This document shows, in pieces, positions 1-64,000 of a stretch of DNA of 64,000 nucleotides (its first letter is position 1; each line of letters starts with the position of its first letter). The notes beneath the pieces were generated by a model, which was given only the letters and a program-made list of their open reading frames with translations, was not told the origin of the DNA and did not search any database. The translations under genes were made by a program, and so were the position numbers. The DNA lies in NCBI GenBank assembly GCA_001464585.1, contig LNFF01000006.1, positions 62,001-126,000 of the forward strand. The letters run 5' to 3'. The DNA is from Gammaproteobacteria bacterium Ga0077554. GTDB taxonomy: Bacteria; Pseudomonadota; Gammaproteobacteria; Ga0077554; Ga007554.

Positions 1-29
1 CATTGGCTCGAACCCACACTGCCTGCCCT

Positions 30-1385
30 ATGCAAACTAATTTCGAAAAATATTCGCTGTTGACAGCGCGCGTGCTGACCGTAGCTATTCCATTATTTCT
101 GGTTACCGGGCGTGCGGCGGCCGATGTAGCAATTTTGCTGATCGCCTTGCTGTTCATAGTGCGCAGTATTGTTACACGGGATGGGTCATGGCTGCGTGCC
201 ACTTGGGTGCGTTTCGGCCTGGCACTGTGGGTATGGATGCTGCTGATCAGTAATTTTGCCTTTGATGTGGGCTTGTCTTATATCCAGGCCGTGCCGTGGC
301 TGCGATTTTTATTGTTTGCGGTGGCGCTGGAGGCGTGGGTACTGAATACGGTATGGATACGCCGCCTGGTGATCAGCGCCACAGTGATGCTGGTATTGGT
401 TGCCGTGGATGCCTGGTGGCAATATTTTACCGGCTTTGATTTTTTAGGGCATCCACGTCCCTCCGGAACGCGGCTTACCGGCCCTTTCGATGATTTGCGG
501 GTAGGAACTTACCTGCTCAAGTTGATGTTTCCCGCCTTGCTCGGGTTTGCGCTGTGGCGCATCGGGGAAAAGGCAAATATCGGGTTTAAGCTGTTCTTGG
601 GTATTGCCGCGTTGGTGGTGATCGGCGCGGTGTTTGTCAGTGGCGAGCGCATGGCGTTTTTACTGCTGGTGTTGGGTTTGGTTCTGGCGGCGGTGTTGCA
701 AAAAGGTGCGTTGCGCGCTGCCGTGGCAGGCGTGCTGGTCACGGGTGCAGTAGGGGTTGGTGTGGTGGCGATGGCAGATCGCGCCATGCTGGAGCGGCAG
801 TTCACGTCGGTGGTTACCACTCTCTCCATATTTCGTGATACTCCGTATGGCGAACTGTGGCGTAGCGCACTGCAATTGGGTAGTGAACGGCCTGGGACGG
901 GTGTCGGCATGAAGAATTTCCGCGTGGCATGCAAAGACCCGCAGATTGGTTTGCCTGAAGAAGTAGAGGGTCGTTGCGGTACTCATCCGCACAATCTTTA
1001 TCTGGAATGGTTCTCTGAATCGGGCGTGCCGGGATTGATGCTATTTTTATTAATGCTTGCCGCTTTGGCCAAACATCTGTGGCAAGGTTGGCAAATAGAG
1101 TACAGCCGTGCGTGGATGGCCGGCCCGGTGATTGCGGTGATTATCCAGCTGTGGCCAATAGCAACTACTGCCAGTTTTTTCTCTAACTGGAGCGGTGCGC
1201 TGATGTGGCTGGCGATAGGTTGGGCGCTGGCGGCGGCGCGGGTGGGACAGCAACAAGAGAGTGTGCGTAATAGCGTGCCTGTTAGAATTATAATCCCCCC
1301 TAACCCCCCTTTTTCAAAGGGGGGTGATGGAGGCAGCGTGCTAGAGCCTCCCCCCTTTGAAAAAGGGGGGCAGGGGGGATTATGA
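30..1385 (+). CDS. O-antigen ligase / polymerase-like membrane protein (Wzy_C family)
   Basis: A very hydrophobic protein of about 451 residues with roughly ten membrane segments. A large hydrophilic loop near residues 270-340 contains the pattern GxGMKNFR...THPHNLYLEWFSESG, typical of the WaaL/Wzy_C ligase-polymerase family. Such inner-membrane enzymes transfer or polymerise undecaprenyl-linked glycans in the periplasm. I chose the ATG at 30; an upstream in-frame TTG at 3 is also open, and the window edge hides what lies before it. The last 30 or so residues (PPNPPF, KGG, PPPFEKGG) are not ligase sequence. They are translation of an inverted repeat at 1291-1382. The gene overlaps the next glycosyltransferase by ATGA, so the two are probably translated together. 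Whether it acts on LPS or exopolysaccharide cannot be told. Confidence 0.8.
   Translation: MQTNFEKYSLLTARVLTVAIPLFLVTGRAAADVAILLIALLFIVRSIVTRDGSWLRATWVRFGLALWVWMLLISNFAFDVGLSYIQAVPWLRFLLFAVALEAWVLNTVWIRRLVISATVMLVLVAVDAWWQYFTGFDFLGHPRPSGTRLTGPFDDLRVGTYLLKLMFPALLGFALWRIGEKANIGFKLFLGIAALVVIGAVFVSGERMAFLLLVLGLVLAAVLQKGALRAAVAGVLVTGAVGVGVVAMADRAMLERQFTSVVTTLSIFRDTPYGELWRSALQLGSERPGTGVGMKNFRVACKDPQIGLPEEVEGRCGTHPHNLYLEWFSESGVPGLMLFLLMLAALAKHLWQGWQIEYSRAWMAGPVIAVIIQLWPIATTASFFSNWSGALMWLAIGWALAAARVGQQQESVRNSVPVRIIIPPNPPFSKGGDGGSVLEPPPFEKGGQGGL
1291..1382. repeat. Inverted-repeat (MITE-like) element inside the end of the ligase gene
   Basis: The left arm (1291-1324) starts TAATCCCCCC and ends CAAAGGGGGG. 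The right arm (1350-1382) is its near-perfect reverse complement, ending GGGGGGATTA. The 25-base centre is unrelated. It is read through in frame as a proline/glycine/lysine-rich tail. The right end supplies AGGGGGG as ribosome-binding site and the A of the ATG of the downstream glycosyltransferase. Confidence 0.85.
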
Positions 1386-2434
1386 CTCTCAAAATTACCC
1401 AGTTAATGATCTCAAAAGGCTTTGGCGGCGCAGAACGGCTGTTTATCGACATGTCATTGGCGCTTGCGGAAACGGGGGTGAAGGTACAGGCAATCTGTCA
1501 CAAGGATTTCGTAAAAAAATCCGCGCTGCATCATCCCAATATTGATATATGCGCTGTCAATGTGCGCGGCGTATGGGGCGTCTGGTCAGCACGGAAAATT
1601 ACTCATGCCATCCATGAATTTCAACCCGCAGTGATTCATTCGCATCTGGCGCGCGGCGCATGGTTTGCGGGTCGGGCCGCACGTACACTGGGTATACCGC
1701 TGGCAGTTAATCTGCATAATTACGTTAAACTCAAATATTACCGCGATGCCGCCATGTTTGTGCCCGGCACCGAAGATCAAAAACAGTACCTGATGCAGCA
1801 CGGCATCGCCGCACAACGCATACAAGTGATCCCGCATTTTTCCCTGTTAAATCCAGCCGATCAATTGCCTAGCGGTGATAATGCCTGTCCGGTGTTTGTC
1901 AGCTATGGCCGCATGGTAAAGAAAAAGGGATTTGATGTGCTGCTACAGGCCTTCAAAATGGTGCTTGACCAAGGATTGCAGGCGCGCCTGATTATCGGTG
2001 GCGATGGAGCAGAACGTTCGGCGTTGCTGGCACTGGTTGAGCATTTGGATCTTGCTTCGCGCGTGGAATTTCATGGTTGGGTAGAAGATGTTGCGGCGTT
2101 TCTCGATAGCGGTGATATTTTTGTGTTGCCATCGCTCGATGAACCCTTCGGCATTGTGGTGCTGGAAGCCATGGCGCGCGGCAAAACCATTATATCTACC
2201 CGAACGCAAGGCCCCGTCGAAGTGCTCAATGAACACATGGCGTATTTTGCGGAAGTGGGTGATGCAGCATCGCTTGCGCGCACCATGGCGTTAGCGCTGG
2301 GTGATGAACAGTTAAGATTAGATAAAGCGGCGGCTGCGCTGGCCAGTTACCGTAGCCACTATTCCAGGCAGGCGGTAATCCCGCAGTTTATTGATTTGTA
2401 TCAGCGCATGATTTCCCGTGCTGCTGGAGATTAA
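1382..2434 (+). CDS. Glycosyltransferase family 4 protein
   Basis: A 350-residue GT-B fold enzyme. The N-terminal donor-loop motif GFGGAERL lies at residues 12-19, and the C-terminal EPFGIVVLEA motif, with the two conserved glutamates of the GT4 EX7E pattern, near residue 254. It probably adds a sugar from a nucleotide-sugar donor to a lipid-linked glycan on the cytoplasmic side of the membrane. The start ATG overlaps the ligase stop codon. The ribosome-binding site is the G-run of the repeat just upstream. It converges on the next glycosyltransferase, and the two stop codons overlap. Acceptor and sugar specificity cannot be read from the sequence. Confidence 0.85.
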   Translation: MTLKITQLMISKGFGGAERLFIDMSLALAETGVKVQAICHKDFVKKSALHHPNIDICAVNVRGVWGVWSARKITHAIHEFQPAVIHSHLARGAWFAGRAARTLGIPLAVNLHNYVKLKYYRDAAMFVPGTEDQKQYLMQHGIAAQRIQVIPHFSLLNPADQLPSGDNACPVFVSYGRMVKKKGFDVLLQAFKMVLDQGLQARLIIGGDGAERSALLALVEHLDLASRVEFHGWVEDVAAFLDSGDIFVLPSLDEPFGIVVLEAMARGKTIISTRTQGPVEVLNEHMAYFAEVGDAASLARTMALALGDEQLRLDKAAAALASYRSHYSRQAVIPQFIDLYQRMISRAAGD

Positions 2435-3555
2435 TCGGAGCGCGCTATCGCCTCATAGGCATCAAGCGTATCATCGAGCATTTTTTTTAGCGGGAAAGGA
2501 TGTGTGCCCCGTGTCATCGCAGTAACTGCTGGTTTTGTTGCGATAAATTGTTGCACTTTCTGCGTGAGCGCATCCAGATCGCCAACTGCAACCTGGCCTT
2601 CAGGGAACACGGCGTTTAACACCTCACCCACGCCGCCGTGATCGTAACCTATCACGGGAATACCCAGGCTCAAGGCTTCCAGTACTGTGCGGCCAAAAGA
2701 CTCGGGTTTTGATGAAAGCGATAACACAATATCTGAAACCGTATAGATTTCGCGTACATCATTGCGATAACCGGTAAAAATAATATTGTCCAAACCTTTT
2801 TGCTGCGCGAGTTGCATAATCCCGTTAGCGTAATCACCGTGTTGCGAACCTGCATCACCTACTACCAAACCATAAACATTCGCGCCTTGCAGCTTAAGAC
2901 GCGACATTAATTCGATAAAGTCTTCATGCCCTTTTAGTCGTGACAACCGCCCCGGCAGGGTGATGATGGTGCTGTCGAGCAGTTGCGGATATTGTTCATA
3001 CCATTGGTGCAGCCATTGGCTGCCAGCTTTGTAGTCATAGGGAAATGCATGGCTGTCGATGCCACGGTAAATCACCTGGATTTTATGCGCGTCGAGGCGC
3101 GGGTAATGATTTAGAAGATAGTGTTTGATGGTATTGGAAACTGCGATGACGCGCTCACCGCGTGTCATGACAGAACTATAAAAGTTAACTGAATATTGCC
3201 CATGTACTGTGGTAATGAAATGGGGCCGCTGGGTTTTATTCATGCCTCGCCAGGCCAGCCAGGCAATCCATGCTGGCATGCGTGAGCGGGCATGCAGAAT
3301 ATCAACCTGCTGCTGTTTGAGGAAATGCCGTAAGCGTAGCGCCAGACGCAAGCTCAATAAGGATTTTTTGCCGATAGGCCAGGTGATGTGTTCACTGCCG
3401 ATGGCTTCCAGCGCGGATACCATGCGGCCGCCACCCGAGATGACAATGGAGCGATGGCCACGCTGTACCAATGCCGTGGCTATCTCCAGTGTGCCGCGTT
3501 CAACGCCGCCACCTTCCATGGCAGGCAGAACTTGAACGACCGTTAGTTTACGCAC
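2431..3555 (-). CDS. Glycosyltransferase family 4 protein
   Basis: A 374-residue GT4 enzyme. The N-terminus has the donor-loop pattern EGGGVERGTLEIA, followed by a predicted GT-B linker and the C-terminal motif KPESFGRTVLEALSLGIPVIG near residues 283-303. The residues HARSRMPAWIAWLAW and VHGQYSVNFYS near 90-125 are typical of the acceptor half. Translation appears to start at a GTG (3553-3555); no ATG precedes the conserved N-terminus and there is no strong Shine-Dalgarno sequence. It is encoded opposite the first two genes but clearly belongs to the same polysaccharide locus. It is only distantly similar to the preceding GT4 gene. Confidence 0.85.
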   Translation of the reverse strand: MRKLTVVQVLPAMEGGGVERGTLEIATALVQRGHRSIVISGGGRMVSALEAIGSEHITWPIGKKSLLSLRLALRLRHFLKQQQVDILHARSRMPAWIAWLAWRGMNKTQRPHFITTVHGQYSVNFYSSVMTRGERVIAVSNTIKHYLLNHYPRLDAHKIQVIYRGIDSHAFPYDYKAGSQWLHQWYEQYPQLLDSTIITLPGRLSRLKGHEDFIELMSRLKLQGANVYGLVVGDAGSQHGDYANGIMQLAQQKGLDNIIFTGYRNDVREIYTVSDIVLSLSSKPESFGRTVLEALSLGIPVIGYDHGGVGEVLNAVFPEGQVAVGDLDALTQKVQQFIATKPAVTAMTRGTHPFPLKKMLDDTLDAYEAIARSD

Positions 3556-3616
3556 AAGGCGTGTGTGGTACGCGCGTACTGCGCAGGGTGGGAAGAATTA
3601 ATCCCAAATCATCTCC

Positions 3617-3716
3617 CGCCGAGCAAGTACAGAAACGAAACCAGATTTCTCCCTTTGGTCGAAATGACAGGGGTGTTGTCATCCCGAATGAAGTGAGGGA
3701 TCTTGGTTTTGAGCGA
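3617..3716. repeat. Dispersed intergenic repeat, GAAATGACA family (uninterrupted copy)
   Basis: Contains GGTCGAAATGACAGGGG and GTCATCCCGAATGAAGTGAG, with inverted ATGACA/TGTCAT ends. The reverse complement reads ...TTCGACCAAAGGGAGAAATC and matches the copy at 24106-24210 on both sides of an extra 48-bp module. It fills most of the gap between the glycosyltransferase and the zinc-ribbon gene. Confidence 0.8.
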
Positions 3717-3760
3717 CAATTCATGATAAAACGCCTATTGGATTTTCCTGGTTAATAAAC

Positions 3761-3967
3761 TCAGCCACGCAAAATATAATCGGTGCCGCAATACGGACAT
3801 TTGGCTTTACCAGTGGCTTCAATCGCCAGATAAACGCGCGGATGAGAGTTCCATAGTGTCATGCTGTCAGTTGGGCAATGCAGCGGCAAGTCGGCACGCG
3901 CGACCTCATAGATGTGGTGCGTATTGGCGTCTGCGGGTTTGGTGGATGGGCGGTTTTGTACAGACAT
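3761..3967 (-). CDS. Small zinc-finger (CHCC, NDUFS6-like) protein
   Basis: A 68-residue protein with a His/Cys2/Cys set: LPLHCPTDS in the middle and KCPYCGTDYIL at the C-terminus. This is the CHCC zinc-finger family (PF10276), related to mitochondrial complex I subunit NDUFS6. In proteobacteria these small proteins very often follow ilvE, as here, where the gap is 18 bp. Their role is not established; zinc binding is inferred from the cysteines and histidine. A GGAG ribosome-binding site lies seven bases before the ATG. It is probably co-transcribed with ilvE. Confidence 0.85.
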   Translation of the reverse strand: MSVQNRPSTKPADANTHHIYEVARADLPLHCPTDSMTLWNSHPRVYLAIEATGKAKCPYCGTDYILRG

Positions 3968-3985
3968 AGATTCTCCGTAAGATGC

Positions 3986-4909
3986 TTATTTTACTAACGT
4001 GAGCCATTCAGGATGTTCGGCACGCCGGCCATGCACCTGATCAAAGTAAAGCGTTTGCAGACGTTCGGTGAGGATACCACGCTGGCCTGTGCCAATAGCG
4101 CGGCCATCGACTTCGCGGATCGGCGTGACTTCGGCGGCAGTGCCGGTGAAGAAGGCTTCATCGGCCACGTAGAGTTCGTCACGCGTAATGCGTTTTTCAT
4201 GCACGCTAATTCCCAGTTCTGCGGCAAGTGTAAAAATGGTGTTGCGCGTAATGCCATCCAGCGCTGAAGTTAATTCGGGCGTATACAGCACATTGTCACG
4301 CACTATAAAAATATTCTCACTGCTGCCTTCGGCCACGAAACCGTCAACATCTAGCAGCAGTGCTTCGTCGCAGCCACACGCCAATGCTTCACGTAGCGCC
4401 AGCATCGAGTTGATGTAATTGCCGTTCGCCTTGGCCTTGCACATGGTGATATTAGGATGGTGGCGCGTGTAGGATGAGGTTTTGACGCGCAACCCTTTTT
4501 CCATATTTTCCGCGCCGAGGTATGAGCCCCACGGCCACGCAGCGATCATCATATGCACCTTGAGATTATCGGCGCGCAAGCCCATGCCTTCGGCACCATA
4601 AAAGCACATCGGGCGAATGTAACCGGCATCCATGTGATTTTCGCGTACGGCGGCGCGCGTCGCTTCGTTGATAACGTCTTTGCTGTAGGGCATGGGCATG
4701 CCCATGATATGCGCGGAGCGGAACAGGCGGTCGGTGTGCGCCTGCAGGCGGAAAATTGCGGTGCCTTTATCGGTGGGATAGGCGCGCACGCCTTCGAACA
4801 CGCCCATGCCATAGTGCAGGGTATGGGTGAGTACGTGGACTTTCGCATCGCGCCACGGCACGAGTTGCCCATCCATCCAGATCACGCCATCGCGATCAGC
4901 CATTGTCAT
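3986..4909 (-). CDS. ilvE: Branched-chain amino acid aminotransferase
   Basis: A 307-residue class IV PLP enzyme, the usual length. It catalyses the last step of leucine, isoleucine and valine synthesis, exchanging amino groups with glutamate. Visible landmarks are THTLHYGMGVFEGVRAY near residues 27-43, the lysine region CKAKANGNYINSMLA that holds the PLP-binding lysine, and the C-terminal EVTPIREVDGRAIG. It starts at an ATG with AAAGGA upstream; an in-frame ATG two codons later is also possible. It heads a likely two-gene operon with the zinc-finger protein. Confidence 0.95.
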   Translation of the reverse strand: MTMADRDGVIWMDGQLVPWRDAKVHVLTHTLHYGMGVFEGVRAYPTDKGTAIFRLQAHTDRLFRSAHIMGMPMPYSKDVINEATRAAVRENHMDAGYIRPMCFYGAEGMGLRADNLKVHMMIAAWPWGSYLGAENMEKGLRVKTSSYTRHHPNITMCKAKANGNYINSMLALREALACGCDEALLLDVDGFVAEGSSENIFIVRDNVLYTPELTSALDGITRNTIFTLAAELGISVHEKRITRDELYVADEAFFTGTAAEVTPIREVDGRAIGTGQRGILTERLQTLYFDQVHGRRAEHPEWLTLVK

Positions 4910-4983
4910 GCTAAGTGTTTCCTTTAGAGTAGTTATTCCAATTTTCGTTAGAAGTGTCTATATCTTTCGCAGATATTATTTAA

Positions 4984-5067
4984 CTGTCATTTCGAGCAGC
5001 CTTATTAGCCCCCGCGAAAGCGGGGGGAGAAACCCTTAAGATTCCGCACATGCGTTCGGAATGACAG
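4984..5067. repeat. Dispersed intergenic repeat, GAAATGACA family
   Basis: Bounded by CTGTCATTTCGAG on the left and TCGGAATGACAG on the right, so the ends are inverted. It has an internal hairpin CCCCCGCGAAAGCGGGGG. It sits between glnE and ilvE, which run in the same direction. Confidence 0.75.
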
Positions 5068-5076
5068 GTGTTGTTT

Positions 5077-7980
5077 TTATACGCCCATCACTGCGTGCCA
5101 CAGGCGCGTTACCGCCGCGCGCTCGTCACGGAATTCGGTGTCGCTGACCTGTGCTGGCTCTTCCTGCAAGGTGAGGCGGTGCAGTGCGGCGCGGTAGGCA
5201 CGGTAGGCGTTACTGAGCTGCTGTACATCGTGCTCCGGCATTAATCCGGCGGCGGCAAAGCCCTGTAACTGCCGGATATTATCCGTAAAATCGGCCAGCG
5301 CCGGATGATCAGAAGTCCACGCCAAAACCCCATATTGAACCATAAATTCGATGTCGGCGATACCACCTTGCTGCTGTTTCAGGTCAAAATACCCTGCCTG
5401 GTGCAAACCAAGCTCGGCGCGCATACGCTTACGCATCTCAGCCACCTCTTTGCGCAAAACTGCCGTATCGCGGTGGCGTGCGAGGATTTCATGGCGCAAT
5501 TCATTGAAAGTGGTGGCACATGTCGCGCTACCCGCCACTACCCGTGCGCGCACCAGAGCTTGATGTTCCCAGGTCCAGGCTTCGTTGCACTGGTAATCGG
5601 CATACGCTGCCAGGTTGCTGACCAGCAGGCCGGATGTGCCACTGGGACGCAAACGCATATCCACTTCATACAGCGTGCCCGACGGGGTTTGCGCGCTCAA
5701 AATATGGATGATGCGCTGGCCGAGCCGCGCAAAAAATACCGCGTTGTCGATGGCTTTCTGGCCGCTGGATTGTTGCCCGCTGGAATGTTGCTGGTCACCC
5801 GCGCTGTCATGAAGAAACACCAGATCAAGATCAGAGCCATAACCCAGTTCAATGCCGCCCAGCTTGCCATAGCCGATGATGGCAAAGCCGGCGTTATGCG
5901 TTACGCCGTCGAGCGTGTATTGCGGCACACCATGCCGGGCGGTGAGATGATTCCAGGCCAACCACAGGGCTTGAGTTAGCACCACTTCGGCGATGTCGGT
6001 GAGATGGTCGCTGACGACCATCAGCGGCATAGCGCCTGCCACATCGGCCGCCGCCACATGCAGCACCGCCGCCTGTTTGAATTGGCGCAAGGTTTCCATC
6101 TGCTGTTCCAGATCGTCATCGGCGATGGCGCTTAGCCTCTCAGCCAGATCGCGCTCCAGTGCATGGCGATTCAGCGGGGCATAGAGCGTGCGCGGATCAA
6201 GCAGTTCATCGAGTAAGACGGGCTGACGCGCCAGCAGACGGGTAATCCACGGGCTGGCGGCGCACAGCTTTACCAGTTGCGACAAGGCCAGCGGATTTTC
6301 CGCAAGCAGCGCCAGATAGGCGGTGCGACGCGCAATCGCTTCCAGTATTTGAATCAGGCGCAGCAAGGTGGTGGTGGGGTGCGGTGTTGCGCTGATGGCG
6401 CCGAGCAGCAGTGGCATCAGGCGATCCATGCGCGCGCGGCCTTGATTGCTCAGCGCGCGATACGTGTGCCCTTCACGCAGACGTGCGCACAACCGCGAGG
6501 CTTCAGCAGGGTCATCAAAGCCCGCTGTGGCAAGCACGCTGTGCGCCTGGATTTCATTGAGATTGCCTTGCCAGAGTGCATTCAGATCAGGCGTGTCGGA
6601 GACGGTGGAGTGTTCATGCGTCTGTGGCGCCACGAACACCTGATCAAAATATTCTTGCACCCGCTTCGTGTGCTGGTCGAGCGCGTGTGAAAAACTTTCC
6701 CAGTCGGCATAATTCATCGCCACAGCCAATTGTGCGCGCGGTATTGGCTCTACCGGTAAAGTATGCGTTTGTTGATCTGCCAGTTCCTGCAAGCGATTTT
6801 CAGCACGCCGCAAGAAAATATAGGCCTCACGCAAATCGTGGCTGACATAATGTGGCAGGTGGCCACGTTCCGCAAGTTGCTCCAGCGTGCGTAGAATCTG
6901 CCGCGATTGCAATGCCGGTTCCCGCCCACCGCGAATCAATTGAAACGCCTGGCCAATGAATTCAATTTCGCGGATACCGCCGGGACCGAGCTTGATATTG
7001 CCGTGTAATCCTTTGCGCTCCACCTCACGGCGTATCATGTCTTTCATCTCACGCAACGCTTCAAACGTACCGTAATCCAGATAGCGGCGATACACAAACG
7101 GGCGTAATCGCTGCAACGCTTGTTCGCCCGCCGCCACATCGCCCGCCACCGCGCGCGCCTTAATGAGCGCGTAGCGTTCCCACTCGCGGCCGTGGGTTTG
7201 ATAATACTCCTCAAGCGCATCAAAACTCACCGCCAGCGGGCCACTCTCACCATACGGCCGCAAGCGCATATCCACGCGAAATACATAACCTTCGGCCGTG
7301 ATATCGCTCATGGCATTGATCAGACGCTGGCCCAGACGCGTGAAATATTCCTGATTACTCAGATGACGCGGGCCGTCGGCCTGGCCGTCTTCAGGGTAAG
7401 TGAAAATCAGGTCAATGTCAGATGAAAAATTTAACTCACTTCCACCCAGTTTACCCATCCCCAGCACCATCAGGTGTTGCGGCACGCCATCGCTGTTATG
7501 AGCAGTGCCTTGCTCTTCGCGCAGCCACTCATGCAGGCGCTGTAATGCCGCATCCAGGCACGCATCGGCCAGCCACGATAATTCACGCAGGGTTTCATCG
7601 AGATCGGCCCAGCCCGCCAGGTCGCGCCAGGCAATACGCACTTTCTCGCGGCGCGCGGTGTGGCGCAGTGCCGCCCCCAGGGTTTGCTCGTTGTTTGCGC
7701 CATTGACGGTCGCCAGGCACTTATTGTGGTATTCGCCGGGCAGATAAGCGCGCCGTAAATCACCGCTGCACAGTAAATCATCCAGCATCTGTGGATAGCG
7801 GACGCACTGCTCGGCAAGCCAATCGCTGCACGCCCATACCATGTCAGTTTTGTCAGGTAGTTCAGGCAGTTGAATGCCATATGTGAGTGCGGCTGCTGCC
7901 AGGGTTGCCCGGTAATCCTGCATTTTTGTTTTGAATGTTATAAGCGTGGTGAATGGTATGGTTTGGATCATATCGATCAT
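5077..7980 (-). CDS. glnE: Bifunctional glutamine synthetase adenylyltransferase / adenylyl-removing enzyme
   Basis: A 967-residue protein of typical GlnE length. It adds AMP to and removes it from a tyrosine of glutamine synthetase, in response to PII proteins and glutamine. It has two nucleotidyltransferase domains. The N-terminal removase half has GGSELNFSSDIDLIFTYPEDG near residue 180; the C-terminal transferase half has GGIELGYGSDLDLVFLHD near residue 700. Both Asp-x-Asp metal motifs are intact, so both activities should be present. The start is one of two close in-frame ATGs (7978 or 7969). It stands alone between two repeat-bearing gaps; pilU is divergent. Confidence 0.95.
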   Translation of the reverse strand: MIDMIQTIPFTTLITFKTKMQDYRATLAAAALTYGIQLPELPDKTDMVWACSDWLAEQCVRYPQMLDDLLCSGDLRRAYLPGEYHNKCLATVNGANNEQTLGAALRHTARREKVRIAWRDLAGWADLDETLRELSWLADACLDAALQRLHEWLREEQGTAHNSDGVPQHLMVLGMGKLGGSELNFSSDIDLIFTYPEDGQADGPRHLSNQEYFTRLGQRLINAMSDITAEGYVFRVDMRLRPYGESGPLAVSFDALEEYYQTHGREWERYALIKARAVAGDVAAGEQALQRLRPFVYRRYLDYGTFEALREMKDMIRREVERKGLHGNIKLGPGGIREIEFIGQAFQLIRGGREPALQSRQILRTLEQLAERGHLPHYVSHDLREAYIFLRRAENRLQELADQQTHTLPVEPIPRAQLAVAMNYADWESFSHALDQHTKRVQEYFDQVFVAPQTHEHSTVSDTPDLNALWQGNLNEIQAHSVLATAGFDDPAEASRLCARLREGHTYRALSNQGRARMDRLMPLLLGAISATPHPTTTLLRLIQILEAIARRTAYLALLAENPLALSQLVKLCAASPWITRLLARQPVLLDELLDPRTLYAPLNRHALERDLAERLSAIADDDLEQQMETLRQFKQAAVLHVAAADVAGAMPLMVVSDHLTDIAEVVLTQALWLAWNHLTARHGVPQYTLDGVTHNAGFAIIGYGKLGGIELGYGSDLDLVFLHDSAGDQQHSSGQQSSGQKAIDNAVFFARLGQRIIHILSAQTPSGTLYEVDMRLRPSGTSGLLVSNLAAYADYQCNEAWTWEHQALVRARVVAGSATCATTFNELRHEILARHRDTAVLRKEVAEMRKRMRAELGLHQAGYFDLKQQQGGIADIEFMVQYGVLAWTSDHPALADFTDNIRQLQGFAAAGLMPEHDVQQLSNAYRAYRAALHRLTLQEEPAQVSDTEFRDERAAVTRLWHAVMGV

Positions 7981-8040
7981 TCTCGCATTCTTTGTGGCTC
8001 TACCTCAAGGTGTATGGTGTTTTTGCCGCTATTGATTGCA

Positions 8041-8054
8041 GGGCACCTCTATAA
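8041..8054. repeat. Solo end of the 140-bp MITE-like element
   Basis: GGGCACCTCTATAA matches the left terminal repeat of the element at 34524-34663. No second end is visible nearby, so this is a remnant or a fortuitous match upstream of pilU. Confidence 0.5.
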
Positions 8055-8093
8055 CGGGCTTTTCTAAAGATGGTCATGCAGGAGACATGAAGA

Positions 8094-9254
8094 ATGGATT
8101 TTAAAGATTTCTTGAAGATCATGGTCATGAAAGACGGGTCAGATCTCTACCTTACCACGGGCGCGCCGCCTACGTTAAAAGTGCATGGCGAACTGACACA
8201 ACTGGAACCCGTTGCGATGGCCTCCGGCATGGTCAAGGAAATTGCTTACAAGGTTATGGACAAGGAGCAGATTGCCGCTTTCGAGGCCAAACCCGAAATG
8301 AACCTGGCGATTTCCGAGCCGGGCGTAGGCCGTTTCCGTGTCAACATTTTCAAGCAGCGTAATCAGGTTGCCATGGTAGTGCGTAACATCAAGATGCAAA
8401 TTCCTGATATGAACACGTTGAACCTGCCGCCGATCCTGGCCAAAATCATCATGCAGAAACGCGGCTTGATCCTGTTTGTCGGCGGTACCGGATCGGGCAA
8501 ATCAACCTCATTGGCATCGCTGATTGACTACCGCAATACCAATAGTGCCGGACACATCATTACCATCGAAGACCCCATCGAATTTGTACACAAACACAAA
8601 AAATCCATCATCAACCAGCGCGAAGTGGGCGTGGACACCGACAGCTATGAAGACGCCTTGAAGAATACCCTGCGTCAGGCACCCGACGTGATCCTGATTG
8701 GTGAGGTTCGTGAGCGTGAAACCATGGAACATGCCGTCGCATTTGCCGAAACCGGCCATCTGGCGATATCCACATTGCACGCCAACAATGCCAACCAGGC
8801 GCTGGATCGCATTATCAACTTTTTCCCTGAAGAACGCCGCACCCAATTGCTCATGGATTTATCATTAAACGTCCGCGCCATTATATCCCAACGCCTGATT
8901 CCAACTAAAGACGGTAAGCGTATCGTCGCAGTTGAAATATTGCTCGGAACACCGCTGATATGTGATCTGATTCTCAAAGGCGAAATGAACAAGATCAAAG
9001 AAGTCATGCAGAAATCTGAAAATATTGGCATGCAAACATTCGATGCGGCGCTGTACCATATTTATAAGGCGGGCCATATTACACTTGAAGAAGCATTGCG
9101 TAATGCCGACTCACAAAACAACTTGCGTCTGCGCATCAGCCTGGAAGAAAAACAGGGCGGCAAACAAGCGGATGAGACTTCCTTAAGTATTGCGGAAGAA
9201 TCTGATGGAACTGTAGCGGGCGCCAAAGGTGGATTGTCCTTGACTTTGGAATAA
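8094..9254 (+). CDS. pilU: Type IV pilus retraction ATPase, PilT/PilU family (PilU-like)
   Basis: A 386-residue hexameric secretion ATPase that depolymerises type IV pili at the cytoplasmic base. The Walker A motif GGTGSGKST lies at residues 131-139. The Asp box IITIEDPIEF, Walker B DVILIGEVRERETM and His box GHLAISTLHANNA follow in order. PilU is favoured over PilT by the N-terminus MDFKDFLKIMVMKDGSDLYLT, by IDYRNTNSAGHIITIED, and by the long C-terminal tail after the core. A ribosome-binding site AGGAGACATGAAG precedes the ATG. No pilT is next to it, and a strong terminator follows, so it is a single-gene unit. Confidence 0.88.
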   Translation: MDFKDFLKIMVMKDGSDLYLTTGAPPTLKVHGELTQLEPVAMASGMVKEIAYKVMDKEQIAAFEAKPEMNLAISEPGVGRFRVNIFKQRNQVAMVVRNIKMQIPDMNTLNLPPILAKIIMQKRGLILFVGGTGSGKSTSLASLIDYRNTNSAGHIITIEDPIEFVHKHKKSIINQREVGVDTDSYEDALKNTLRQAPDVILIGEVRERETMEHAVAFAETGHLAISTLHANNANQALDRIINFFPEERRTQLLMDLSLNVRAIISQRLIPTKDGKRIVAVEILLGTPLICDLILKGEMNKIKEVMQKSENIGMQTFDAALYHIYKAGHITLEEALRNADSQNNLRLRISLEEKQGGKQADETSLSIAEESDGTVAGAKGGLSLTLE

Positions 9255-9271
9255 GAAAAAATATCACGCAT

Positions 9272-9305
9272 AAAAAAGCCCCGTCAGTGATGGCGGGGCT
9301 TTTTT
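9272..9305 (+). terminator. Rho-independent terminator after pilU
   Basis: AAAAAAGCCCCG pairs with CGGGGCTTTTTT around a 10-base loop, giving a 12-bp stem with a T-run. It is symmetrical and could stop transcription from either side. Confidence 0.93.
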
Positions 9306-9390
9306 ATGCGGCATGTTGTCAGCGATAAATATCAGGGCAACCCGGTTATGTTGGATCCCTTGTCCACTGGAGATCTGAAGCTTCATGGTA

Positions 9391-9432
9391 CGCCTTATAT
9401 CATTCCACAAAACGCGCAGTGCCGGTTTCTAT
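9391..9432 (-). pseudogene. Decayed copy of the 3' end of the NAD-dependent epimerase gene
   Basis: These 42 bases match 10461-10502, the last codons of the epimerase gene, at 36 positions. Read on the minus strand they give IETGTARFVE, then a TGA where the intact gene has Trp, then YKAYHE. The copy sits just beyond the Mrr-like gene, so that gene is bracketed by two versions of the epimerase 3' end. Confidence 0.75.
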
Positions 9433-9464
9433 TGTTGGGCTTCATTGGATTCAGCCTAACCTAC
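9433..9464. repeat. GTAGGTTGGGC-type repeat fragment
   Basis: It reads TGTTGGGCTTC...CAGCCTAACCTAC; the reverse complement begins GTAGGTTAGGCTGAAT and ends GAAGCCCAACA. This resembles a short palindromic repeat widespread between proteobacterial genes. Only this copy was noticed in the window. Confidence 0.45.
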
Positions 9465-9497
9465 CGCGCTGTGACTTCGATCGTCCGTTGGAATGCG

Positions 9498-10418
9498 TCA
9501 TTCTTCGTCAAAATAATCGGAGTCAATTTTCTTGACTTCATATTGGCCAACGACTGACACGCCAACATTGTGTTCCGCCATGAGTGAGGCTAGTTTCCCG
9601 CCACTAATCAGAATAATTTTTGACTCAATCATTGACACATACTCAAGTGCTTCTTTAGAAAAATTTGAAGTGGTAATGAAAACGCCTTTTCTAGCCCTCT
9701 GGCCCTGCAATGCTCCCGCAAATTTCTGAATTTCGGGACGCCCTACAACAGTTCCGTCCCATCGTTTGGCTTGGATGTAGATAACATCCAACCCCAGTCG
9801 ATCTTCATTTATTATTCCATCAATTCCGCCATCGCCGCTCTTTCCGAGCGCACGGCCTGCATCTTGTCTATTTCCGCCATAGCCCATTTTGACGAGGAGA
9901 TCCACCACAAGTCGTTCGAAAAATGATGGCGATGAATCTTTTACGGAAGAAAGAATTTCAACTTCTAAATTTTTTCTTAATGAACGGTATGCCGAAGCTA
10001 ATGCATCTTCTGGTGTTTCGCTGGCGACCATTTCGATGGAATAATTTGCGTCATTTGTTTTTGATGGATCTTTTTTACGGTTTCTGAATTCTTGGAATTC
10101 TGGGTAACGCCCCAATAGCGCGACATTAATTTTTTCCGGATTATCCGCTAACAGTTTGAGTCCCTGTTCGGTAATTTTGAAGTAACCCCGTTTTGGTGAT
10201 GTCAGCAGCCCTGCTTGCTTTAGATAGGAGCGCGCCCAGCCAACACGATTATTGAATACTGCCTGACTTCCACTAGGTAGAACCTCGTTCTTTTCTTCGT
10301 CGGAAAGAGAAAATTCTGTGGCAAGCGACTGTACGGAATCGCTGAACTTATGTTCTTGTTGGTCGGATGCCATCTGCAGCACAGGAAGCATTAGTGTCTG
10401 ATAATCCGGGATTGGCAT
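9498..10418 (-). CDS. Mrr-like restriction endonuclease (type IV restriction family)
   Basis: A 306-residue protein, close to the length of E. coli Mrr (304). Residues 1-110 form a winged-helix Mrr_N-like domain (FNNRVGWARSYLKQAGLL, then KRGYFKITEQG). The C-terminal half is a PD-(D/E)XK nuclease domain: FFERLVVDLLVKMGYGG, the Asp in SGDGGIDG near residue 199, and the QAK in YIQAKRW near 218. Family members cut DNA carrying foreign methylation. The gene is visibly AT-richer than its neighbours, with many AAA, GAT and ATT codons. It is bracketed by two copies of the epimerase 3' end, so it was probably acquired horizontally. No partner methylase is present, which fits a type IV enzyme. Confidence 0.88.
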   Translation of the reverse strand: MPIPDYQTLMLPVLQMASDQQEHKFSDSVQSLATEFSLSDEEKNEVLPSGSQAVFNNRVGWARSYLKQAGLLTSPKRGYFKITEQGLKLLADNPEKINVALLGRYPEFQEFRNRKKDPSKTNDANYSIEMVASETPEDALASAYRSLRKNLEVEILSSVKDSSPSFFERLVVDLLVKMGYGGNRQDAGRALGKSGDGGIDGIINEDRLGLDVIYIQAKRWDGTVVGRPEIQKFAGALQGQRARKGVFITTSNFSKEALEYVSMIESKIILISGGKLASLMAEHNVGVSVVGQYEVKKIDSDYFDEE

Positions 10419-10445
10419 ATTCTCAGATGATTCCTAATTCAGGCA

Positions 10446-11453
10446 TCATATCTTGTAATACGCTCTATACCATTCCACAAAACGCGCAATACCAGTTTCT
10501 ATGGCGGTGTCGGGTTTGAAACCGACGTCGCGGATCAGGTCGGCTACGTCGGCGTAGGTGGCAGGCACGTCGCCGTTTTGCAGCGGTAGCATGTTTTTCT
10601 GCGCTTTTTTGCCTAGGCAGTCTTCCAGAACTTCGATGAAGCGCAATAATTCCACCGGGTTGTGATTGCCGATGTTATAGAGGCGGTAGGGCGCGTAGCT
10701 GGTGGCTGAGTCGGGTTCGGCGCTGCTCCATTGCGGGTTGGGTGTGGCGACGTTGTCGAGGACGCGTATCACGCCTTCAACGATGTCGTCGATGTAAGTG
10801 AAGTCGCGGCGATGGTTGCCGTAATTGAATACGTCTATCGGTTTGCCCGCCAGGATGCTTTTGGTAAACATGAACAGCGCCATGTCGGGGCGTCCCCACG
10901 GGCCGTACACGGTGAAGAAGCGCAAGCCGGTGGTGGGCATTTTGTAGAGATGGCTGTAGGTATGAGCCATCAGTTCGTTGGCTTTTTTACTGGCCGCGTA
11001 CAGGCTCACGGGATGATCGACGTTGTCGTGTACGGAAAACGGCATCCTGGTGTTGGCGCCGTACACGGAGCTGCTGGAAGCGTATACCAGATGTTCGACG
11101 CCATTGTGGCGGCAGCCTTCGAGAATGTTGATGAAGCCCACCAGGTTGCTGTCGACATAGGCATGGGGGTTAGTGATGGAATATCTGACGCCCGCTTGCG
11201 CGGCGAGATTTACGACGCGCTGTGGTTTATGTTTGGCAAATACCGCTTCCATGGCCGCACGGTCTTCAATGCTGACGCGCACATCGGTGAAGTTGGCGTG
11301 ATCCGCAGTGCGTGCCAGCCGCGCTTTTTTCAGATTGACATCGTAATAGTCATTGAGGTTGTCTACGCCGATAACTTCATCACCACGCGCAAGTAATCGC
11401 AGTGACAGGGCAGAACCGATAAATCCGGCAGCGCCGGTAATTAAAATTTTCAT
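10446..11453 (-). CDS. NAD-dependent nucleotide-sugar epimerase (UDP-glucuronate 4-epimerase type)
   Basis: A 335-residue extended SDR enzyme. The NAD-binding motif [15 protein letters not shown] lies at residues 7-21. The catalytic Ser-Tyr-Lys set is visible in YASSSSVYG and [12 protein letters not shown] (Tyr near 152). The segments [18 protein letters not shown] and [19 protein letters not shown] are typical of the CapI/LspL group, which converts UDP-glucuronate to UDP-galacturonate. With ugd supplying UDP-glucuronate two genes upstream, that role is consistent. UDP-GlcNAc(A) epimerisation is an alternative because of the TviB-like dehydrogenase next door. It is probably the third gene of the ugd operon. 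Confidence 0.88.
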
Positions 11454-11474
11454 GAGTTCTCCGTTAAGATCGGG

Positions 11475-11582
11475 CTGTCATCCCGAACATAGTAAAGTTG
11501 TCATCCCGAACGCAGTGAGGGATCTTAAAAATGACATTTTTTGAGATTCAGAATGACATTGTTCGCGGCTCGGAATGACATG
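11475..11582. repeat. Dispersed GAAATGACA-family repeats, clustered partial copies
   Basis: Several short units in a row: CTGTCATCCCGAACATAG, TTGTCATCCCGAACGCAG, then AAAATGACATTTTTTGAGA, CAGAATGACATTG and CGGAATGACATGG. The array lies between two genes of the same operon. Confidence 0.7.
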
Positions 11583-11590
11583 GCTCGCCC

Positions 11591-12868
11591 CTACAACCTG
11601 CCATCAACCTGATCAACAGGCAGGATATATTTCACATCAAACAGCACGGCTTGTGGTTTGCCCAAAGCGCGGATTTTCTCTACGCCCATTTCATGAAACT
11701 GGCGATGCGCGACGGCCAGGATAATGGCGTCATACTTGCCTGGTTCCAGCGTGGATACGGGTGTGATGCCGTATTCATGTTCAGCTTCTTTGGGGTTGAT
11801 CCACGGGTCATACACGTCGACATGCGCATTGTAACTCTGCAACTCGCTGATAATGTCGATCACTTTGGTGTTGCGCAAATCCGGGCAGTTTTCCTTGAAG
11901 GTGAGGCCCATCACCAGCACGTTGGCGTTAGCGACGTGGACGCGGCGCTGGATCATCATTTTGATAACGCGCTGCGCGACATACGGCCCCATGCCGTCGT
12001 TGATGCGGCGTCCGGCGAGAATTACTTCGGGCAGATAACCGATTTCCTGTGCTTTATGGGTGAGATAATATGGATCAACGCCAATGCAATGCCCGCCCAC
12101 CAAACCAGGACGAAACGGCAGGAAGTTCCATTTGGTGCCTGCCGCTTCCAGCACTTCCAGCGTATCAATGCCAAGCCGGTTGAAAATCAGCGCCAGCTCA
12201 TTGATGAGCGCGATGTTGACATCGCGCTGGGTATTTTCAATGACTTTTGCGGCCTCGGCAACACGGATGCTGCTGGCCTTGTGGGTGCCGGCGATGATAA
12301 TGCTTTTGTAAAGTTGATCAACAAACTCTGCGACTTCCGGCGTGGAGCCGGAAGTCACTTTAAGAATATTGATGACGCGATGTTCCTTGTCGCCAGGATT
12401 GATGCGCTCCGGGCTGTAGCCGGCGAAGAAATCCTGATTGTATTTCATGCCCGAGAGTGATTCGATAATCGGTATGCAGACTTCTTCTGTCGCACCCGGA
12501 TAGACAGTCGACTCAAAAATAGCGATATCGCCTTTTTTCATAACCTTGCCCAAGGTCTGACTGGCCTTGACCAAGGGGGTGAGGTCGGGGCGTTTGTGTT
12601 CGTCTACCGGCGTAGGTACCGTAACGATGAAAACATTACATCCTACCAAGTCATCCGGGTTAGTGGTGTAGGTCAGGTGCCGGGCTTGAACCAGTTCGTC
12701 GGCATCGACCTCCAGCGAGCTGTCTTTGCCCTGCCGCAGCTCGGCAATACGCGGCGCGCTGATGTCTAGGCCCACGGTCGGGAAGTGCTTGCCGAATTCA
12801 ACCGCCAGTGGCAGGCCGACATAACCTAGGCCGATCATGCCGATTTTTGTTTTATCCAAGGTTAACAT
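11591..12868 (-). CDS. Nucleotide-sugar dehydrogenase (TviB/WbpA-type UDP-HexNAc dehydrogenase)
   Basis: A 425-residue enzyme of the UDP-glucose/GDP-mannose dehydrogenase family. The N-terminal Rossmann motif is [15 protein letters not shown]; the catalytic cysteine is in [17 protein letters not shown] near residue 258; the C-terminal domain has [17 protein letters not shown]. The [12 protein letters not shown] form and overall length are characteristic of the TviB/WbpA branch, which oxidises UDP-GlcNAc or UDP-GalNAc to the uronic acid rather than UDP-glucose. It lies 20 bp downstream of ugd and feeds the same polysaccharide pathway. Substrate assignment is by family only. Confidence 0.88.
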
Positions 12869-12888
12869 TGTGTTTTATCCTTATGTTT

Positions 12889-14223
12889 TTATACAACAGA
12901 CGCGCCTCGTCCAATCGCGTAATAGGTAAACCCTTCTTTGGTCATTAGACGTGGGTCATACAGATTGCGGCCATCGAAAATCAACGGTTGTTTGAGCGTG
13001 GCTTTGAGCTTGCCAAAATCCGGGCTGCGGAATTCGTTCCATTCTGTAGCGATTACCAAGGCATCGGCGCCTGTCAATGTATCGGCGGGGGAGTCGCAGA
13101 GCGTAAGGCTGGGCTGGTCTTCATAAATCCGCTGCGTCTCGTGCATGGCGGCCGGGTCATAGGCCTGAACGCGCGCGCCACGCTCCCACAGGGCTTCCAT
13201 CAGGCTACGGCTGGGGGCGGCGCGCATATCGTCGGTATTCGGCTTGAAAGCCAAGCCCCACAGGGCAAAAGTCAACCCTTCCAGCTTTCCTTTAAAATGT
13301 TTATCTATTTTGTTGAATAATATGTGCTTCTGCCGGTTATTCACCGCCTCTACGGCGCTGAGTAACTCGGCCTTATAGCCCACCTGTTGAGCAGTGCGCT
13401 CCAGCGCCTGCACGTCTTTAGGAAAGCACGAGCCGCCATAACCACAGCCCGGATAAATAAAATGGTAACCAATTCGCGGGTCTGAGCCGATACCTAGACG
13501 CACCTGCGCAATATCTGCGCCGAGCCGCTCGGCGAGGTTGGCCAGCTCGTTCATAAAGCTGATTTTGGTGGCCAGCATGGCGTTGGCGGCGTATTTGGTC
13601 AGCTCTGCCGAGCGAATGTCCATCACCACCAGGCGCTCATGGTTGCGGTTAAAAGGGGCGTACAGGGCGCGCAATAATTCTGTGGTGCGTGGGTTGTCGG
13701 TGCCGATAACCACACGGTCAGGTTTCATGAAATCATCAATGGCGGCACCTTCCTTGAGGAATTCAGGATTTGAAACTACATCAAATTCAATGCTCTTACC
13801 GCGTACTTTTAAAGTATTTTCTACGGTACTACGCACCTTGTCGGCGGTGCCGACCGGCACGGTGGACTTGTTGACGATGATACGGTAACTGTCCATATGC
13901 TCACCGATACTTTTGGCAACGGCAGTCACATATTGCAGGTCGGCCGAACCGTCTTCGTCCGGCGGAGTGCCCACGGCAATGAACTGGAACAGGCCATGCG
14001 CCACACCCGCCGCAATGTCCGTAGTGAAGGCCAGCCGCCCAGATTGGCTATTGCTCAGAACCAGCGCTTCCAGGCCGGGTTCATAGATGGGAATTTCGCC
14101 GCGTTTGAGCATGTCGACCTTGCGGGCGTCAATATCGACGCACAACACCTCGTTACCGACCTCCGCCAGGCAGGCGCCAGTAACCAATCCGACATAGCCG
14201 GAGCCGAAGATAGTGATTTTCAT
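12889..14223 (-). CDS. ugd: UDP-glucose 6-dehydrogenase
   Basis: A 444-residue enzyme that oxidises UDP-glucose to UDP-glucuronate with two NAD. The NAD motif [17 protein letters not shown] starts at residue 7. The central motif is [12 protein letters not shown], with the catalytic cysteine near residue 263. The C-terminus has [18 protein letters not shown]. It is the first gene of a leftward operon ugd - UDP-HexNAc dehydrogenase - epimerase, and its promoter should lie in the 349-bp gap shared with the divergent priming transferase gene. Together with the pgm-type gene at the other end of the window, the cell has visible steps from glucose-6-phosphate to uronic acids except galU. Confidence 0.93.
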
Positions 14224-14572
14224 GGTATTATTCCCAGGATTTTAGACGGCTAAAATGTAACAATATCAAAAATACAGGATTAAGGCAAAAGACACTGGTA
14301 CAAGAAGCGGCAAAGCAAGGGGAATGGGGTGTTTTTGCCTTACTCAGAATGTCACAAATTCGTGCGATGATTATACAAACTTTTAATCCTGCACCGATAA
14401 CCAAGAAAAAATTTAATCATCAGGCTTTAGTCGTTCGTGTGCACCTCCTGAATATTGTCCGCCATCATCAAAAAATCAGCGCGGCAATAGGTAATTTATG
14501 AACGTTTGAATTCTACACACCCACACAGATCAGTGGGTTTTTTGCCTTACTTCAAAAAGAGACACGTATTCC
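14224..14572. promoter_or_regulatory. Divergent control region between ugd and the priming transferase
   Basis: 349 bases without a gene. It carries three copies of a 10-base word: TAAGGCAAAA at 14281-14290 (inverted), and TTTTGCCTTA at 14333-14342 and 14540-14549. Near the right end, ACCCAC (14519-14524) can pair with GTGGGT (14533-14538), followed by a run of six T, a possible attenuator just before the transferase gene. I found no clear sigma-54 promoter and no ops/JUMPstart element. Confidence 0.5.
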
Positions 14573-15961
14573 ATGGTTCGCTTATTTAAACATTATGTAC
14601 CGCATTCATTCCTGATGCTGGGAGTAGTTGAGGTCGTAATTTTAGTGTCATCCATCTATTTGGGTGCGTCATTGCGATTTGCCGGTGAAGATCAACCCCT
14701 GAAAGCCGTGGGACCCCTGTTACCCAAAGCATTGATCTTTGCGTTGGTGATGATCAGCGTGATGACAGCCGTGGGTTTATACAAGAGCAATCTGCGCGAG
14801 GGTGTCGCCGGCATGCTGTTGCGCATCGGCATCAGCATTTTGTTTGGCCTGGCGGCCATGAGCTTTGTGTTCTATCTCTTCCCCTCCCTGTTTTTAGGGC
14901 GCGGCGCCTTTGGTTTGGCTTTTGCTGCGGCGCTCACCAGCATTGTGTTAACACGGATTATATTCTTTAAAGTCGTGAATCAGGAAGCCATGAAACGGCG
15001 CATCCTGGTGCTGGGCACGGGCAAACGCGCTGCCGCACTTGCCCAGCAACTGCGCCGCAAAGTAGATAGACGTGGTTTTGTTATTGTGGCGTATGCACAT
15101 GTAATCGGAGAACAGGACGCTATCCCACCCCAACACATTGTACACCTTGATGTTCCGTTGCTGGAATACGCTGACCAGCAGCAGGTGGATGAAATTGTCG
15201 TCGCCGTTGAAGATCGCCGCAAGGGTTTACCGGTACACCAGCTTCTCGATTGTAAGATGAGTGGCATTGAAGTGGTGGATATGCTGACATTTTTTGAACG
15301 GCAGGGCGGAAAAATCCGGCTGGATTTATTACACCCGAGCTGGTTAATTTATTCAGATGGATTTTTAAGCGGATTTTTTCAGTCATATACTAAACGGATG
15401 TTTGATATTGTAGCCAGCCTGGTATTGTTGTCAGTTGCATGGCCGTTCATGATCATCGCTGCCATTGCAATCAAACTCGAAAGTCCAGGATCCATTCTAT
15501 ATCGACAAATACGGGTAGGCCAGAATTGGCGACTCATTCAGGTGCTGAAATTCCGTAGCATGTGCAGTGATGCTGAAAAAGATGGCCCGCAGTGGGCAGG
15601 CAAAAATGACAGCCGGGTAACGCGGGTCGGCGCCTTTATCCGCAAGGCGCGCATTGATGAGTTGCCGCAATTATGGAACGTATTAAAAGGTGAAATGAGT
15701 TTTGTCGGGCCACGGCCGGAGCGCCCGATGTTTGTTGAGCAGCTTTCTCAAACTATTCCCTATTATGCCGAGCGTCATCGCGTTAAACCCGGCATCACCG
15801 GGTGGGCACAAATCCGTTATCCGTATGGCTCTACGGAGAAAGATGCTGTGGAGAAATTGCAGTACGACTTATATTACGTAAAAAATTACAGCCTGTTTCT
15901 TGACCTGCTGATTCTGTTTCAGACCGCCGAAGTAATTTTATGGGGCAGAGGCGCGCGTTGA
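14573..15961 (+). CDS. Polyprenyl-phosphate sugar-1-phosphate transferase (EpsB/WcaJ-like, PEP-CTERM-associated type)
   Basis: A 462-residue priming enzyme. Five N-terminal membrane segments (about 1-120) are followed by a Rossmann-like cytoplasmic region ([19 protein letters not shown] near 142). A last membrane hairpin begins [17 protein letters not shown] near 270, and the bacterial sugar transferase catalytic domain has [45 protein letters not shown] and [10 protein letters not shown]. It loads the first sugar phosphate onto undecaprenyl phosphate to start an exopolysaccharide. The domain layout and the prsKRT genes downstream match the TIGR03013 family of exosortase-linked transferases. 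The gene begins the rightward unit that leads to prsK. Confidence 0.9.
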
Positions 15962-16047
15962 CTCTGAAAACGGCGATCGAGCCGTAGAGCAGATTGTGCT
16001 ATGAAATTTTTTCGTGTCTTTCGTGGATGGGTACGTGCATCACATCA

Positions 16048-18180
16048 ATGACTAATATGCTCGATATCGGTGTCATCAGTTATTTGGCCGCTGCCCTGCT
16101 GTTTTTAGTGCTGTCGCTGTTATTAATGACCAGTTGGCGCGGACGGTTGCAAGGGGCGTTATTGGTCGGCGCATGCGTGGTCACTGTCCTGTGGGCTACG
16201 GTGGTGGCCTACCATGCCGCACGTGATTATCCGGCATCGCTGCTGGTGCCGCTACTGGAAATCATACGCAACGCAGTATGGTTTGCGTTTCTGATCCGGT
16301 TATTACATCCGGTCGAAATAGCGGCGCCCATGTCTACCCGGCTAAAGATACTCACGGCGCTGGTGTTGGGTATGTGCCTGGTGTTGCTGGTGCTGCTGTA
16401 TGTGGGCGGCAGTATTTACGTCAATATTTTCGGGCAGGTGTTTTTGTCCATCATCGGGCTGGGGTTAGTCGAGCAGGTTTATCGTAACACCGTGCCGGAA
16501 CGGCGGTGGGCGCTTAAATTTCTGTGCCTGGGCATTGGTGGCATGTTTGCGTATGATTTATTTTTATATTCGGACGCCTTGCTGATACAACGCGTTGATA
16601 TGGATTTGTGGAATGCCCGTGGCATGATCACTGCGCTGGCCGTGCCGCTGATTGCTTTTTCTGCCGCACGTAATCCGCAGTGGTCACTGGATGTCTTTGT
16701 TTCACGGGGCATCGTTTTCCATACGGCCGCCTTGATGGGAGCGGGTCTGTATCTGCTGGTGATGGCCGCCGCCGGATATTACATTCGCCTCTATGGCGGC
16801 ACCTGGGGCACGGCAGTGCAGGTGATCTTCCTGTTTGGTTCTGCTGTCATATTGCTCATTGCAATCGCCTCTGGACAGGTACGGGCGCGTGTTAAAGTTT
16901 TTTTTAATAAACATTTTTTCAGCCATAAATATGATTACCGGGAAGAATGGCTGCACTTTATACGTACCCTGGCGGGCGGCGAAGCCGGGCAGCCCCTGTC
17001 ATCCATTCCCGGACGCGAGCGTGCCATCCAAGCGCTTGCGCAGATTGTGGATAGCCCAGCAGGGTTAGTATGGTGGCGGCAGGATATGATGGCGTCATCA
17101 GGCGATGATGGTGGATCACCCTTTGTGCTGCTGGCACGCTGGAATGCCGGGCAAAACGTGGCGGTTAGCAATATGGAAAGTGGTTCCTTGATGCGTTTTC
17201 TCGACACGACCCAATGGATTATTGACCTGGGACAATATGCTAAAGCACCGGATTTTTATGTTGGCCTGGATCTCCCGCAATGGTTGCGCGAACTGAGCGG
17301 GATGCCCAATGGCGCCTGGTTGGTGATTCCATTGATCCTGCATCAGCGCGTATTGGGATTCATGGTATTAATGCAGCCCCGCGCAGCGCGGGCGGTTAAT
17401 TGGGAAGACCGTGATTTGTTAAAAACCGCAGGCTGCCAGGCGGCCAGTTATATTGCGCAACTCGAAGCCACCAAAGCATTAGTACATGCACGCCAGTTCG
17501 AAGCATTTAACCGGTTGTCAGCTTTTGTAGTGCATGACCTGAAAAATCTGGTAGCGCAACTGGCCCTTGTGGTGTCGAACGCAGCAAAGCATAAAAACAA
17601 TCCAGCGTTCATGGAAGATGCCATTAATACCGTGGAAAATGCCACGCTGAAGATGAATCGTCTGCTCATTCAGTTGCGTGCTGGCAGCGTGCGGCCGCAT
17701 ACTGTCAGGCAGTTGCTGGATCTTGATACGCTGTTGCGTGAAGTCATTGCAACGCGCGCGCATGTGAAGCCAGTGCCCGAACTGCAATGCGCCGAGAACC
17801 GCCTGCGCATACAGGCAGATCGCGATCGGCTTGCCGCCGTGTTTGGGCATATTATACAAAATGCCCAGGATGCCACGCCGCCCGAGGGTTATGTAAAAGT
17901 GCGCCTGTACAACAGTACTGATAATAATAGTGGGGCAGGGCAGGCGGTGCTGGAAGTGGAAGACAGTGGTCACGGAATGGATGCCAGGTTTATCCGCGAA
18001 CGCTTATTTCAGCCATTTCAAACTACCAAAGGTAACGCCGGCATGGGTATTGGTGTGTATCAGAGCCGTGAAGTGGTGCGTGAATTGGGCGGGGATGTTG
18101 AGGTGGTCAGTGAACCGGGCAAAGGTACACTTTTTCGTGTACGAATCCCGCTGGATTTGACCGCGCCAGCGGGCGCTTGA
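16048..18180 (+). CDS. prsK: PEP-CTERM system sensor histidine kinase
   Basis: About 710 residues. Roughly eight or nine membrane segments fill residues 1-285, then a GAF-like domain (about 300-480) and a kinase core. The phosphorylated histidine is in FVVHDLKNLVAQ near residue 496; the N box is HIIQNAQDATPPEG, and the G boxes are EVEDSGHGMD and GMGIGVYQSREV. This layout is that of PrsK, the kinase encoded with exosortase/PEP-CTERM systems. I chose the ATG at 16048; the open frame extends to 15994 but its extra residues are not hydrophobic membrane sequence. prsR follows after 65 bp. The input signal is unknown; membrane or envelope state is a guess. Confidence 0.88.
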   Translation: MTNMLDIGVISYLAAALLFLVLSLLLMTSWRGRLQGALLVGACVVTVLWATVVAYHAARDYPASLLVPLLEIIRNAVWFAFLIRLLHPVEIAAPMSTRLKILTALVLGMCLVLLVLLYVGGSIYVNIFGQVFLSIIGLGLVEQVYRNTVPERRWALKFLCLGIGGMFAYDLFLYSDALLIQRVDMDLWNARGMITALAVPLIAFSAARNPQWSLDVFVSRGIVFHTAALMGAGLYLLVMAAAGYYIRLYGGTWGTAVQVIFLFGSAVILLIAIASGQVRARVKVFFNKHFFSHKYDYREEWLHFIRTLAGGEAGQPLSSIPGRERAIQALAQIVDSPAGLVWWRQDMMASSGDDGGSPFVLLARWNAGQNVAVSNMESGSLMRFLDTTQWIIDLGQYAKAPDFYVGLDLPQWLRELSGMPNGAWLVIPLILHQRVLGFMVLMQPRAARAVNWEDRDLLKTAGCQAASYIAQLEATKALVHARQFEAFNRLSAFVVHDLKNLVAQLALVVSNAAKHKNNPAFMEDAINTVENATLKMNRLLIQLRAGSVRPHTVRQLLDLDTLLREVIATRAHVKPVPELQCAENRLRIQADRDRLAAVFGHIIQNAQDATPPEGYVKVRLYNSTDNNSGAGQAVLEVEDSGHGMDARFIRERLFQPFQTTKGNAGMGIGVYQSREVVRELGGDVEVVSEPGKGTLFRVRIPLDLTAPAGA

Positions 18181-18185
18181 ATTAA

Positions 18186-18201
18186 GGGTGCCTCTATAAA
18201 T
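18186..18201. repeat. Solo end of the MITE-like element between prsK and prsR
   Basis: GGGTGCCTCTATAAAT is the exact reverse complement of the right terminal repeat of the element at 34524-34663. No partner end is seen in this 65-bp gap. Confidence 0.55.
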
Positions 18202-18245
18202 AAATCCACGGGTAAAAGATGCGGACAGATCAGGAGTAGACCGAA

Positions 18246-19634
18246 GTGAATACGGTAACAAAAAATACATTGTTAATCGTTGAAGATGATCCCGGGCTGC
18301 AAAGTCAGTTGAAGTGGTGCTTTGAAGGCCTGGATGTGGTGGTGGCCGGTGACCGTGAAGCCGCTTTAGCGCAGCTACGCCTCTACGAACCGCTGGTGGT
18401 TACCCTTGATCTTGGTTTGCCCCCCGATGCCAGTGGCGCAAGCGAAGGACTGGCAACCTTGGCACAGATTATTACCATTGCCCCGCGCACCAAGGTGATC
18501 GTAGTAACAGGCAATGATGACCGCGAAAATGCAGTGCGTGCCATTGCGCTAGGCGCCTATGATTTTTATCAAAAGCCGGTTGATCCGGAGATTTTATCAC
18601 TGATTGTAAATCGTGCCTTTCATCTGCATCAACTGGAAACTGAAAATCTCGCGCTGGCCGCAGCGCAACGCGTCACATCACCGTTGTCGGGCATCATTGC
18701 TTCCAGTCCGCAAATGCTCAAAGTATGCCGTACCGTCGAAAAAGTAGCGCCCACCAATGTGACAGTGCTGTTATTGGGCGAAAGCGGTACCGGCAAGGAA
18801 CTGTTTGCCCACGCCCTACATGATCTGAGCAACCGTGCTGAGCGGCGTTTTGTCGCACTCAACTGCGCGGCAATTCCTGAAACACTCCTCGAAAGCGAAT
18901 TGTTTGGTTATGAAAAAGGTGCGTTTACCGGAGCCAACAAAAAAGTCAGGGGCAAAATAGAGCATGCGGAGGGTGGAACACTTTTTCTTGATGAGGTAGG
19001 TGATTTACCGATGGCGTTACAAGCCAAATTATTACGTTTTTTACAGGAACGTGTCATCGAACGTATCGGCGGACGTGAAGAGATCGCCGTTGATGTACGC
19101 GTCATTTGTGCGACGCATCAGGATATCCTTAAACAGGTGCGTGCTGGCCACTTTCGTGAAGATCTGTATTATCGTGTCAATGAGTTGACCATCAATATTC
19201 CCCCATTGCGGGAGCGCGAAGGTGATATACCCCTGGTGGCGCGCGCGTTGCTGGATAAATATTGTATGCAGCACCATAAACCCCGGCGTGATTTCAGCCA
19301 AACCGCCATGGCGGCGATTGAAGCGTATGAATGGCCGGGGAATGTCCGTGAACTGGAAAATCGCATTAGTCGCGCAGTCATCATGAGCGAGGGCGATCAC
19401 ATCGAAATGGAAGATCTGGAGTTTGTTGCGGAAAATAATGTGGGCGATAAAGGCCAGGCCAAACCGACACCCCTTAATTTACGGCAGGTACGTGATGAAG
19501 CGGAGCGTCAGGCCATTATCAGGGCGTTGAACTGGTTTAATGGCAACATAGTTCAAGCCGCCGATGCGCTCGGTATCAGCCGGCCTACGCTGTACGATTT
19601 AATCAATAAATTTGGCCTTAAAGAAAAGCTCTGA
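18246..19634 (+). CDS. prsR: PEP-CTERM-box sigma-54-dependent response regulator
   Basis: A 462-residue NtrC-type activator. The receiver domain (1-125) has acidic EDD at 12-14, the phosphorylated Asp in VTLDLGLPP near residue 55, and KPVD near 115. The AAA+ domain has Walker A GESGTGKE, the sigma-54 contact loop GAFTGA, and Walker B GGTLFLDEVG. The C-terminal Fis-type helix-turn-helix ends NIVQAADALGISRPTLYDLI. All parts needed to activate sigma-54 promoters are intact. It starts at GTG (18246) with AGGAG upstream. By family knowledge, PrsR switches on PEP-CTERM protein and polysaccharide genes; no target promoter was recognised in this window. Confidence 0.92.
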   Translation: MNTVTKNTLLIVEDDPGLQSQLKWCFEGLDVVVAGDREAALAQLRLYEPLVVTLDLGLPPDASGASEGLATLAQIITIAPRTKVIVVTGNDDRENAVRAIALGAYDFYQKPVDPEILSLIVNRAFHLHQLETENLALAAAQRVTSPLSGIIASSPQMLKVCRTVEKVAPTNVTVLLLGESGTGKELFAHALHDLSNRAERRFVALNCAAIPETLLESELFGYEKGAFTGANKKVRGKIEHAEGGTLFLDEVGDLPMALQAKLLRFLQERVIERIGGREEIAVDVRVICATHQDILKQVRAGHFREDLYYRVNELTINIPPLREREGDIPLVARALLDKYCMQHHKPRRDFSQTAMAAIEAYEWPGNVRELENRISRAVIMSEGDHIEMEDLEFVAENNVGDKGQAKPTPLNLRQVRDEAERQAIIRALNWFNGNIVQAADALGISRPTLYDLINKFGLKEKL

Positions 19635-19659
19635 AAAATTATACTTCGGGAGATAACCA

Positions 19660-22491
19660 ATGAAAAATAGTAATGGCATAAACGCTGATACAAATAAAGG
19701 CACACCACGACTTTCTGTGCTGGCATTAGCATTGTGTACAGCATTAAACCTGACAGCGCTGGATATTACGCTGGCCTATGCCGAAGATAACCAAAAATTG
19801 ATGGGTGAAGCTAAAAATTACTTGCAGCAAGGCAATATTAAGGCTGCCATTATCCAGCTTAAAAATGCGCTTCAAGAAAATCCCGATGATAAAGAAGCGC
19901 GGTTGATGCTGGGCCAAATTTATCTGAAAATGGGCGATGGCCCGTCTGCCGCCAAAGAACTGAAACGCGCGCAGGATTTAGGTATAGCCAGTGATAGAGT
20001 GCTTTTCCCGCTGGGTAAAGCCTATTTGCTGCAAGGCCGTAATGAATCCGTATTGCAGGAAATTCAGCAGCCTGCCAATGCCTCCGCAGATCTCAAGGCA
20101 GGTATTTTAACCCTGCATGGACATGCCAATTTGGCATTACGCAAACCTGACCAGGCAAAAGAAAAATACCAGGAAGCGCTGACAATACGCCCGAACTTTC
20201 CCGATGCACTGATTGGCCAGGCGCGTATTGCCTTTATGGAAAAAAAGCCTGATCAAGCGTTGTCATTGACTGAGCAGGCCCTTAAAGCTGATCCAAAAAG
20301 CATTGAATCCTGGATAATGAAAGGTGATCTGCAACGTGCTGCTGGGCGTCATGCAGAGTCATTACAGACATTTCAGAAAATCCTGCAACTTGATGCGGAC
20401 AATGTTCCTGCGTATTTAGGGCGTGCCGCAGAACATCTCGCCCTGGGTAAAGTTGCTGAAGCTAAAAAAGATATTGAGGCGATACGCAGCCGTGTACCCG
20501 GCCACCCGCTTGCGAATTATTTGAGCGCGCATGCATCGTTTCAGGAAAAAAACCTGAATGCCGCGCAGGATTCCTTGCAACAAGTATTAAAAGTAATACC
20601 GGGTCACATGCCCAGCCTGTTATTACTGGGGAATATACATTACTTGCAGGGTCAGTTTTCACAGGCAGAAAGTGAGCTGTCCCGCTATGTCGATGCCGTG
20701 CCAGAGCAAGTGGCCGCCCGGCGGTTATTAGCCGCTACCTTAATGAAGCTCAAGCGACCCCAGGAAGCCATTAAAATACTCGAGCCTGCCTTAAAAAATA
20801 ATGACAAGGATCCACAGTTATTGGCATTGCTGGGCAGTGCCTACATGCAAAGTGGCAAGCTCGATAAAGGCACGGAATACCTGGAGCAGGCGGCTGTTTT
20901 GGCGCCTAACGCGACTGATATACGCACTCAACTGGCAATGGGTCGTCTTGCTGCGGGTGAAACGGAAGTGGCGGTAAAAGAACTGGAATCCATTGTTGAG
21001 CTGGGTCAGGAACCGACGCAGGCCAATATTTTGCTGGTATTAAGCCATTTGCAAAAACGCAATTTCGACAAGGCGTTGCAAGCGGCCCAGCAAATGTCAA
21101 AAAAAGAACCGAAAAATCCTGTGGCCTATAATTTTATGGGTGTCTCTTACCTGGGTAAAAAAGACCTGGCTTCCGCACGCAAGCAATTTGAGCGTGCATT
21201 GCAGGTACAGGCCGAATTTACACCCGCACACATGAATCTGGCGCGCATTGACACGGAGCAGAAAAAACCGCAGCAGGCCGAGCAGCACTATAATGCTGTA
21301 CTCAAATATGATGATAAACATGTGGCTGCCATGATCGGCCTGGCAAGCTTGTCAGCCGCCGCGAATAAAGAAAAAGAAGCCATGACGTGGCTGGAAAAAG
21401 CACGCGAAAGAAATCCTAAAGCGCTTGAGCCGGTATTGCTGCTGATTAATATACATCTGCGCCAGAATGAGCCGCTCAAGGCCTTGAGTGCCGCGCAGGG
21501 CATTGCTGAAGAGCATGAAAACAATCCCATTGCACTGCAAGCGTTGGCGCAAGCTCAGTTAGCGGCGGGGGAGACCAGTAGCGCATTGTCTACCTTCCGT
21601 AAACTGACCGATAAACTTCCGCAGTCTCCCCAGGCACAGCATATGCTTGCTACAGCGCAACTTGCGGCAAAAGATTCCAAGGCTGCGGCAACCAGCCTAA
21701 ACAAAGCGCTCAAGCTTGACCCTAATTATGTACCCGCCGCCGCCGCGCTGGCTGATCTGGAAATGCGTGATAACCGCCCCAAAGAAGCGTTACGTATCGC
21801 CCAGCAGATTCAGCAGCAGCAACCAAAAATTGCGGCAGGTTATGAGCTCGAAGGCAATATTCACATGGCGGGACGCGCCTATGCAAATGCCGCCAAGGCG
21901 TATGATAATGCCTGGCAACGCAATAAAAGTGGTGCGCTTGCAATTCGCCTATCGCAAGCCCGCAAGCAGGCCGGTGATGCTGCGGGTGCTTATCAGGTGC
22001 TGACACAATGGTCGGCCGAACATCCGCAGGATGTCGGCGTACTCATTGCTCTGGCTGCCGCGTATCAAACCGATGGAAAGCGCAAAGAAGCCATCGACTA
22101 TTACCAGAAGACCCTGGCGATCCAACCCAAAAATGCGGCGGTATTAAATAATCTGGCCTGGGTTTATTACGAGCAGGGGGATGCACGCGCGCTCGAGTAT
22201 GCAGAAAAAGCCTATAACCTCATGCCAGACCAGGCGCCCATTATTGATACGCTAGGCTGGATTCTGGTACAGAAAGGCCAGGTAAAACGCGGTGTGGAAT
22301 TATTACAGGCCGCTGCCACCAAAGCGCCCACTTCGCTGGATATTCGTTATCATCTGGCCGCTGGGTTGGAAAAAGCCGGGCGTCGTGACGACGCCCGTAA
22401 AGAACTGGAACGTGTTCTGAAGGGCAATGAAAATTTTTCTGAAATAAATGCCGCTCGCGAACTCCTCAGAAAAATTAAAGAGAATAGATAG
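19660..22491 (+). CDS. prsT: PEP-CTERM system TPR-repeat protein
   Basis: A 943-residue protein made almost entirely of tetratricopeptide repeats (for example AKNYLQQGNIKAAIIQLKNAL, then LNNLAWVYYEQGDARALEYA near the C-terminus). An N-terminal hydrophobic signal LSVLALALCTALNLTALDI precedes them. It matches PrsT, the large TPR protein encoded after prsKR. The family is usually called a lipoprotein, but here the only signal-region cysteine is in LALC, a poor lipobox, and AYA-ED offers an alternative signal peptidase I site. Such proteins act in the periplasm, probably as scaffolds for polysaccharide export or protein sorting. The ribosome-binding site GGGAGA is well placed. The dif site begins 27 bp after its stop. 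Confidence 0.88.
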   Translation: MKNSNGINADTNKGTPRLSVLALALCTALNLTALDITLAYAEDNQKLMGEAKNYLQQGNIKAAIIQLKNALQENPDDKEARLMLGQIYLKMGDGPSAAKELKRAQDLGIASDRVLFPLGKAYLLQGRNESVLQEIQQPANASADLKAGILTLHGHANLALRKPDQAKEKYQEALTIRPNFPDALIGQARIAFMEKKPDQALSLTEQALKADPKSIESWIMKGDLQRAAGRHAESLQTFQKILQLDADNVPAYLGRAAEHLALGKVAEAKKDIEAIRSRVPGHPLANYLSAHASFQEKNLNAAQDSLQQVLKVIPGHMPSLLLLGNIHYLQGQFSQAESELSRYVDAVPEQVAARRLLAATLMKLKRPQEAIKILEPALKNNDKDPQLLALLGSAYMQSGKLDKGTEYLEQAAVLAPNATDIRTQLAMGRLAAGETEVAVKELESIVELGQEPTQANILLVLSHLQKRNFDKALQAAQQMSKKEPKNPVAYNFMGVSYLGKKDLASARKQFERALQVQAEFTPAHMNLARIDTEQKKPQQAEQHYNAVLKYDDKHVAAMIGLASLSAAANKEKEAMTWLEKARERNPKALEPVLLLINIHLRQNEPLKALSAAQGIAEEHENNPIALQALAQAQLAAGETSSALSTFRKLTDKLPQSPQAQHMLATAQLAAKDSKAAATSLNKALKLDPNYVPAAAALADLEMRDNRPKEALRIAQQIQQQQPKIAAGYELEGNIHMAGRAYANAAKAYDNAWQRNKSGALAIRLSQARKQAGDAAGAYQVLTQWSAEHPQDVGVLIALAAAYQTDGKRKEAIDYYQKTLAIQPKNAAVLNNLAWVYYEQGDARALEYAEKAYNLMPDQAPIIDTLGWILVQKGQVKRGVELLQAAATKAPTSLDIRYHLAAGLEKAGRRDDARKELERVLKGNENFSEINAARELLRKIKENR

Positions 22492-22518
22492 TCCCCCTTA
22501 TATGGTATCGAAAACGTA

Positions 22519-22546
22519 ACTTCGCATAATGTATATTATGTTAAAT
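22519..22546 (+). other. dif: Chromosome dimer resolution site dif
   Basis: A 28-bp site built as ACTTCGCATAA (XerC half), TGTATA (centre), TTATGTTAAAT (XerD half). The centre and XerD half are identical to E. coli dif and the XerC half differs at three outer bases, giving 25 of 28 matches. The tyrosine recombinases XerC and XerD act here with FtsK to separate chromosome dimers at division. Genes on both sides point towards it: prsKRT rightward, der through miaA leftward. This marks the replication terminus. Confidence 0.93.
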
Positions 22547-22584
22547 TAGTACGCTTGTTTTGACTCTGATGGCGAAAGAAATTT

Positions 22585-23976
22585 TCAGGATTTGCCGTAA
22601 TGGCGCCGCATGCGCTGGCGTTTTTGTATCTGGCGTGGGGTGAGTATGTTCTTTTTATCGCGGTAGGGATTCTCGCTGCCCTTGAATTCAACCACCAACG
22701 GCGTGCCTTCCAGCTTCAAAATCTCACGAAACGCATTGGAAAGGTAACGCCGGTACGCGCCAGGAACAGCGTCAACCTGATTGCCATGAATAATAATCGT
22801 CGGCGGATTCTGGCCGCCTTGATGCGCATAACGCAGCTTGATGCGGCGGCCATGCACTAACGGCGGCTGATGCTGCTTTACCAGATCCATAAGATAGCGC
22901 GTGAGTTGTGGCGTAGAAAGTTTTTGCGTCGCGGACTGATAAGCGCGATCAACGCCCGCCATCGCTTTGTCAACGCCAGTGCCCTGCAGTGCAGAAATAA
23001 AATAAACCGTCGCAAATTCCAGGAAGGGTAACTTGCGCTCCACCTCACGCTTCAGATACGTGCGCTGCTCGGTATCCAGCTTGTCCCATTTATTCACGGC
23101 AATCACCAGCGCCCGGCCACTTTCCAGCACAATGCCCGCCAGCGTCGCATCTTGATCCGTCACGCCGCTATCGGCATCCAGCACCAGCACAACTACATGG
23201 GCTTCTTCTACCGATTGCAGGGTTTTTACAACGCTGAATTTTTCCACCATGTCGGTGACTTTGTGGCGACGCCGCACGCCCGCCGTATCAATCAAGGTAT
23301 AGTGGCGTTGATCGCGTTCAAAGGGAATGGAAATGCTATCGCGAGTCGTGCCCGGTTCATCAAACGCCAGCACGCGCTCCTCGCCGATAATGCGATTTAC
23401 CAGCGTGGATTTGCCAACATTGGGCCGCCCGACTATGGCCACCTTAATGCCAGACGCAAGATCCGTTTCACTGCCTTCAGACTCGATCGGCAAGGGCGTT
23501 AACACCGCCTCCATCATGTGGCCTATACCATCGCCGTGGGTAGCAGATACCGGATACGGCATCCCCAAACCCAGCGCCTGGAATTCCGCGCTGACGATGG
23601 CGGCGTTCAGCCCTTCTGCCTTGTTCAGTATCAGGTATACCGGCTTACCAAATTGCCGCAGATGCCGCGCAATATCCTGATCACCGCTGGTCATGCCAGC
23701 ACGCCCGTCCACCAGAAACAGGATCACGTCAGACTCCTGCACCGCCAGCATCGCCTGCTCAGCCATCAACGAATCAATGCCGTCACGCTCGCCGCTTAAA
23801 CCACCGGTATCGACTGCAATATAAGGCCGATCCCCTACTCTGCCGGTGCCATAAATACGGTCACGGGTCAGCCCCGGCTGATCCGCCACCAACGCCGCGC
23901 GCGACTGCGTCAAGCGATTAAACAGCGTGGACTTTCCTACATTGGGACGTCCGACAAGGACGATAACGGGTTTCAT
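22585..23976 (-). CDS. der: Ribosome assembly GTPase Der (EngA)
   Basis: A 463-residue protein with two GTPase domains in tandem and a C-terminal KH-like domain, the unmistakable Der layout. Domain one has GRPNVGKST at residues 8-16 and LNKAEG; domain two has GRPNVGKST near 184, DEPGTTRDS and NKWDK. The C-terminus is basic ([18 protein letters not shown]). It is essential in most bacteria for maturing the 50S ribosomal subunit. It is the first gene on the right side of dif and is transcribed towards it. No gene adjoins it closely upstream: a 310-bp repeat-bearing gap follows. Confidence 0.96.
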
Positions 23977-24286
23977 GGGGATGGTGGATCACTATAGCTG
24001 CAGAGAGGAGCCCATCATTATACACTAAAAAAACCCAAAAAATTCAGACTGTTCAGCGCAACTTAAGGCTCCCTCATTAAAAATCAATTCGCTCAAAACC
24101 AGGATCCCTCACTCGCGTTCGGGATGACAATCCCTTTGTCATTTCGACCAAAGGCGACCGCCATGGATGGCGGAAGGTAGAGCAACGCAGGAGCAGTTGC
24201 CGGGAGAAATCTTGCTTCATTTCTGCGCCCCCCGCACAAATACCAGCCAGGTTGATAGCCCCGCTTATATTTATGGAGATATATAG
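23977..24286. other. Gap between mpg and der, mostly repeats
   Basis: 310 bases without a plausible gene. The left 120 bp are AT-rich and should carry the der promoter, read leftward. The right half holds the composite repeat at 24106-24210. Nothing else recognisable. Confidence 0.6.
24106..24210. repeat. Composite dispersed repeat with nested 48-bp module
   Basis: Outer parts match the reverse complement of the repeat at 3617-3716 (GATCCCTCACT...TTCGACCAAAGG and GGGAGAAATC). Between them, at 24155-24202, is an extra 48 bp running from CGACCGCCATGGATGGCGG to ACGCAGGAGCAGTTGCCG, probably with a GG duplication at the junction. The same module occurs inside mfd at 52479-52526. Confidence 0.85.
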
Positions 24287-24949
24287 CTACTTTCTTGAAA
24301 TAAACGCGTTACCCTTGATATAAAACCGTAATGGTAATGCTGCACCTTTGGAAATTCCGATGCGAGTAGTCGTGACAATTTTAAATTTTTCTGGCTCCAC
24401 CAAAGGCTCCGCAAGGTATAACGGTGGCTCCATCAGGCTCTGTGCATTCAAGGCACGGTTTATTCCCATCGCATATACCAACTTACCCGGCCCACTACAC
24501 AGATTGTGCGGCGCCAGCTGATTACGATTGGCTTGCATTACCTCAATGCCATAAATTGGTTCCAGCGCCCGTATTAACACCGCTTCCCCTGTGCCCTCAG
24601 CCCCCGTAACCACGTTAAAGCAATTGTGCATGCCATAAATCAGATAAATATAGGCGGTGCCCGGTGGGCCAAACATCACCGCCGTGCGCGGTGTATTCTT
24701 CCCGCCATGCGCATGGCATGCGGGATCATCCGCCAGATAAGCCTCCGTTTCCACAATCCTGCCGGCTAATATGCCAGCCGGTGTTTCATGTATCAACAGT
24801 TTTCCCAGCAACGCCTGGGCAACGGTAGTGGTTTCATTATCATAAAAATGGGATGGAAGTATATTGCGGTAAAAAGAAGGTTTACGGGCGACCATAGTGG
24901 TTTGTGATAAATATGCTCGCGGGGTAACAGCGATTTTCGCGTCATTCAA
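24287..24949 (-). CDS. 3-methyladenine DNA glycosylase, AAG/MPG family
   Basis: Up to 220 residues. It excises alkylated purines to start base-excision repair. The family signatures are [25 protein letters not shown] with the catalytic glutamate, [16 protein letters not shown] and [15 protein letters not shown]. An internal ATG at 24895 would give 202 residues, closer to typical length, and conserved sequence starts only after it; neither start has a clear ribosome-binding site. It is a lone gene between the repeat-filled gap and an outer-membrane protein gene. Confidence 0.9.
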
Positions 24950-24966
24950 TATGCTGAGTAGACCCG

Positions 24967-25533
24967 TTAATAAATGAAACTCACGCCAAGCGTGTCCATT
25001 TCAATGTCAGCCATGCCCGTGGTTTTAAGGTATTTGATCATGATCCCAGAACTGTTTCGGCGGCTTCCTTTAAATGTCATGCCAAGGCCGTAAGTTGCGC
25101 CAAAGGTATTTAAATGTCCTGATCCACAATCATCAAAAGAAAAATTTTCATTCCCCTGGGCGTTGTTGTGGGTGCAGCTTTTTTGATTAAGTCTGGCGGT
25201 AGTGTACCCTGCCATAATAAATGGGCTTAGTGAGGACTCATTGAACCAGTTATATTTTGCATACAGATTAGTCTTGAGCGAAACCGCGCTATTGCTCACC
25301 TCCTGTGGGTTATCTTCCCGTAACCCCACATCAAGACCACCCGACAAACCAAGGCCTATTTTATAGTCAATGCCAAGATTTAATAAGGTATCCCGTTGAT
25401 CAATCGGGGTATCAGGCTGGGATGAAACCAGTTCCATGCCCACAAAAGGCTTGAAATCACCACCATACGCACCCGCACTCGCGCAGGCAAGAACTGATAA
25501 CAATAAACCATAGAGACGCAGTTTTTTAGTCAT
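24967..25533 (-). CDS. Small outer-membrane beta-barrel protein
   Basis: A 188-residue protein with signal peptide [19 protein letters not shown]. Alternating polar/hydrophobic strands follow ([52 protein letters not shown]) and it ends in an aromatic residue (LGVSFIY), as outer-membrane barrels do. It resembles OmpW/OmpA-like eight-stranded barrels, but I cannot assign a family. Two cysteines (SCTHNN and DDCGSG) may form a loop disulfide. It is separated from rlmB by 126 bp and so probably has its own promoter; mpg follows after 17 bp. Confidence 0.75.
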
Positions 25534-25659
25534 AGCACAGGCTTGCTAAAATTACCGGCAACGATGAGCGCAAATTACACGCACTTATAAAAGCGGTGGA
25601 GATAGTAGTTATTTCTACGGCGTCTTTGCGGCCCTGTCAAGAGGTTTTATGTAGATTTT

Positions 25660-26415
25660 TTATTTAAGACGTGCTACACGCTGCCGCACCGCCTCAAACA
25701 GGCAAATACCCGTGGCGACGGACACATTCAGGCTTTCCACGGTGCCTTGCATGGGGATGCGCACCAGTAGATCGCAATGCTCCCTGGTAAGACGCCGCAT
25801 GCCCTGCCCTTCGGCACCCATCACCAACACTGTCGGGCCGCGCAAATCGGCGCTGAACACATCGCCATCACCTTCGGCATCCGCACCCACTGTCCAGAGC
25901 CCTTTATCTTTGAGGGCGCGCAAGGTGCGCGCAAGATTCGTAACCTGGATAAACGGCACCGTTTCTGCGGCACCGCTGGCGACTTTGCGCACTACCGGTG
26001 TGAGACCCACGGCGCGGTCACGCGGTGCAATCACAGCATGCACGCCCGCTGCGTCAGCACTGCGCAGACAGGCGCCAAGATTATGTGGATCCTGCACGCC
26101 GTCCAGCACCAGCAATAAGGGGGGCACCAACAGCCCGTCCAGCAATTGATCGAGATCATCTTCCTGCCACACGGTGACGGCACGGCAACGCGCCACCACA
26201 CCCTGGTGACGCGCATCCGGCACCAGCGCATCCAACTCTTTGCCAGTGACACGCCGCACTTCGGTATGTTGCGCTGCGACATGATCCAGCAGCGCCTGAA
26301 CACGCGCGTCTTTACGGCCTGACTCAATCATCACCTCAATGATATTCGACGCATCACGTTGTAACGCGGCTTGCACAGCATGTATGCCGTATATGATGTG
26401 CTGCGCTGTTTTCAT
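25660..26415 (-). CDS. rlmB: 23S rRNA (guanosine-2251-2'-O)-methyltransferase
   Basis: A 251-residue SpoU (TrmH) family enzyme that methylates the ribose of G2251 in the peptidyl-transferase loop. The N-terminal L30e-like substrate domain begins IIYGIHAVQAAL. The knot domain has LDGVQDPHNLGACLRSADAAG, VLVMGAEGQGM and IPMQGTVESLNVSVATGICLFE, the three SpoU motifs. Its ATG overlaps the rnr stop codon, so the two are translated together, as in many gammaproteobacteria. Confidence 0.95.
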   Translation of the reverse strand: MKTAQHIIYGIHAVQAALQRDASNIIEVMIESGRKDARVQALLDHVAAQHTEVRRVTGKELDALVPDARHQGVVARCRAVTVWQEDDLDQLLDGLLVPPLLLVLDGVQDPHNLGACLRSADAAGVHAVIAPRDRAVGLTPVVRKVASGAAETVPFIQVTNLARTLRALKDKGLWTVGADAEGDGDVFSADLRGPTVLVMGAEGQGMRRLTREHCDLLVRIPMQGTVESLNVSVATGICLFEAVRQRVARLK

Positions 26416-28745
26416 TGGCGCGCGGCTTTCTTTTTGGTGGTTTTTTTAGCGCTGGATCTTCTTTTGGGTTTGGCTTTGCCCTTGGGTGCCGCTGGCATAC
26501 TTTCCTCGGCGTCGCGTGCGGACACGGCATGGGCGGGCTTTTCTTCCCTGGCCAATTCGCCCTTCAATTCAACACCCGCCAGTTCAAAATCTATTTTCTT
26601 GCTGTCAAGGTCAACACGCATCACCTTGATGCGCACCTGGTCAGCGAGACGATAATTTTTGCCGGTGCGTTCACCCTGCAAGCGGTGGCGCGCGCTGTCA
26701 AAATGGTAATAATCATTTTTCAGAGCCGTGACATGCACCAGACCTTCGACAAAGATTTCACGCAACTCGACAAAGATGCCGAAGGTTGTCACGCCAGTAA
26801 TAATGCCGTCAAACTCTTCGCCCACCTTATCCATCATGAATTCACATTTCAGCCAGTCCACCGCATCGCGTGTCGCCTCATCAGCACGCCGCTCGGTGGC
26901 CGAGCAATGCAAGCCCATGCTTTCCATCGCCGCCACATCATACGCAAAATTTTTCGCAGTACCCTCGCTAAGGGCATGACGGATCGCGCGATGTACCAAC
27001 AGATCAGGGTAACGGCGGATCGGTGAGGTAAAGTGCGTATAGGCCTCATGCGCCAGACCGAAGTGACCGACGTTCACCGGAGTATAAGTCGCCTGGCTCA
27101 AGGAACGTAACATCACCGTTTGTATCAAACCAAAGTCGGGGCGCAGCCGGATTTTATTTAATAACTCGGCATAATCCCGGGCTTGGGGTTTATCCCCGCC
27201 GCGCAGATTAAGGCCTAATTCACGCAGGAATTCGCGCAAATCGTTCAACTTGGTTTCATTGGGGCCTTCATGCACACGGTATACCACCGGTATTTTTCGG
27301 CTACTTAAAAACCATGCCGCCGCGACATTCGCAGCGATCATGCATTCCTCGATAATACGATGCGCATCGTTGCGCACTACCGGAACAATGCGTTCTATTT
27401 TACGGTCTTCACCAAACACAATACGCGTTTCAGTAGTTTCAAAATCAATTGCGCCACGCCGTTGACGTGCGCCAATCATGGTGTGGTATAGCGCGTGCAG
27501 CTCTTCAAGATGCGGCAATAACGGCTGGTATTTGCTGCGCACCTGCGGCTCTTTATCTACCACCATGGCGGCCATTTCGTCGTACGTCAGGCGTGCTGCC
27601 GAGCGCATTACTGCATCATAAAAACGATAATGCGTAATGTCACCTTCGGCATTAATGGTCATGTCGCACACCATGCACAAACGGTCAACATGCGGATTCA
27701 GCGAACACAAGCCATTCGATAAAATTTCCGGCAGCATGGGGATCACACGTTGTGGAAAATATACGGAATTGCCGCGTGAACGTGCCTCAACATCCAGCGC
27801 TGTGTTAGATTTAACGTAACTTGACACATCGGCGATCGCCACCAGCAAACGCCAGCCGCCGCGCTTCTGGCGCTCACAATACACGGCATCGTCAAAGTCA
27901 CGCGCATCCACACCATCAATCGTCACCAGCGGCAAGCCGCGCACATCTTCGCGGCCCAGTTTGGCGGCCTCCGGCACTTCATGCGACAACGTAGCGATTT
28001 CCTGCTGAACTTGTTGCGGCCACGCCAGCGGAATTTCGTGGGCGCGGATCGCCACTTCAATTTCCAGGCCCGGTGCCATGTGATCACCGAGAATTTCAAC
28101 AATACGCCCCAGCGGTTTGGCGTATTTGCTGGGCTGCTCAATCAGCTCGGCCACTACAATCTGGTTGTGCGTCGCACCGGCCTGATAATTAGCGGGAATC
28201 ATGATGTCGTGGGTAATGCGCTTGTTGTCGGGAGTCACGAACCCAACATTGCCTTCCTGCGTGCGGAAACGACCCACCACCTGGGTCGTGTTGCGCTCCA
28301 GAATTTCCACCAGCACACCTTCGCGGCGGCCACGGCGATCCACACCGGATACACGCGCCACGGCACGATCGCCGTGCATGCAAAACGTCATTTGACGCGG
28401 CGACAGAAACAGGTCTTCACCGCCTTCATCCGGCACCAGAAAACCAAAGCCATCGGGGTGGCCAATCACCTTGCCTGGCACCAGATCCATCTTGTCCACC
28501 AGGCCATAGCCATTGCGGCGATTACGCATCACCTGGCCATCGCGTTCCATGGCGTTCAAGCGGCGGCGCAATGCCTCCAGGTCTTCTTCGCCGTGCAATC
28601 CCAATGAAGTAACCAGCTCTTCATAGGTGAGCAGCTCACCGCGCTCTTGCAGATATTCCAGGATAAATTCGCGGCTGGGAATGGGGTTCTCATATTTCTG
28701 CGCCTCACGGTCAGCGTGGGGATCCGTGTTACGATGCTTTGCCAT
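26412..28745 (-). CDS. rnr: Ribonuclease R
   Basis: A 777-residue 3'-5' exoribonuclease able to degrade structured RNA. In order: an N-terminal helix-turn-helix region (about 20-90), cold-shock RNA-binding domains, the RNB catalytic domain with the acidic cluster GVDARDFDDAVYC near residue 283, an S1 domain (GEEFDGIITGVTTFGIFVELREIFVEGLVHV), and a lysine/arginine-rich tail (AKPKRRSSAKKTTKKKAARQ). All key aspartates are in place. It is co-transcribed with rlmB. Its promoter lies in the 360-bp gap shared with tRNA-Leu. Confidence 0.96.
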   Translation of the reverse strand: MAKHRNTDPHADREAQKYENPIPSREFILEYLQERGELLTYEELVTSLGLHGEEDLEALRRRLNAMERDGQVMRNRRNGYGLVDKMDLVPGKVIGHPDGFGFLVPDEGGEDLFLSPRQMTFCMHGDRAVARVSGVDRRGRREGVLVEILERNTTQVVGRFRTQEGNVGFVTPDNKRITHDIMIPANYQAGATHNQIVVAELIEQPSKYAKPLGRIVEILGDHMAPGLEIEVAIRAHEIPLAWPQQVQQEIATLSHEVPEAAKLGREDVRGLPLVTIDGVDARDFDDAVYCERQKRGGWRLLVAIADVSSYVKSNTALDVEARSRGNSVYFPQRVIPMLPEILSNGLCSLNPHVDRLCMVCDMTINAEGDITHYRFYDAVMRSAARLTYDEMAAMVVDKEPQVRSKYQPLLPHLEELHALYHTMIGARQRRGAIDFETTETRIVFGEDRKIERIVPVVRNDAHRIIEECMIAANVAAAWFLSSRKIPVVYRVHEGPNETKLNDLREFLRELGLNLRGGDKPQARDYAELLNKIRLRPDFGLIQTVMLRSLSQATYTPVNVGHFGLAHEAYTHFTSPIRRYPDLLVHRAIRHALSEGTAKNFAYDVAAMESMGLHCSATERRADEATRDAVDWLKCEFMMDKVGEEFDGIITGVTTFGIFVELREIFVEGLVHVTALKNDYYHFDSARHRLQGERTGKNYRLADQVRIKVMRVDLDSKKIDFELAGVELKGELAREEKPAHAVSARDAEESMPAAPKGKAKPKRRSSAKKTTKKKAARQ

Positions 28746-29105
28746 CAGTGTTTACTTCCCTGTAGGGGGTGTGAAGGCGCAAGGATATTCCTGCGCCGTA
28801 TGAAGCCGCTGTTGCAGCAGGCCAAAAGAAAAATTATTCAACTATGTAATCCTTAAAATATCAGTAAAATATTGACAATAAAACACGCCCCGGTTAAAGT
28901 GCGCACCTTCTGTGTTTTATGTATAACAAACCGCTGACCCCAGAATCCCCGGCGGCGTGGGTGAAAATATTCGGCAGGACGCCAAATCTGCCCAATAAAT
29001 TAATGAAAAATATAGAGAAATATCTCTATAACATTTCATGTTACAATATGTTTATTACCGCTTAACTCGACCCCGGCTCAACCGGATCGAACCGGAAAAC
29101 ACCTT
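28746..29105. other. Gap between rnr and tRNA-Leu with a strong rightward promoter
   Basis: 360 bases. It holds the promoter at 28872-28900. About 20 bases downstream of that, an open frame of 48 codons (28919-29065, MYNKPLTPES...) runs up to just before the tRNA. It has no ribosome-binding site, so I treat it as doubtful. The left 100 bp should carry the leftward rnr promoter, not resolved. Confidence 0.4.
28872..28900 (+). promoter_or_regulatory. Sigma-70 promoter upstream of tRNA-Leu
   Basis: TTGACA (28872-28877), a 17-base spacer and TAAAGT (28895-28900). Transcription would begin near 28907, about 200 bases before the mature tRNA, leaving a long 5' leader. Confidence 0.55.
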
Positions 29106-29192
29106 GCCGAGGTGGCGAAATTGGTAGACGCACTAGCTTCAGGTGCTAGCGGGGGAAACCCCGTGGAGGTTCAAGTCCTCTCCTCGGCACCA
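29106..29192 (+). tRNA. tRNA-Leu (anticodon CAG)
   Basis: An 87-nt class II tRNA with encoded CCA. The acceptor stem GCCGAGG pairs with CCTCGGC. The anticodon stem CTAGC/GCTAG encloses the loop TTCAGGT, giving anticodon CAG, which reads CUG. The D arm (GGTAGA), a long variable arm (GGGGGAAACCCC) and T arm GGTTCAAGTCC are all present. It stands between two leftward genes on the opposite strand. Confidence 0.97.
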
Positions 29193-29248
29193 TTCCTTTC
29201 CCTCTGCTACATTGATTCTTGATTGCCCCGGAATCACTCCCAACCTAA

Positions 29249-29285
29249 AGATCCCCCCCGCTTTCGCGAGGGTCGAAATGACAAT
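29249..29285. repeat. Partial GAAATGACA-family repeat
   Basis: GATCCCCCCCGCTTTCGCGAGGG followed by TCGAAATGACA. It shares the C-run hairpin with the copy at 4984-5067 and ends seven bases before the purA stop codon. Confidence 0.6.
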
Positions 29286-29291
29286 ACGGAA

Positions 29292-30590
<1,299 letters not shown>

Positions 30591-31802
30591 TTATCTCACA
30601 TCCGTCAATTTAACCACAACCCACTGACCATTACGGCGTTCCAGCACACGGTCACAACCCATCTCCGCCGCATCACCGCGCGCGCCGGGCAACGCATAAA
30701 TCACCCGCTCACCGGCCGTGCGCAAATCACGTACCGCATCCAGCAACTCAACATCATCATCTACAGGAGCTAAAATCGCATGCACCTGGTACGGCGTCTG
30801 CACTGCGCTCAAAGAAATCAAAGTTATCAAATCGGCGCTGAATCCGGTGGCGGGACGCGCCCGCCCGAACACGCGGCCAATGTCATCATAGCGGCCACCG
30901 CGCGCGATTTCCTGGCCATGGCCGGGCACAAACGCCGCGTATACTACACCGGTTTGATAGTGATAGCCACGTAACTCGGCAAGATCAAAGTGCAACGGAA
31001 TAGACGGCATGCGGCGATGCGCCAACGCGGCAATCTGCTGCAAATTATCCAGCGCTGCCAGCACCGGCGCACCGGCTTTTTTGAACAGGCTGCGCGCCTC
31101 GTCCAACACCTCTTCGCCGCCGTTTAAATCCACCAGACGGGTAAGCCAATGACGATGCTCGGCACTGGTTTTAACCTGCGCCAATAAATCTTCGATCTCC
31201 GGACGCGCTTTGCGTTGCAGCGCGTTGAACAGCGTCATCTCCTGCTCGGCATCCAGGCCAGCGTTTTGCGCCAGGGCACGGAAAATACCCACATGCCCCA
31301 GATCAATATGCACTTGCTTAATACCCGTCAGCGCCAGCGTTTCCACCAGCAGGTGCAACACTTCAACATCGCTTTCAATACCGGCATGACCATACAGCTC
31401 CGCACCAATCTGCATCGGGCTGCGCGTGCGCGCAAAGCCATCGGGATAGGTGCGCAACACGGTGCCCATATAACACAAACGCGTCGGCACCTCGCGCTTG
31501 AGACGGTGCGCGTCAATGCGCGCCACCTGCGGCGTCATATCAGCGCGCACGCCCATCAAACGGCCCGTCAGTTGATCAATCAGCTTGAACGTCTGCACAT
31601 CCAGGTCATCGCTGGTGCCAATCAATAACGACTCCAGGTATTCGATAATCGGCGGAATAACCAGCTCATAACCCCAGGTGTGAAACAGGTCGAGCAAATC
31701 ACGGCGCAATCTTTCCAGGTATTCTGCCTGTTGCGGCAAAACCTCCTGAATGCCTTCAGGCAACAGCCAGCGGTCTTTACCGGAAAATGTGCGATCAGTC
31801 AT
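30591..31802 (-). CDS. hisZ: ATP phosphoribosyltransferase regulatory subunit
   Basis: A 403-residue protein resembling the catalytic core of histidyl-tRNA synthetase without its anticodon-binding domain. Family features are WLLPEGIQEVLPQQAEYLERLRRDLLDLF at the N-terminus, LMGVRADMTPQVARIDAHRL (motif 2 region), and ARGGRYDDIG. HisZ pairs with a short HisG to form the first enzyme of histidine synthesis and gives it histidine feedback. Its presence predicts a short-form hisG elsewhere in the genome. It is followed by purA at 6 bp. Confidence 0.95.
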   Translation of the reverse strand: MTDRTFSGKDRWLLPEGIQEVLPQQAEYLERLRRDLLDLFHTWGYELVIPPIIEYLESLLIGTSDDLDVQTFKLIDQLTGRLMGVRADMTPQVARIDAHRLKREVPTRLCYMGTVLRTYPDGFARTRSPMQIGAELYGHAGIESDVEVLHLLVETLALTGIKQVHIDLGHVGIFRALAQNAGLDAEQEMTLFNALQRKARPEIEDLLAQVKTSAEHRHWLTRLVDLNGGEEVLDEARSLFKKAGAPVLAALDNLQQIAALAHRRMPSIPLHFDLAELRGYHYQTGVVYAAFVPGHGQEIARGGRYDDIGRVFGRARPATGFSADLITLISLSAVQTPYQVHAILAPVDDDVELLDAVRDLRTAGERVIYALPGARGDAAEMGCDRVLERRNGQWVVVKLTDVR

Positions 31803-32090
31803 TGGGCAACAGCACTATAAAGGGATGTGGGAATATTGAACACAGTGGCGCAAGTGAGCAAAACAGAACATTCGGTACAGGGCATGTGTATGTCAAAAAA
31901 ATAAAAGAATGGTTTGCGTAACAGCCTACAAGTATAGCAAAAATTCCTTTGACACACTATATTCCCAGACAAGGCCTGATACTGCTGACGCAGCGTTAAG
32001 GTGAAATGTTCTTCGCCACTCTCCGATACTGCCTCCACTAATAAAAGTAACCATTTATTGATATATATCAATAAATAACTCATCAAGGGG
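31803..32090. promoter_or_regulatory. Control region upstream of hisZ-purA
   Basis: 288 bases between yjeT-like and hisZ, large for the middle of an operon. On the minus strand an extended -10 (TGC then TATACT, complement of 31931-31936) gives a plausible hisZ promoter. A perfect 24-bp palindrome with an FNR-type core lies at 32053-32076. A 95-codon open frame over this gap has unlikely composition and is not accepted. Confidence 0.5.
32053..32076. promoter_or_regulatory. Perfect 24-bp palindrome with FNR/CRP-type core
   Basis: The half-site ATTTATTGATAT is followed by its exact reverse complement. The core is TTGAT, ATAT, ATCAA (32058-32071), the consensus for FNR/ANR oxygen-sensing regulators. 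It lies upstream of hisZ but about 140 bp from the best -10 seen there, so its target promoter is not settled. Confidence 0.55.
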
Positions 32091-32276
32091 TTAATGCACC
32101 AGGTACAGCAACCCTACCCCGACTATCATGCTTACCAACCCGGCAATGCGTAACGCCTTGTCATCCATTTGCGCAATGGTAGACATGGTTTGGCGCCAAC
32201 CGTGTGGGTTGAGAAAGGGCATGATGCCCTCTATGACCAGCACCAGCGCCAGGGCTGCGAACAGATCTTGCCACAT
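32091..32276 (-). CDS. yjeT: DUF2065 (YjeT-like) small membrane protein
   Basis: A 61-residue protein with two membrane helices (LFAALALVLVIEGIMPFLNP and IAGLVSMIVGVGLLYLVH) joined by a short polar loop with WRQTMSTIAQMDD. It is the DUF2065 family, almost always found after hflC, as here. Its function is unknown; association with the HflKC complex is suggested only by gene order. Confidence 0.9.
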   Translation of the reverse strand: MWQDLFAALALVLVIEGIMPFLNPHGWRQTMSTIAQMDDKALRIAGLVSMIVGVGLLYLVH

Positions 32277-32314
32277 AATTTTCTAATACTCCCCAAAAGC
32301 TGTTTGTGAAATGC

Positions 32315-32351
32315 GGAAGGGGTGGCAAGCCTGCGCTCCACCACCCCTTCC
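32315..32351. other. Perfect 11-bp stem hairpin between yjeT-like and hflC
   Basis: GGAAGGGGTGG (32315-32325) and CCACCCCTTCC (32341-32351) pair perfectly around a 15-base loop. There is no T-run on either side, so this is not a standard terminator. An RNA-stabilising structure at the 3' end of hflC mRNA or a small repeat is possible. Confidence 0.6.
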
Positions 32352-32394
32352 ATTGCTGCGATCCGACAAAGTTACCGCACCTGTAAGACGACTG

Positions 32395-33267
32395 TTACCT
32401 CGCGTTTGGGCTCTTGAAGTATTTGAAGAAGTCGGAGCCGGGGTCGACTACGACGATGTCGCTTTGATCTTTGAAAGAAGACCGGTAGGCGTTAATGCTG
32501 CGGTAAAAAGCATAAAACTCCGGGTTTTTCTTGTAGGCCTGGGCGTAGGTGTCAGCGGCCTGGGCATCGCCTTCACCACGAATGCGCTCGGCTTCACGGT
32601 AAGCTTCGGCGATGGTGACGGAGCGTTGGCGATCGGCATCAGCACGAATACGTTCTGCGGCTTCCGCACCGCGTGAACGCAGGTCTTTGGCAACACGTGA
32701 ACGCTCGGCTTCCATGCGCTGGTATACCGAGGTGCTTACTTCTTCGGGCAGGTCAATGCGTTTGATGCGGACATCAATCACGTCTATGCCGAACTCATGA
32801 GCCTGTTTGTTGGCGTTGGTGGTAAGAATCGCCATGATCTGCTCGCGCTCGCCAGACACCACTTCCTGAATGGTGCGCTTGCCGAACTCATCACGCAAAC
32901 CGTTTTTGATGATCTGCGCCAGACGCACATTGGCACGTTCTTCGTCACCGCCCATGGTGGTGTAATAACGCGACACGTCTTTGATTTTCCATTTCACGAA
33001 AGAATCAACGACGACGTTTTTCTTTTCCGCTGTGAGGTACCGCTCGGGAGCGGCTTCCAGGGTCAAGATACGCCCATCAAATTTACGCACATTATTGATG
33101 ATGGGTACTTTAAGGTGTAAGCCCGGTTCAAAATCGGAGCGCACGACTTCTCCGAGGCGGAACAAGACGGCTTTCTGTTGTTCGGCTACGGTGAACACGG
33201 ACGATGCGGCCACCAGCACAAAGCCGACCAGCGCAATCACCAAACCCATTACTTTTTTCTGTTCCAT
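32395..33267 (-). CDS. hflC: HflC, membrane modulator of FtsH protease
   Basis: A 290-residue SPFH-domain protein. One N-terminal membrane anchor (VMGLVIALVGFVLVAASSVF) is followed by the band-7 domain (EQQKAVLFRLGEVV, EPGLHLKVPIINNVRKFD) and a long helical region rich in Arg, Glu and Ala (ERSRVAKDLRSRGAEAAERIRADADRQ). With HflK it forms a cage around FtsH in the periplasm-facing membrane. Its ATG overlaps the hflK stop by one base. Confidence 0.96.
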   Translation of the reverse strand: MEQKKVMGLVIALVGFVLVAASSVFTVAEQQKAVLFRLGEVVRSDFEPGLHLKVPIINNVRKFDGRILTLEAAPERYLTAEKKNVVVDSFVKWKIKDVSRYYTTMGGDEERANVRLAQIIKNGLRDEFGKRTIQEVVSGEREQIMAILTTNANKQAHEFGIDVIDVRIKRIDLPEEVSTSVYQRMEAERSRVAKDLRSRGAEAAERIRADADRQRSVTIAEAYREAERIRGEGDAQAADTYAQAYKKNPEFYAFYRSINAYRSSFKDQSDIVVVDPGSDFFKYFKSPNAR

Positions 33268-34490
33268 TAACGTTGCTCCCGCGCACGCGCGCGACTGTCT
33301 GTCTGCGGCAGGGTGATTGGCTTGTCCAGCATCTGATCTTGTTGTATGGCACCTGCCGCCGGGTTACCTGCGGTCGCCTGACGTTGGGTCATGCGATCCA
33401 GGGGTAAGTACAACAGGTTATTACCGCCCTTGACATCTACCATAACCTTGCTGCTCTTGGACATGACGGACTCCATCGCTTCGATGTAGAGACGATCACG
33501 CATGACTTTAGGTGACTTTTCATATTCTGCCAACACCTGCGTAAAGCGGCTGGCTTCACCTTTAGCTTGTGCGATCACCTGGGCTTTGTAGCCATTGGCT
33601 TCTTCAAGCTGGCGAGCCGCGCCACCGCGTGCCTTGGGGATAACGTCATTGGCATACGCTTCTGCTTCGTTAATCAGGCGCTGCTCATCTTCGCGCGATT
33701 TAACGGCATCAAGAAAGGCGCCCTGCACTTCTTCGGGTGGCTGCGCATCCTGCATGTTCACGCTGGTGACCTGTAATCCGGCATCGTAACGGTCCAGCGT
33801 TTTCTGGATCAATTCACTGGCACGCGCTGCGATTTCGGTGCGGCCTTCCTTGAGCACGAAGTCCATATTGTTTTTGCCTACGGCGTCACGCACTGCACTT
33901 TCCGTTGCTTGACGCAGGGACTCATCCGGATCGCGTGTGTTGAACAGGTAATCACGCGCATCTTTCACTTTATATTGCACGGCAAATTTGACGCTGATGA
34001 TGTTTTCATCTTTGGTGAGCATCAAGGCTTCGCTGGCGATGGCGCCGGCCTGCGCACCACCCCCACCGGAACGGTAGCCAATTTCAGCGGTACGAATCTG
34101 CTCGACATTGACGTTTTGCACGGCTTCAATGGGCGCGGGAATATGCCAGTGCGGGCCGGGCAAAGTAGTGTCAACATATTGGCCAAAACGCGTCACTACG
34201 CCACGCGTACCTTCGTCAACAATGTAGATGCCAGTCGCCAGCCACACCAGCACACCAATCGCGGCCAGAATGCCGATGGGCTTTAGCGGGTTGGAGGGTG
34301 TCCACCCCGCTGCGCGCTCACCGCCACCATTGCCGCTGCCACCACCGCTTTTGCCGCCGAATAAGCCACCGAGCTTTTTCTGCATCTTGCGGATCATTTC
34401 ATCCAGGTCAGGAGGTGAGTTTTTGTTCTTGTTGCTGCGGTTACCCCACGGATCTTTATCCTGCGGGCCTCCCGGTTCATTCCAGGCCAT
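33267..34490 (-). CDS. hflK: HflK, membrane modulator of FtsH protease
   Basis: About 407 residues. The N-terminus MAWNEPGGPQDKDPWGNR is typical of HflK and is preceded by GGAG at the right distance, so I start at 34490 rather than the in-frame ATG four codons earlier. A glycine-rich stretch (GGKSGGGSGNGGGERAAGW), one membrane helix (GILAAIGVLVWLATGIYIV), then the SPFH domain and a helical region follow. The C-terminus is polar (DSRARAREQR). It partners HflC and is preceded by a 140-bp repeat element. Confidence 0.96.
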   Translation of the reverse strand: MAWNEPGGPQDKDPWGNRSNKNKNSPPDLDEMIRKMQKKLGGLFGGKSGGGSGNGGGERAAGWTPSNPLKPIGILAAIGVLVWLATGIYIVDEGTRGVVTRFGQYVDTTLPGPHWHIPAPIEAVQNVNVEQIRTAEIGYRSGGGGAQAGAIASEALMLTKDENIISVKFAVQYKVKDARDYLFNTRDPDESLRQATESAVRDAVGKNNMDFVLKEGRTEIAARASELIQKTLDRYDAGLQVTSVNMQDAQPPEEVQGAFLDAVKSREDEQRLINEAEAYANDVIPKARGGAARQLEEANGYKAQVIAQAKGEASRFTQVLAEYEKSPKVMRDRLYIEAMESVMSKSSKVMVDVKGGNNLLYLPLDRMTQRQATAGNPAAGAIQQDQMLDKPITLPQTDSRARAREQR

Positions 34491-34523
34491 GAGTGACTCC
34501 ATATTGTTGAATATATTTCATAA

Positions 34524-34663
34524 GGGCACCTCTATAAATCCGCTGAAGCCTCGATGGCGGCGTTGGAAATTGGCTCAAAATGCTCATGTACTCCGTGTAC
34601 ACTCCGCTTTTTCGCCCATTTCCGCCTTGCCCTCGCGGCTTGATCGAATTTATAGAGGCACCC
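34524..34663. mobile_element. 140-bp MITE-like element between hflK and hflX
   Basis: Terminal inverted repeats GGGCACCTCTATAAAT on the left and ATTTATAGAGGCACCC on the right pair at 14 of 16 positions. ATAA flanks both ends (34520-34523 and 34664-34667), consistent with a target duplication. The inside can fold too: ATGGCGG...GGAAATTGGC against GCCCATTTCCGCC. It encodes nothing. Single ends resembling it lie at 8041 and 18186. Confidence 0.85.
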
Positions 34664-34677
34664 ATAACTATACTTCT

Positions 34678-35856
34678 TTAAGATGCGGCGTACAGCATTT
34701 CTTCCTCGACGGCCGGGTAAGGTTGATCATGCTGGGTTAAGCTTTCTGCCCAGGCATACTCCGCCAGAGCCTGCCGCAGTAAATCCATACCCGCGCCCGT
34801 CGCGGCAGATACCCAGACCCGTTGCACGCGCCCGTCTGCATCACGGTCAATATGCGGCGCACAATCATTCAGCATGTCTATTTTATTGTAGACTTCAATC
34901 CGGGGTATTTCATCGGCACCAATTTCTTTCAGCACCTCATTCACCTGTTGTATGCACCCGTGACGGTTTTCATTGCCCGCATCAATCACATGCAATAACA
35001 AGGCCGCTTCACAGGTTTCTTCAAGTGTCGAACGAAACGCGGCGACCAGGTCATGCGGTAAATGGCGGATAAACCCTACGGTATCTGCCAACACGATAGC
35101 CTCGGCGCCCGGTAATTCTACCCGACGAAGGGTAGGATCAAGAGTCGCGAACAACTGGTCGGCGGCGTACACTGTAGCCCCAGTCAGGCGATTAAACAAG
35201 GTGGATTTGCCCGCATTGGTATAGCCCACCAATGAGACAGTGTGTACCGCCGCCTTGTGCCGCGCTTTACGACGCTCATTGCGCTGACCACCGACCTTGC
35301 GTAAACGCTTGTTAAGCTGTTTGATGCGCGCGCCAATCAGTCGGCGGTCAGTTTCAAGCTGGGTTTCACCCGGGCCGCGCAAACCGATACCACCACGCTG
35401 CCGCTCCAGATGCGTCCAGCCACGCACCAAGCGCGTGGAAAGATGCTGCAATTGAGCCAACTCAACCTGCAATTTACCCTCAAACGACTGGGCGCGCTGC
35501 GCGAAAATGTCAAGAATCAAACCTACACGATCCAACACCCGGCATTGTAATAATTGTTCGAGATTACGTTCCTGACCCGGCGATAATTCATGATTGAACA
35601 ACACCACATCGGCTTTCATGCTCTCGACACAGGCACGAATTTCTTCGGCCTTGCCGCTACCTATGAAATAACGCGCGTCAGGGGTTTTGCGTGCGGCGGT
35701 AATAACCGTTACAGCCTCAGCCCCTGCCGACGATGCCAACTCACGAAACTCATCCAGTTCTTCACACATTCCTGCCGCCTGAAAATTTACGCTGACAAGA
35801 ATTGCACGCTCTCTGTGACGCTCCCCGTGAGGAGAGTGCTCTACCAAATTTACCAA
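34678..35856 (-). CDS. hflX: Ribosome-associated GTPase HflX
   Basis: A 392-residue protein. The N-terminal HflX domain (RKTPDARYFIGSGKAEEI, NHELSPGQERNLEQLLQCRVLDR) is followed by a helical linker (ERQRGGIGLRGPGETQLETDRR) and a GTPase domain with GYTNAGKSTLFN near residue 212, DTVGFIRHLPHDLV and YNKIDML. HflX rescues stalled ribosomes after stress. The frame appears to start at a TTG six bases after the hfq stop (35854-35856); no ATG lies before the conserved region. Start assignment is therefore less certain than function. Confidence 0.94.
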   Translation of the reverse strand: MVNLVEHSPHGERHRERAILVSVNFQAAGMCEELDEFRELASSAGAEAVTVITAARKTPDARYFIGSGKAEEIRACVESMKADVVLFNHELSPGQERNLEQLLQCRVLDRVGLILDIFAQRAQSFEGKLQVELAQLQHLSTRLVRGWTHLERQRGGIGLRGPGETQLETDRRLIGARIKQLNKRLRKVGGQRNERRKARHKAAVHTVSLVGYTNAGKSTLFNRLTGATVYAADQLFATLDPTLRRVELPGAEAIVLADTVGFIRHLPHDLVAAFRSTLEETCEAALLLHVIDAGNENRHGCIQQVNEVLKEIGADEIPRIEVYNKIDMLNDCAPHIDRDADGRVQRVWVSAATGAGMDLLRQALAEYAWAESLTQHDQPYPAVEEEMLYAAS

Positions 35857-35862
35857 CGGGGA

Positions 35863-36147
35863 TTATTCATCTTCGCCTTCATTGGCGTGGGCATGTGTAT
35901 GGACATTGGCATCGGCTGACGCGTCATTAGCTCCCGGCAATTTCACATTGCGGGCCGGTACAATCGTTGAAATGGCATGCTTATATACCATCTGGCTGAT
36001 AGTGTTCTTTAATAATACAGCAAACTGATCAAACGACTCAATTTGACCTTGGAGTTTTATGCCATTGACGAGATAAATAGACACGGGCACGCGCTCCTTG
36101 CGCAGGGCATTTAAAAAAGGGTCTTGTATGCTTTGCCCTTTAGTCAT
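35863..36147 (-). CDS. hfq: RNA chaperone Hfq
   Basis: A 94-residue protein starting [33 protein letters not shown] precedes this ATG and decides the start, although the frame is open further upstream. Sm1 ([20 protein letters not shown] and DQFAVLL) and Sm2 ([10 protein letters not shown]) are complete. The C-terminal tail is acidic and His/Ala-rich ([12 protein letters not shown]). Hexameric Hfq pairs small RNAs with mRNAs. It is the second protein gene of the miaA-hfq-hflX series; the 262-bp gap upstream probably holds its own promoter. Confidence 0.97.
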
Positions 36148-36409
36148 AGTTGTATCTCCTTTATTTTTGGTTATGTTGTCCATTTCAACCTTATCACATG
36201 TCAACTTTCTACACGATACCGCAATGATTACGGAATTCACACGTAAATAAGTTCCCTTTATATATCATATGCCGCAACCATCTTCACATTTTAAATGCTA
36301 CGCCAGAATTATAGCCCACACAACTTTCCAGTAATACTTTACATCAAGATGCTGTTGTTCATAACATTACACATTAATAATCATAACACAGTTGTTGTAT
36401 AACTCTGGG

Positions 36410-37366
36410 TTAGATCAGGGTAGTAGTCAGATGTTTCAAGACCTTCCCAAAAATATTTCCAGAAATATCAAACTTTATCGTGTCGTGAGCAGAACGTAAC
36501 CAGGTCAACTGCCGCTTGGCGAACTGACGGGTGGCAAAAATACCGCGCTCTACCATCTGATCATAACTCATTTCTCCTTGCAGATGACACCATACCTGCC
36601 GGTAACCTACAGCGCGCAATGCGGGCAGACCGATATGCAAGTCACCACGGTGGTGCAACCGCTCAACCTCGCCAATAAACCCTTGTGTGAGCATGGCTTT
36701 AAAGCGCGCTTCGATGCGGCGATGCAGCTCGGCACGGTCATCGGGCACTACTGCGATTTTTACGGCATGGTAGGGAAATGCACCGGGTTCCATAGTGAGC
36801 CCATCGCTGGTTTGGGGCGCGTCGATCAGATCACTTAAAGACACGCCGCTCACATCATAGACCTCAAGCGCACGCTGAATACGCTGGGTGTCGTGGGGGT
36901 GAATGCGCGCGGCGGCGCGTGGATCGACCTGCGCCAAACGCGCATGCAGGCTCGCCAGGCCGTTACGTTGCAGCTCATCTTCGAGTTGTGCGCGCACGGT
37001 TTCATCTGCGGCAGGCAAATCAGTGAGGCCATATTGCAAGGCGCGGAAATACAACATGGTGCCGCCGACCAGCAAGGGAATACGTCCGGCCTGGGTGATC
37101 TGCGCCATTTCGCGCAAGGCGTCACGCCGAAACTGGGCGGCGGAATAAGCCTCGGCAGGGTCAAGAATATCAATGAGGCGATGCGGCGCCGCCGCCAATT
37201 GGGCGGGACTGGGTTTGGCGGTGCCGATATCCATGCCACGGTAGATCATGGCTGAGTCGACGCTTATGATGTCGCACGGAAAATGCTGCACCAGCTCCAG
37301 CGCCAGATCAGTCTTGCCCGCAGCCGTCGGCCCCATCAGGAAAATCGCGGGAGGAAGGGAATTCAT
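36410..37366 (-). CDS. miaA: tRNA dimethylallyltransferase
   Basis: A 318-residue enzyme that adds a prenyl group to A37 of tRNAs reading UNN codons. The P-loop [12 protein letters not shown] starts at residue 12; [31 protein letters not shown] and AVGYRQVW follow in the standard order. It lies 27 bp downstream of tRNA-Ser(UGA), itself a MiaA substrate class, and is probably co-transcribed with it. Confidence 0.96.
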
Positions 37367-37393
37367 GGGAATAGTCTAGCGGATAACGCCATA

Positions 37394-37481
37394 TGGCGGA
37401 GAGGGTGGGATTCGAACCCACGGAAGGTCTCCCTTCAACGGTTTTCAAGACCGTCGCTTTAGACCGCTCAGCCACCTCTCC
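37394..37481 (-). tRNA. tRNA-Ser (anticodon TGA)
   Basis: An 88-nt class II tRNA with encoded CCA. The acceptor stem GGAGAGG pairs with CCTCTCC; the anticodon stem ACGGT/ACCGT encloses CTTGAAA, giving TGA, which reads UCA. The D arm GGCTGAGCGGTCTAAAGC, a serine-type long variable arm and T arm GGGTTCGAATCCC are clear. It leads into miaA. Confidence 0.97.
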
Positions 37482-37638
37482 AGAAATAATCAACCAGCTT
37501 ATCCGTGGAAGCATACCCTAAAAGTACTCTGAAATTCCACCGGAATTTGCTGAATTCCATGGCCGGAATCATAAAATGCCATGTTTTCAGTGTAGCAATC
37601 TATACTTATTGTCGATAACATAAGGGAACTAGACGAGG

Positions 37639-37667
37639 TTTAGACGCTCTAAGTTTTTAGGTACAAT
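37639..37667 (+). promoter_or_regulatory. Promoter of the BAX-inhibitor-like gene
   Basis: TTTAGA (37639-37644), a 17-base spacer and TACAAT (37662-37667), about 43 bases before the ATG. An AAGGAGAT ribosome-binding site follows. Upstream at 37532-37548 lies a small palindrome AAATTCC-ACC-GGAATTT. Confidence 0.55.
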
Positions 37668-37709
37668 CTGAAATTAGCCTCATACTCACCTCAAGGAGAT
37701 AGCGCACAC

Positions 37710-38378
37710 ATGAACACCTATCAGCAACCGACTGTCCAGACGATTGGTTCTACAACATCCACTAACAAACTGATTAAAAACACATATATGCTGCTATCCA
37801 TGACGCTGTTGTTCAGCGCGGCGATGGCGGGCGTGTCGATTGCCCTCAACCTGCCCCACCCCGGCATTATCATTACGCTGGTGGGCTACCTGGGGCTGCT
37901 GTTCCTGACTTATAAGCTGAAAAACAGCGCTTGGGGTCTGCTGTCGGTGTTTGGCCTTACTGGCTTCATGGGCATTACCCTTGGCCCGATTATCAGCCAT
38001 TATCTGAGTCTGCCCAATGGTGGTCAGGTGGTGATGAGCGCCATGGGCGCTACTGGCGCGCTGTTTTTGGGTCTGTCGGCCTACGCGTTGACTACCCGCA
38101 AAGATTTCAGTTTTATGGGTGGCTTCCTGTTTGTGGGTGTGATGGTGGCATTTCTGGCCGGACTGGGCGCCATATTTTTTGAGATGCCGATGCTGGCGCT
38201 GGCGGTGTCTGGAATGTTTGTGCTGCTGGCCTCGGGTTTAATTCTGTTTGAAACCAGCCAACTCATTCACGGCGGCGAAACCAATTACATTATTGCAACG
38301 GTTTCACTGTATGTCAGCATCTACAATTTGTTTGCCAGCTTGCTGCATATCTTTGGTGCGACCAGCGGCGACGATTAA
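37710..38378 (+). CDS. BAX inhibitor-1 / YccA family membrane protein
   Basis: A 222-residue protein with seven predicted membrane helices. The family signature is near the C-terminus: LILFETSQLIHGGETNYIIATVSLYVSIYNLFASLLHIFG. E. coli YccA of this family binds FtsH and slows its proteolysis, which is notable beside hflKC, other FtsH modulators, on the opposite strand; whether this protein does the same is inference. It has its own promoter and a strong terminator, so it is a single-gene unit. Confidence 0.92.
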   Translation: MNTYQQPTVQTIGSTTSTNKLIKNTYMLLSMTLLFSAAMAGVSIALNLPHPGIIITLVGYLGLLFLTYKLKNSAWGLLSVFGLTGFMGITLGPIISHYLSLPNGGQVVMSAMGATGALFLGLSAYALTTRKDFSFMGGFLFVGVMVAFLAGLGAIFFEMPMLALAVSGMFVLLASGLILFETSQLIHGGETNYIIATVSLYVSIYNLFASLLHIFGATSGDD

Positions 38379-38420
38379 GCTCTAATCAGCAGCGGGACCA
38401 ATCCCCCCGCGACCTGGAAT

Positions 38421-38461
38421 AAAAAAACAGCCCCTTCTCATCGAGACGGGGCTGTTTTTTT
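38421..38461. terminator. Bidirectional rho-independent terminator
   Basis: AAAAAAACAGCCCC (38421-38434) pairs perfectly with GGGGCTGTTTTTTT (38448-38461). It serves the BAX-inhibitor-like gene from the left and the MDR oxidoreductase gene from the right, since those two converge. Confidence 0.95.
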
Positions 38462-38500
38462 GTGGCGTGCGTGCACATGTCGCCGAATGAACCTGGGATT

Positions 38501-39532
38501 TTATTCTATACCACTCAGCACCGCCTTGCCTATCATCGTGCCGGCTTCAATGCGTGCATGCGCACGCCGCAGATTATCTGCGGTCAGTACACCATATTGT
38601 TCCGTCATGGTTGTGCGGAGCACGCCCTCCTCCAGCAACTGCGCCGCCCTGTTTAATAAATCATGTTGCGCCTGCATGTCTGGCGTCTTGAACATTGGCC
38701 GGGTAAACATAAACTCCCAGCAAAATGCCACACTCTTGGCTTGAAACAGATTCATGTTGATGGGCTGATTGTTTTTCGTTGACACGATAGCGCAGATTTT
38801 CCCTTGCGGCTTGATCACGTCAGCCATGCTCTGGATATGTTGCTCGGTGCTGTTATAACAAAGAATGAAATCCACTTCATCAACGCCGATATTTTTAAGT
38901 TCCTCACGGAACGGGCGGTGATGATTGATGACTTCATCAGCCCCCATGTCATGACACCACTGCGCTGACGTCTCGCGCGATGCTGTTGCAATGACACGCA
39001 GACCCGCAACCTGTTTCGCCAGTTGAATCGTAATGGAGCCAACCCCGCCACTACCACCGATAATCAACACCGTGCTTGCCTGGTTCGTGGCAGTTTTTTG
39101 CGGTGCGATGCCGAGACGATCAAACAGTGCTTCCCATGCGGTGATGGTGGTTAGCGGCATGGCTGCTGCTTCCTCAAAAGACAGTGTACGTGGTTTTCGT
39201 CCCACAATACGCTCATCCACTAAATGGGATTCGCTATTACACCCAGGGCGTGTAATCACACCGGCGTAATACACTTCGTCTCCCACCGAGAACAGCGATG
39301 TATCATTGCCGACTGCCTCGACAATGCCGGCAGCATCCCATCCAAGAATTTTCGGTTGGGTTTCTATAGTGTCTTTCGGTGCGCGCACCTTGGTATCCAC
39401 AGGATTAACTGACACTGCTTTAACGCGCACCAGCAGATCTCTGCCTGTGGGCACAGGAGTGGCAACGACAACATTAACAAAACTTTCCTCGTTATCAATC
39501 GGCAAATATTTATAAAGAGCGACTGCTTTCAT
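38501..39532 (-). CDS. Zinc-independent MDR oxidoreductase (quinone-oxidoreductase-like)
   Basis: About 343 residues starting MKAVALYKYLPIDNEESFVN; AAAGGAGATACCGTGT precedes this ATG, so the longer frame to 39580 is not used. The GroES-like N-terminal domain has DLLVRVKAVSVNPVDTKVR and GWDAAGIVEAVG; the nucleotide-binding domain has VLIIGGSGGVGSITIQLAKQ. The structural-zinc cysteines of alcohol dehydrogenases are missing. This is the zinc-binding-alcohol-dehydrogenase-like group (TIGR02817), probably an NADPH-dependent quinone or enone reductase; the substrate is unknown. It ends at the shared terminator. Confidence 0.88.
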   Translation of the reverse strand: MKAVALYKYLPIDNEESFVNVVVATPVPTGRDLLVRVKAVSVNPVDTKVRAPKDTIETQPKILGWDAAGIVEAVGNDTSLFSVGDEVYYAGVITRPGCNSESHLVDERIVGRKPRTLSFEEAAAMPLTTITAWEALFDRLGIAPQKTATNQASTVLIIGGSGGVGSITIQLAKQVAGLRVIATASRETSAQWCHDMGADEVINHHRPFREELKNIGVDEVDFILCYNSTEQHIQSMADVIKPQGKICAIVSTKNNQPINMNLFQAKSVAFCWEFMFTRPMFKTPDMQAQHDLLNRAAQLLEEGVLRTTMTEQYGVLTADNLRRAHARIEAGTMIGKAVLSGIE

Positions 39533-39560
39533 ACACGGTATCTCCTTTAAATCCAGGTTG

Positions 39561-40844
39561 TCACACATTTTGCGAACCATCGTTGCACTGCCTCAGCCAG
39601 GCCAACGCGCCCCGACCTGCTGCACGCCCACTGGCCAGGCAAGCCGTGAGCAGATAGCCACCAGTGGGCGCTTCCCAGTCCAGCATTTCGCCTGCACAGA
39701 ACACACCCGGCAAGGTGTTCAGCATCTGGTGTTTATTGAGCGCCTCGAAACGCACGCCCCCGGCGCTGCTGATTGCTTCGTCGATGGGACGCGGCGCAAT
39801 CAGCCGCAACGGCAACGCCTTGATGGCTGCGCCGAGCCGCACCGGATCGGTGAAATCCTGCGGTGGCACGCATTCACGCAGTAACCCGGCTTTGACGCCG
39901 TGAATGCCCACACGGTTTTTGAGATGCGTTGCGAATGAACGCGAACCACGCGGCTGTGACAGAGCGGCGATGACGCGCTGTAATGTCCAGTCGGGCAATA
40001 GATCAAGATGTATCAGCGCCGCGCCAGTGGCGGTAATTTCGTCGCGCAAGCTGGCCGACAGCGCGTAGATCAAGCCGCCCTCAACACCGCTTGCCGTCAC
40101 CACGAATTCGCCCTGTTTGCGATATGCAGCGCCGCCTGATTCAGTAAAAGCCACAGCTACCGGCTTTAAATAATGACCCGCGAATCGCGTACTGAAATGC
40201 TCGCTCCAGCCCACGTCAAAACCGCAGTTGGACGGTTGCAGCGTGGCGATCGACACGCCACGCTTTTCCAGCAGCGGCACCCACGCGCCATCGGAGCCAA
40301 GCCGTGCCCAACTGCCACCGCCCAGCGCCAACACCACCGCATCGGCGCGTGCCACTTGTTCGCCTGACGGGGTGGCAAAACGTAGCGCGTGCTGTGTACT
40401 AGGCTTTGTCACATCATCCCAACCGCACCAGTGGTGCCGCACATGAAAACGCACGCCTGCCGCACGCAAGCGATGCAACCATGCACGCAATAGCGGCACC
40501 GCTTTCATTTCGACGGGGAAAACACGTCCAGAAGTGCCGACAAACGTATCAATACCCAGGTCATGAATCCAGCTGCGCAAGGCATCCGGCCCGAACGCAT
40601 CCAGCAATGCTTTAATCTGCACACGCCGCGCACCGTAACGCGACAGAAAAAGTTCCAGCGGTTCAGAATGCGTGATATTCAAACCGCCCTTGCCTGCCAG
40701 CAAAAATTTGCGTCCGACGGATGGCATTGCGTCATACACATCAACCTGCACGCCGCCACCGCTTAAAATCTCGGCGGCCATCAGCCCCGCCGGGCCAGCA
40801 CCGATCACGGCGACTGTGTGTGTATGTGGCTTATTCAATAGCAT
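39561..40844 (-). CDS. BaiN/YhiN-type FAD-dependent flavoprotein (TIGR03862-like)
   Basis: A 427-residue protein. The FAD-binding Rossmann motif VAVIGAGPAGLMAAEILS lies at residues 11-28, then GRKFLLAGKGGLNITHSE, characteristic of the HI0933/YhiN family. The C-terminus has the second nucleotide-contact motif FCAGEMLDWEAPTGGYLLTACLASGRAAG. The family's reactions are mostly unknown, apart from a bile-acid dehydroxylation relative (BaiN). It lies just upstream of the MDR gene on the same strand with a 28-bp gap, so the two may be co-transcribed. Confidence 0.88.
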   Translation of the reverse strand: MLLNKPHTHTVAVIGAGPAGLMAAEILSGGGVQVDVYDAMPSVGRKFLLAGKGGLNITHSEPLELFLSRYGARRVQIKALLDAFGPDALRSWIHDLGIDTFVGTSGRVFPVEMKAVPLLRAWLHRLRAAGVRFHVRHHWCGWDDVTKPSTQHALRFATPSGEQVARADAVVLALGGGSWARLGSDGAWVPLLEKRGVSIATLQPSNCGFDVGWSEHFSTRFAGHYLKPVAVAFTESGGAAYRKQGEFVVTASGVEGGLIYALSASLRDEITATGAALIHLDLLPDWTLQRVIAALSQPRGSRSFATHLKNRVGIHGVKAGLLRECVPPQDFTDPVRLGAAIKALPLRLIAPRPIDEAISSAGGVRFEALNKHQMLNTLPGVFCAGEMLDWEAPTGGYLLTACLASGRAAGRGALAWLRQCNDGSQNV

Positions 40845-40990
40845 AAGCCCCTTAACTTAATATCGTTAAACCTGTCAGTATTCGCGCCTTTGCGCAGGCA
40901 AAGATTGTCTTTTCACCATAACATAATACCCTATGGGTGGATTAGCGCATTCAACTTCCGGCATCTTTTGTCGCTAAAATATTAATTCTA

Positions 40991-41005
40991 CGCTAAAATT
41001 TAGCG
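40991..41005. promoter_or_regulatory. Palindrome and half-sites upstream of the asparagine-synthetase-like gene
   Basis: CGCTAAA-A-TTTAGCG is a perfect 15-base palindrome. A direct half-site CGCTAAAAT sits at 40972-40980 and ATTAGCGC at 40951-40958. The cluster is about 130 bp before the start codon and looks like a regulator-binding region. Confidence 0.4.
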
Positions 41006-41135
41006 CGTTATTACTTAACCCTGGAAGTTACGCCCCCCTCCAGCATCCATGAGCAAACTTGGAAGAGAGCGGTCGCACATACACCCGTTAACCTGAATAT
41101 TAGTTTCCTGAATTATTACATTAAAGTGACGTGAC

Positions 41136-42992
41136 ATGAGTGGAATTTGTGGTTGGATAAATAATGCTGAAACCTCGGCTGCACCTGCACTTATTGCGGC
41201 GATGGCGCAGGGTTTGGCGGGCAAGGCCATTGATCCCCCATCGCTATGTGTCAGCGGTGGATCAGCGCTCAGCGCCTGGTCGCCCCACGGCAACGCCAGT
41301 ATCTATAAAAGCATGGAAGATGGCCTGCTTATCGCATTCGAAGGGCATCCCTATTGGCACAGCGACACCTTAACCAAACTCGCCAACACCCAAGGCGCAG
41401 CCGCCGCCATCGCTAACGCTTACCAGCGTCACGGCATCAAGGCACTGCAAGAAATACACGGTGCGTTTGCGCTGGCCATCATTGACCAGAAAAAACACCA
41501 AGCACTCCTGGCCGTAGACCGCTTGGGCATTCGCCCCCTCTGTTATGTGCAAACAGCTAATCAACTGGTGTTCGGCTCAACCACAGACAGCGTCATCGCC
41601 CACCCCGCCGTTAACGCCACGATTGACCCGCAGGCAATTTTTAATTATCTGTTCTGTCACATGGTGCCCAGCCCCGGCAGCATCTATGCGGGCGTGCGAA
41701 AACTTTTGCCCGGCCAATATATTTTATTTCAGGAAAATCGCGTTAGCGAAGCATTTTACTGGGCGCTTGAATATCAGGAACACAACCAGGATACTCTCAC
41801 GGTACGCTCATCCCGACTCAAAGATTTATTAAATAATGCCGTGCAACGCACCCTCAGCGACCATAAAACCGGTGCGTTTTTAAGCGGCGGCACAGACAGC
41901 TCGACCATCACTGGCGTGTTGACCCAGGTGTGCGGCACGCCTGCCAACACCTATTCAATAGGCTTTGAGGCGGATGGCTTTGATGAAATGGAATACGCAC
42001 GCATCACCGCCAAACACTTTGGCAGCCACACCCATGAATATTATGTGACTCCCCAGGATGTAGTCGATGCCATTCCTCTGGTTGCACAGGCCTATGACGA
42101 ACCGTTTGGCAACGCATCCGCCGTGCCCACCTACTATTGCGCCAAACTGGCTCATCAGGATGGAATACGTATGCTGTTGGCAGGGGATGGCGGCGATGAA
42201 ATTTTTGGTGGCAATGCGCGTTACGCAAAACAAAAAATATTTGAAATTTACGCTTGCATCCCCCGCGCGCTGCGCCAGACGCTGATTGAACCTGTAGCAT
42301 TTGCTTTGCCAGAAATGGGGCCTTTACAGAAACTGCAAAGTTATATTCGCCAGGCGCAAGTGCCCTTGCCCGATCGTCTGGAATCCTATAACTTTTTGCA
42401 TCGCACCCCATTAAGCGAGGTATTTGAAACCGATTTCCTTAAACACATCAACCCCACAGACCCCGTTGAACAAATGCGCGCAGTATATCAACGTGCGCAC
42501 GCCAGCTCATCCATCAATCGCATGATGTATTTTGATTTGAAACAAACCCTCGCCGACAATGACTTGCGCAAAGTCAACCGCATGTGCGCGCTGGCGGGCG
42601 TGGATGTGCGTTATCCATTGCTGGACGAAGACATCGTCGCCTTCGCCGCCACGATCCCACCAGAAATGCAGGTAAAAGGCGTCAATTTGCGTTATTTCTT
42701 CAAAGAAGCGTTACGTGATTTCCTGCCCGCAGAAACGCTCACCAAAAGCAAACATGGCTTTGGCCTGCCCTTTGGGCTATGGATGCACACCCACGCCCCC
42801 TTGCGTGAACTCGCGTATGACAGCCTGCACTCATTCCGGCAACGGGGCTACATAAAGCCCGCGTGTCTCGATCAATTAATCGAACAACACCGTGCCGGAC
42901 ATGCGTCGTATTATGGCGCGATGATATGGGTTATCATGATGCTGGAGCAGTGGCTCCAATTCCATAAAGGCGCAGTGGCTACAGCCCCATAA
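41136..42992 (+). CDS. Asparagine synthetase B-like protein with altered glutaminase nucleophile
   Basis: A 618-residue two-domain protein. The N-terminal Ntn-type glutaminase domain has LLAVDRLGIRPLCY near residues 126-139; the C-terminal ATP-pyrophosphatase domain has the PP-loop FLSGGTDSSTI near residue 249 and LLAGDGGDEIFGGNARY near 350. Standard enzymes start MCGI, with Cys2 as the nucleophile that releases ammonia from glutamine. Here the start is MSGICGW, with Ser at position 2 and Cys at 5. The synthetase site looks intact, so the protein may use free ammonia or another amine, or make an amide on something other than aspartate. Relatives act in antibiotic and surface-glycan modification. 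No partner gene settles the question. Confidence 0.85.
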   Translation: MSGICGWINNAETSAAPALIAAMAQGLAGKAIDPPSLCVSGGSALSAWSPHGNASIYKSMEDGLLIAFEGHPYWHSDTLTKLANTQGAAAAIANAYQRHGIKALQEIHGAFALAIIDQKKHQALLAVDRLGIRPLCYVQTANQLVFGSTTDSVIAHPAVNATIDPQAIFNYLFCHMVPSPGSIYAGVRKLLPGQYILFQENRVSEAFYWALEYQEHNQDTLTVRSSRLKDLLNNAVQRTLSDHKTGAFLSGGTDSSTITGVLTQVCGTPANTYSIGFEADGFDEMEYARITAKHFGSHTHEYYVTPQDVVDAIPLVAQAYDEPFGNASAVPTYYCAKLAHQDGIRMLLAGDGGDEIFGGNARYAKQKIFEIYACIPRALRQTLIEPVAFALPEMGPLQKLQSYIRQAQVPLPDRLESYNFLHRTPLSEVFETDFLKHINPTDPVEQMRAVYQRAHASSSINRMMYFDLKQTLADNDLRKVNRMCALAGVDVRYPLLDEDIVAFAATIPPEMQVKGVNLRYFFKEALRDFLPAETLTKSKHGFGLPFGLWMHTHAPLRELAYDSLHSFRQRGYIKPACLDQLIEQHRAGHASYYGAMIWVIMMLEQWLQFHKGAVATAP

Positions 42993-43021
42993 AAAATAGC
43001 GGTATTTTGTCGGTTCGGCTA

Positions 43022-43582
43022 ATGGCAAAAAAATTAAAATTCAAAATCAGCGAAGAAGACAGCGAACTATTCCGCCGTGAGACAGGAAACGTGCGGCCAC
43101 TACGCCATGATAAAATCACGCTACGCCGCCTGCCCACCAAACCCGTCAAATCCATTTCTCATCAACGCACGCTTGAACAACACGCCCTGACCCACGATAT
43201 GTTATCTGATGACATGGACGTGGGCACGCTTGAAACCAGCGATGAAATGCTGTTTGTACGCCCCGGTATGCAGCATGGCTTGCTGCGCAAACTACGTCGC
43301 GGCCAATTCAGCACTGGCTGCCAACTCGACTTACACGGATTGACCATACCCGAAGCGCGCCAGGCTCTAGCAGGCTTTTTACACGCAAGCCAGGTACGCG
43401 GCGCGCAATGTGTGGTCATTATTCACGGCAAAGGCTATGGCTCACAGCACAAACAACCCATCCTGAAAAATAAGGTCAATAGCTGGCTGCAACAACACAC
43501 CGAAGTATTAGCCTTTTGCTCGGCCCAACCAGCCGATGGGGGAACGGGCGCGGTGTACGTGCTGCTCCGGCGCGGAACATAA
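43022..43582 (+). CDS. Smr-domain protein (SmrA-like)
   Basis: About 186 residues. A charged N-terminal arm (KKLKFKISEEDSELFRRETGNVRPLRHD) precedes the Smr domain: LDLHGLTIPEARQALAGFL near residue 104, IIHGKGYGS near 142, and GAVYVLLRR at the end. The LDxH and HGxG motifs are those of Smr nucleases related to the MutS2 C-terminus; E. coli SmrB cuts mRNA at collided ribosomes, while this long-arm form is closer to SmrA. I start at ATG 43022 rather than an upstream TTG. It lies 29 bp after the asparagine-synthetase-like gene and may be co-transcribed. Confidence 0.88.
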   Translation: MAKKLKFKISEEDSELFRRETGNVRPLRHDKITLRRLPTKPVKSISHQRTLEQHALTHDMLSDDMDVGTLETSDEMLFVRPGMQHGLLRKLRRGQFSTGCQLDLHGLTIPEARQALAGFLHASQVRGAQCVVIIHGKGYGSQHKQPILKNKVNSWLQQHTEVLAFCSAQPADGGTGAVYVLLRRGT

Positions 43583-43642
43583 TCATGCAAAGTTGGGGCG
43601 CACCGCTTTTGGCGCGCACCTCTTGAAAAGAATATCAGATGG

Positions 43643-43969
43643 CTATTTGACACGTTGGTAAAAAGCAAGATTTACAGAACCTTCTTCAATTTTTTCCAAG
43701 TAGGTCTGGCAAAATGAATTGCCGATCCACTTGGCACAAATTTGAGAGGCACGCTCTTGGCTGGTGGCAAAAAGAACATCAACATACGTTTTGTTTTCCC
43801 CACGCAAAACAACATGACCGAGAAAACCATCTTCCTTTGCCATGAATCCTTTTACCGCATCATCAGCGGCCTGGAAAAGCTCATCTTCTGAAACACCGTT
43901 TTTAAGTTTAAAAGTAGAGAACTCCATACCGGAAAAGTTGGGAATGTTATTAAGAGCAAGAAGTTTCAT
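43643..43969 (-). CDS. Small dimeric alpha/beta-barrel-type protein of unknown function
   Basis: About 108 residues starting MKLLALNNIPNF, with GGAGAAAAAAAT upstream. The pattern of strands and helices (STFKLKNGVSEDELFQAADDAVKGFMAKEDGFLGHVVL, then YVDVLFATSQERASQICAKW) is that of ABM-like dimeric barrels, which include small monooxygenases and heme-binding proteins. No catalytic residue can be assigned. A palindrome CTGACA-N6-TGTCAG lies 50-67 bp upstream of its ATG, matching one in front of the VOC-WYL genes, so it is a likely target of that regulator. Confidence 0.65.
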   Translation of the reverse strand: MKLLALNNIPNFSGMEFSTFKLKNGVSEDELFQAADDAVKGFMAKEDGFLGHVVLRGENKTYVDVLFATSQERASQICAKWIGNSFCQTYLEKIEEGSVNLAFYQRVK

Positions 43970-44015
43970 ATTTTTTTCTCCATGGTTGACAGGCATGCTC
44001 AATGCTACACACCAT

Positions 44016-44039
44016 CTACTGACAGCGTGATGTCAGTAG
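44016..44039. promoter_or_regulatory. Palindromic operator, copy 1 (CTGACA-N6-TGTCAG)
   Basis: CTACTGACA, spacer GCGTGA, TGTCAGTAG: a perfect 9-bp inverted repeat. A run of T follows on the plus strand, but the genes here run leftward, so an operator is preferred over a terminator. The core is shared with 45248-45265. Confidence 0.6.
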
Positions 44040-44049
44040 GTTTTTTCAT

Positions 44050-44757
44050 TTAACGTGCGGCAGGTTTGGAGTTTTTCGACTTCTCTTCTTGCAACCAGGC
44101 TGCACGTAGGGTTTCTGTGCGCGTTGGAAAGGTTTCTTCGAGAAAATCAGCAGACTTGATGCGATCCGTCCGAAAATGCCGGAACGCCTGGCGTAGTTCA
44201 CACCAGGCAACAATAAGACGCACGGTTTCAAAGTAAGCCACGGCAATCGGCCAGATGACACGGTGGCTGTCGCGGCCGTCATTGTCGTTGTACTGGATTT
44301 TCAGCTTACCTTGTATGCGTATCCATGCCCTTACACGCCCCATATCCAAAGCATCCGGCTCGCAAGGAGTTAGATTGGGCGCTATCAGTGCCGAATGCAG
44401 AATGATAGGACGCAAATGCTCGGGTATGACAGTATCAATTTTTGCGATCAGGTCACGTGCACCGCGCATCAACGCCGGGTCACCACGCGCCGCTACCCAT
44501 TGAGCACCCAGAACCGCCGCCTCGACTTCATCCGGGGTTAACATCAATGGCGGCATATCGTAGCCTGGCTCTAACACATATCCAATACCCGCTTCACCAC
44601 GGATCGGTATGTGCTGCGCCATTAACTCGTCAATATCCCGATAGATAGTACGCAGTGATGTTTCAAACTCATCAGCAAGTTTCTGCGCCGTGATGGGCTT
44701 TCGCGCGCCGCGAAGAATCTGAATGATCTGAAATAGCCGGTCTGCGCGCCGCATCAC
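44050..44757 (-). CDS. YafY-family WYL-domain transcriptional regulator
   Basis: A 235-residue protein. The N-terminal helix-turn-helix (HTH_11) has RADRLFQIIQILRGARKPITAQKLADEF and LRTIYRDIDELMA, the usual YafY/DeoR-like start. The middle and C-terminal parts form a WYL-type ligand domain (GRDSHRVIWPIAVAYFETVRLIVAWCELR). It follows the VOC protein gene by 15 bp and is probably co-transcribed. Two near-identical palindromes, before the VOC gene and before the small barrel gene, are likely its binding sites. The inducer is unknown. Confidence 0.88.
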   Translation of the reverse strand: MMRRADRLFQIIQILRGARKPITAQKLADEFETSLRTIYRDIDELMAQHIPIRGEAGIGYVLEPGYDMPPLMLTPDEVEAAVLGAQWVAARGDPALMRGARDLIAKIDTVIPEHLRPIILHSALIAPNLTPCEPDALDMGRVRAWIRIQGKLKIQYNDNDGRDSHRVIWPIAVAYFETVRLIVAWCELRQAFRHFRTDRIKSADFLEETFPTRTETLRAAWLQEEKSKNSKPAAR

Positions 44758-44772
44758 CCATCCTCGCTTATA

Positions 44773-45192
44773 TTATCCGACGTACTTGTCTTTGTATTCG
44801 TCCATTGGTTCTGCGGGTTGTACGACATCAATCACCATTCCGCTGGGGTCTTTGATCATGAAATGCCTTTGCCCCCATTCCTCGGTTCTTACTTGAAGGA
44901 GAATGGGAATTTCGCTCTTCTTGAACTTCTCGTATTCTTGGTCGACGTCGTTGACCTCAAAGGAATAGATGAGTCCACTACCCCCGTAGGCCGCTTGCAA
45001 GAAATCGGGTTGCGTGGGATGGTTCGGTTGCAAAAAACCTAACTGAATGCCAGTCTCCGAGACAAGGTGAACGTACCAGTCTGCTTCAAAGACGACAGTG
45101 AACCCGAAGTATTGCGTGTAGAAATTCTGACACTCGGTCAGTTTTGTCGTTATTAGAACCGGGAAGAAACTTGTTGACTTAACGGCCTGCAT
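44773..45192 (-). CDS. VOC-superfamily (glyoxalase/bleomycin-resistance-like) protein
   Basis: A 139-residue protein with two beta-alpha-beta-beta-beta units: FFPVLITTKLTECQNFYTQYFGFTVVFEADWYVHLV and LIYSFEVNDVDQEYEKFKKSEIPILLQVRTEEWGQRHFMIKDPSGMVIDVVQP. A metal site could use the residues near H34 and the C-terminal DVVQ position, but exact ligands are unclear. Relatives include glyoxalases, dioxygenases and antibiotic-binding proteins. AGGAGATCGCC precedes the ATG. It shares an operon with the WYL regulator. Confidence 0.85.
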   Translation of the reverse strand: MQAVKSTSFFPVLITTKLTECQNFYTQYFGFTVVFEADWYVHLVSETGIQLGFLQPNHPTQPDFLQAAYGGSGLIYSFEVNDVDQEYEKFKKSEIPILLQVRTEEWGQRHFMIKDPSGMVIDVVQPAEPMDEYKDKYVG

Positions 45193-45247
45193 GGCGATCT
45201 CCTGTAAGGATTTATCGGACTATGTACAACAGGATAACAATGTCCTC

Positions 45248-45265
45248 CTGACACCATTGTGTCAG
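45248..45265. promoter_or_regulatory. Palindromic operator, copy 2 (CTGACA-N6-TGTCAG)
   Basis: CTGACA, spacer CCATTG, TGTCAG, 56-73 bp upstream of the VOC gene start. Core and spacing equal the site at 44019-44036, and the distance to the start codon is similar. Confidence 0.65.
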
Positions 45266-45336
45266 CAGCCATGCAGTTTTATGAAAATCCCAAGCCCATA
45301 TCCCTAGATTTTTTTGTTATCTGGGTTCCTGACCAG

Positions 45337-45618
45337 TCATAGTACAGCTCGCTCTATCTCTTGCAGATAAATAAACTCAGGCGCTTTTACCCCAGCTTTT
45401 TTCCTGATGTCTACCAATTCCGGCGACTCGAAGAAACGGCGGGCACACTCCAGCGAAGGCCACACTGAGAAATGGACGATGGTGTTTGCATCGTTATCGT
45501 ATCGTAGCAATTGGTAGCTGATCTCGCCCGCATTTTTTCTTATGCCTAACGCCTGGTCGAAAATGGCTTTCCATGCCGGATAGGCAGCGACTTCATGGAT
45601 AATCAAAACATGTGGCAT
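45337..45618 (-). CDS. Small NIPSNAP/ABM-like protein of unknown function
   Basis: About 93 residues starting MPHVLIIHEVAAYPAWKAIFDQ. It has the strand-helix pattern of a single dimeric barrel unit (EISYQLLRYDNDANTIVHFSVWPSLECARRFFESPEL). I start at ATG 45618; a longer frame to 45675 would run into the outer-membrane protein gene. It follows that gene by 25 bp, so it may be the last member of the RND operon or an independent gene. Confidence 0.6.
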   Translation of the reverse strand: MPHVLIIHEVAAYPAWKAIFDQALGIRKNAGEISYQLLRYDNDANTIVHFSVWPSLECARRFFESPELVDIRKKAGVKAPEFIYLQEIERAVL

Positions 45619-45643
45619 GTGGTCTACTTTTTTATGGAAATCC

Positions 45644-46993
45644 CTAAAAATATCGCGCAAGTTCAATCTGCACATAATTGTCGTTGCGGATGCTATACAG
45701 CAGGTCGGCAGGTTTCAGGCCATTGTATGCCCTGGCTTCCATATTTAATTTCCAGTTATCGCCGAGACGACGGCTACCTTCTACATTGATAAAATGCGTA
45801 TCGGTTTCAGCGTCAAAAATAACGCCCATTAATAACTCGGTGCTTTGAACATCATTCGCTGCCAGACGCATGCCCAGCATGATGTCGTTCTGAAATGGTG
45901 TGGTGGCCTGCACGCCACGTTCATCATAAAGATATTCCGTCAGCATGCTTACATCCATGCCTGAACCAAACACGCCGGAAAAGGTATATTCAAAACCCGC
46001 CGTTGCGGCAACGTAATCGGCGGGCTGCTGGCCTGAACGATAAATGGTTTCCAGCTTCCATAGCCAGCTTCCCTTGGCGACCAGCACATCCAGTCCGGTT
46101 TGATTGATTAACCCATAATAAGGGGTTAATACCGGTTGCCCGGCGGCATCAATGCCAAACTGATATAACGGCTCACGATTGGTTCCAGAGAAATGTGACA
46201 AACCAATATCCCAATCACCGAGTGTATGTGACCAGCGCGCGGAAAAATCAATATGTCGCCACTTGCTACTGGATTCATACAACGCTTCACCCGTGTCTAT
46301 ACGTATGGGCAACCGCAAACGACCCTGGAGTCCAGGAAAAGTGCGTTCACGAAAACTGGGTAACACAAACAGATCAACGGTACCCCAGTCACGCATCAAG
46401 GCCAGATTCAGCATGGGTTGTCCAAGCTTTTCTTCCCCGTCAGGATTTTCGACCAGATCGGTTTGATTGATAATGTCCACCAGGTGTTGAGACTCTGTGA
46501 CGCCCCAGAATACTTTACGGATACCGGCGCGCCACTCGTGTCCTTTCCCGACTTTTAACCAGGTCATCTCCCGAATATCAAAGTGGGTGCGCTTGCTGTC
46601 GGTGGCGTCATAACGGTAAAAGGGCACAAAGGTAAAGCTTTGTTTACCATTATCCCATTTCTGGTAATACTCCGGTTGTACGCTTAGTGAAAGCTGTGAG
46701 CTTTCTTGCTCAGGAAATAATGCATCGTTCACAAACAACCGGCCTTCTGCCGCAACATACCCTGACCATTTGCCTTGCTGCGTTGCGGCCCGCGCCCTTT
46801 CTCGTTCGCGAGTATCCGAGGGCAAAAAGCGGTCACGGCCACGCAGATCAGGTAAAGGTATCGGGGCACGCTCTAATGTGCTGGGCAATGAGAGCGGCTT
46901 GCGATTCTCTGACTCAAAGGCGGCATACGCCGGTTGCAGCACAGTAACGGTTGTGAGTGCAAGTAATAACAATTTTTCAGAAGTTTTTATCAT
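45644..46993 (-). CDS. Outer-membrane beta-barrel-like protein of the RND cluster
   Basis: A 449-residue protein with signal peptide LLLLALTTVTVLQPAYAAF. A proline/arginine-rich segment (residues 30-70) is followed by many amphipathic strands (for example QLSLSVQPEYYQKW, WRHIDFSARWSHTLGDWDIGLSHFSG, TAGFEYTFSGVFGSG) and an aromatic end (YVQIELARYF). This is a 16-strand-or-so barrel of the type encoded with MMPL transporters and LolA-like proteins. A specific family cannot be named. It overlaps the LolA-like gene by four bases, so it is translated with it, and may be the outer-membrane end of the export route. Confidence 0.75.
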   Translation of the reverse strand: MIKTSEKLLLLALTTVTVLQPAYAAFESENRKPLSLPSTLERAPIPLPDLRGRDRFLPSDTRERERARAATQQGKWSGYVAAEGRLFVNDALFPEQESSQLSLSVQPEYYQKWDNGKQSFTFVPFYRYDATDSKRTHFDIREMTWLKVGKGHEWRAGIRKVFWGVTESQHLVDIINQTDLVENPDGEEKLGQPMLNLALMRDWGTVDLFVLPSFRERTFPGLQGRLRLPIRIDTGEALYESSSKWRHIDFSARWSHTLGDWDIGLSHFSGTNREPLYQFGIDAAGQPVLTPYYGLINQTGLDVLVAKGSWLWKLETIYRSGQQPADYVAATAGFEYTFSGVFGSGMDVSMLTEYLYDERGVQATTPFQNDIMLGMRLAANDVQSTELLMGVIFDAETDTHFINVEGSRRLGDNWKLNMEARAYNGLKPADLLYSIRNDNYVQIELARYF

Positions 46994-47799
46994 CGTGCGC
47001 GCTTAAGGCTGTCCTTCGTGAAATCAGCTTCGGTCAAACCGGTACGGAATTTATAATTATTCCATTTCAGCAACGTGCTCTTACCGGTCTGGTGATTAAT
47101 CATCAACATTTCATCAGGGCGCCAGTATTTTTTCAGATATTGCCTATACCCTTTAAGGGTCAGAGTTTTCAGAAGACTATCCTTGCGGTCATAATAATCT
47201 ATTTTTAATGGACGGTATTCGGCTTTGTCAATCCAGGTGATCTGGCGTTTATAGCCAGAATATTTATTTACCGGGTAACGCTCCATGACAAAACATGGTT
47301 GCCCCTTATACGCCTCATCGGGGCATACTTCATCACGCAAATATTTATATGTGTATTTTTCTACTTCTTGTGAACCAATATCTTCATAGGCGAACTCACT
47401 GCCCATATAGGAGCCTGATTTGTTATCCGAGGCAATCCGTTTGACGCGCTTGAGCGCCGGCAAATACATCCATTGATCATCCTCATCGACCTTGTGGGAA
47501 AAAGTCAGCATGGTAGTGCCTTGCACATCGGCAGGCTCATCAAAGATGGACAGGCTCTTGTCACCATCGCCTTTCACTTCAAGGTTTTGAATGCGCACCA
47601 CCCGGGTGCTTTCATCACCTTGCCTGTTTTTTAAAATCATGAGCGTATCCGCAGTGAAATCATCAAAACCCAGGTCACGTCGATCGGCCTCGGTTGCAAT
47701 GGCAAGGCCTTTTTCTTCGGCGGATTCGGCGTATGCATCAAACGATAATGAAGATAGCGCCAACAGCATTGGCATGAACAAGGAAAGCTGTTTTTTCAT
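46990..47799 (-). CDS. Outer membrane lipoprotein-sorting (LolA-like) protein
   Basis: A 269-residue protein with signal peptide LFMPMLLALSSLSFDAYA. The body has the LolA-like half-barrel features of PF17131: ADTLMILKNRQGDESTRVVRIQNLEV, EDDQWMYLPALKRVKRIASDNKSGSYMGSEFAYEDI, YEDI being very typical, then KIDYYDRKDSLLKTLTLKGY. Such proteins are encoded with MMPL/RND transporters and are thought to carry lipids across the periplasm. It overlaps both neighbours by four bases. It is not LolA itself, which is shorter and encoded elsewhere. Confidence 0.88.
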   Translation of the reverse strand: MKKQLSLFMPMLLALSSLSFDAYAESAEEKGLAIATEADRRDLGFDDFTADTLMILKNRQGDESTRVVRIQNLEVKGDGDKSLSIFDEPADVQGTTMLTFSHKVDEDDQWMYLPALKRVKRIASDNKSGSYMGSEFAYEDIGSQEVEKYTYKYLRDEVCPDEAYKGQPCFVMERYPVNKYSGYKRQITWIDKAEYRPLKIDYYDRKDSLLKTLTLKGYRQYLKKYWRPDEMLMINHQTGKSTLLKWNNYKFRTGLTEADFTKDSLKRAR

Positions 47800-50081
47800 G
47801 GGTTTTTTCCTCTCAGTTTCATCAACAAAGGCGGCAGCAACAAGTAATCCGCAAGCAAGGCAAAGGCAATGGTGATGGCCGCCAATTGACCCATACCCGC
47901 ATTTAATTCAAATGACGAAAACGTCAGCACACTAAAACCCGCCACCAGAATCAATGATGTTACCCACATGGCAGTACCCACGGTAGCGAAAGCATAACGT
48001 ACTGCATCCTCTGACCCAAGCCCTTTTTCACGCCGGGCGTGTAGATATTTTGTCAGAAAATGGATGGTGTCGTCGACCACAATACCAAATGTCAGCGCCG
48101 TGACCACGGACAGCGATAAACCCACTTGCCCCACCATCAACCCCCACAGGCCAAACGCCATGGCTATCGGGATCAGGTTAGGGATCAGGCTAATTAGGCC
48201 AATCTTGACGCTGCGAACAGCAATCATGATGATAGCGGATACCAGCACCAGCGCCATCAGGTTACCGCCAATCATACTGCGGATATTGCGATCACCAATA
48301 TAGGCGAACATGACTGTTTGACCCGTGCCGTGGTTGATCATCGTGGCAGGCGCATTGGCTGTGAGCCATTGCTGCGCCCGCTCTTCCAGCGCCAGTATAT
48401 CCTTGGTGGTAGAGTGCCCCAGCGTAACGCTCAGGCGGGTCGCCGATTTGTCTACGTTGATCTGGTCGTTAAGATCCAGGCCAAACGGCAGTGACATTTC
48501 ATAGAGCAGCAAATACTGCGCGCTCAACTCGCGTGACTCGGGGATGCGATACCACGCAGGATCATCACCATGCATGTTTTTATTCAGCCGCCGCATCACA
48601 TCGGCCATAGTATTGACATGCACTACGCCCGGTTGCTGGCGGTACCACTGCGCAAACTCATCGAGTTTTTTCAGATACCCGGGGTTATTTACACCACCGC
48701 TCTCTCCCGCCCCCAGGGAATATTCGATATTATCCACGCCAGTCAAATTATCAATCATAAAATCCGTGGCTTGACGAAAATCCACGCTTTCATCAAAGTA
48801 TTCAACAAAATTGTCGTTCAGCTCATTGCGTGGGATAAATGCGATCAGGCCTATTGTCAGCACGACCATTCCCCATAGCAGCGCCGTGCGCCGCCGTACC
48901 ACAAAGTTGGCGAAACGCTCCATCGCTACATTGGAATGTTTTCTGGCTGGCTTGACCTTGACTGGTAAAATTGCCATGAATGCCGGCAAAAACAAGATGG
49001 AAAATAACCATGCTGCAATTACACCTATCGCCACAACATTGCCCAAGTCACGAAACGGCGGCACCTCGCTGAAATTCATGCTCATAAAACCAATGACGGT
49101 AGTAAGGCTGGTAAGAAATATTGCCGACATATTGATGCGCAGACTTTCTATGATCGCCGTATGTTTATCCATGCCGTGACGCATGTTAAAAAACATGGTC
49201 GATAGAAAATGGATACTGTCGGCGATCGCCAGCGTCAATATAACTGTGGGTGCCGATGCCGAGGGGGCGGTGAGCTTGATACCTAGCCAACCCATCATGC
49301 CCATTGCGGTAATTACCGAAAAAATAATCACCAGCAGCGTTGCGACGGTTCCCGTTACCGAACGTAATGAAAAAAATGTAATCAGCGCAATCACAAGATA
49401 CATGAGTGGTACGAGCGTCTTCAGGTCTTTCTCAGAAGACTCCTGGAAAGCACTATTAAAAGGCGCCACACCGGTTAAGTAAACGTCAAGGTCAGGATTT
49501 TTTTCCTTGACCTGCGTTACAAGCTTGCGTGCAAACGCCATCACTTCCGGTATTTCATTCAAACTTTTTTCGGGAAGCACGAAGGTAACATTCACACCCG
49601 TCACATGAGCGCGCGCCGGGATAAGGCGATTGAGCAATAAAGGTTCCGTCAAGGCGATATTTTTAATCCGCTCCAGATCAGCATCCGTAAGTGATGCGGC
49701 ATTCTCTGCCAGATTTTTCACTACCAGATCATCGTTTTCAGCGCGCGTGTGCTGAAAATTGGTAATGGAATCGACGCGCCTTGAATAAGGCATCTGCCAG
49801 CCCTGCTCCGTAAGCCATTCGACGGTAGCCAGGGTTTCTCGCGTAAACACCTTGCCATTCTTGGGCGCCAACACGAACATCACTGTGTCATTTTTGCTAT
49901 AGGTATTTTGTAATTCGTCAAAGGCCTGGAGTTGGGGATTTTCCGCACTGAAAAACACCCGATAACTGCCGGAAAACTCGATAAACCGCGCGCCGCTCGC
50001 CGCTATCGCCACCATCAACACCGTCGCAATTACAATCAGCCAACGCCACCGAATCACCCAGCGGGAAAAAGTCAGCGCCAT
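47796..50081 (-). CDS. RND-superfamily transporter (MMPL type)
   Basis: About 761 residues, in two similar halves. Each has one membrane helix, a large periplasmic loop, then five helices, for twelve in all. Landmarks are VLMVAIAASGARFIEFSGSY at the start, PTVILTLAIADSIHFL in the first half and LTFGIVVDDTIHFLTKYLHARREKG in the second. The MMPL form, lacking an MFP partner and working with a LolA-like protein, is used for lipids and hydrophobic compounds such as hopanoids. The substrate here is unknown. I start at ATG 50081, one base after the tetR stop, preceded by AAAAGGGG; a longer frame overlaps tetR. Confidence 0.9.
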   Translation of the reverse strand: MALTFSRWVIRWRWLIVIATVLMVAIAASGARFIEFSGSYRVFFSAENPQLQAFDELQNTYSKNDTVMFVLAPKNGKVFTRETLATVEWLTEQGWQMPYSRRVDSITNFQHTRAENDDLVVKNLAENAASLTDADLERIKNIALTEPLLLNRLIPARAHVTGVNVTFVLPEKSLNEIPEVMAFARKLVTQVKEKNPDLDVYLTGVAPFNSAFQESSEKDLKTLVPLMYLVIALITFFSLRSVTGTVATLLVIIFSVITAMGMMGWLGIKLTAPSASAPTVILTLAIADSIHFLSTMFFNMRHGMDKHTAIIESLRINMSAIFLTSLTTVIGFMSMNFSEVPPFRDLGNVVAIGVIAAWLFSILFLPAFMAILPVKVKPARKHSNVAMERFANFVVRRRTALLWGMVVLTIGLIAFIPRNELNDNFVEYFDESVDFRQATDFMIDNLTGVDNIEYSLGAGESGGVNNPGYLKKLDEFAQWYRQQPGVVHVNTMADVMRRLNKNMHGDDPAWYRIPESRELSAQYLLLYEMSLPFGLDLNDQINVDKSATRLSVTLGHSTTKDILALEERAQQWLTANAPATMINHGTGQTVMFAYIGDRNIRSMIGGNLMALVLVSAIIMIAVRSVKIGLISLIPNLIPIAMAFGLWGLMVGQVGLSLSVVTALTFGIVVDDTIHFLTKYLHARREKGLGSEDAVRYAFATVGTAMWVTSLILVAGFSVLTFSSFELNAGMGQLAAITIAFALLADYLLLPPLLMKLRGKNP

Positions 50082-50082
50082 A

Positions 50083-50703
50083 TTATCGACCCCTTTTAAT
50101 GCGCGGAGCGCGTAATGTCTCAAGATAATGCATCAACCCTTCTCCACACTCGAACAACAGATTAACATCGTTGGCATTTTTCGCCATACTGACACACCCT
50201 TCAATTGCCGCGATAATGAATGTTGCCGCCGCATGCGGGTTAATTTCGGGACGCACTGAATGATTAAATTGTCCCTTCACCAGCGCTTGGCCCATCGCTG
50301 CACGCCAATCAATATAAATATTATTAATACGCTGCCGGAACCCTTCATCAACAAGAGACATTTCCTGTGCTAAATTATTAAGCAGGCAACCACTTTGCGT
50401 ACACTGTTGCCCCATGTCCTGCGCAACTTGCTGCAGAATCCGCCGCAAGCCATCAATCGGATTTTCATGTGCGGCTAACGGCGTTATCCAATAGCTGGCT
50501 ATTTCTTCACGAATAACTTCATCAACAACAGCATATCCCAGCGCAAGTTTATTGGGAAAATGATGGTATAACGCCCCTTTGGTGAGACCGGTATGCGATA
50601 AAATATCTGCCAGACTGGCAGCCTGAAATCCGTGACGCTGAATTTCGAGGTAAGCCGCCTCAAGTAGGCTTTTACGGGTTTGATCGGGATTCTTGGTTTT
50701 CAT
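50083..50703 (-). CDS. TetR/AcrR-family transcriptional regulator
   Basis: About 206 residues. The N-terminal helix-turn-helix reads TRKSLLEAAYLEIQRHGFQAASLADILSHTGLTKGALYHHFPNK, classic TetR. The C-terminal ligand domain has CTQSGCLLNNLAQEMS, typical of the TetR_C group near NemR/AcuR. It heads the operon with the RND transporter and almost certainly controls it. A 20-bp imperfect palindrome spans 50701-50720, over its own -10 and start codon, so it should repress itself. The start at 50703 leaves no room for a leader (see promoter entry). Confidence 0.9.
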   Translation of the reverse strand: MKTKNPDQTRKSLLEAAYLEIQRHGFQAASLADILSHTGLTKGALYHHFPNKLALGYAVVDEVIREEIASYWITPLAAHENPIDGLRRILQQVAQDMGQQCTQSGCLLNNLAQEMSLVDEGFRQRINNIYIDWRAAMGQALVKGQFNHSVRPEINPHAAATFIIAAIEGCVSMAKNANDVNLLFECGEGLMHYLETLRAPRIKRGR

Positions 50704-50739
50704 ACCAACTAGTATGTATGTCTCTTCGGGGATTGTCAA
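50701..50739 (-). promoter_or_regulatory. Promoter and operator of the TetR-RND operon
   Basis: On the minus strand: TTGACA (complement 50734-50739), 17-base spacer, CATACT (complement 50711-50716). The imperfect palindrome CATACCAA-CTAG-TATGTATG (50701-50720, arms agreeing at six of eight positions) covers the -10. Transcription would begin at about 50704, at the start codon. Confidence 0.6.
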
Positions 50740-50845
50740 TATTGAACATTCCAATCTGAAAATGGTGACTATCTTTAACGATCAGGTGCGGTTCACCCCT
50801 ATACTATGGGAAAATGCGGTTTAATTTTGAAGATGTGCAGCCCTC

Positions 50846-53800
50846 ATGACAGTATCGCCCCCAAGTTTCATAACATTAGAAACAGAATCCCCTGATCTCA
50901 GCCCTTTTCGCCCGGTTTTACCCCTAAAGCCGGGGGAGCGGGTATTTTGGGGGAACTTGCACGGCAGTAGCATGGGTCTGGTGATCAGCGCCGCCGCGCG
51001 TACCCACGCGGGACCGCTCATGGTTATAGCAGCCGACGTGTCCAGCGCCCAGCGCCTGGAATATGAGCTGCGTTTTTACGCAGGCGCGCAAGATAATACC
51101 GTTCAAAATGATTTGCCGGTACTCACCTTCCCGGATTGGGAAACCTTGCCTTACGACAACTTTTCTCCGCATCAGGACATCATTTCGCAACGCCTCGCCA
51201 CCTTGTATCAATTGCCGATGCTGCAACGCGGCATTGTGATTGTGCCGATTTCGACCTTAATGCACCGCTTGCCGCCGCGCAGCTATCTGGAAGGCAACAG
51301 CCTGCTGCTGGACAAAGGGCAGCAACTTGATATTGATCAATTGCGCAAACGCCTCGAATCCGCAGGCTACCAGTGCGTGGCGCAAGTTATGGAACACGGT
51401 GAGTTTGCGGTGCGTGGCAGCTTGCTGGATCTGTATCCCATGGGCAGCAACCTGCCCTATCGCATTGACCTGCTCGACAATGAAATCGACAGTATCCGCA
51501 CCTTTGATCCAGAAACCCAACGCTCCGTAGAAAGCATCGAACGCATCCGGCTGATGCCAGCACGTGAGTTTCCGCTCGATAAAGATGCGATTACGCGCTT
51601 CCGCCAGGCCTACCGCACCTGCTTCGAGGGTGATCCACAAAAAAGCATGATCTATCGTGATGTCAGCAGTGGCATTACCCCGGCGGGCATCGAATATTAT
51701 CTGCCATTGTTTTTTAATGACACGCAGACCTTATATGATTTTTTACCATCGACCTGTCTGGTGATGATTGCAGAGGGCGTAGAACAGGCAGCCACCGACT
51801 TCTGGAATGAAATTTCTGAACGCCATGAGCAACGCCGCCATGATCTTGAGCGGCCACTGTTGCCGCCCGCTAAAATTTTTCTCCAGGCCAATGAAGTTTT
51901 TGCCGCAGTAAACCAGCATTTTCCGCGAGTAACCTTACAGCACGGGCGCAAAGGAGATATCGGCGCTGAACGTACGGGGGTTTACAACTATGGCACACAC
52001 ACCACGCCCACCCTCACACTCATGCCGCGCGCACCGCATCCCTCCGCGCCATTGATTGAATTCATCAATCACTTCCAGAAACAATCCCAAGGCCGCATCC
52101 TGTTCGCCGCCGAAACGGCAGGGCGTCGTGAAACCATTATTGAGCTGCTGAAGGGGTGCGATTTTTACCCCGCCACATTTGATAATTGGCAGGCATTTTT
52201 AAACAGCAGTGGCACATTGGGCGTCACAGTCATGCCACTGGAACAGGGACTGCTCATTGACGAGCCACGTATTGCAGTGATCGCCGAAGCGCAAATCTTC
52301 GGTGATCAGGTCATGCAACGGCGGCGACGCAAAGCACGCGGCAGCCGTGATGCGGACGCACTGGTACACAATCTCGCCGAGCTGCATATTGGTGCGCCAG
52401 TGGTGCATGAAGAACACGGCGTAGGCCGTTATCTTGGCCTGCAAACCCTGAAGCTGGGCGTGTTGAACAGCCACGATCCGACCGCCAGGGATGGCGGAAG
52501 TGCTGGAAACGCAGGAGCAGTTTTACGGCCCAATATACAACGGGGCGAAACCGAGTTTCTCGCACTGGAATATGCGGGGGGCGACAAGCTCTATGTGCCC
52601 GTATCATCGTTGCATCTGATCAGCCGCTACACCGGCGCCGCGCCGGAAAACGCACCGCTGCATCGTTTGGGCGGCGAGCAATGGCAAAAGGCACGGCGTA
52701 AAGCCGCCGAACGCGTACGCGATGTCGCCGCTGAATTACTCGATATATACGCGCGCCGCGCCGCACGCACGGGCCACGCTTTTGCTGCACCTGACGAACA
52801 ATATAGAGCCTTTGCCGCAGGCTTTCCCTTTGAAGAAACACCGGATCAACACACCGCCATTCACGATGTATTGCAAGACATGGTATCCGGCAAACCCATG
52901 GATCGCCTGGTGTGTGGTGATGTTGGCTTTGGCAAAACTGAAGTCGCCATGCGCGCGGTCTTCATGGCCGTGCAGGGTGGCAAGCAGGTGGCGGTGCTGG
53001 TGCCCACTACCCTGCTGGCACAACAACACTACCAGAATTTCAAGGATCGTTTTGCCGACTGGCCGGTGCGCATTGAAATGCTGTCGCGCTTCCGTTCCAA
53101 AAAAGAACAGGATGTTGCCCTGCTCGGCATTAACAACGGCACAGTGGATATTGTGATTGGCACGCACAAACTGTTACAGGGTGATATTACTTTCAAAAAT
53201 CTGGGCCTGGTGGTGATTGATGAAGAGCATCGTTTTGGTGTGCGGCAAAAAGAACGCTTCAAGGCATTGCGCGCTGAGGTAGACGTGTTGACGCTCACCG
53301 CAACCCCGATTCCACGCACCCTCAATATGGCCGTTGCAGGCCTGCGTGATTTATCAATTATCGCCACGCCACCCTCGCGTCGTCTCGCGGTAAAAACATT
53401 TGTTCGGGAGTGGAACAAGGGGTTGATCCAGGAAGCCTGCTTGCGTGAAATCAAACGCGGTGGCCAGGTGTATTTTCTGCACAATGACGTGGATACCATC
53501 GAAAAAATGGCGCAGCAGATCGAAGAGCTGGTGCCCGAAGCGCGGGTGCGTGTCGCGCATGGCCAAATGCGCGAACGGGACCTGGAAAACGTCATGTTTG
53601 ATTTTTATCATCAGCGTTTTAATGTGCTGGTATGCACCACCATTATTGAAACCGGCATTGACGTGCCGAGCGCCAACACCATCATCATGAACCGTGCTGA
53701 CAAATTTGGCCTGGCGCAACTGCACCAATTGCGTGGCCGCGTGGGACGGTCACATCACCGTGCCTATGCGTATCTGATTATTCCGCAGCGCAGCCTTATC

Positions 53801-54478
53801 ACCGCCGATGCGGCGAAACGTCTTGAGGCGATTGAGTCACTGGAAGAATTGGGAGCCGGTTTTACGCTGGCTACGCACGACCTGGAAATCCGTGGCGCGG
53901 GTGAGTTGCTGGGTGATGAACAAAGTGGCCAGATGCACGAGATCGGTTTTACACTCTACACTGAATTGCTGGAGCGCGCGGTCAAGGCATTAAAATCCGG
54001 CAAACAACCGAATCTCGAACAACCACTCGATAACAACGCGGAAATTGATTTGCATATTCCGGCATTAATACCCGCCGATTACCTGCCGGACGTACACACC
54101 CGCCTGGTGATGTATAAGCGTATTGCGAATGCCGCCAATGAGGAAGAACTGCGCGAACTGCAAGTGGAAATGATAGATCGTTTTGGCCTGTTATCTGAAT
54201 CAACCAAAAATCTGTTCCAGATCACCGCGCTAAAACTCAAGGCGCGCCCGTTGGGAATACGCAAAATTGAAGCAGGCCCCACGGGTGGGCGCATTATGTT
54301 TGGCAAAGAACCTAATGTAGATCCGCGCACCATTATTCAACTGATCCAGACGCAAGCGCGCATCTATAAACTGGATGGTCAGGATAAGTTGCGCTTCACG
54401 GTGCCGATGCCAGACAATACCGCGCGTATTGATGCAGTAGGGAAAATACTTGACATGCTAACCGCAAAACCTGGCTAA
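50846..54478 (+). CDS. mfd: Transcription-repair coupling factor Mfd with in-frame repeat insertion
   Basis: A 1210-residue translocase that removes RNA polymerase stalled at DNA damage and recruits UvrA. In order: UvrB-like module (about 20-330), RNA-polymerase interaction domain (about 510-600, HEEHGVGRYLGLQTL onward), then the RecG-like motor with GDVGFGKTE near residue 691, IDEEHRFG near 790, TATPIPRTLNMA and QLRGRVGRSHHRAYAY, and the C-terminal TRCF domain. Compared with E. coli Mfd it has about 28 extra residues in the polymerase-binding domain, between TLKLG and GETEFLALEY. Sixteen of these are translation of a 48-bp repeat module at 52479-52526. The frame stays open, so the gene is probably functional. 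Confidence 0.95.
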   Translation: MTVSPPSFITLETESPDLSPFRPVLPLKPGERVFWGNLHGSSMGLVISAAARTHAGPLMVIAADVSSAQRLEYELRFYAGAQDNTVQNDLPVLTFPDWETLPYDNFSPHQDIISQRLATLYQLPMLQRGIVIVPISTLMHRLPPRSYLEGNSLLLDKGQQLDIDQLRKRLESAGYQCVAQVMEHGEFAVRGSLLDLYPMGSNLPYRIDLLDNEIDSIRTFDPETQRSVESIERIRLMPAREFPLDKDAITRFRQAYRTCFEGDPQKSMIYRDVSSGITPAGIEYYLPLFFNDTQTLYDFLPSTCLVMIAEGVEQAATDFWNEISERHEQRRHDLERPLLPPAKIFLQANEVFAAVNQHFPRVTLQHGRKGDIGAERTGVYNYGTHTTPTLTLMPRAPHPSAPLIEFINHFQKQSQGRILFAAETAGRRETIIELLKGCDFYPATFDNWQAFLNSSGTLGVTVMPLEQGLLIDEPRIAVIAEAQIFGDQVMQRRRRKARGSRDADALVHNLAELHIGAPVVHEEHGVGRYLGLQTLKLGVLNSHDPTARDGGSAGNAGAVLRPNIQRGETEFLALEYAGGDKLYVPVSSLHLISRYTGAAPENAPLHRLGGEQWQKARRKAAERVRDVAAELLDIYARRAARTGHAFAAPDEQYRAFAAGFPFEETPDQHTAIHDVLQDMVSGKPMDRLVCGDVGFGKTEVAMRAVFMAVQGGKQVAVLVPTTLLAQQHYQNFKDRFADWPVRIEMLSRFRSKKEQDVALLGINNGTVDIVIGTHKLLQGDITFKNLGLVVIDEEHRFGVRQKERFKALRAEVDVLTLTATPIPRTLNMAVAGLRDLSIIATPPSRRLAVKTFVREWNKGLIQEACLREIKRGGQVYFLHNDVDTIEKMAQQIEELVPEARVRVAHGQMRERDLENVMFDFYHQRFNVLVCTTIIETGIDVPSANTIIMNRADKFGLAQLHQLRGRVGRSHHRAYAYLIIPQRSLITADAAKRLEAIESLEELGAGFTLATHDLEIRGAGELLGDEQSGQMHEIGFTLYTELLERAVKALKSGKQPNLEQPLDNNAEIDLHIPALIPADYLPDVHTRLVMYKRIANAANEEELRELQVEMIDRFGLLSESTKNLFQITALKLKARPLGIRKIEAGPTGGRIMFGKEPNVDPRTIIQLIQTQARIYKLDGQDKLRFTVPMPDNTARIDAVGKILDMLTAKPG
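52479..52526. repeat. 48-bp repeat module inside mfd
   Basis: Begins CGACCGCCAGGGATGGCGG and includes ACGCAGGAGCAGTT. It matches 24155-24202 at 37 of 48 positions with no gaps. Being 16 codons long, it keeps the mfd frame. It carries the palindromic CCGCCA-GGGA-TGGCGG core. Confidence 0.85.
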
Positions 54479-54549
54479 TGTAGTTTCATGCTATTCGGTG
54501 CAATGCGCTGCGCTTATTGACACCCTACATTACACCTTTGCGGGTTATT

Positions 54550-55476
54550 TTACGGCAGTGTTCTGGCGAGGCGGAAGCCGATGTAGTTGCTGCGGCTCAC
54601 GGCGGCAGACCCAATGCGATTAGCCACGCGTACGTTTTTGGCATCGCCCTTCCAGGAACCACCGCGCAGCACGCGCCCGGCGTTAGAACAGGCATCTGTC
54701 CAAGCGATACCGTTAGTCGGCGCGCCCACATAATCGTCATGGTAGCAGTCTTCTACCCACTCCCATACGTTGCCGCTCAGGTCATATACACCAAAGCCAT
54801 TAGCCTGTTTCTTTGCGACGGGTTGCTGGTGATTTCCGCTGTTAGCTTTGAACCAGGCTACTGCGTTGACGCTACGACTGCCGCAATAGGGATGGTTTTC
54901 CCCCGCACGACAGGTATATTCCCACTCTGCTTCGGAAGCCAGGCGGTAAGTGCCACGGTCAGTGGCGGGTTTATGTTTGTTGAGCCATGCGACGAAGTTT
55001 TTAGCCTCATTCCATGACACGTGAACCACGGGCGCGTCATCTTTATAAGGGTTGTATTTCATGAAGTCGTCAGTGACCAAATCGGTATCGGTGCCATCTG
55101 TGGCGATGATATATTTCTTGAACTGGCCGAGTGTGACTTCGGTGGCGCCCATCTGGAAACGCGGCACAGTGACGCGGTGTTGCGGCACCTCATTGGTCAA
55201 CGCGTCTAAATCAGGCTTCGTGCAATCTGCGGTGAGGGGTGTTTTTCCAAGAGCCACACGTTTCTTGTTATCTTCCGCCACTACACTTGCCACCTGACAC
55301 GAGCCCATCTCAAAACTGCCTGCGGCGATATCGGCAAATTTCATGCCGATAAAGTTAGTGAACTCACCCGCCTGCACCAAGCCCGCGCCGAGGCTCAGGC
55401 CGAGTGACAGCGCCGCAATCAGAAACCTCGGGCGTGATAAGCAGGAAAACAAGGGGGGATGACGTGCCTGGAACAT
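54550..55476 (-). CDS. Secreted formylglycine-generating-enzyme-fold protein (SUMF1-like), paralogue 1
   Basis: A 308-residue protein with signal peptide FLIAALSLGLSLGAGLVQAGEF. A SUMF1/FGE-fold domain fills the rest: IAAGSFEMGSC, EVPQHRVTVPRFQMGATEVTLGQFKKY, YRLASEAEWEYTCRAG, YDLSGNVWEWVEDCYHD and RVLRGGSWKGD. The paired active-site cysteines of true formylglycine-generating enzymes, which lie after the GGSW motif, are absent. It is therefore probably a non-catalytic member used for binding or another reaction, acting in the periplasm or outside. It is the last gene after a close paralogue, the two sharing AGEFTNF. Confidence 0.85.
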   Translation of the reverse strand: MFQARHPPLFSCLSRPRFLIAALSLGLSLGAGLVQAGEFTNFIGMKFADIAAGSFEMGSCQVASVVAEDNKKRVALGKTPLTADCTKPDLDALTNEVPQHRVTVPRFQMGATEVTLGQFKKYIIATDGTDTDLVTDDFMKYNPYKDDAPVVHVSWNEAKNFVAWLNKHKPATDRGTYRLASEAEWEYTCRAGENHPYCGSRSVNAVAWFKANSGNHQQPVAKKQANGFGVYDLSGNVWEWVEDCYHDDYVGAPTNGIAWTDACSNAGRVLRGGSWKGDAKNVRVANRIGSAAVSRSNYIGFRLARTLP

Positions 55477-55523
55477 GAATAACTCCCTGACTTATGTGGA
55501 TTGGATGGAATAATATTGCCATT

Positions 55524-56651
55524 TCATCGTGGCAATGAGCGAACGATGCGGAAGCCATTGCCGTAATACCAGTTTCCCGGAGAGGCGCCCAAGCGGGCGG
55601 TCGCACGTGCAAACTCTGCGGTAAATTTCCAAGAGCCTCCCCGCAACACGCGTGCCGTAGTGGTATCCCGTCGCCAGGAGGATCCGCTGAGCGCCCGTGT
55701 AGCCGCGTCGTATTCCTGCTGTTCCTGTAGCTCCCGTTTGGTCTCTTCCATGCTCTGCTCCTGTTTGGATGCCATATTGACGCGCATCACATGAGAAGCA
55801 CCAGGACGCTCCCGTTTGTTGTGGCTACCTTCCGGTTCGCCACTAAAAACTTGTGTACTGTTATCTATCCAGGCGCTGCCGTCAGTTGGTGCGCCACGAT
55901 AACTGTCATGATAGGCATCCTCGACCCATTGCCATACGTTACCGCTCATGCCGTAGAGCCCCCACGCATTAGGCGCTTTGAGCCCGACGGGTTGCTGATG
56001 GCCATTGTTATTACCATCGTACCAGGCTACTGCGTCCGGGTTATTGCTACCGCAATACGTGTGATTGCCCCCTGCGCGGCAGGCGTATTCCCATTCAGCT
56101 TCAGAAGGCAGGCGGTACGTACCGCGATCACTTGCCGGCTTGTTCTTGTTGAGCCATTCGACAAATTCCTTAGCTTCCTGCCACGACACCTGCACCACGG
56201 GTGCGTTATCGCCAAAAGCGTTGTATTTTCTGAAATCGTCGTTGATAAGATTCCATCCGGATGAACCTCGTGTAGCTCCTGAAGCGGTAGCGTAGCGCTT
56301 GAACTGCCCAAGGGTAATTAAGGTTTTACCCATTTGAAAAGCAGATACGTGGACGGTATGCTGGGGGGTTTCGTTGTCATTCACCTTGACATTACCCTCT
56401 GGGCAGGTTGCCGCGAGCAAAGGTTGACCAAGGAAGGCACGCTTTTTATTTTGTTTATTAATATCGGCGGTCACTTTACACGAACCCATTTGGAAATTAC
56501 CAGCGGGGATGTCAACAAGCGTGATGCCCATAAAATTAGTGAATTCGCCTGCCTGCGCCCCTCCGCCGAACAGGCCTAACAGCAGCGCAGCAACACATGG
56601 GCTAACCAGCAAGAACAGGCGGCGCAATGAACGATGCAGTGTTTGGAACAT
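55524..56651 (-). CDS. Secreted SUMF1-like protein, paralogue 2, with extra charged segment
   Basis: About 375 residues starting MFQTLHRSLRR, the form shared with paralogue 1; a longer frame to 56720 is less likely. Signal peptide LFLLVSPCVAALLLGLFGGGAQAGEF, then the same fold (IPAGNFQMGSC, YRLPSEAEWEYACRAG, YGMSGNVWQWVEDAYHD). Between DNSTQ and ARVLRGGSWK it has about 65 residues that paralogue 1 lacks (DNA 55656-55850), including a Glu/Gln/Lys-rich stretch near KQEQSMEETKRELQEQQEYD that may form a helix. Like paralogue 1 it lacks the catalytic cysteine pair. Confidence 0.83.
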   Translation of the reverse strand: MFQTLHRSLRRLFLLVSPCVAALLLGLFGGGAQAGEFTNFMGITLVDIPAGNFQMGSCKVTADINKQNKKRAFLGQPLLAATCPEGNVKVNDNETPQHTVHVSAFQMGKTLITLGQFKRYATASGATRGSSGWNLINDDFRKYNAFGDNAPVVQVSWQEAKEFVEWLNKNKPASDRGTYRLPSEAEWEYACRAGGNHTYCGSNNPDAVAWYDGNNNGHQQPVGLKAPNAWGLYGMSGNVWQWVEDAYHDSYRGAPTDGSAWIDNSTQVFSGEPEGSHNKRERPGASHVMRVNMASKQEQSMEETKRELQEQQEYDAATRALSGSSWRRDTTTARVLRGGSWKFTAEFARATARLGASPGNWYYGNGFRIVRSLPR

Positions 56652-56721
56652 AACCGACTCCGTGTGATCAGAAAGTTTCAGAAAATTAAAGTTTAAACTC
56701 TTATAACCTGTCAAGCTCAAG

Positions 56722-57135
56722 CTAGGAAAACCAACGCAGAAAAGCGGCTGCCGTCAATGCCGTGGCTCCCAGGCCCGTCAAGGCATGCCAGGCACGATGA
56801 CGACCTTTCTCGCTCCATTGTGCTGCGCCGCGCAGATAAAGCGCCGCGAGCACAAATCCGAAAACAGCACAAAGTACCTTGATAACCAGCGCGCCAATGG
56901 CAACCGCATGCAAATCAGGAAATTCACCGTAAAAATAGAAACTGACACCGCCAAAAATCACGCCGCTGGCAGCCTGCGCGCCCCACGCGATTAACACCAG
57001 CCACGCCACGCACTTTTTGAGTTGAAGCTGATCCGGCTTGGCTTTCAAGGCAAAAAAGGCACCGCCTACCACTGCAACTGCGCCGAAATTATGGATGATC
57101 TGGGTTAGCGCATAAGACAGGTTTTCGAGCTGCAT
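56722..57135 (-). CDS. Small integral membrane protein of unknown function
   Basis: A 137-residue protein with four predicted membrane helices (VAVVGGAFFAL, CVAWLVLIAWGAQAASGVIFGG, AVAIGALVIKVLCAVFGFVLAALYL, HALTGLGATALTAAAFL). Conserved-looking histidines lie at positions 15 (IIHNFGA) and near 76 (DLHAVA). The shape resembles four-helix heme or copper membrane proteins such as CopD, but I cannot assign a family. It begins three bases after the stop of the gene upstream, so the two are co-transcribed, and the SUMF1-like pair follows. Confidence 0.72.
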   Translation of the reverse strand: MQLENLSYALTQIIHNFGAVAVVGGAFFALKAKPDQLQLKKCVAWLVLIAWGAQAASGVIFGGVSFYFYGEFPDLHAVAIGALVIKVLCAVFGFVLAALYLRGAAQWSEKGRHRAWHALTGLGATALTAAAFLRWFS

Positions 57136-57138
57136 GAA

Positions 57139-57489
57139 CTAGTGCGCAGTTACTTTGAGGCAGGTGTCCTGTCCGATCGAGGCATGGCCTTTGTTAACCA
57201 CTTTTATGCACAGCGCATGGGTGCCGGGAGGCAAAGGGTCAAGCGTGAACGTGCTTTTCAATTTACGCAAAATACCCGCTTCCTTGCCATTGACATAAAT
57301 GTGCGAGTGATCGCCGCCGGCATTGGGTATAATTTCATAAACGACATTGAGTGGCGCGCCCGCTTTGATTTTGCTGCCGTCAGTAGGGGATGAGATTTTT
57401 ACGTTGGCATCGGCCAGTGCGTTGGCGCCCCACAGCGCCACACCAAGCGTGAGCAGGGTACACGAGGTACGAATGAACTTACTGCGCAT
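57139..57489 (-). CDS. Small secreted Ig-like protein of unknown function
   Basis: About 116 residues starting MRSKFIRTSCTLLTLGVALWGANALA, a clear signal peptide; AACGGAGAAGTTCATT precedes this ATG. The mature part (NVKISSPTDGSKIKAGAPLNVVYEI, GGDHSHIYVNGK, LPPGTHALCIKVV) reads as one all-beta domain similar to DUF4399-type proteins. HSH and a cysteine pair (LCIK, DTCLK) could bind metal or form a disulfide. It leads an apparent operon with the four-helix membrane protein and the two SUMF1-like genes. Confidence 0.72.
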   Translation of the reverse strand: MRSKFIRTSCTLLTLGVALWGANALADANVKISSPTDGSKIKAGAPLNVVYEIIPNAGGDHSHIYVNGKEAGILRKLKSTFTLDPLPPGTHALCIKVVNKGHASIGQDTCLKVTAH

Positions 57490-57771
57490 AATGAACTTCT
57501 CCGTTATTTTGGTTATAAAATTAATGACACCCTTGCGATAAAACCCTACCGAAACACTAGCATATAGATGCGGCAATGTGCAAGGGGGATAGGGGGATAG
57601 GGCGGAATTCCTGAGCCAGAGGACATGCAACGGGAGGATGGGAGCAGAAACTGCAAGGACAAAATTTAACAGCGTTTTAACAGCCCCTGAGAAGTAGCAC
57701 TACGGGACTTTCCGCCAAATTTATCTATCTATAAAATATTGATATATAATTAAAATATTATCACACATCAA

Positions 57772-58863
57772 TTATGCATCCACCCCCACCGCCTCGCCCA
57801 CGCTGTTAAACCCGTCGCGGCGCAATAGTGTCAGTAACTGAGTTTTGATAGAACGGGCAATGACCGGACCCTGGTAGATAAACGCGGTATAGACTTGGAC
57901 TAAACTCGCCCCGGCACGCAGTTTTTCATAGGCATCCTGCCCGTTGCTGACACCGCCCACGCCAATGATGGGGACGTGCTTGCCGACAACACGATACAAG
58001 GTGCGGATCACCTGTGTGCTGCGGGCACGCAAAGGCATGCCGCTGAGCCCGCCGGTTTCATTGACACTAGAAATAAGCCCATCACGGCTTAAGGTGGTGT
58101 TGGTGGCAATCAGCCCATCTATGCCGGCACCTGACACCCGCGCCAATGCGCCGATCGCCTCAAGGTCTTCGACTGCAAGATCAGGCGCTATTTTGAGCAG
58201 GCACGGCATGGGCGCACGCTGGTGAAGTGCGGCGAGGCGCTGATTAGCGGCCTGGATCTGTGTCATTAGCGCGCCAAGGTAATCGGCTCCTTGCAACAAA
58301 CGCAGCCCCGGCGTGTTGGGCGAACTTACATTAATAACGCAGTAATCGCCGTAAGGGAACAGCTTTTCAAATGCGGCGATATAGTCTTGTGCTGCATCTT
58401 CTAATAGTGTGTCTTTGTTTTTGCCAAGATTGATGCCCAGCGGTATGGCCGGTTTATTCAGACGTGCCAGACGTGCGGCAACCGCATCCGCGCCTTCATT
58501 GGGAAAACCCATGCGGTTAATAATGGCCTGATCGTCAGGCAAGCGAAAAATACGGGGACGCGGGTTGCCCTGCTGCGGGCGCGGTGTGACAGTGCCAATC
58601 TCTATAAAACCAAAACCCAGAGCCGCCAGCGCCGGTATAACGCGCGCGTTTTTATCAAACCCGGCGGCCATGCCCAGCGGATTGGGAAAGTGCAATCCCC
58701 ACAGGGTTTGTGCAAGGCGGGAATCCTCCCAGCCATAAATAGAAGCCGCCGCCGCACGGCTGATGCGGCACTGGCCGGTTTTTTCCAGTGCGCTGATGGC
58801 GAGGTCATGGGCGTATTCTGAATCAAGACAAAACGCAGCAGGCTTTAGGAGTTTATACAGCAC
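57772..58863 (-). CDS. pyrD: Dihydroorotate dehydrogenase (quinone), class 2
   Basis: About 363 residues starting with GTG at 58863 (VLYKLLKPAAFCLDSEYAHDLAI, the expected membrane-binding N-terminal helices). This GTG overlaps the hemH stop as TAGTG; the frame also runs further into hemH but that extension has no family sequence. FMN-site motifs are PLGMAAGFDKNARVIPAL, GFIEIGTVTPRPQQGNPRPR, INVSSPNTPGLR (the catalytic serine) and IIGVGGVSNGQDAYEKLRAGASLVQVYTAFIYQGP. It oxidises dihydroorotate at the inner membrane with ubiquinone in pyrimidine synthesis. Confidence 0.94.
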   Translation of the reverse strand: MLYKLLKPAAFCLDSEYAHDLAISALEKTGQCRISRAAAASIYGWEDSRLAQTLWGLHFPNPLGMAAGFDKNARVIPALAALGFGFIEIGTVTPRPQQGNPRPRIFRLPDDQAIINRMGFPNEGADAVAARLARLNKPAIPLGINLGKNKDTLLEDAAQDYIAAFEKLFPYGDYCVINVSSPNTPGLRLLQGADYLGALMTQIQAANQRLAALHQRAPMPCLLKIAPDLAVEDLEAIGALARVSGAGIDGLIATNTTLSRDGLISSVNETGGLSGMPLRARSTQVIRTLYRVVGKHVPIIGVGGVSNGQDAYEKLRAGASLVQVYTAFIYQGPVIARSIKTQLLTLLRRDGFNSVGEAVGVDA

Positions 58864-59954
58864 TATTTCGCGGCGCCCATTTCCACGGCGCGGCGACGGC
58901 TGGCGGCGGCATCCCATGTGGTGTTTTCGTCATGCCAGCCTTGGGTATGCTTCGCCACTAATGCAGCCAATGCCTGGATATGGTCAGGCCGGTCATTGAG
59001 CGCAGGAATATAGCTGTAACGCTCGCCCCCCGCCTTGAGAAACACGCCACGATTCAGCATCGCCATTTCTTCGAGGGTTTCCAGGCAATCTGCGGAAAAA
59101 CCGGGGCATACAATATCTACGCTTTTTACGCCGGACTTACCCCAGGACTCAAGGGTTTCGTTTGTATACGGTTTCAACCATTCTTCACGGCCAAAGAGTG
59201 ACTGAAATGCCACTTGCCAGCGTTCTTGTGGCAGCTCCAATTGCTCCGCAACCAAACGCGCCGTGACATGGCATTCGCAATGATATGGATCACCTGCCAG
59301 TAAACAACGCTTGGGAATGCCATGAAATGAGAGCAATAATTTTTCGGCCTGGCCGTGCTTCGCCCAATGCTCGCGCACGCTGGTGGCGATGGCTTTGATA
59401 TACGCAGGGTCGTCATGATAATGCGTAATCATGCGCAATTCGGGTATCCAGCGCCAGGTCTTGAAGGCGGCGGCGACCGCATCAAATGTGGATGCTGCAG
59501 TGGCGGCGGCATATTGGGGATAAAGCGGAAATACCAGGATGCGCTGCACATTGGCCTGCCGTAATTCATTCAGAGCATCCGCTATCGAGGGGTTGCCGTA
59601 ACGCATGCCGAGCGCCACTTTAACCGAGCCACCAATTTGCTGCGCCAGCACACTTTGCAATGCAGCCGCTTGCTGCCGCGCAATCACCAGCAAGGGCGAA
59701 CCTTCATTCGTCCAGATGCTTTGATAGGCATGTGCGGAGCGTTTCGGGCGTGTGCGCAGAATCACGCCGTGCAAAATCATCCACCACACGGGCCGGGGTA
59801 TTTCAACAATGCGGGGATCCCACAAAAATTCAGCAAGATAACGGCGCAATGCCGCCGGGGTTGGCGCATCTGGCGTGCCAAGATTCGTAACTAAAATACC
59901 GACCTTAGGCGCAGTGCCATGCGCATAATTTTTTCCACTTTGATCCATGCCCAT
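58863..59954 (-). CDS. hemH: Ferrochelatase
   Basis: About 363 residues starting MGMDQSGKNYAHG, preceded by AAAGGG; the open frame continues upstream but would overlap the thioredoxin gene. It inserts iron into protoporphyrin IX as the last step of protoheme synthesis. Motifs are GILVTNLGTPDAPTPAALRRYLAEFLWDPRIVE, VFPLYPQYAAATAA, LLSFHGIPKRCL with the metal-site histidine, and PGFSADCLETLEEM with the conserved glutamate. It lies between trxA-like and pyrD, overlapping pyrD by one base. Confidence 0.94.
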   Translation of the reverse strand: MGMDQSGKNYAHGTAPKVGILVTNLGTPDAPTPAALRRYLAEFLWDPRIVEIPRPVWWMILHGVILRTRPKRSAHAYQSIWTNEGSPLLVIARQQAAALQSVLAQQIGGSVKVALGMRYGNPSIADALNELRQANVQRILVFPLYPQYAAATAASTFDAVAAAFKTWRWIPELRMITHYHDDPAYIKAIATSVREHWAKHGQAEKLLLSFHGIPKRCLLAGDPYHCECHVTARLVAEQLELPQERWQVAFQSLFGREEWLKPYTNETLESWGKSGVKSVDIVCPGFSADCLETLEEMAMLNRGVFLKAGGERYSYIPALNDRPDHIQALAALVAKHTQGWHDENTTWDAAASRRRAVEMGAAK

Positions 59955-59967
59955 TAGCGACAGCCCT

Positions 59968-60336
59968 TTAAACTTTGTCAGACTGTTCTTGTATTTCTTT
60001 ATGTACTTCGGCCATATTGACCGCCCGCACTTTTTCAATCACATCATGCAACGCAGCCGCAGGCAACGCGCCTGCCTGCATAAAAATAACGACACTTTCA
60101 CGCACCGCCATCAGCGTGGGGATGGAACGGATCTGAAAGTGTTCTGCCAACTCCTGCTCAACTTCAGTATTAACCTTGCCAAAGGCAATATCCGGATACT
60201 GCTCTGCTACCTGTTCGTAAATGGGCGCAAAGGAGCGGCAGGGGCCACACCACGGCGCCCAGAAATCTACCATGACGATGTTATGCGCGGCAACGATGTC
60301 AGAAAAACTTTCTTTGGTGAGATCTATAACGGCCAC
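59968..60336 (-). CDS. Thioredoxin-family protein
   Basis: A 122-residue thioredoxin fold protein. The active site is VDFWAPWCGPCRSFAPIYEQVA near residues 27-46, followed by FGKVNTEVEQELAEHFQIRSIPTLM with the cis-proline. It has a C-terminal helix longer than in TrxA. No signal peptide is seen, so it should act in the cytoplasm as a disulfide reductase. It begins at GTG (60334-60336) with GAGG upstream. hemH follows after 13 bp. Confidence 0.9.
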   Translation of the reverse strand: MAVIDLTKESFSDIVAAHNIVMVDFWAPWCGPCRSFAPIYEQVAEQYPDIAFGKVNTEVEQELAEHFQIRSIPTLMAVRESVVIFMQAGALPAAALHDVIEKVRAVNMAEVHKEIQEQSDKV

Positions 60337-60413
60337 ACAGGCATCCTCATTTCCAATAAATTAAAATTATAACTTAACGAAGGACTTTAATATTACTAAA
60401 GGATGTTGTCAAT

Positions 60414-60448
60414 GTAAAAACGGGAACCTGGAAGCCAGATCCCCGTTT
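60414..60448 (-). terminator. Terminator after htpG
   Basis: Read leftward: AAACGGG pairs with CCCGTTT, with an inner CTGG/CCAG extension of the stem, and ends in five T. It lies 30 bp beyond the htpG stop codon. Confidence 0.7.
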
Positions 60449-60477
60449 ATGCAAATTTACTTTACGTGTGGCGTGGT

Positions 60478-64000
<3,523 letters not shown>

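Follow-up and report, generated by a model that had tools for sequence, protein, structure and literature searches.

A predicted chromosomal dif site at the replication terminus of Gammaproteobacteria bacterium Ga0077554, between prsT and der

The convergent genes prsT and der of Gammaproteobacteria bacterium Ga0077554 are separated by a short spacer, in which a sequence-only reading of the locus recognised a dif site marking the replication terminus. This raises the question of whether the 28 bp concerned are the dif site of the chromosome itself and lie where the replication forks normally meet. The window analyzed is a stretch of 64,000 nucleotides (contig LNFF01000006.1, positions 62,001 to 126,000). 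The features of the locus are listed in Table 1.

Table 1. Features at and around the dif site, in window coordinates (C6 denotes positions on the whole contig).
Feature	Position	Strand	Remarks
dif site	22519..22546	+	25/28 identical to E. coli dif; sole site in genome
dif layout	XerC arm 22519-22529, central 6 bp 22530-22535, XerD arm 22536-22546	+	
Imperfect inverted repeat centred on dif	22517..22548	.	14-nt arms, 79% complementary, 4 nt apart (repeat search)
Spacer between prsT and der stops (convergent), containing dif	22492..22584	.	93 bp; ORF list
prsK, XrtA/PEP-CTERM histidine kinase, neighbour outside the dif system	15994..18180	+	TIGR02916, 810 bits, cut-off 300
prsR, PEP-CTERM-box response regulator, neighbour	18246..19634	+	TIGR02915, 710 bits, cut-off 503
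prsT, TPR protein, left neighbour of dif	19660..22491	+	TIGR02917, 887 bits, cut-off 312
der (engA) GTPase, right neighbour of dif	22585..23976	-	TIGR03594, 572 bits, cut-off 307
GGGNAGGG octamer towards dif	1368..1375	+	window count not above chance
GGGNAGGG octamer towards dif	17933..17940	+	window count not above chance
GGGNAGGG octamer towards dif	25802..25809	-	window count not above chance
GGGNAGGG octamer towards dif, missed by the sequence-only reading	32112..32119	-	window count not above chance
Cumulative GC skew maximum, 261-kb contig	22668 (= C6:84668)	.	strand-corrected changepoint C6:83573

Alignment of the plus-strand 28-mer at 22519-22546 (ACTTCGCATAATGTATATTATGTTAAAT) with E. 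coli dif confirmed the 25 matching positions first reported. The three mismatches are all located in the outer XerC arm, and the centre and the XerD arm are identical. None of the dinucleotide shuffles matched E. coli dif as this 28-mer does, and the number of chance matches expected at 25 or more of 28 positions is 1.6e-7 per 64 kb and 7e-6 per genome. The site has a low G+C content (6 of 28 bases) and is intergenic, being bounded by the stop codons of prsT (22491) and der (22585). The idea that dif doubles as a transcription terminator for these two convergent genes was rejected: the terminator scan and folding found no intrinsic terminator-like site at dif, and folding was no better than that of shuffles.

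The search for further dif-like sites was extended to the draft genome (2.91 Mb, 44 contigs), which is 97% complete, so that the missing few per cent might contain something else. A single match at ≤3 mismatches in 26 was found, and thus no second site of the kind that would have spoken against the earlier assignment. The reversed-sequence control of the same 2.91 Mb gave no matches. Exactly one dif-like site was present in 30 of the 56 genomes searched, namely, the genome under study and 29 related ones, and none of the 56 contained two.

A site of this kind might instead belong to a mobile element, either a plasmid that has integrated or an XerCD-using phage, rather than being the chromosome's own dif. 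Some viral contigs carry the identical sequence: the exact 26-mer was detected in 62 of them, and a Zot-domain protein is encoded by all four short ones whose proteins were scanned (6.5–7.1 kb), as expected of filamentous (Zot-bearing) phages, which use XerCD and integrate at dif. However, an integrated element would leave two copies of the site where this genome has one, no phage gene is located beside dif, and the chromosome's own skew switch, described below, coincides with it. A mobile origin of the site is therefore very unlikely. Phage integration at dif was rejected on account of the single copy; unlike a filamentous-phage insertion, the locus contains no such element and has host genes on both sides.

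The position of the terminus was assessed using GC skew. On the 261-kb contig, the cumulative skew climbs to a point 135 bp from the dif centre (window position 22668) and then declines to the contig end, in agreement with the switch near 22.53 kb that the sequence-only reading had named as a check. The closeness of 135 bp is partly luck, since the block bootstrap of the changepoint covers about 71 to 106 kb of the contig, and the true precision of the maximum is about ±15–20 kb. In 161 proteobacterial chromosomes, the distance from dif to the skew maximum has a median of 7277 bp and a smallest value of 146 bp (PMC2731167).

The switch at dif is independent of gene strand. Its changepoint survives strand correction, lying 961 bp (~1 kb) to the left of dif, and in a model that includes gene strand, the side of dif explains the skew with t = 8.8 for whole genes and t = 8.7 for third codon positions. 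In addition, the sign of the skew switches across dif in intergenic DNA. It is thus highly improbable that the switch at 22.5 kb is a mere effect of the convergent operons prsKRT and der-miaA, with the terminus elsewhere: gene strand does affect skew (t = 6.3), but a change across dif is seen in genes of either strand, at third codon positions and in intergenic DNA alike, and the corrected changepoint stays within 1 kb of it. Skew was sampled in stretches of contigs C6, C40, C32, C8, C12 and C41 (1.12 Mb of 2.91 Mb in all), and no strong interior maximum was found in the five contigs other than C6.

As for the origin, the contig carrying dnaA shows a skew minimum a few kb upstream of this gene. 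Contig 38 (4518-5315) gave a second DnaA-like match, which contains one in-frame TAG and scores below the cut-off (95 bits). Contig 40, which is not the dnaA contig, has an origin-type cumulative skew minimum near 226738 (~227 kb), the right arm of which is weak. It is not a rival terminus and may stem from an inversion or from an acquired segment.

The genome also encodes the proteins that act on dif. XerC and XerD, proposed earlier as a check of the assignment, were both identified above their NCBIfam cut-offs, XerD on contig 40 (376 bits, cut-off 330) and XerC on contig 17 (348 bits, cut-off 335). The FtsK gamma domain was found on contig 32 (PF09397, 95.9 bits, cut-off 30.6). Because the sequence shares 25 of 28 positions with E. 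coli dif, is unique, lies at the skew switch and is accompanied by XerC, XerD and FtsK gamma, it is almost certainly the chromosomal dif site, situated where replication forks normally meet, and would be the site of chromosome-dimer resolution at the terminus. The placing of dif and the terminus between prsT and der, as first proposed, was upheld.

By analogy with the E. coli system, once recombination has left the sister chromosomes joined as a dimer, FtsK would pump the DNA until the two dif copies meet at the division septum. In both copies, XerC would bind the left arm and XerD the right; XerD would be activated by the FtsK gamma domain, and two monomers would result from two strand exchanges across the 6-bp centre.

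The site shares with proteobacterial dif/XerCD systems of the E. coli type (Carnoy and Roten 2009, PMC2731167; Kono et al. 2011, PMC3025954) the 28-bp 11-6-11 layout and the conserved XerD arm, and it is likewise low in G+C, palindromic, intergenic, present in a single copy and located at the cumulative GC skew maximum of a genome with XerC, XerD and FtsK gamma. Leaving aside occurrence across several strains of the species, the properties by which Carnoy and Roten recognise dif (PMC2731167) were all found here. Compared with E. coli dif, the three changes fall in the outer XerC arm, which is known to vary, and no functional difference was seen. The feature is therefore genuine and ordinary, and new only as one more case.

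The only possible departure from the known dif/XerCD system concerns XerC. Its gene (contig 17, 10370-11419; L048:1474-2523) contains an in-frame insertion of roughly 35 residues, the first part of which is a 44-bp palindromic repeat (TAGGTCGGGTTGAGACCCGACATGTCGGGTTTCAACCCGACCTA). In a congener, genome G002, the match to the full XerC spans a shorter stretch (969 bp), so the insertion looks, at least in part, specific to the genome under study.

Two further arguments of the sequence-only reading, octamers of the FtsK-guiding type and gene direction, carry little weight as first presented. The three GGGNAGGG octamers said to aim at dif are real and so oriented, and a fourth was found. All four in the 64-kb window point towards dif, but their number is not above chance (4 observed against 5.4 expected, sd 2.6). 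On the 261-kb contig, 22 of 29 octamers are directed towards dif (Fisher p = 0.067). The strand-bias check suggested earlier showed a preference for the leading strand: in 0.98 Mb of sequence oriented by skew, 85 octamers are leading and 36 lagging, against 59:40 expected from dinucleotides. The leading share of 70% compares with a mean of 59% for G-rich permutations, which places the octamer 4th of 56 permuted patterns. Among patterns of the form XXXNXXXX, it ranks only 111 of 7571. The bias may be regarded as a mild signal in the right direction and no proof of FtsK guidance.

Gene direction agrees with the earlier description only close to the site. PrsK, PrsR, PrsT and Der are all above their NCBIfam cut-offs, as originally named. 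A TIGR03013 glycosyltransferase gene and prsK, prsR and prsT run rightward into dif, and all 12 called protein genes from der to miaA, where the run ends, run leftward into it. Beyond this, the agreement is lost: over the whole contig, according to a simple codon-score gene caller, 33 of 61 genes on the left and 72 of 134 on the right are directed towards dif.

The statement that a PEP-CTERM signalling operon and der lie at the terminus is true of this genome and does not extend to its relatives. Neither der nor prsT was found within 1.5 kb of dif in any of the 29 dif-bearing relatives, several of these loci being cut by contig ends. Within the family, the genes are distant from dif or on other contigs; in one relative (G006), 1.17 Mb of a single contig separates der from dif, and prsT lies on a different contig. 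Conservation of prsT or der beside dif was thus rejected, and the position of prsKRT and der near the terminus has no evident meaning or function, since it is not conserved. Carnoy and Roten (2009, PMC2731167) likewise described dif as lacking a specific genetic environment.

The change of neighbours was observed even within the genus. Der of G002 is 98% identical, yet other genes lie beside dif in that genome. The right flank of its dif, from 330 bp past the site, is collinear with contig 35 of the genome under study, and the DNA downstream of its der differs. Homology to the congeners ends at contig base 84478, in the last codons of prsT, and at 84585-84589, at the stop codon of der. Since homology stops on both sides of the spacer, the congeners examined lack the join that holds dif. 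The prsT-dif-der arrangement thus appears, from these comparisons, to be a lineage-specific rearrangement and not a conserved rule.

When the flanks of dif and der in G002 were traced back, they corresponded to few-kb blocks shuffled among several contigs here, so no single inversion could be reconstructed. It is conceivable, though improbable, that the dif spacer is a preferred breakpoint of chromosome rearrangement, with neighbours changing between congeners and dif staying at the terminus. The blocks around der of G002 also map to several contigs, which indicates a general reshuffling of gene order in which dif is not necessarily exceptional. A literature search on dif as a rearrangement breakpoint returned only one paper, on fused Vibrio chromosomes.

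The site adds one case to the hundreds of predicted dif sites. For a lineage of which little is known, it gives a draft genome a fixed terminus and orientation, an aid to scaffolding, and the change of neighbourhood within one genus provides a small, checkable example of dif without a fixed genetic environment.

Two minor observations were made during these comparisons. A dispersed repeat of ~68 bp is located at a join of two syntenic blocks in G002 (contig 19; L167:7210-7277) and recurs on contigs 40, 19, 30 and 22 of the genome under study. In addition, several relatives have a second, divergent prsT-like gene (L103:13600-16296, L184, L185, L187, L188; 29–43% identical), which in some of them is located directly downstream of the first.
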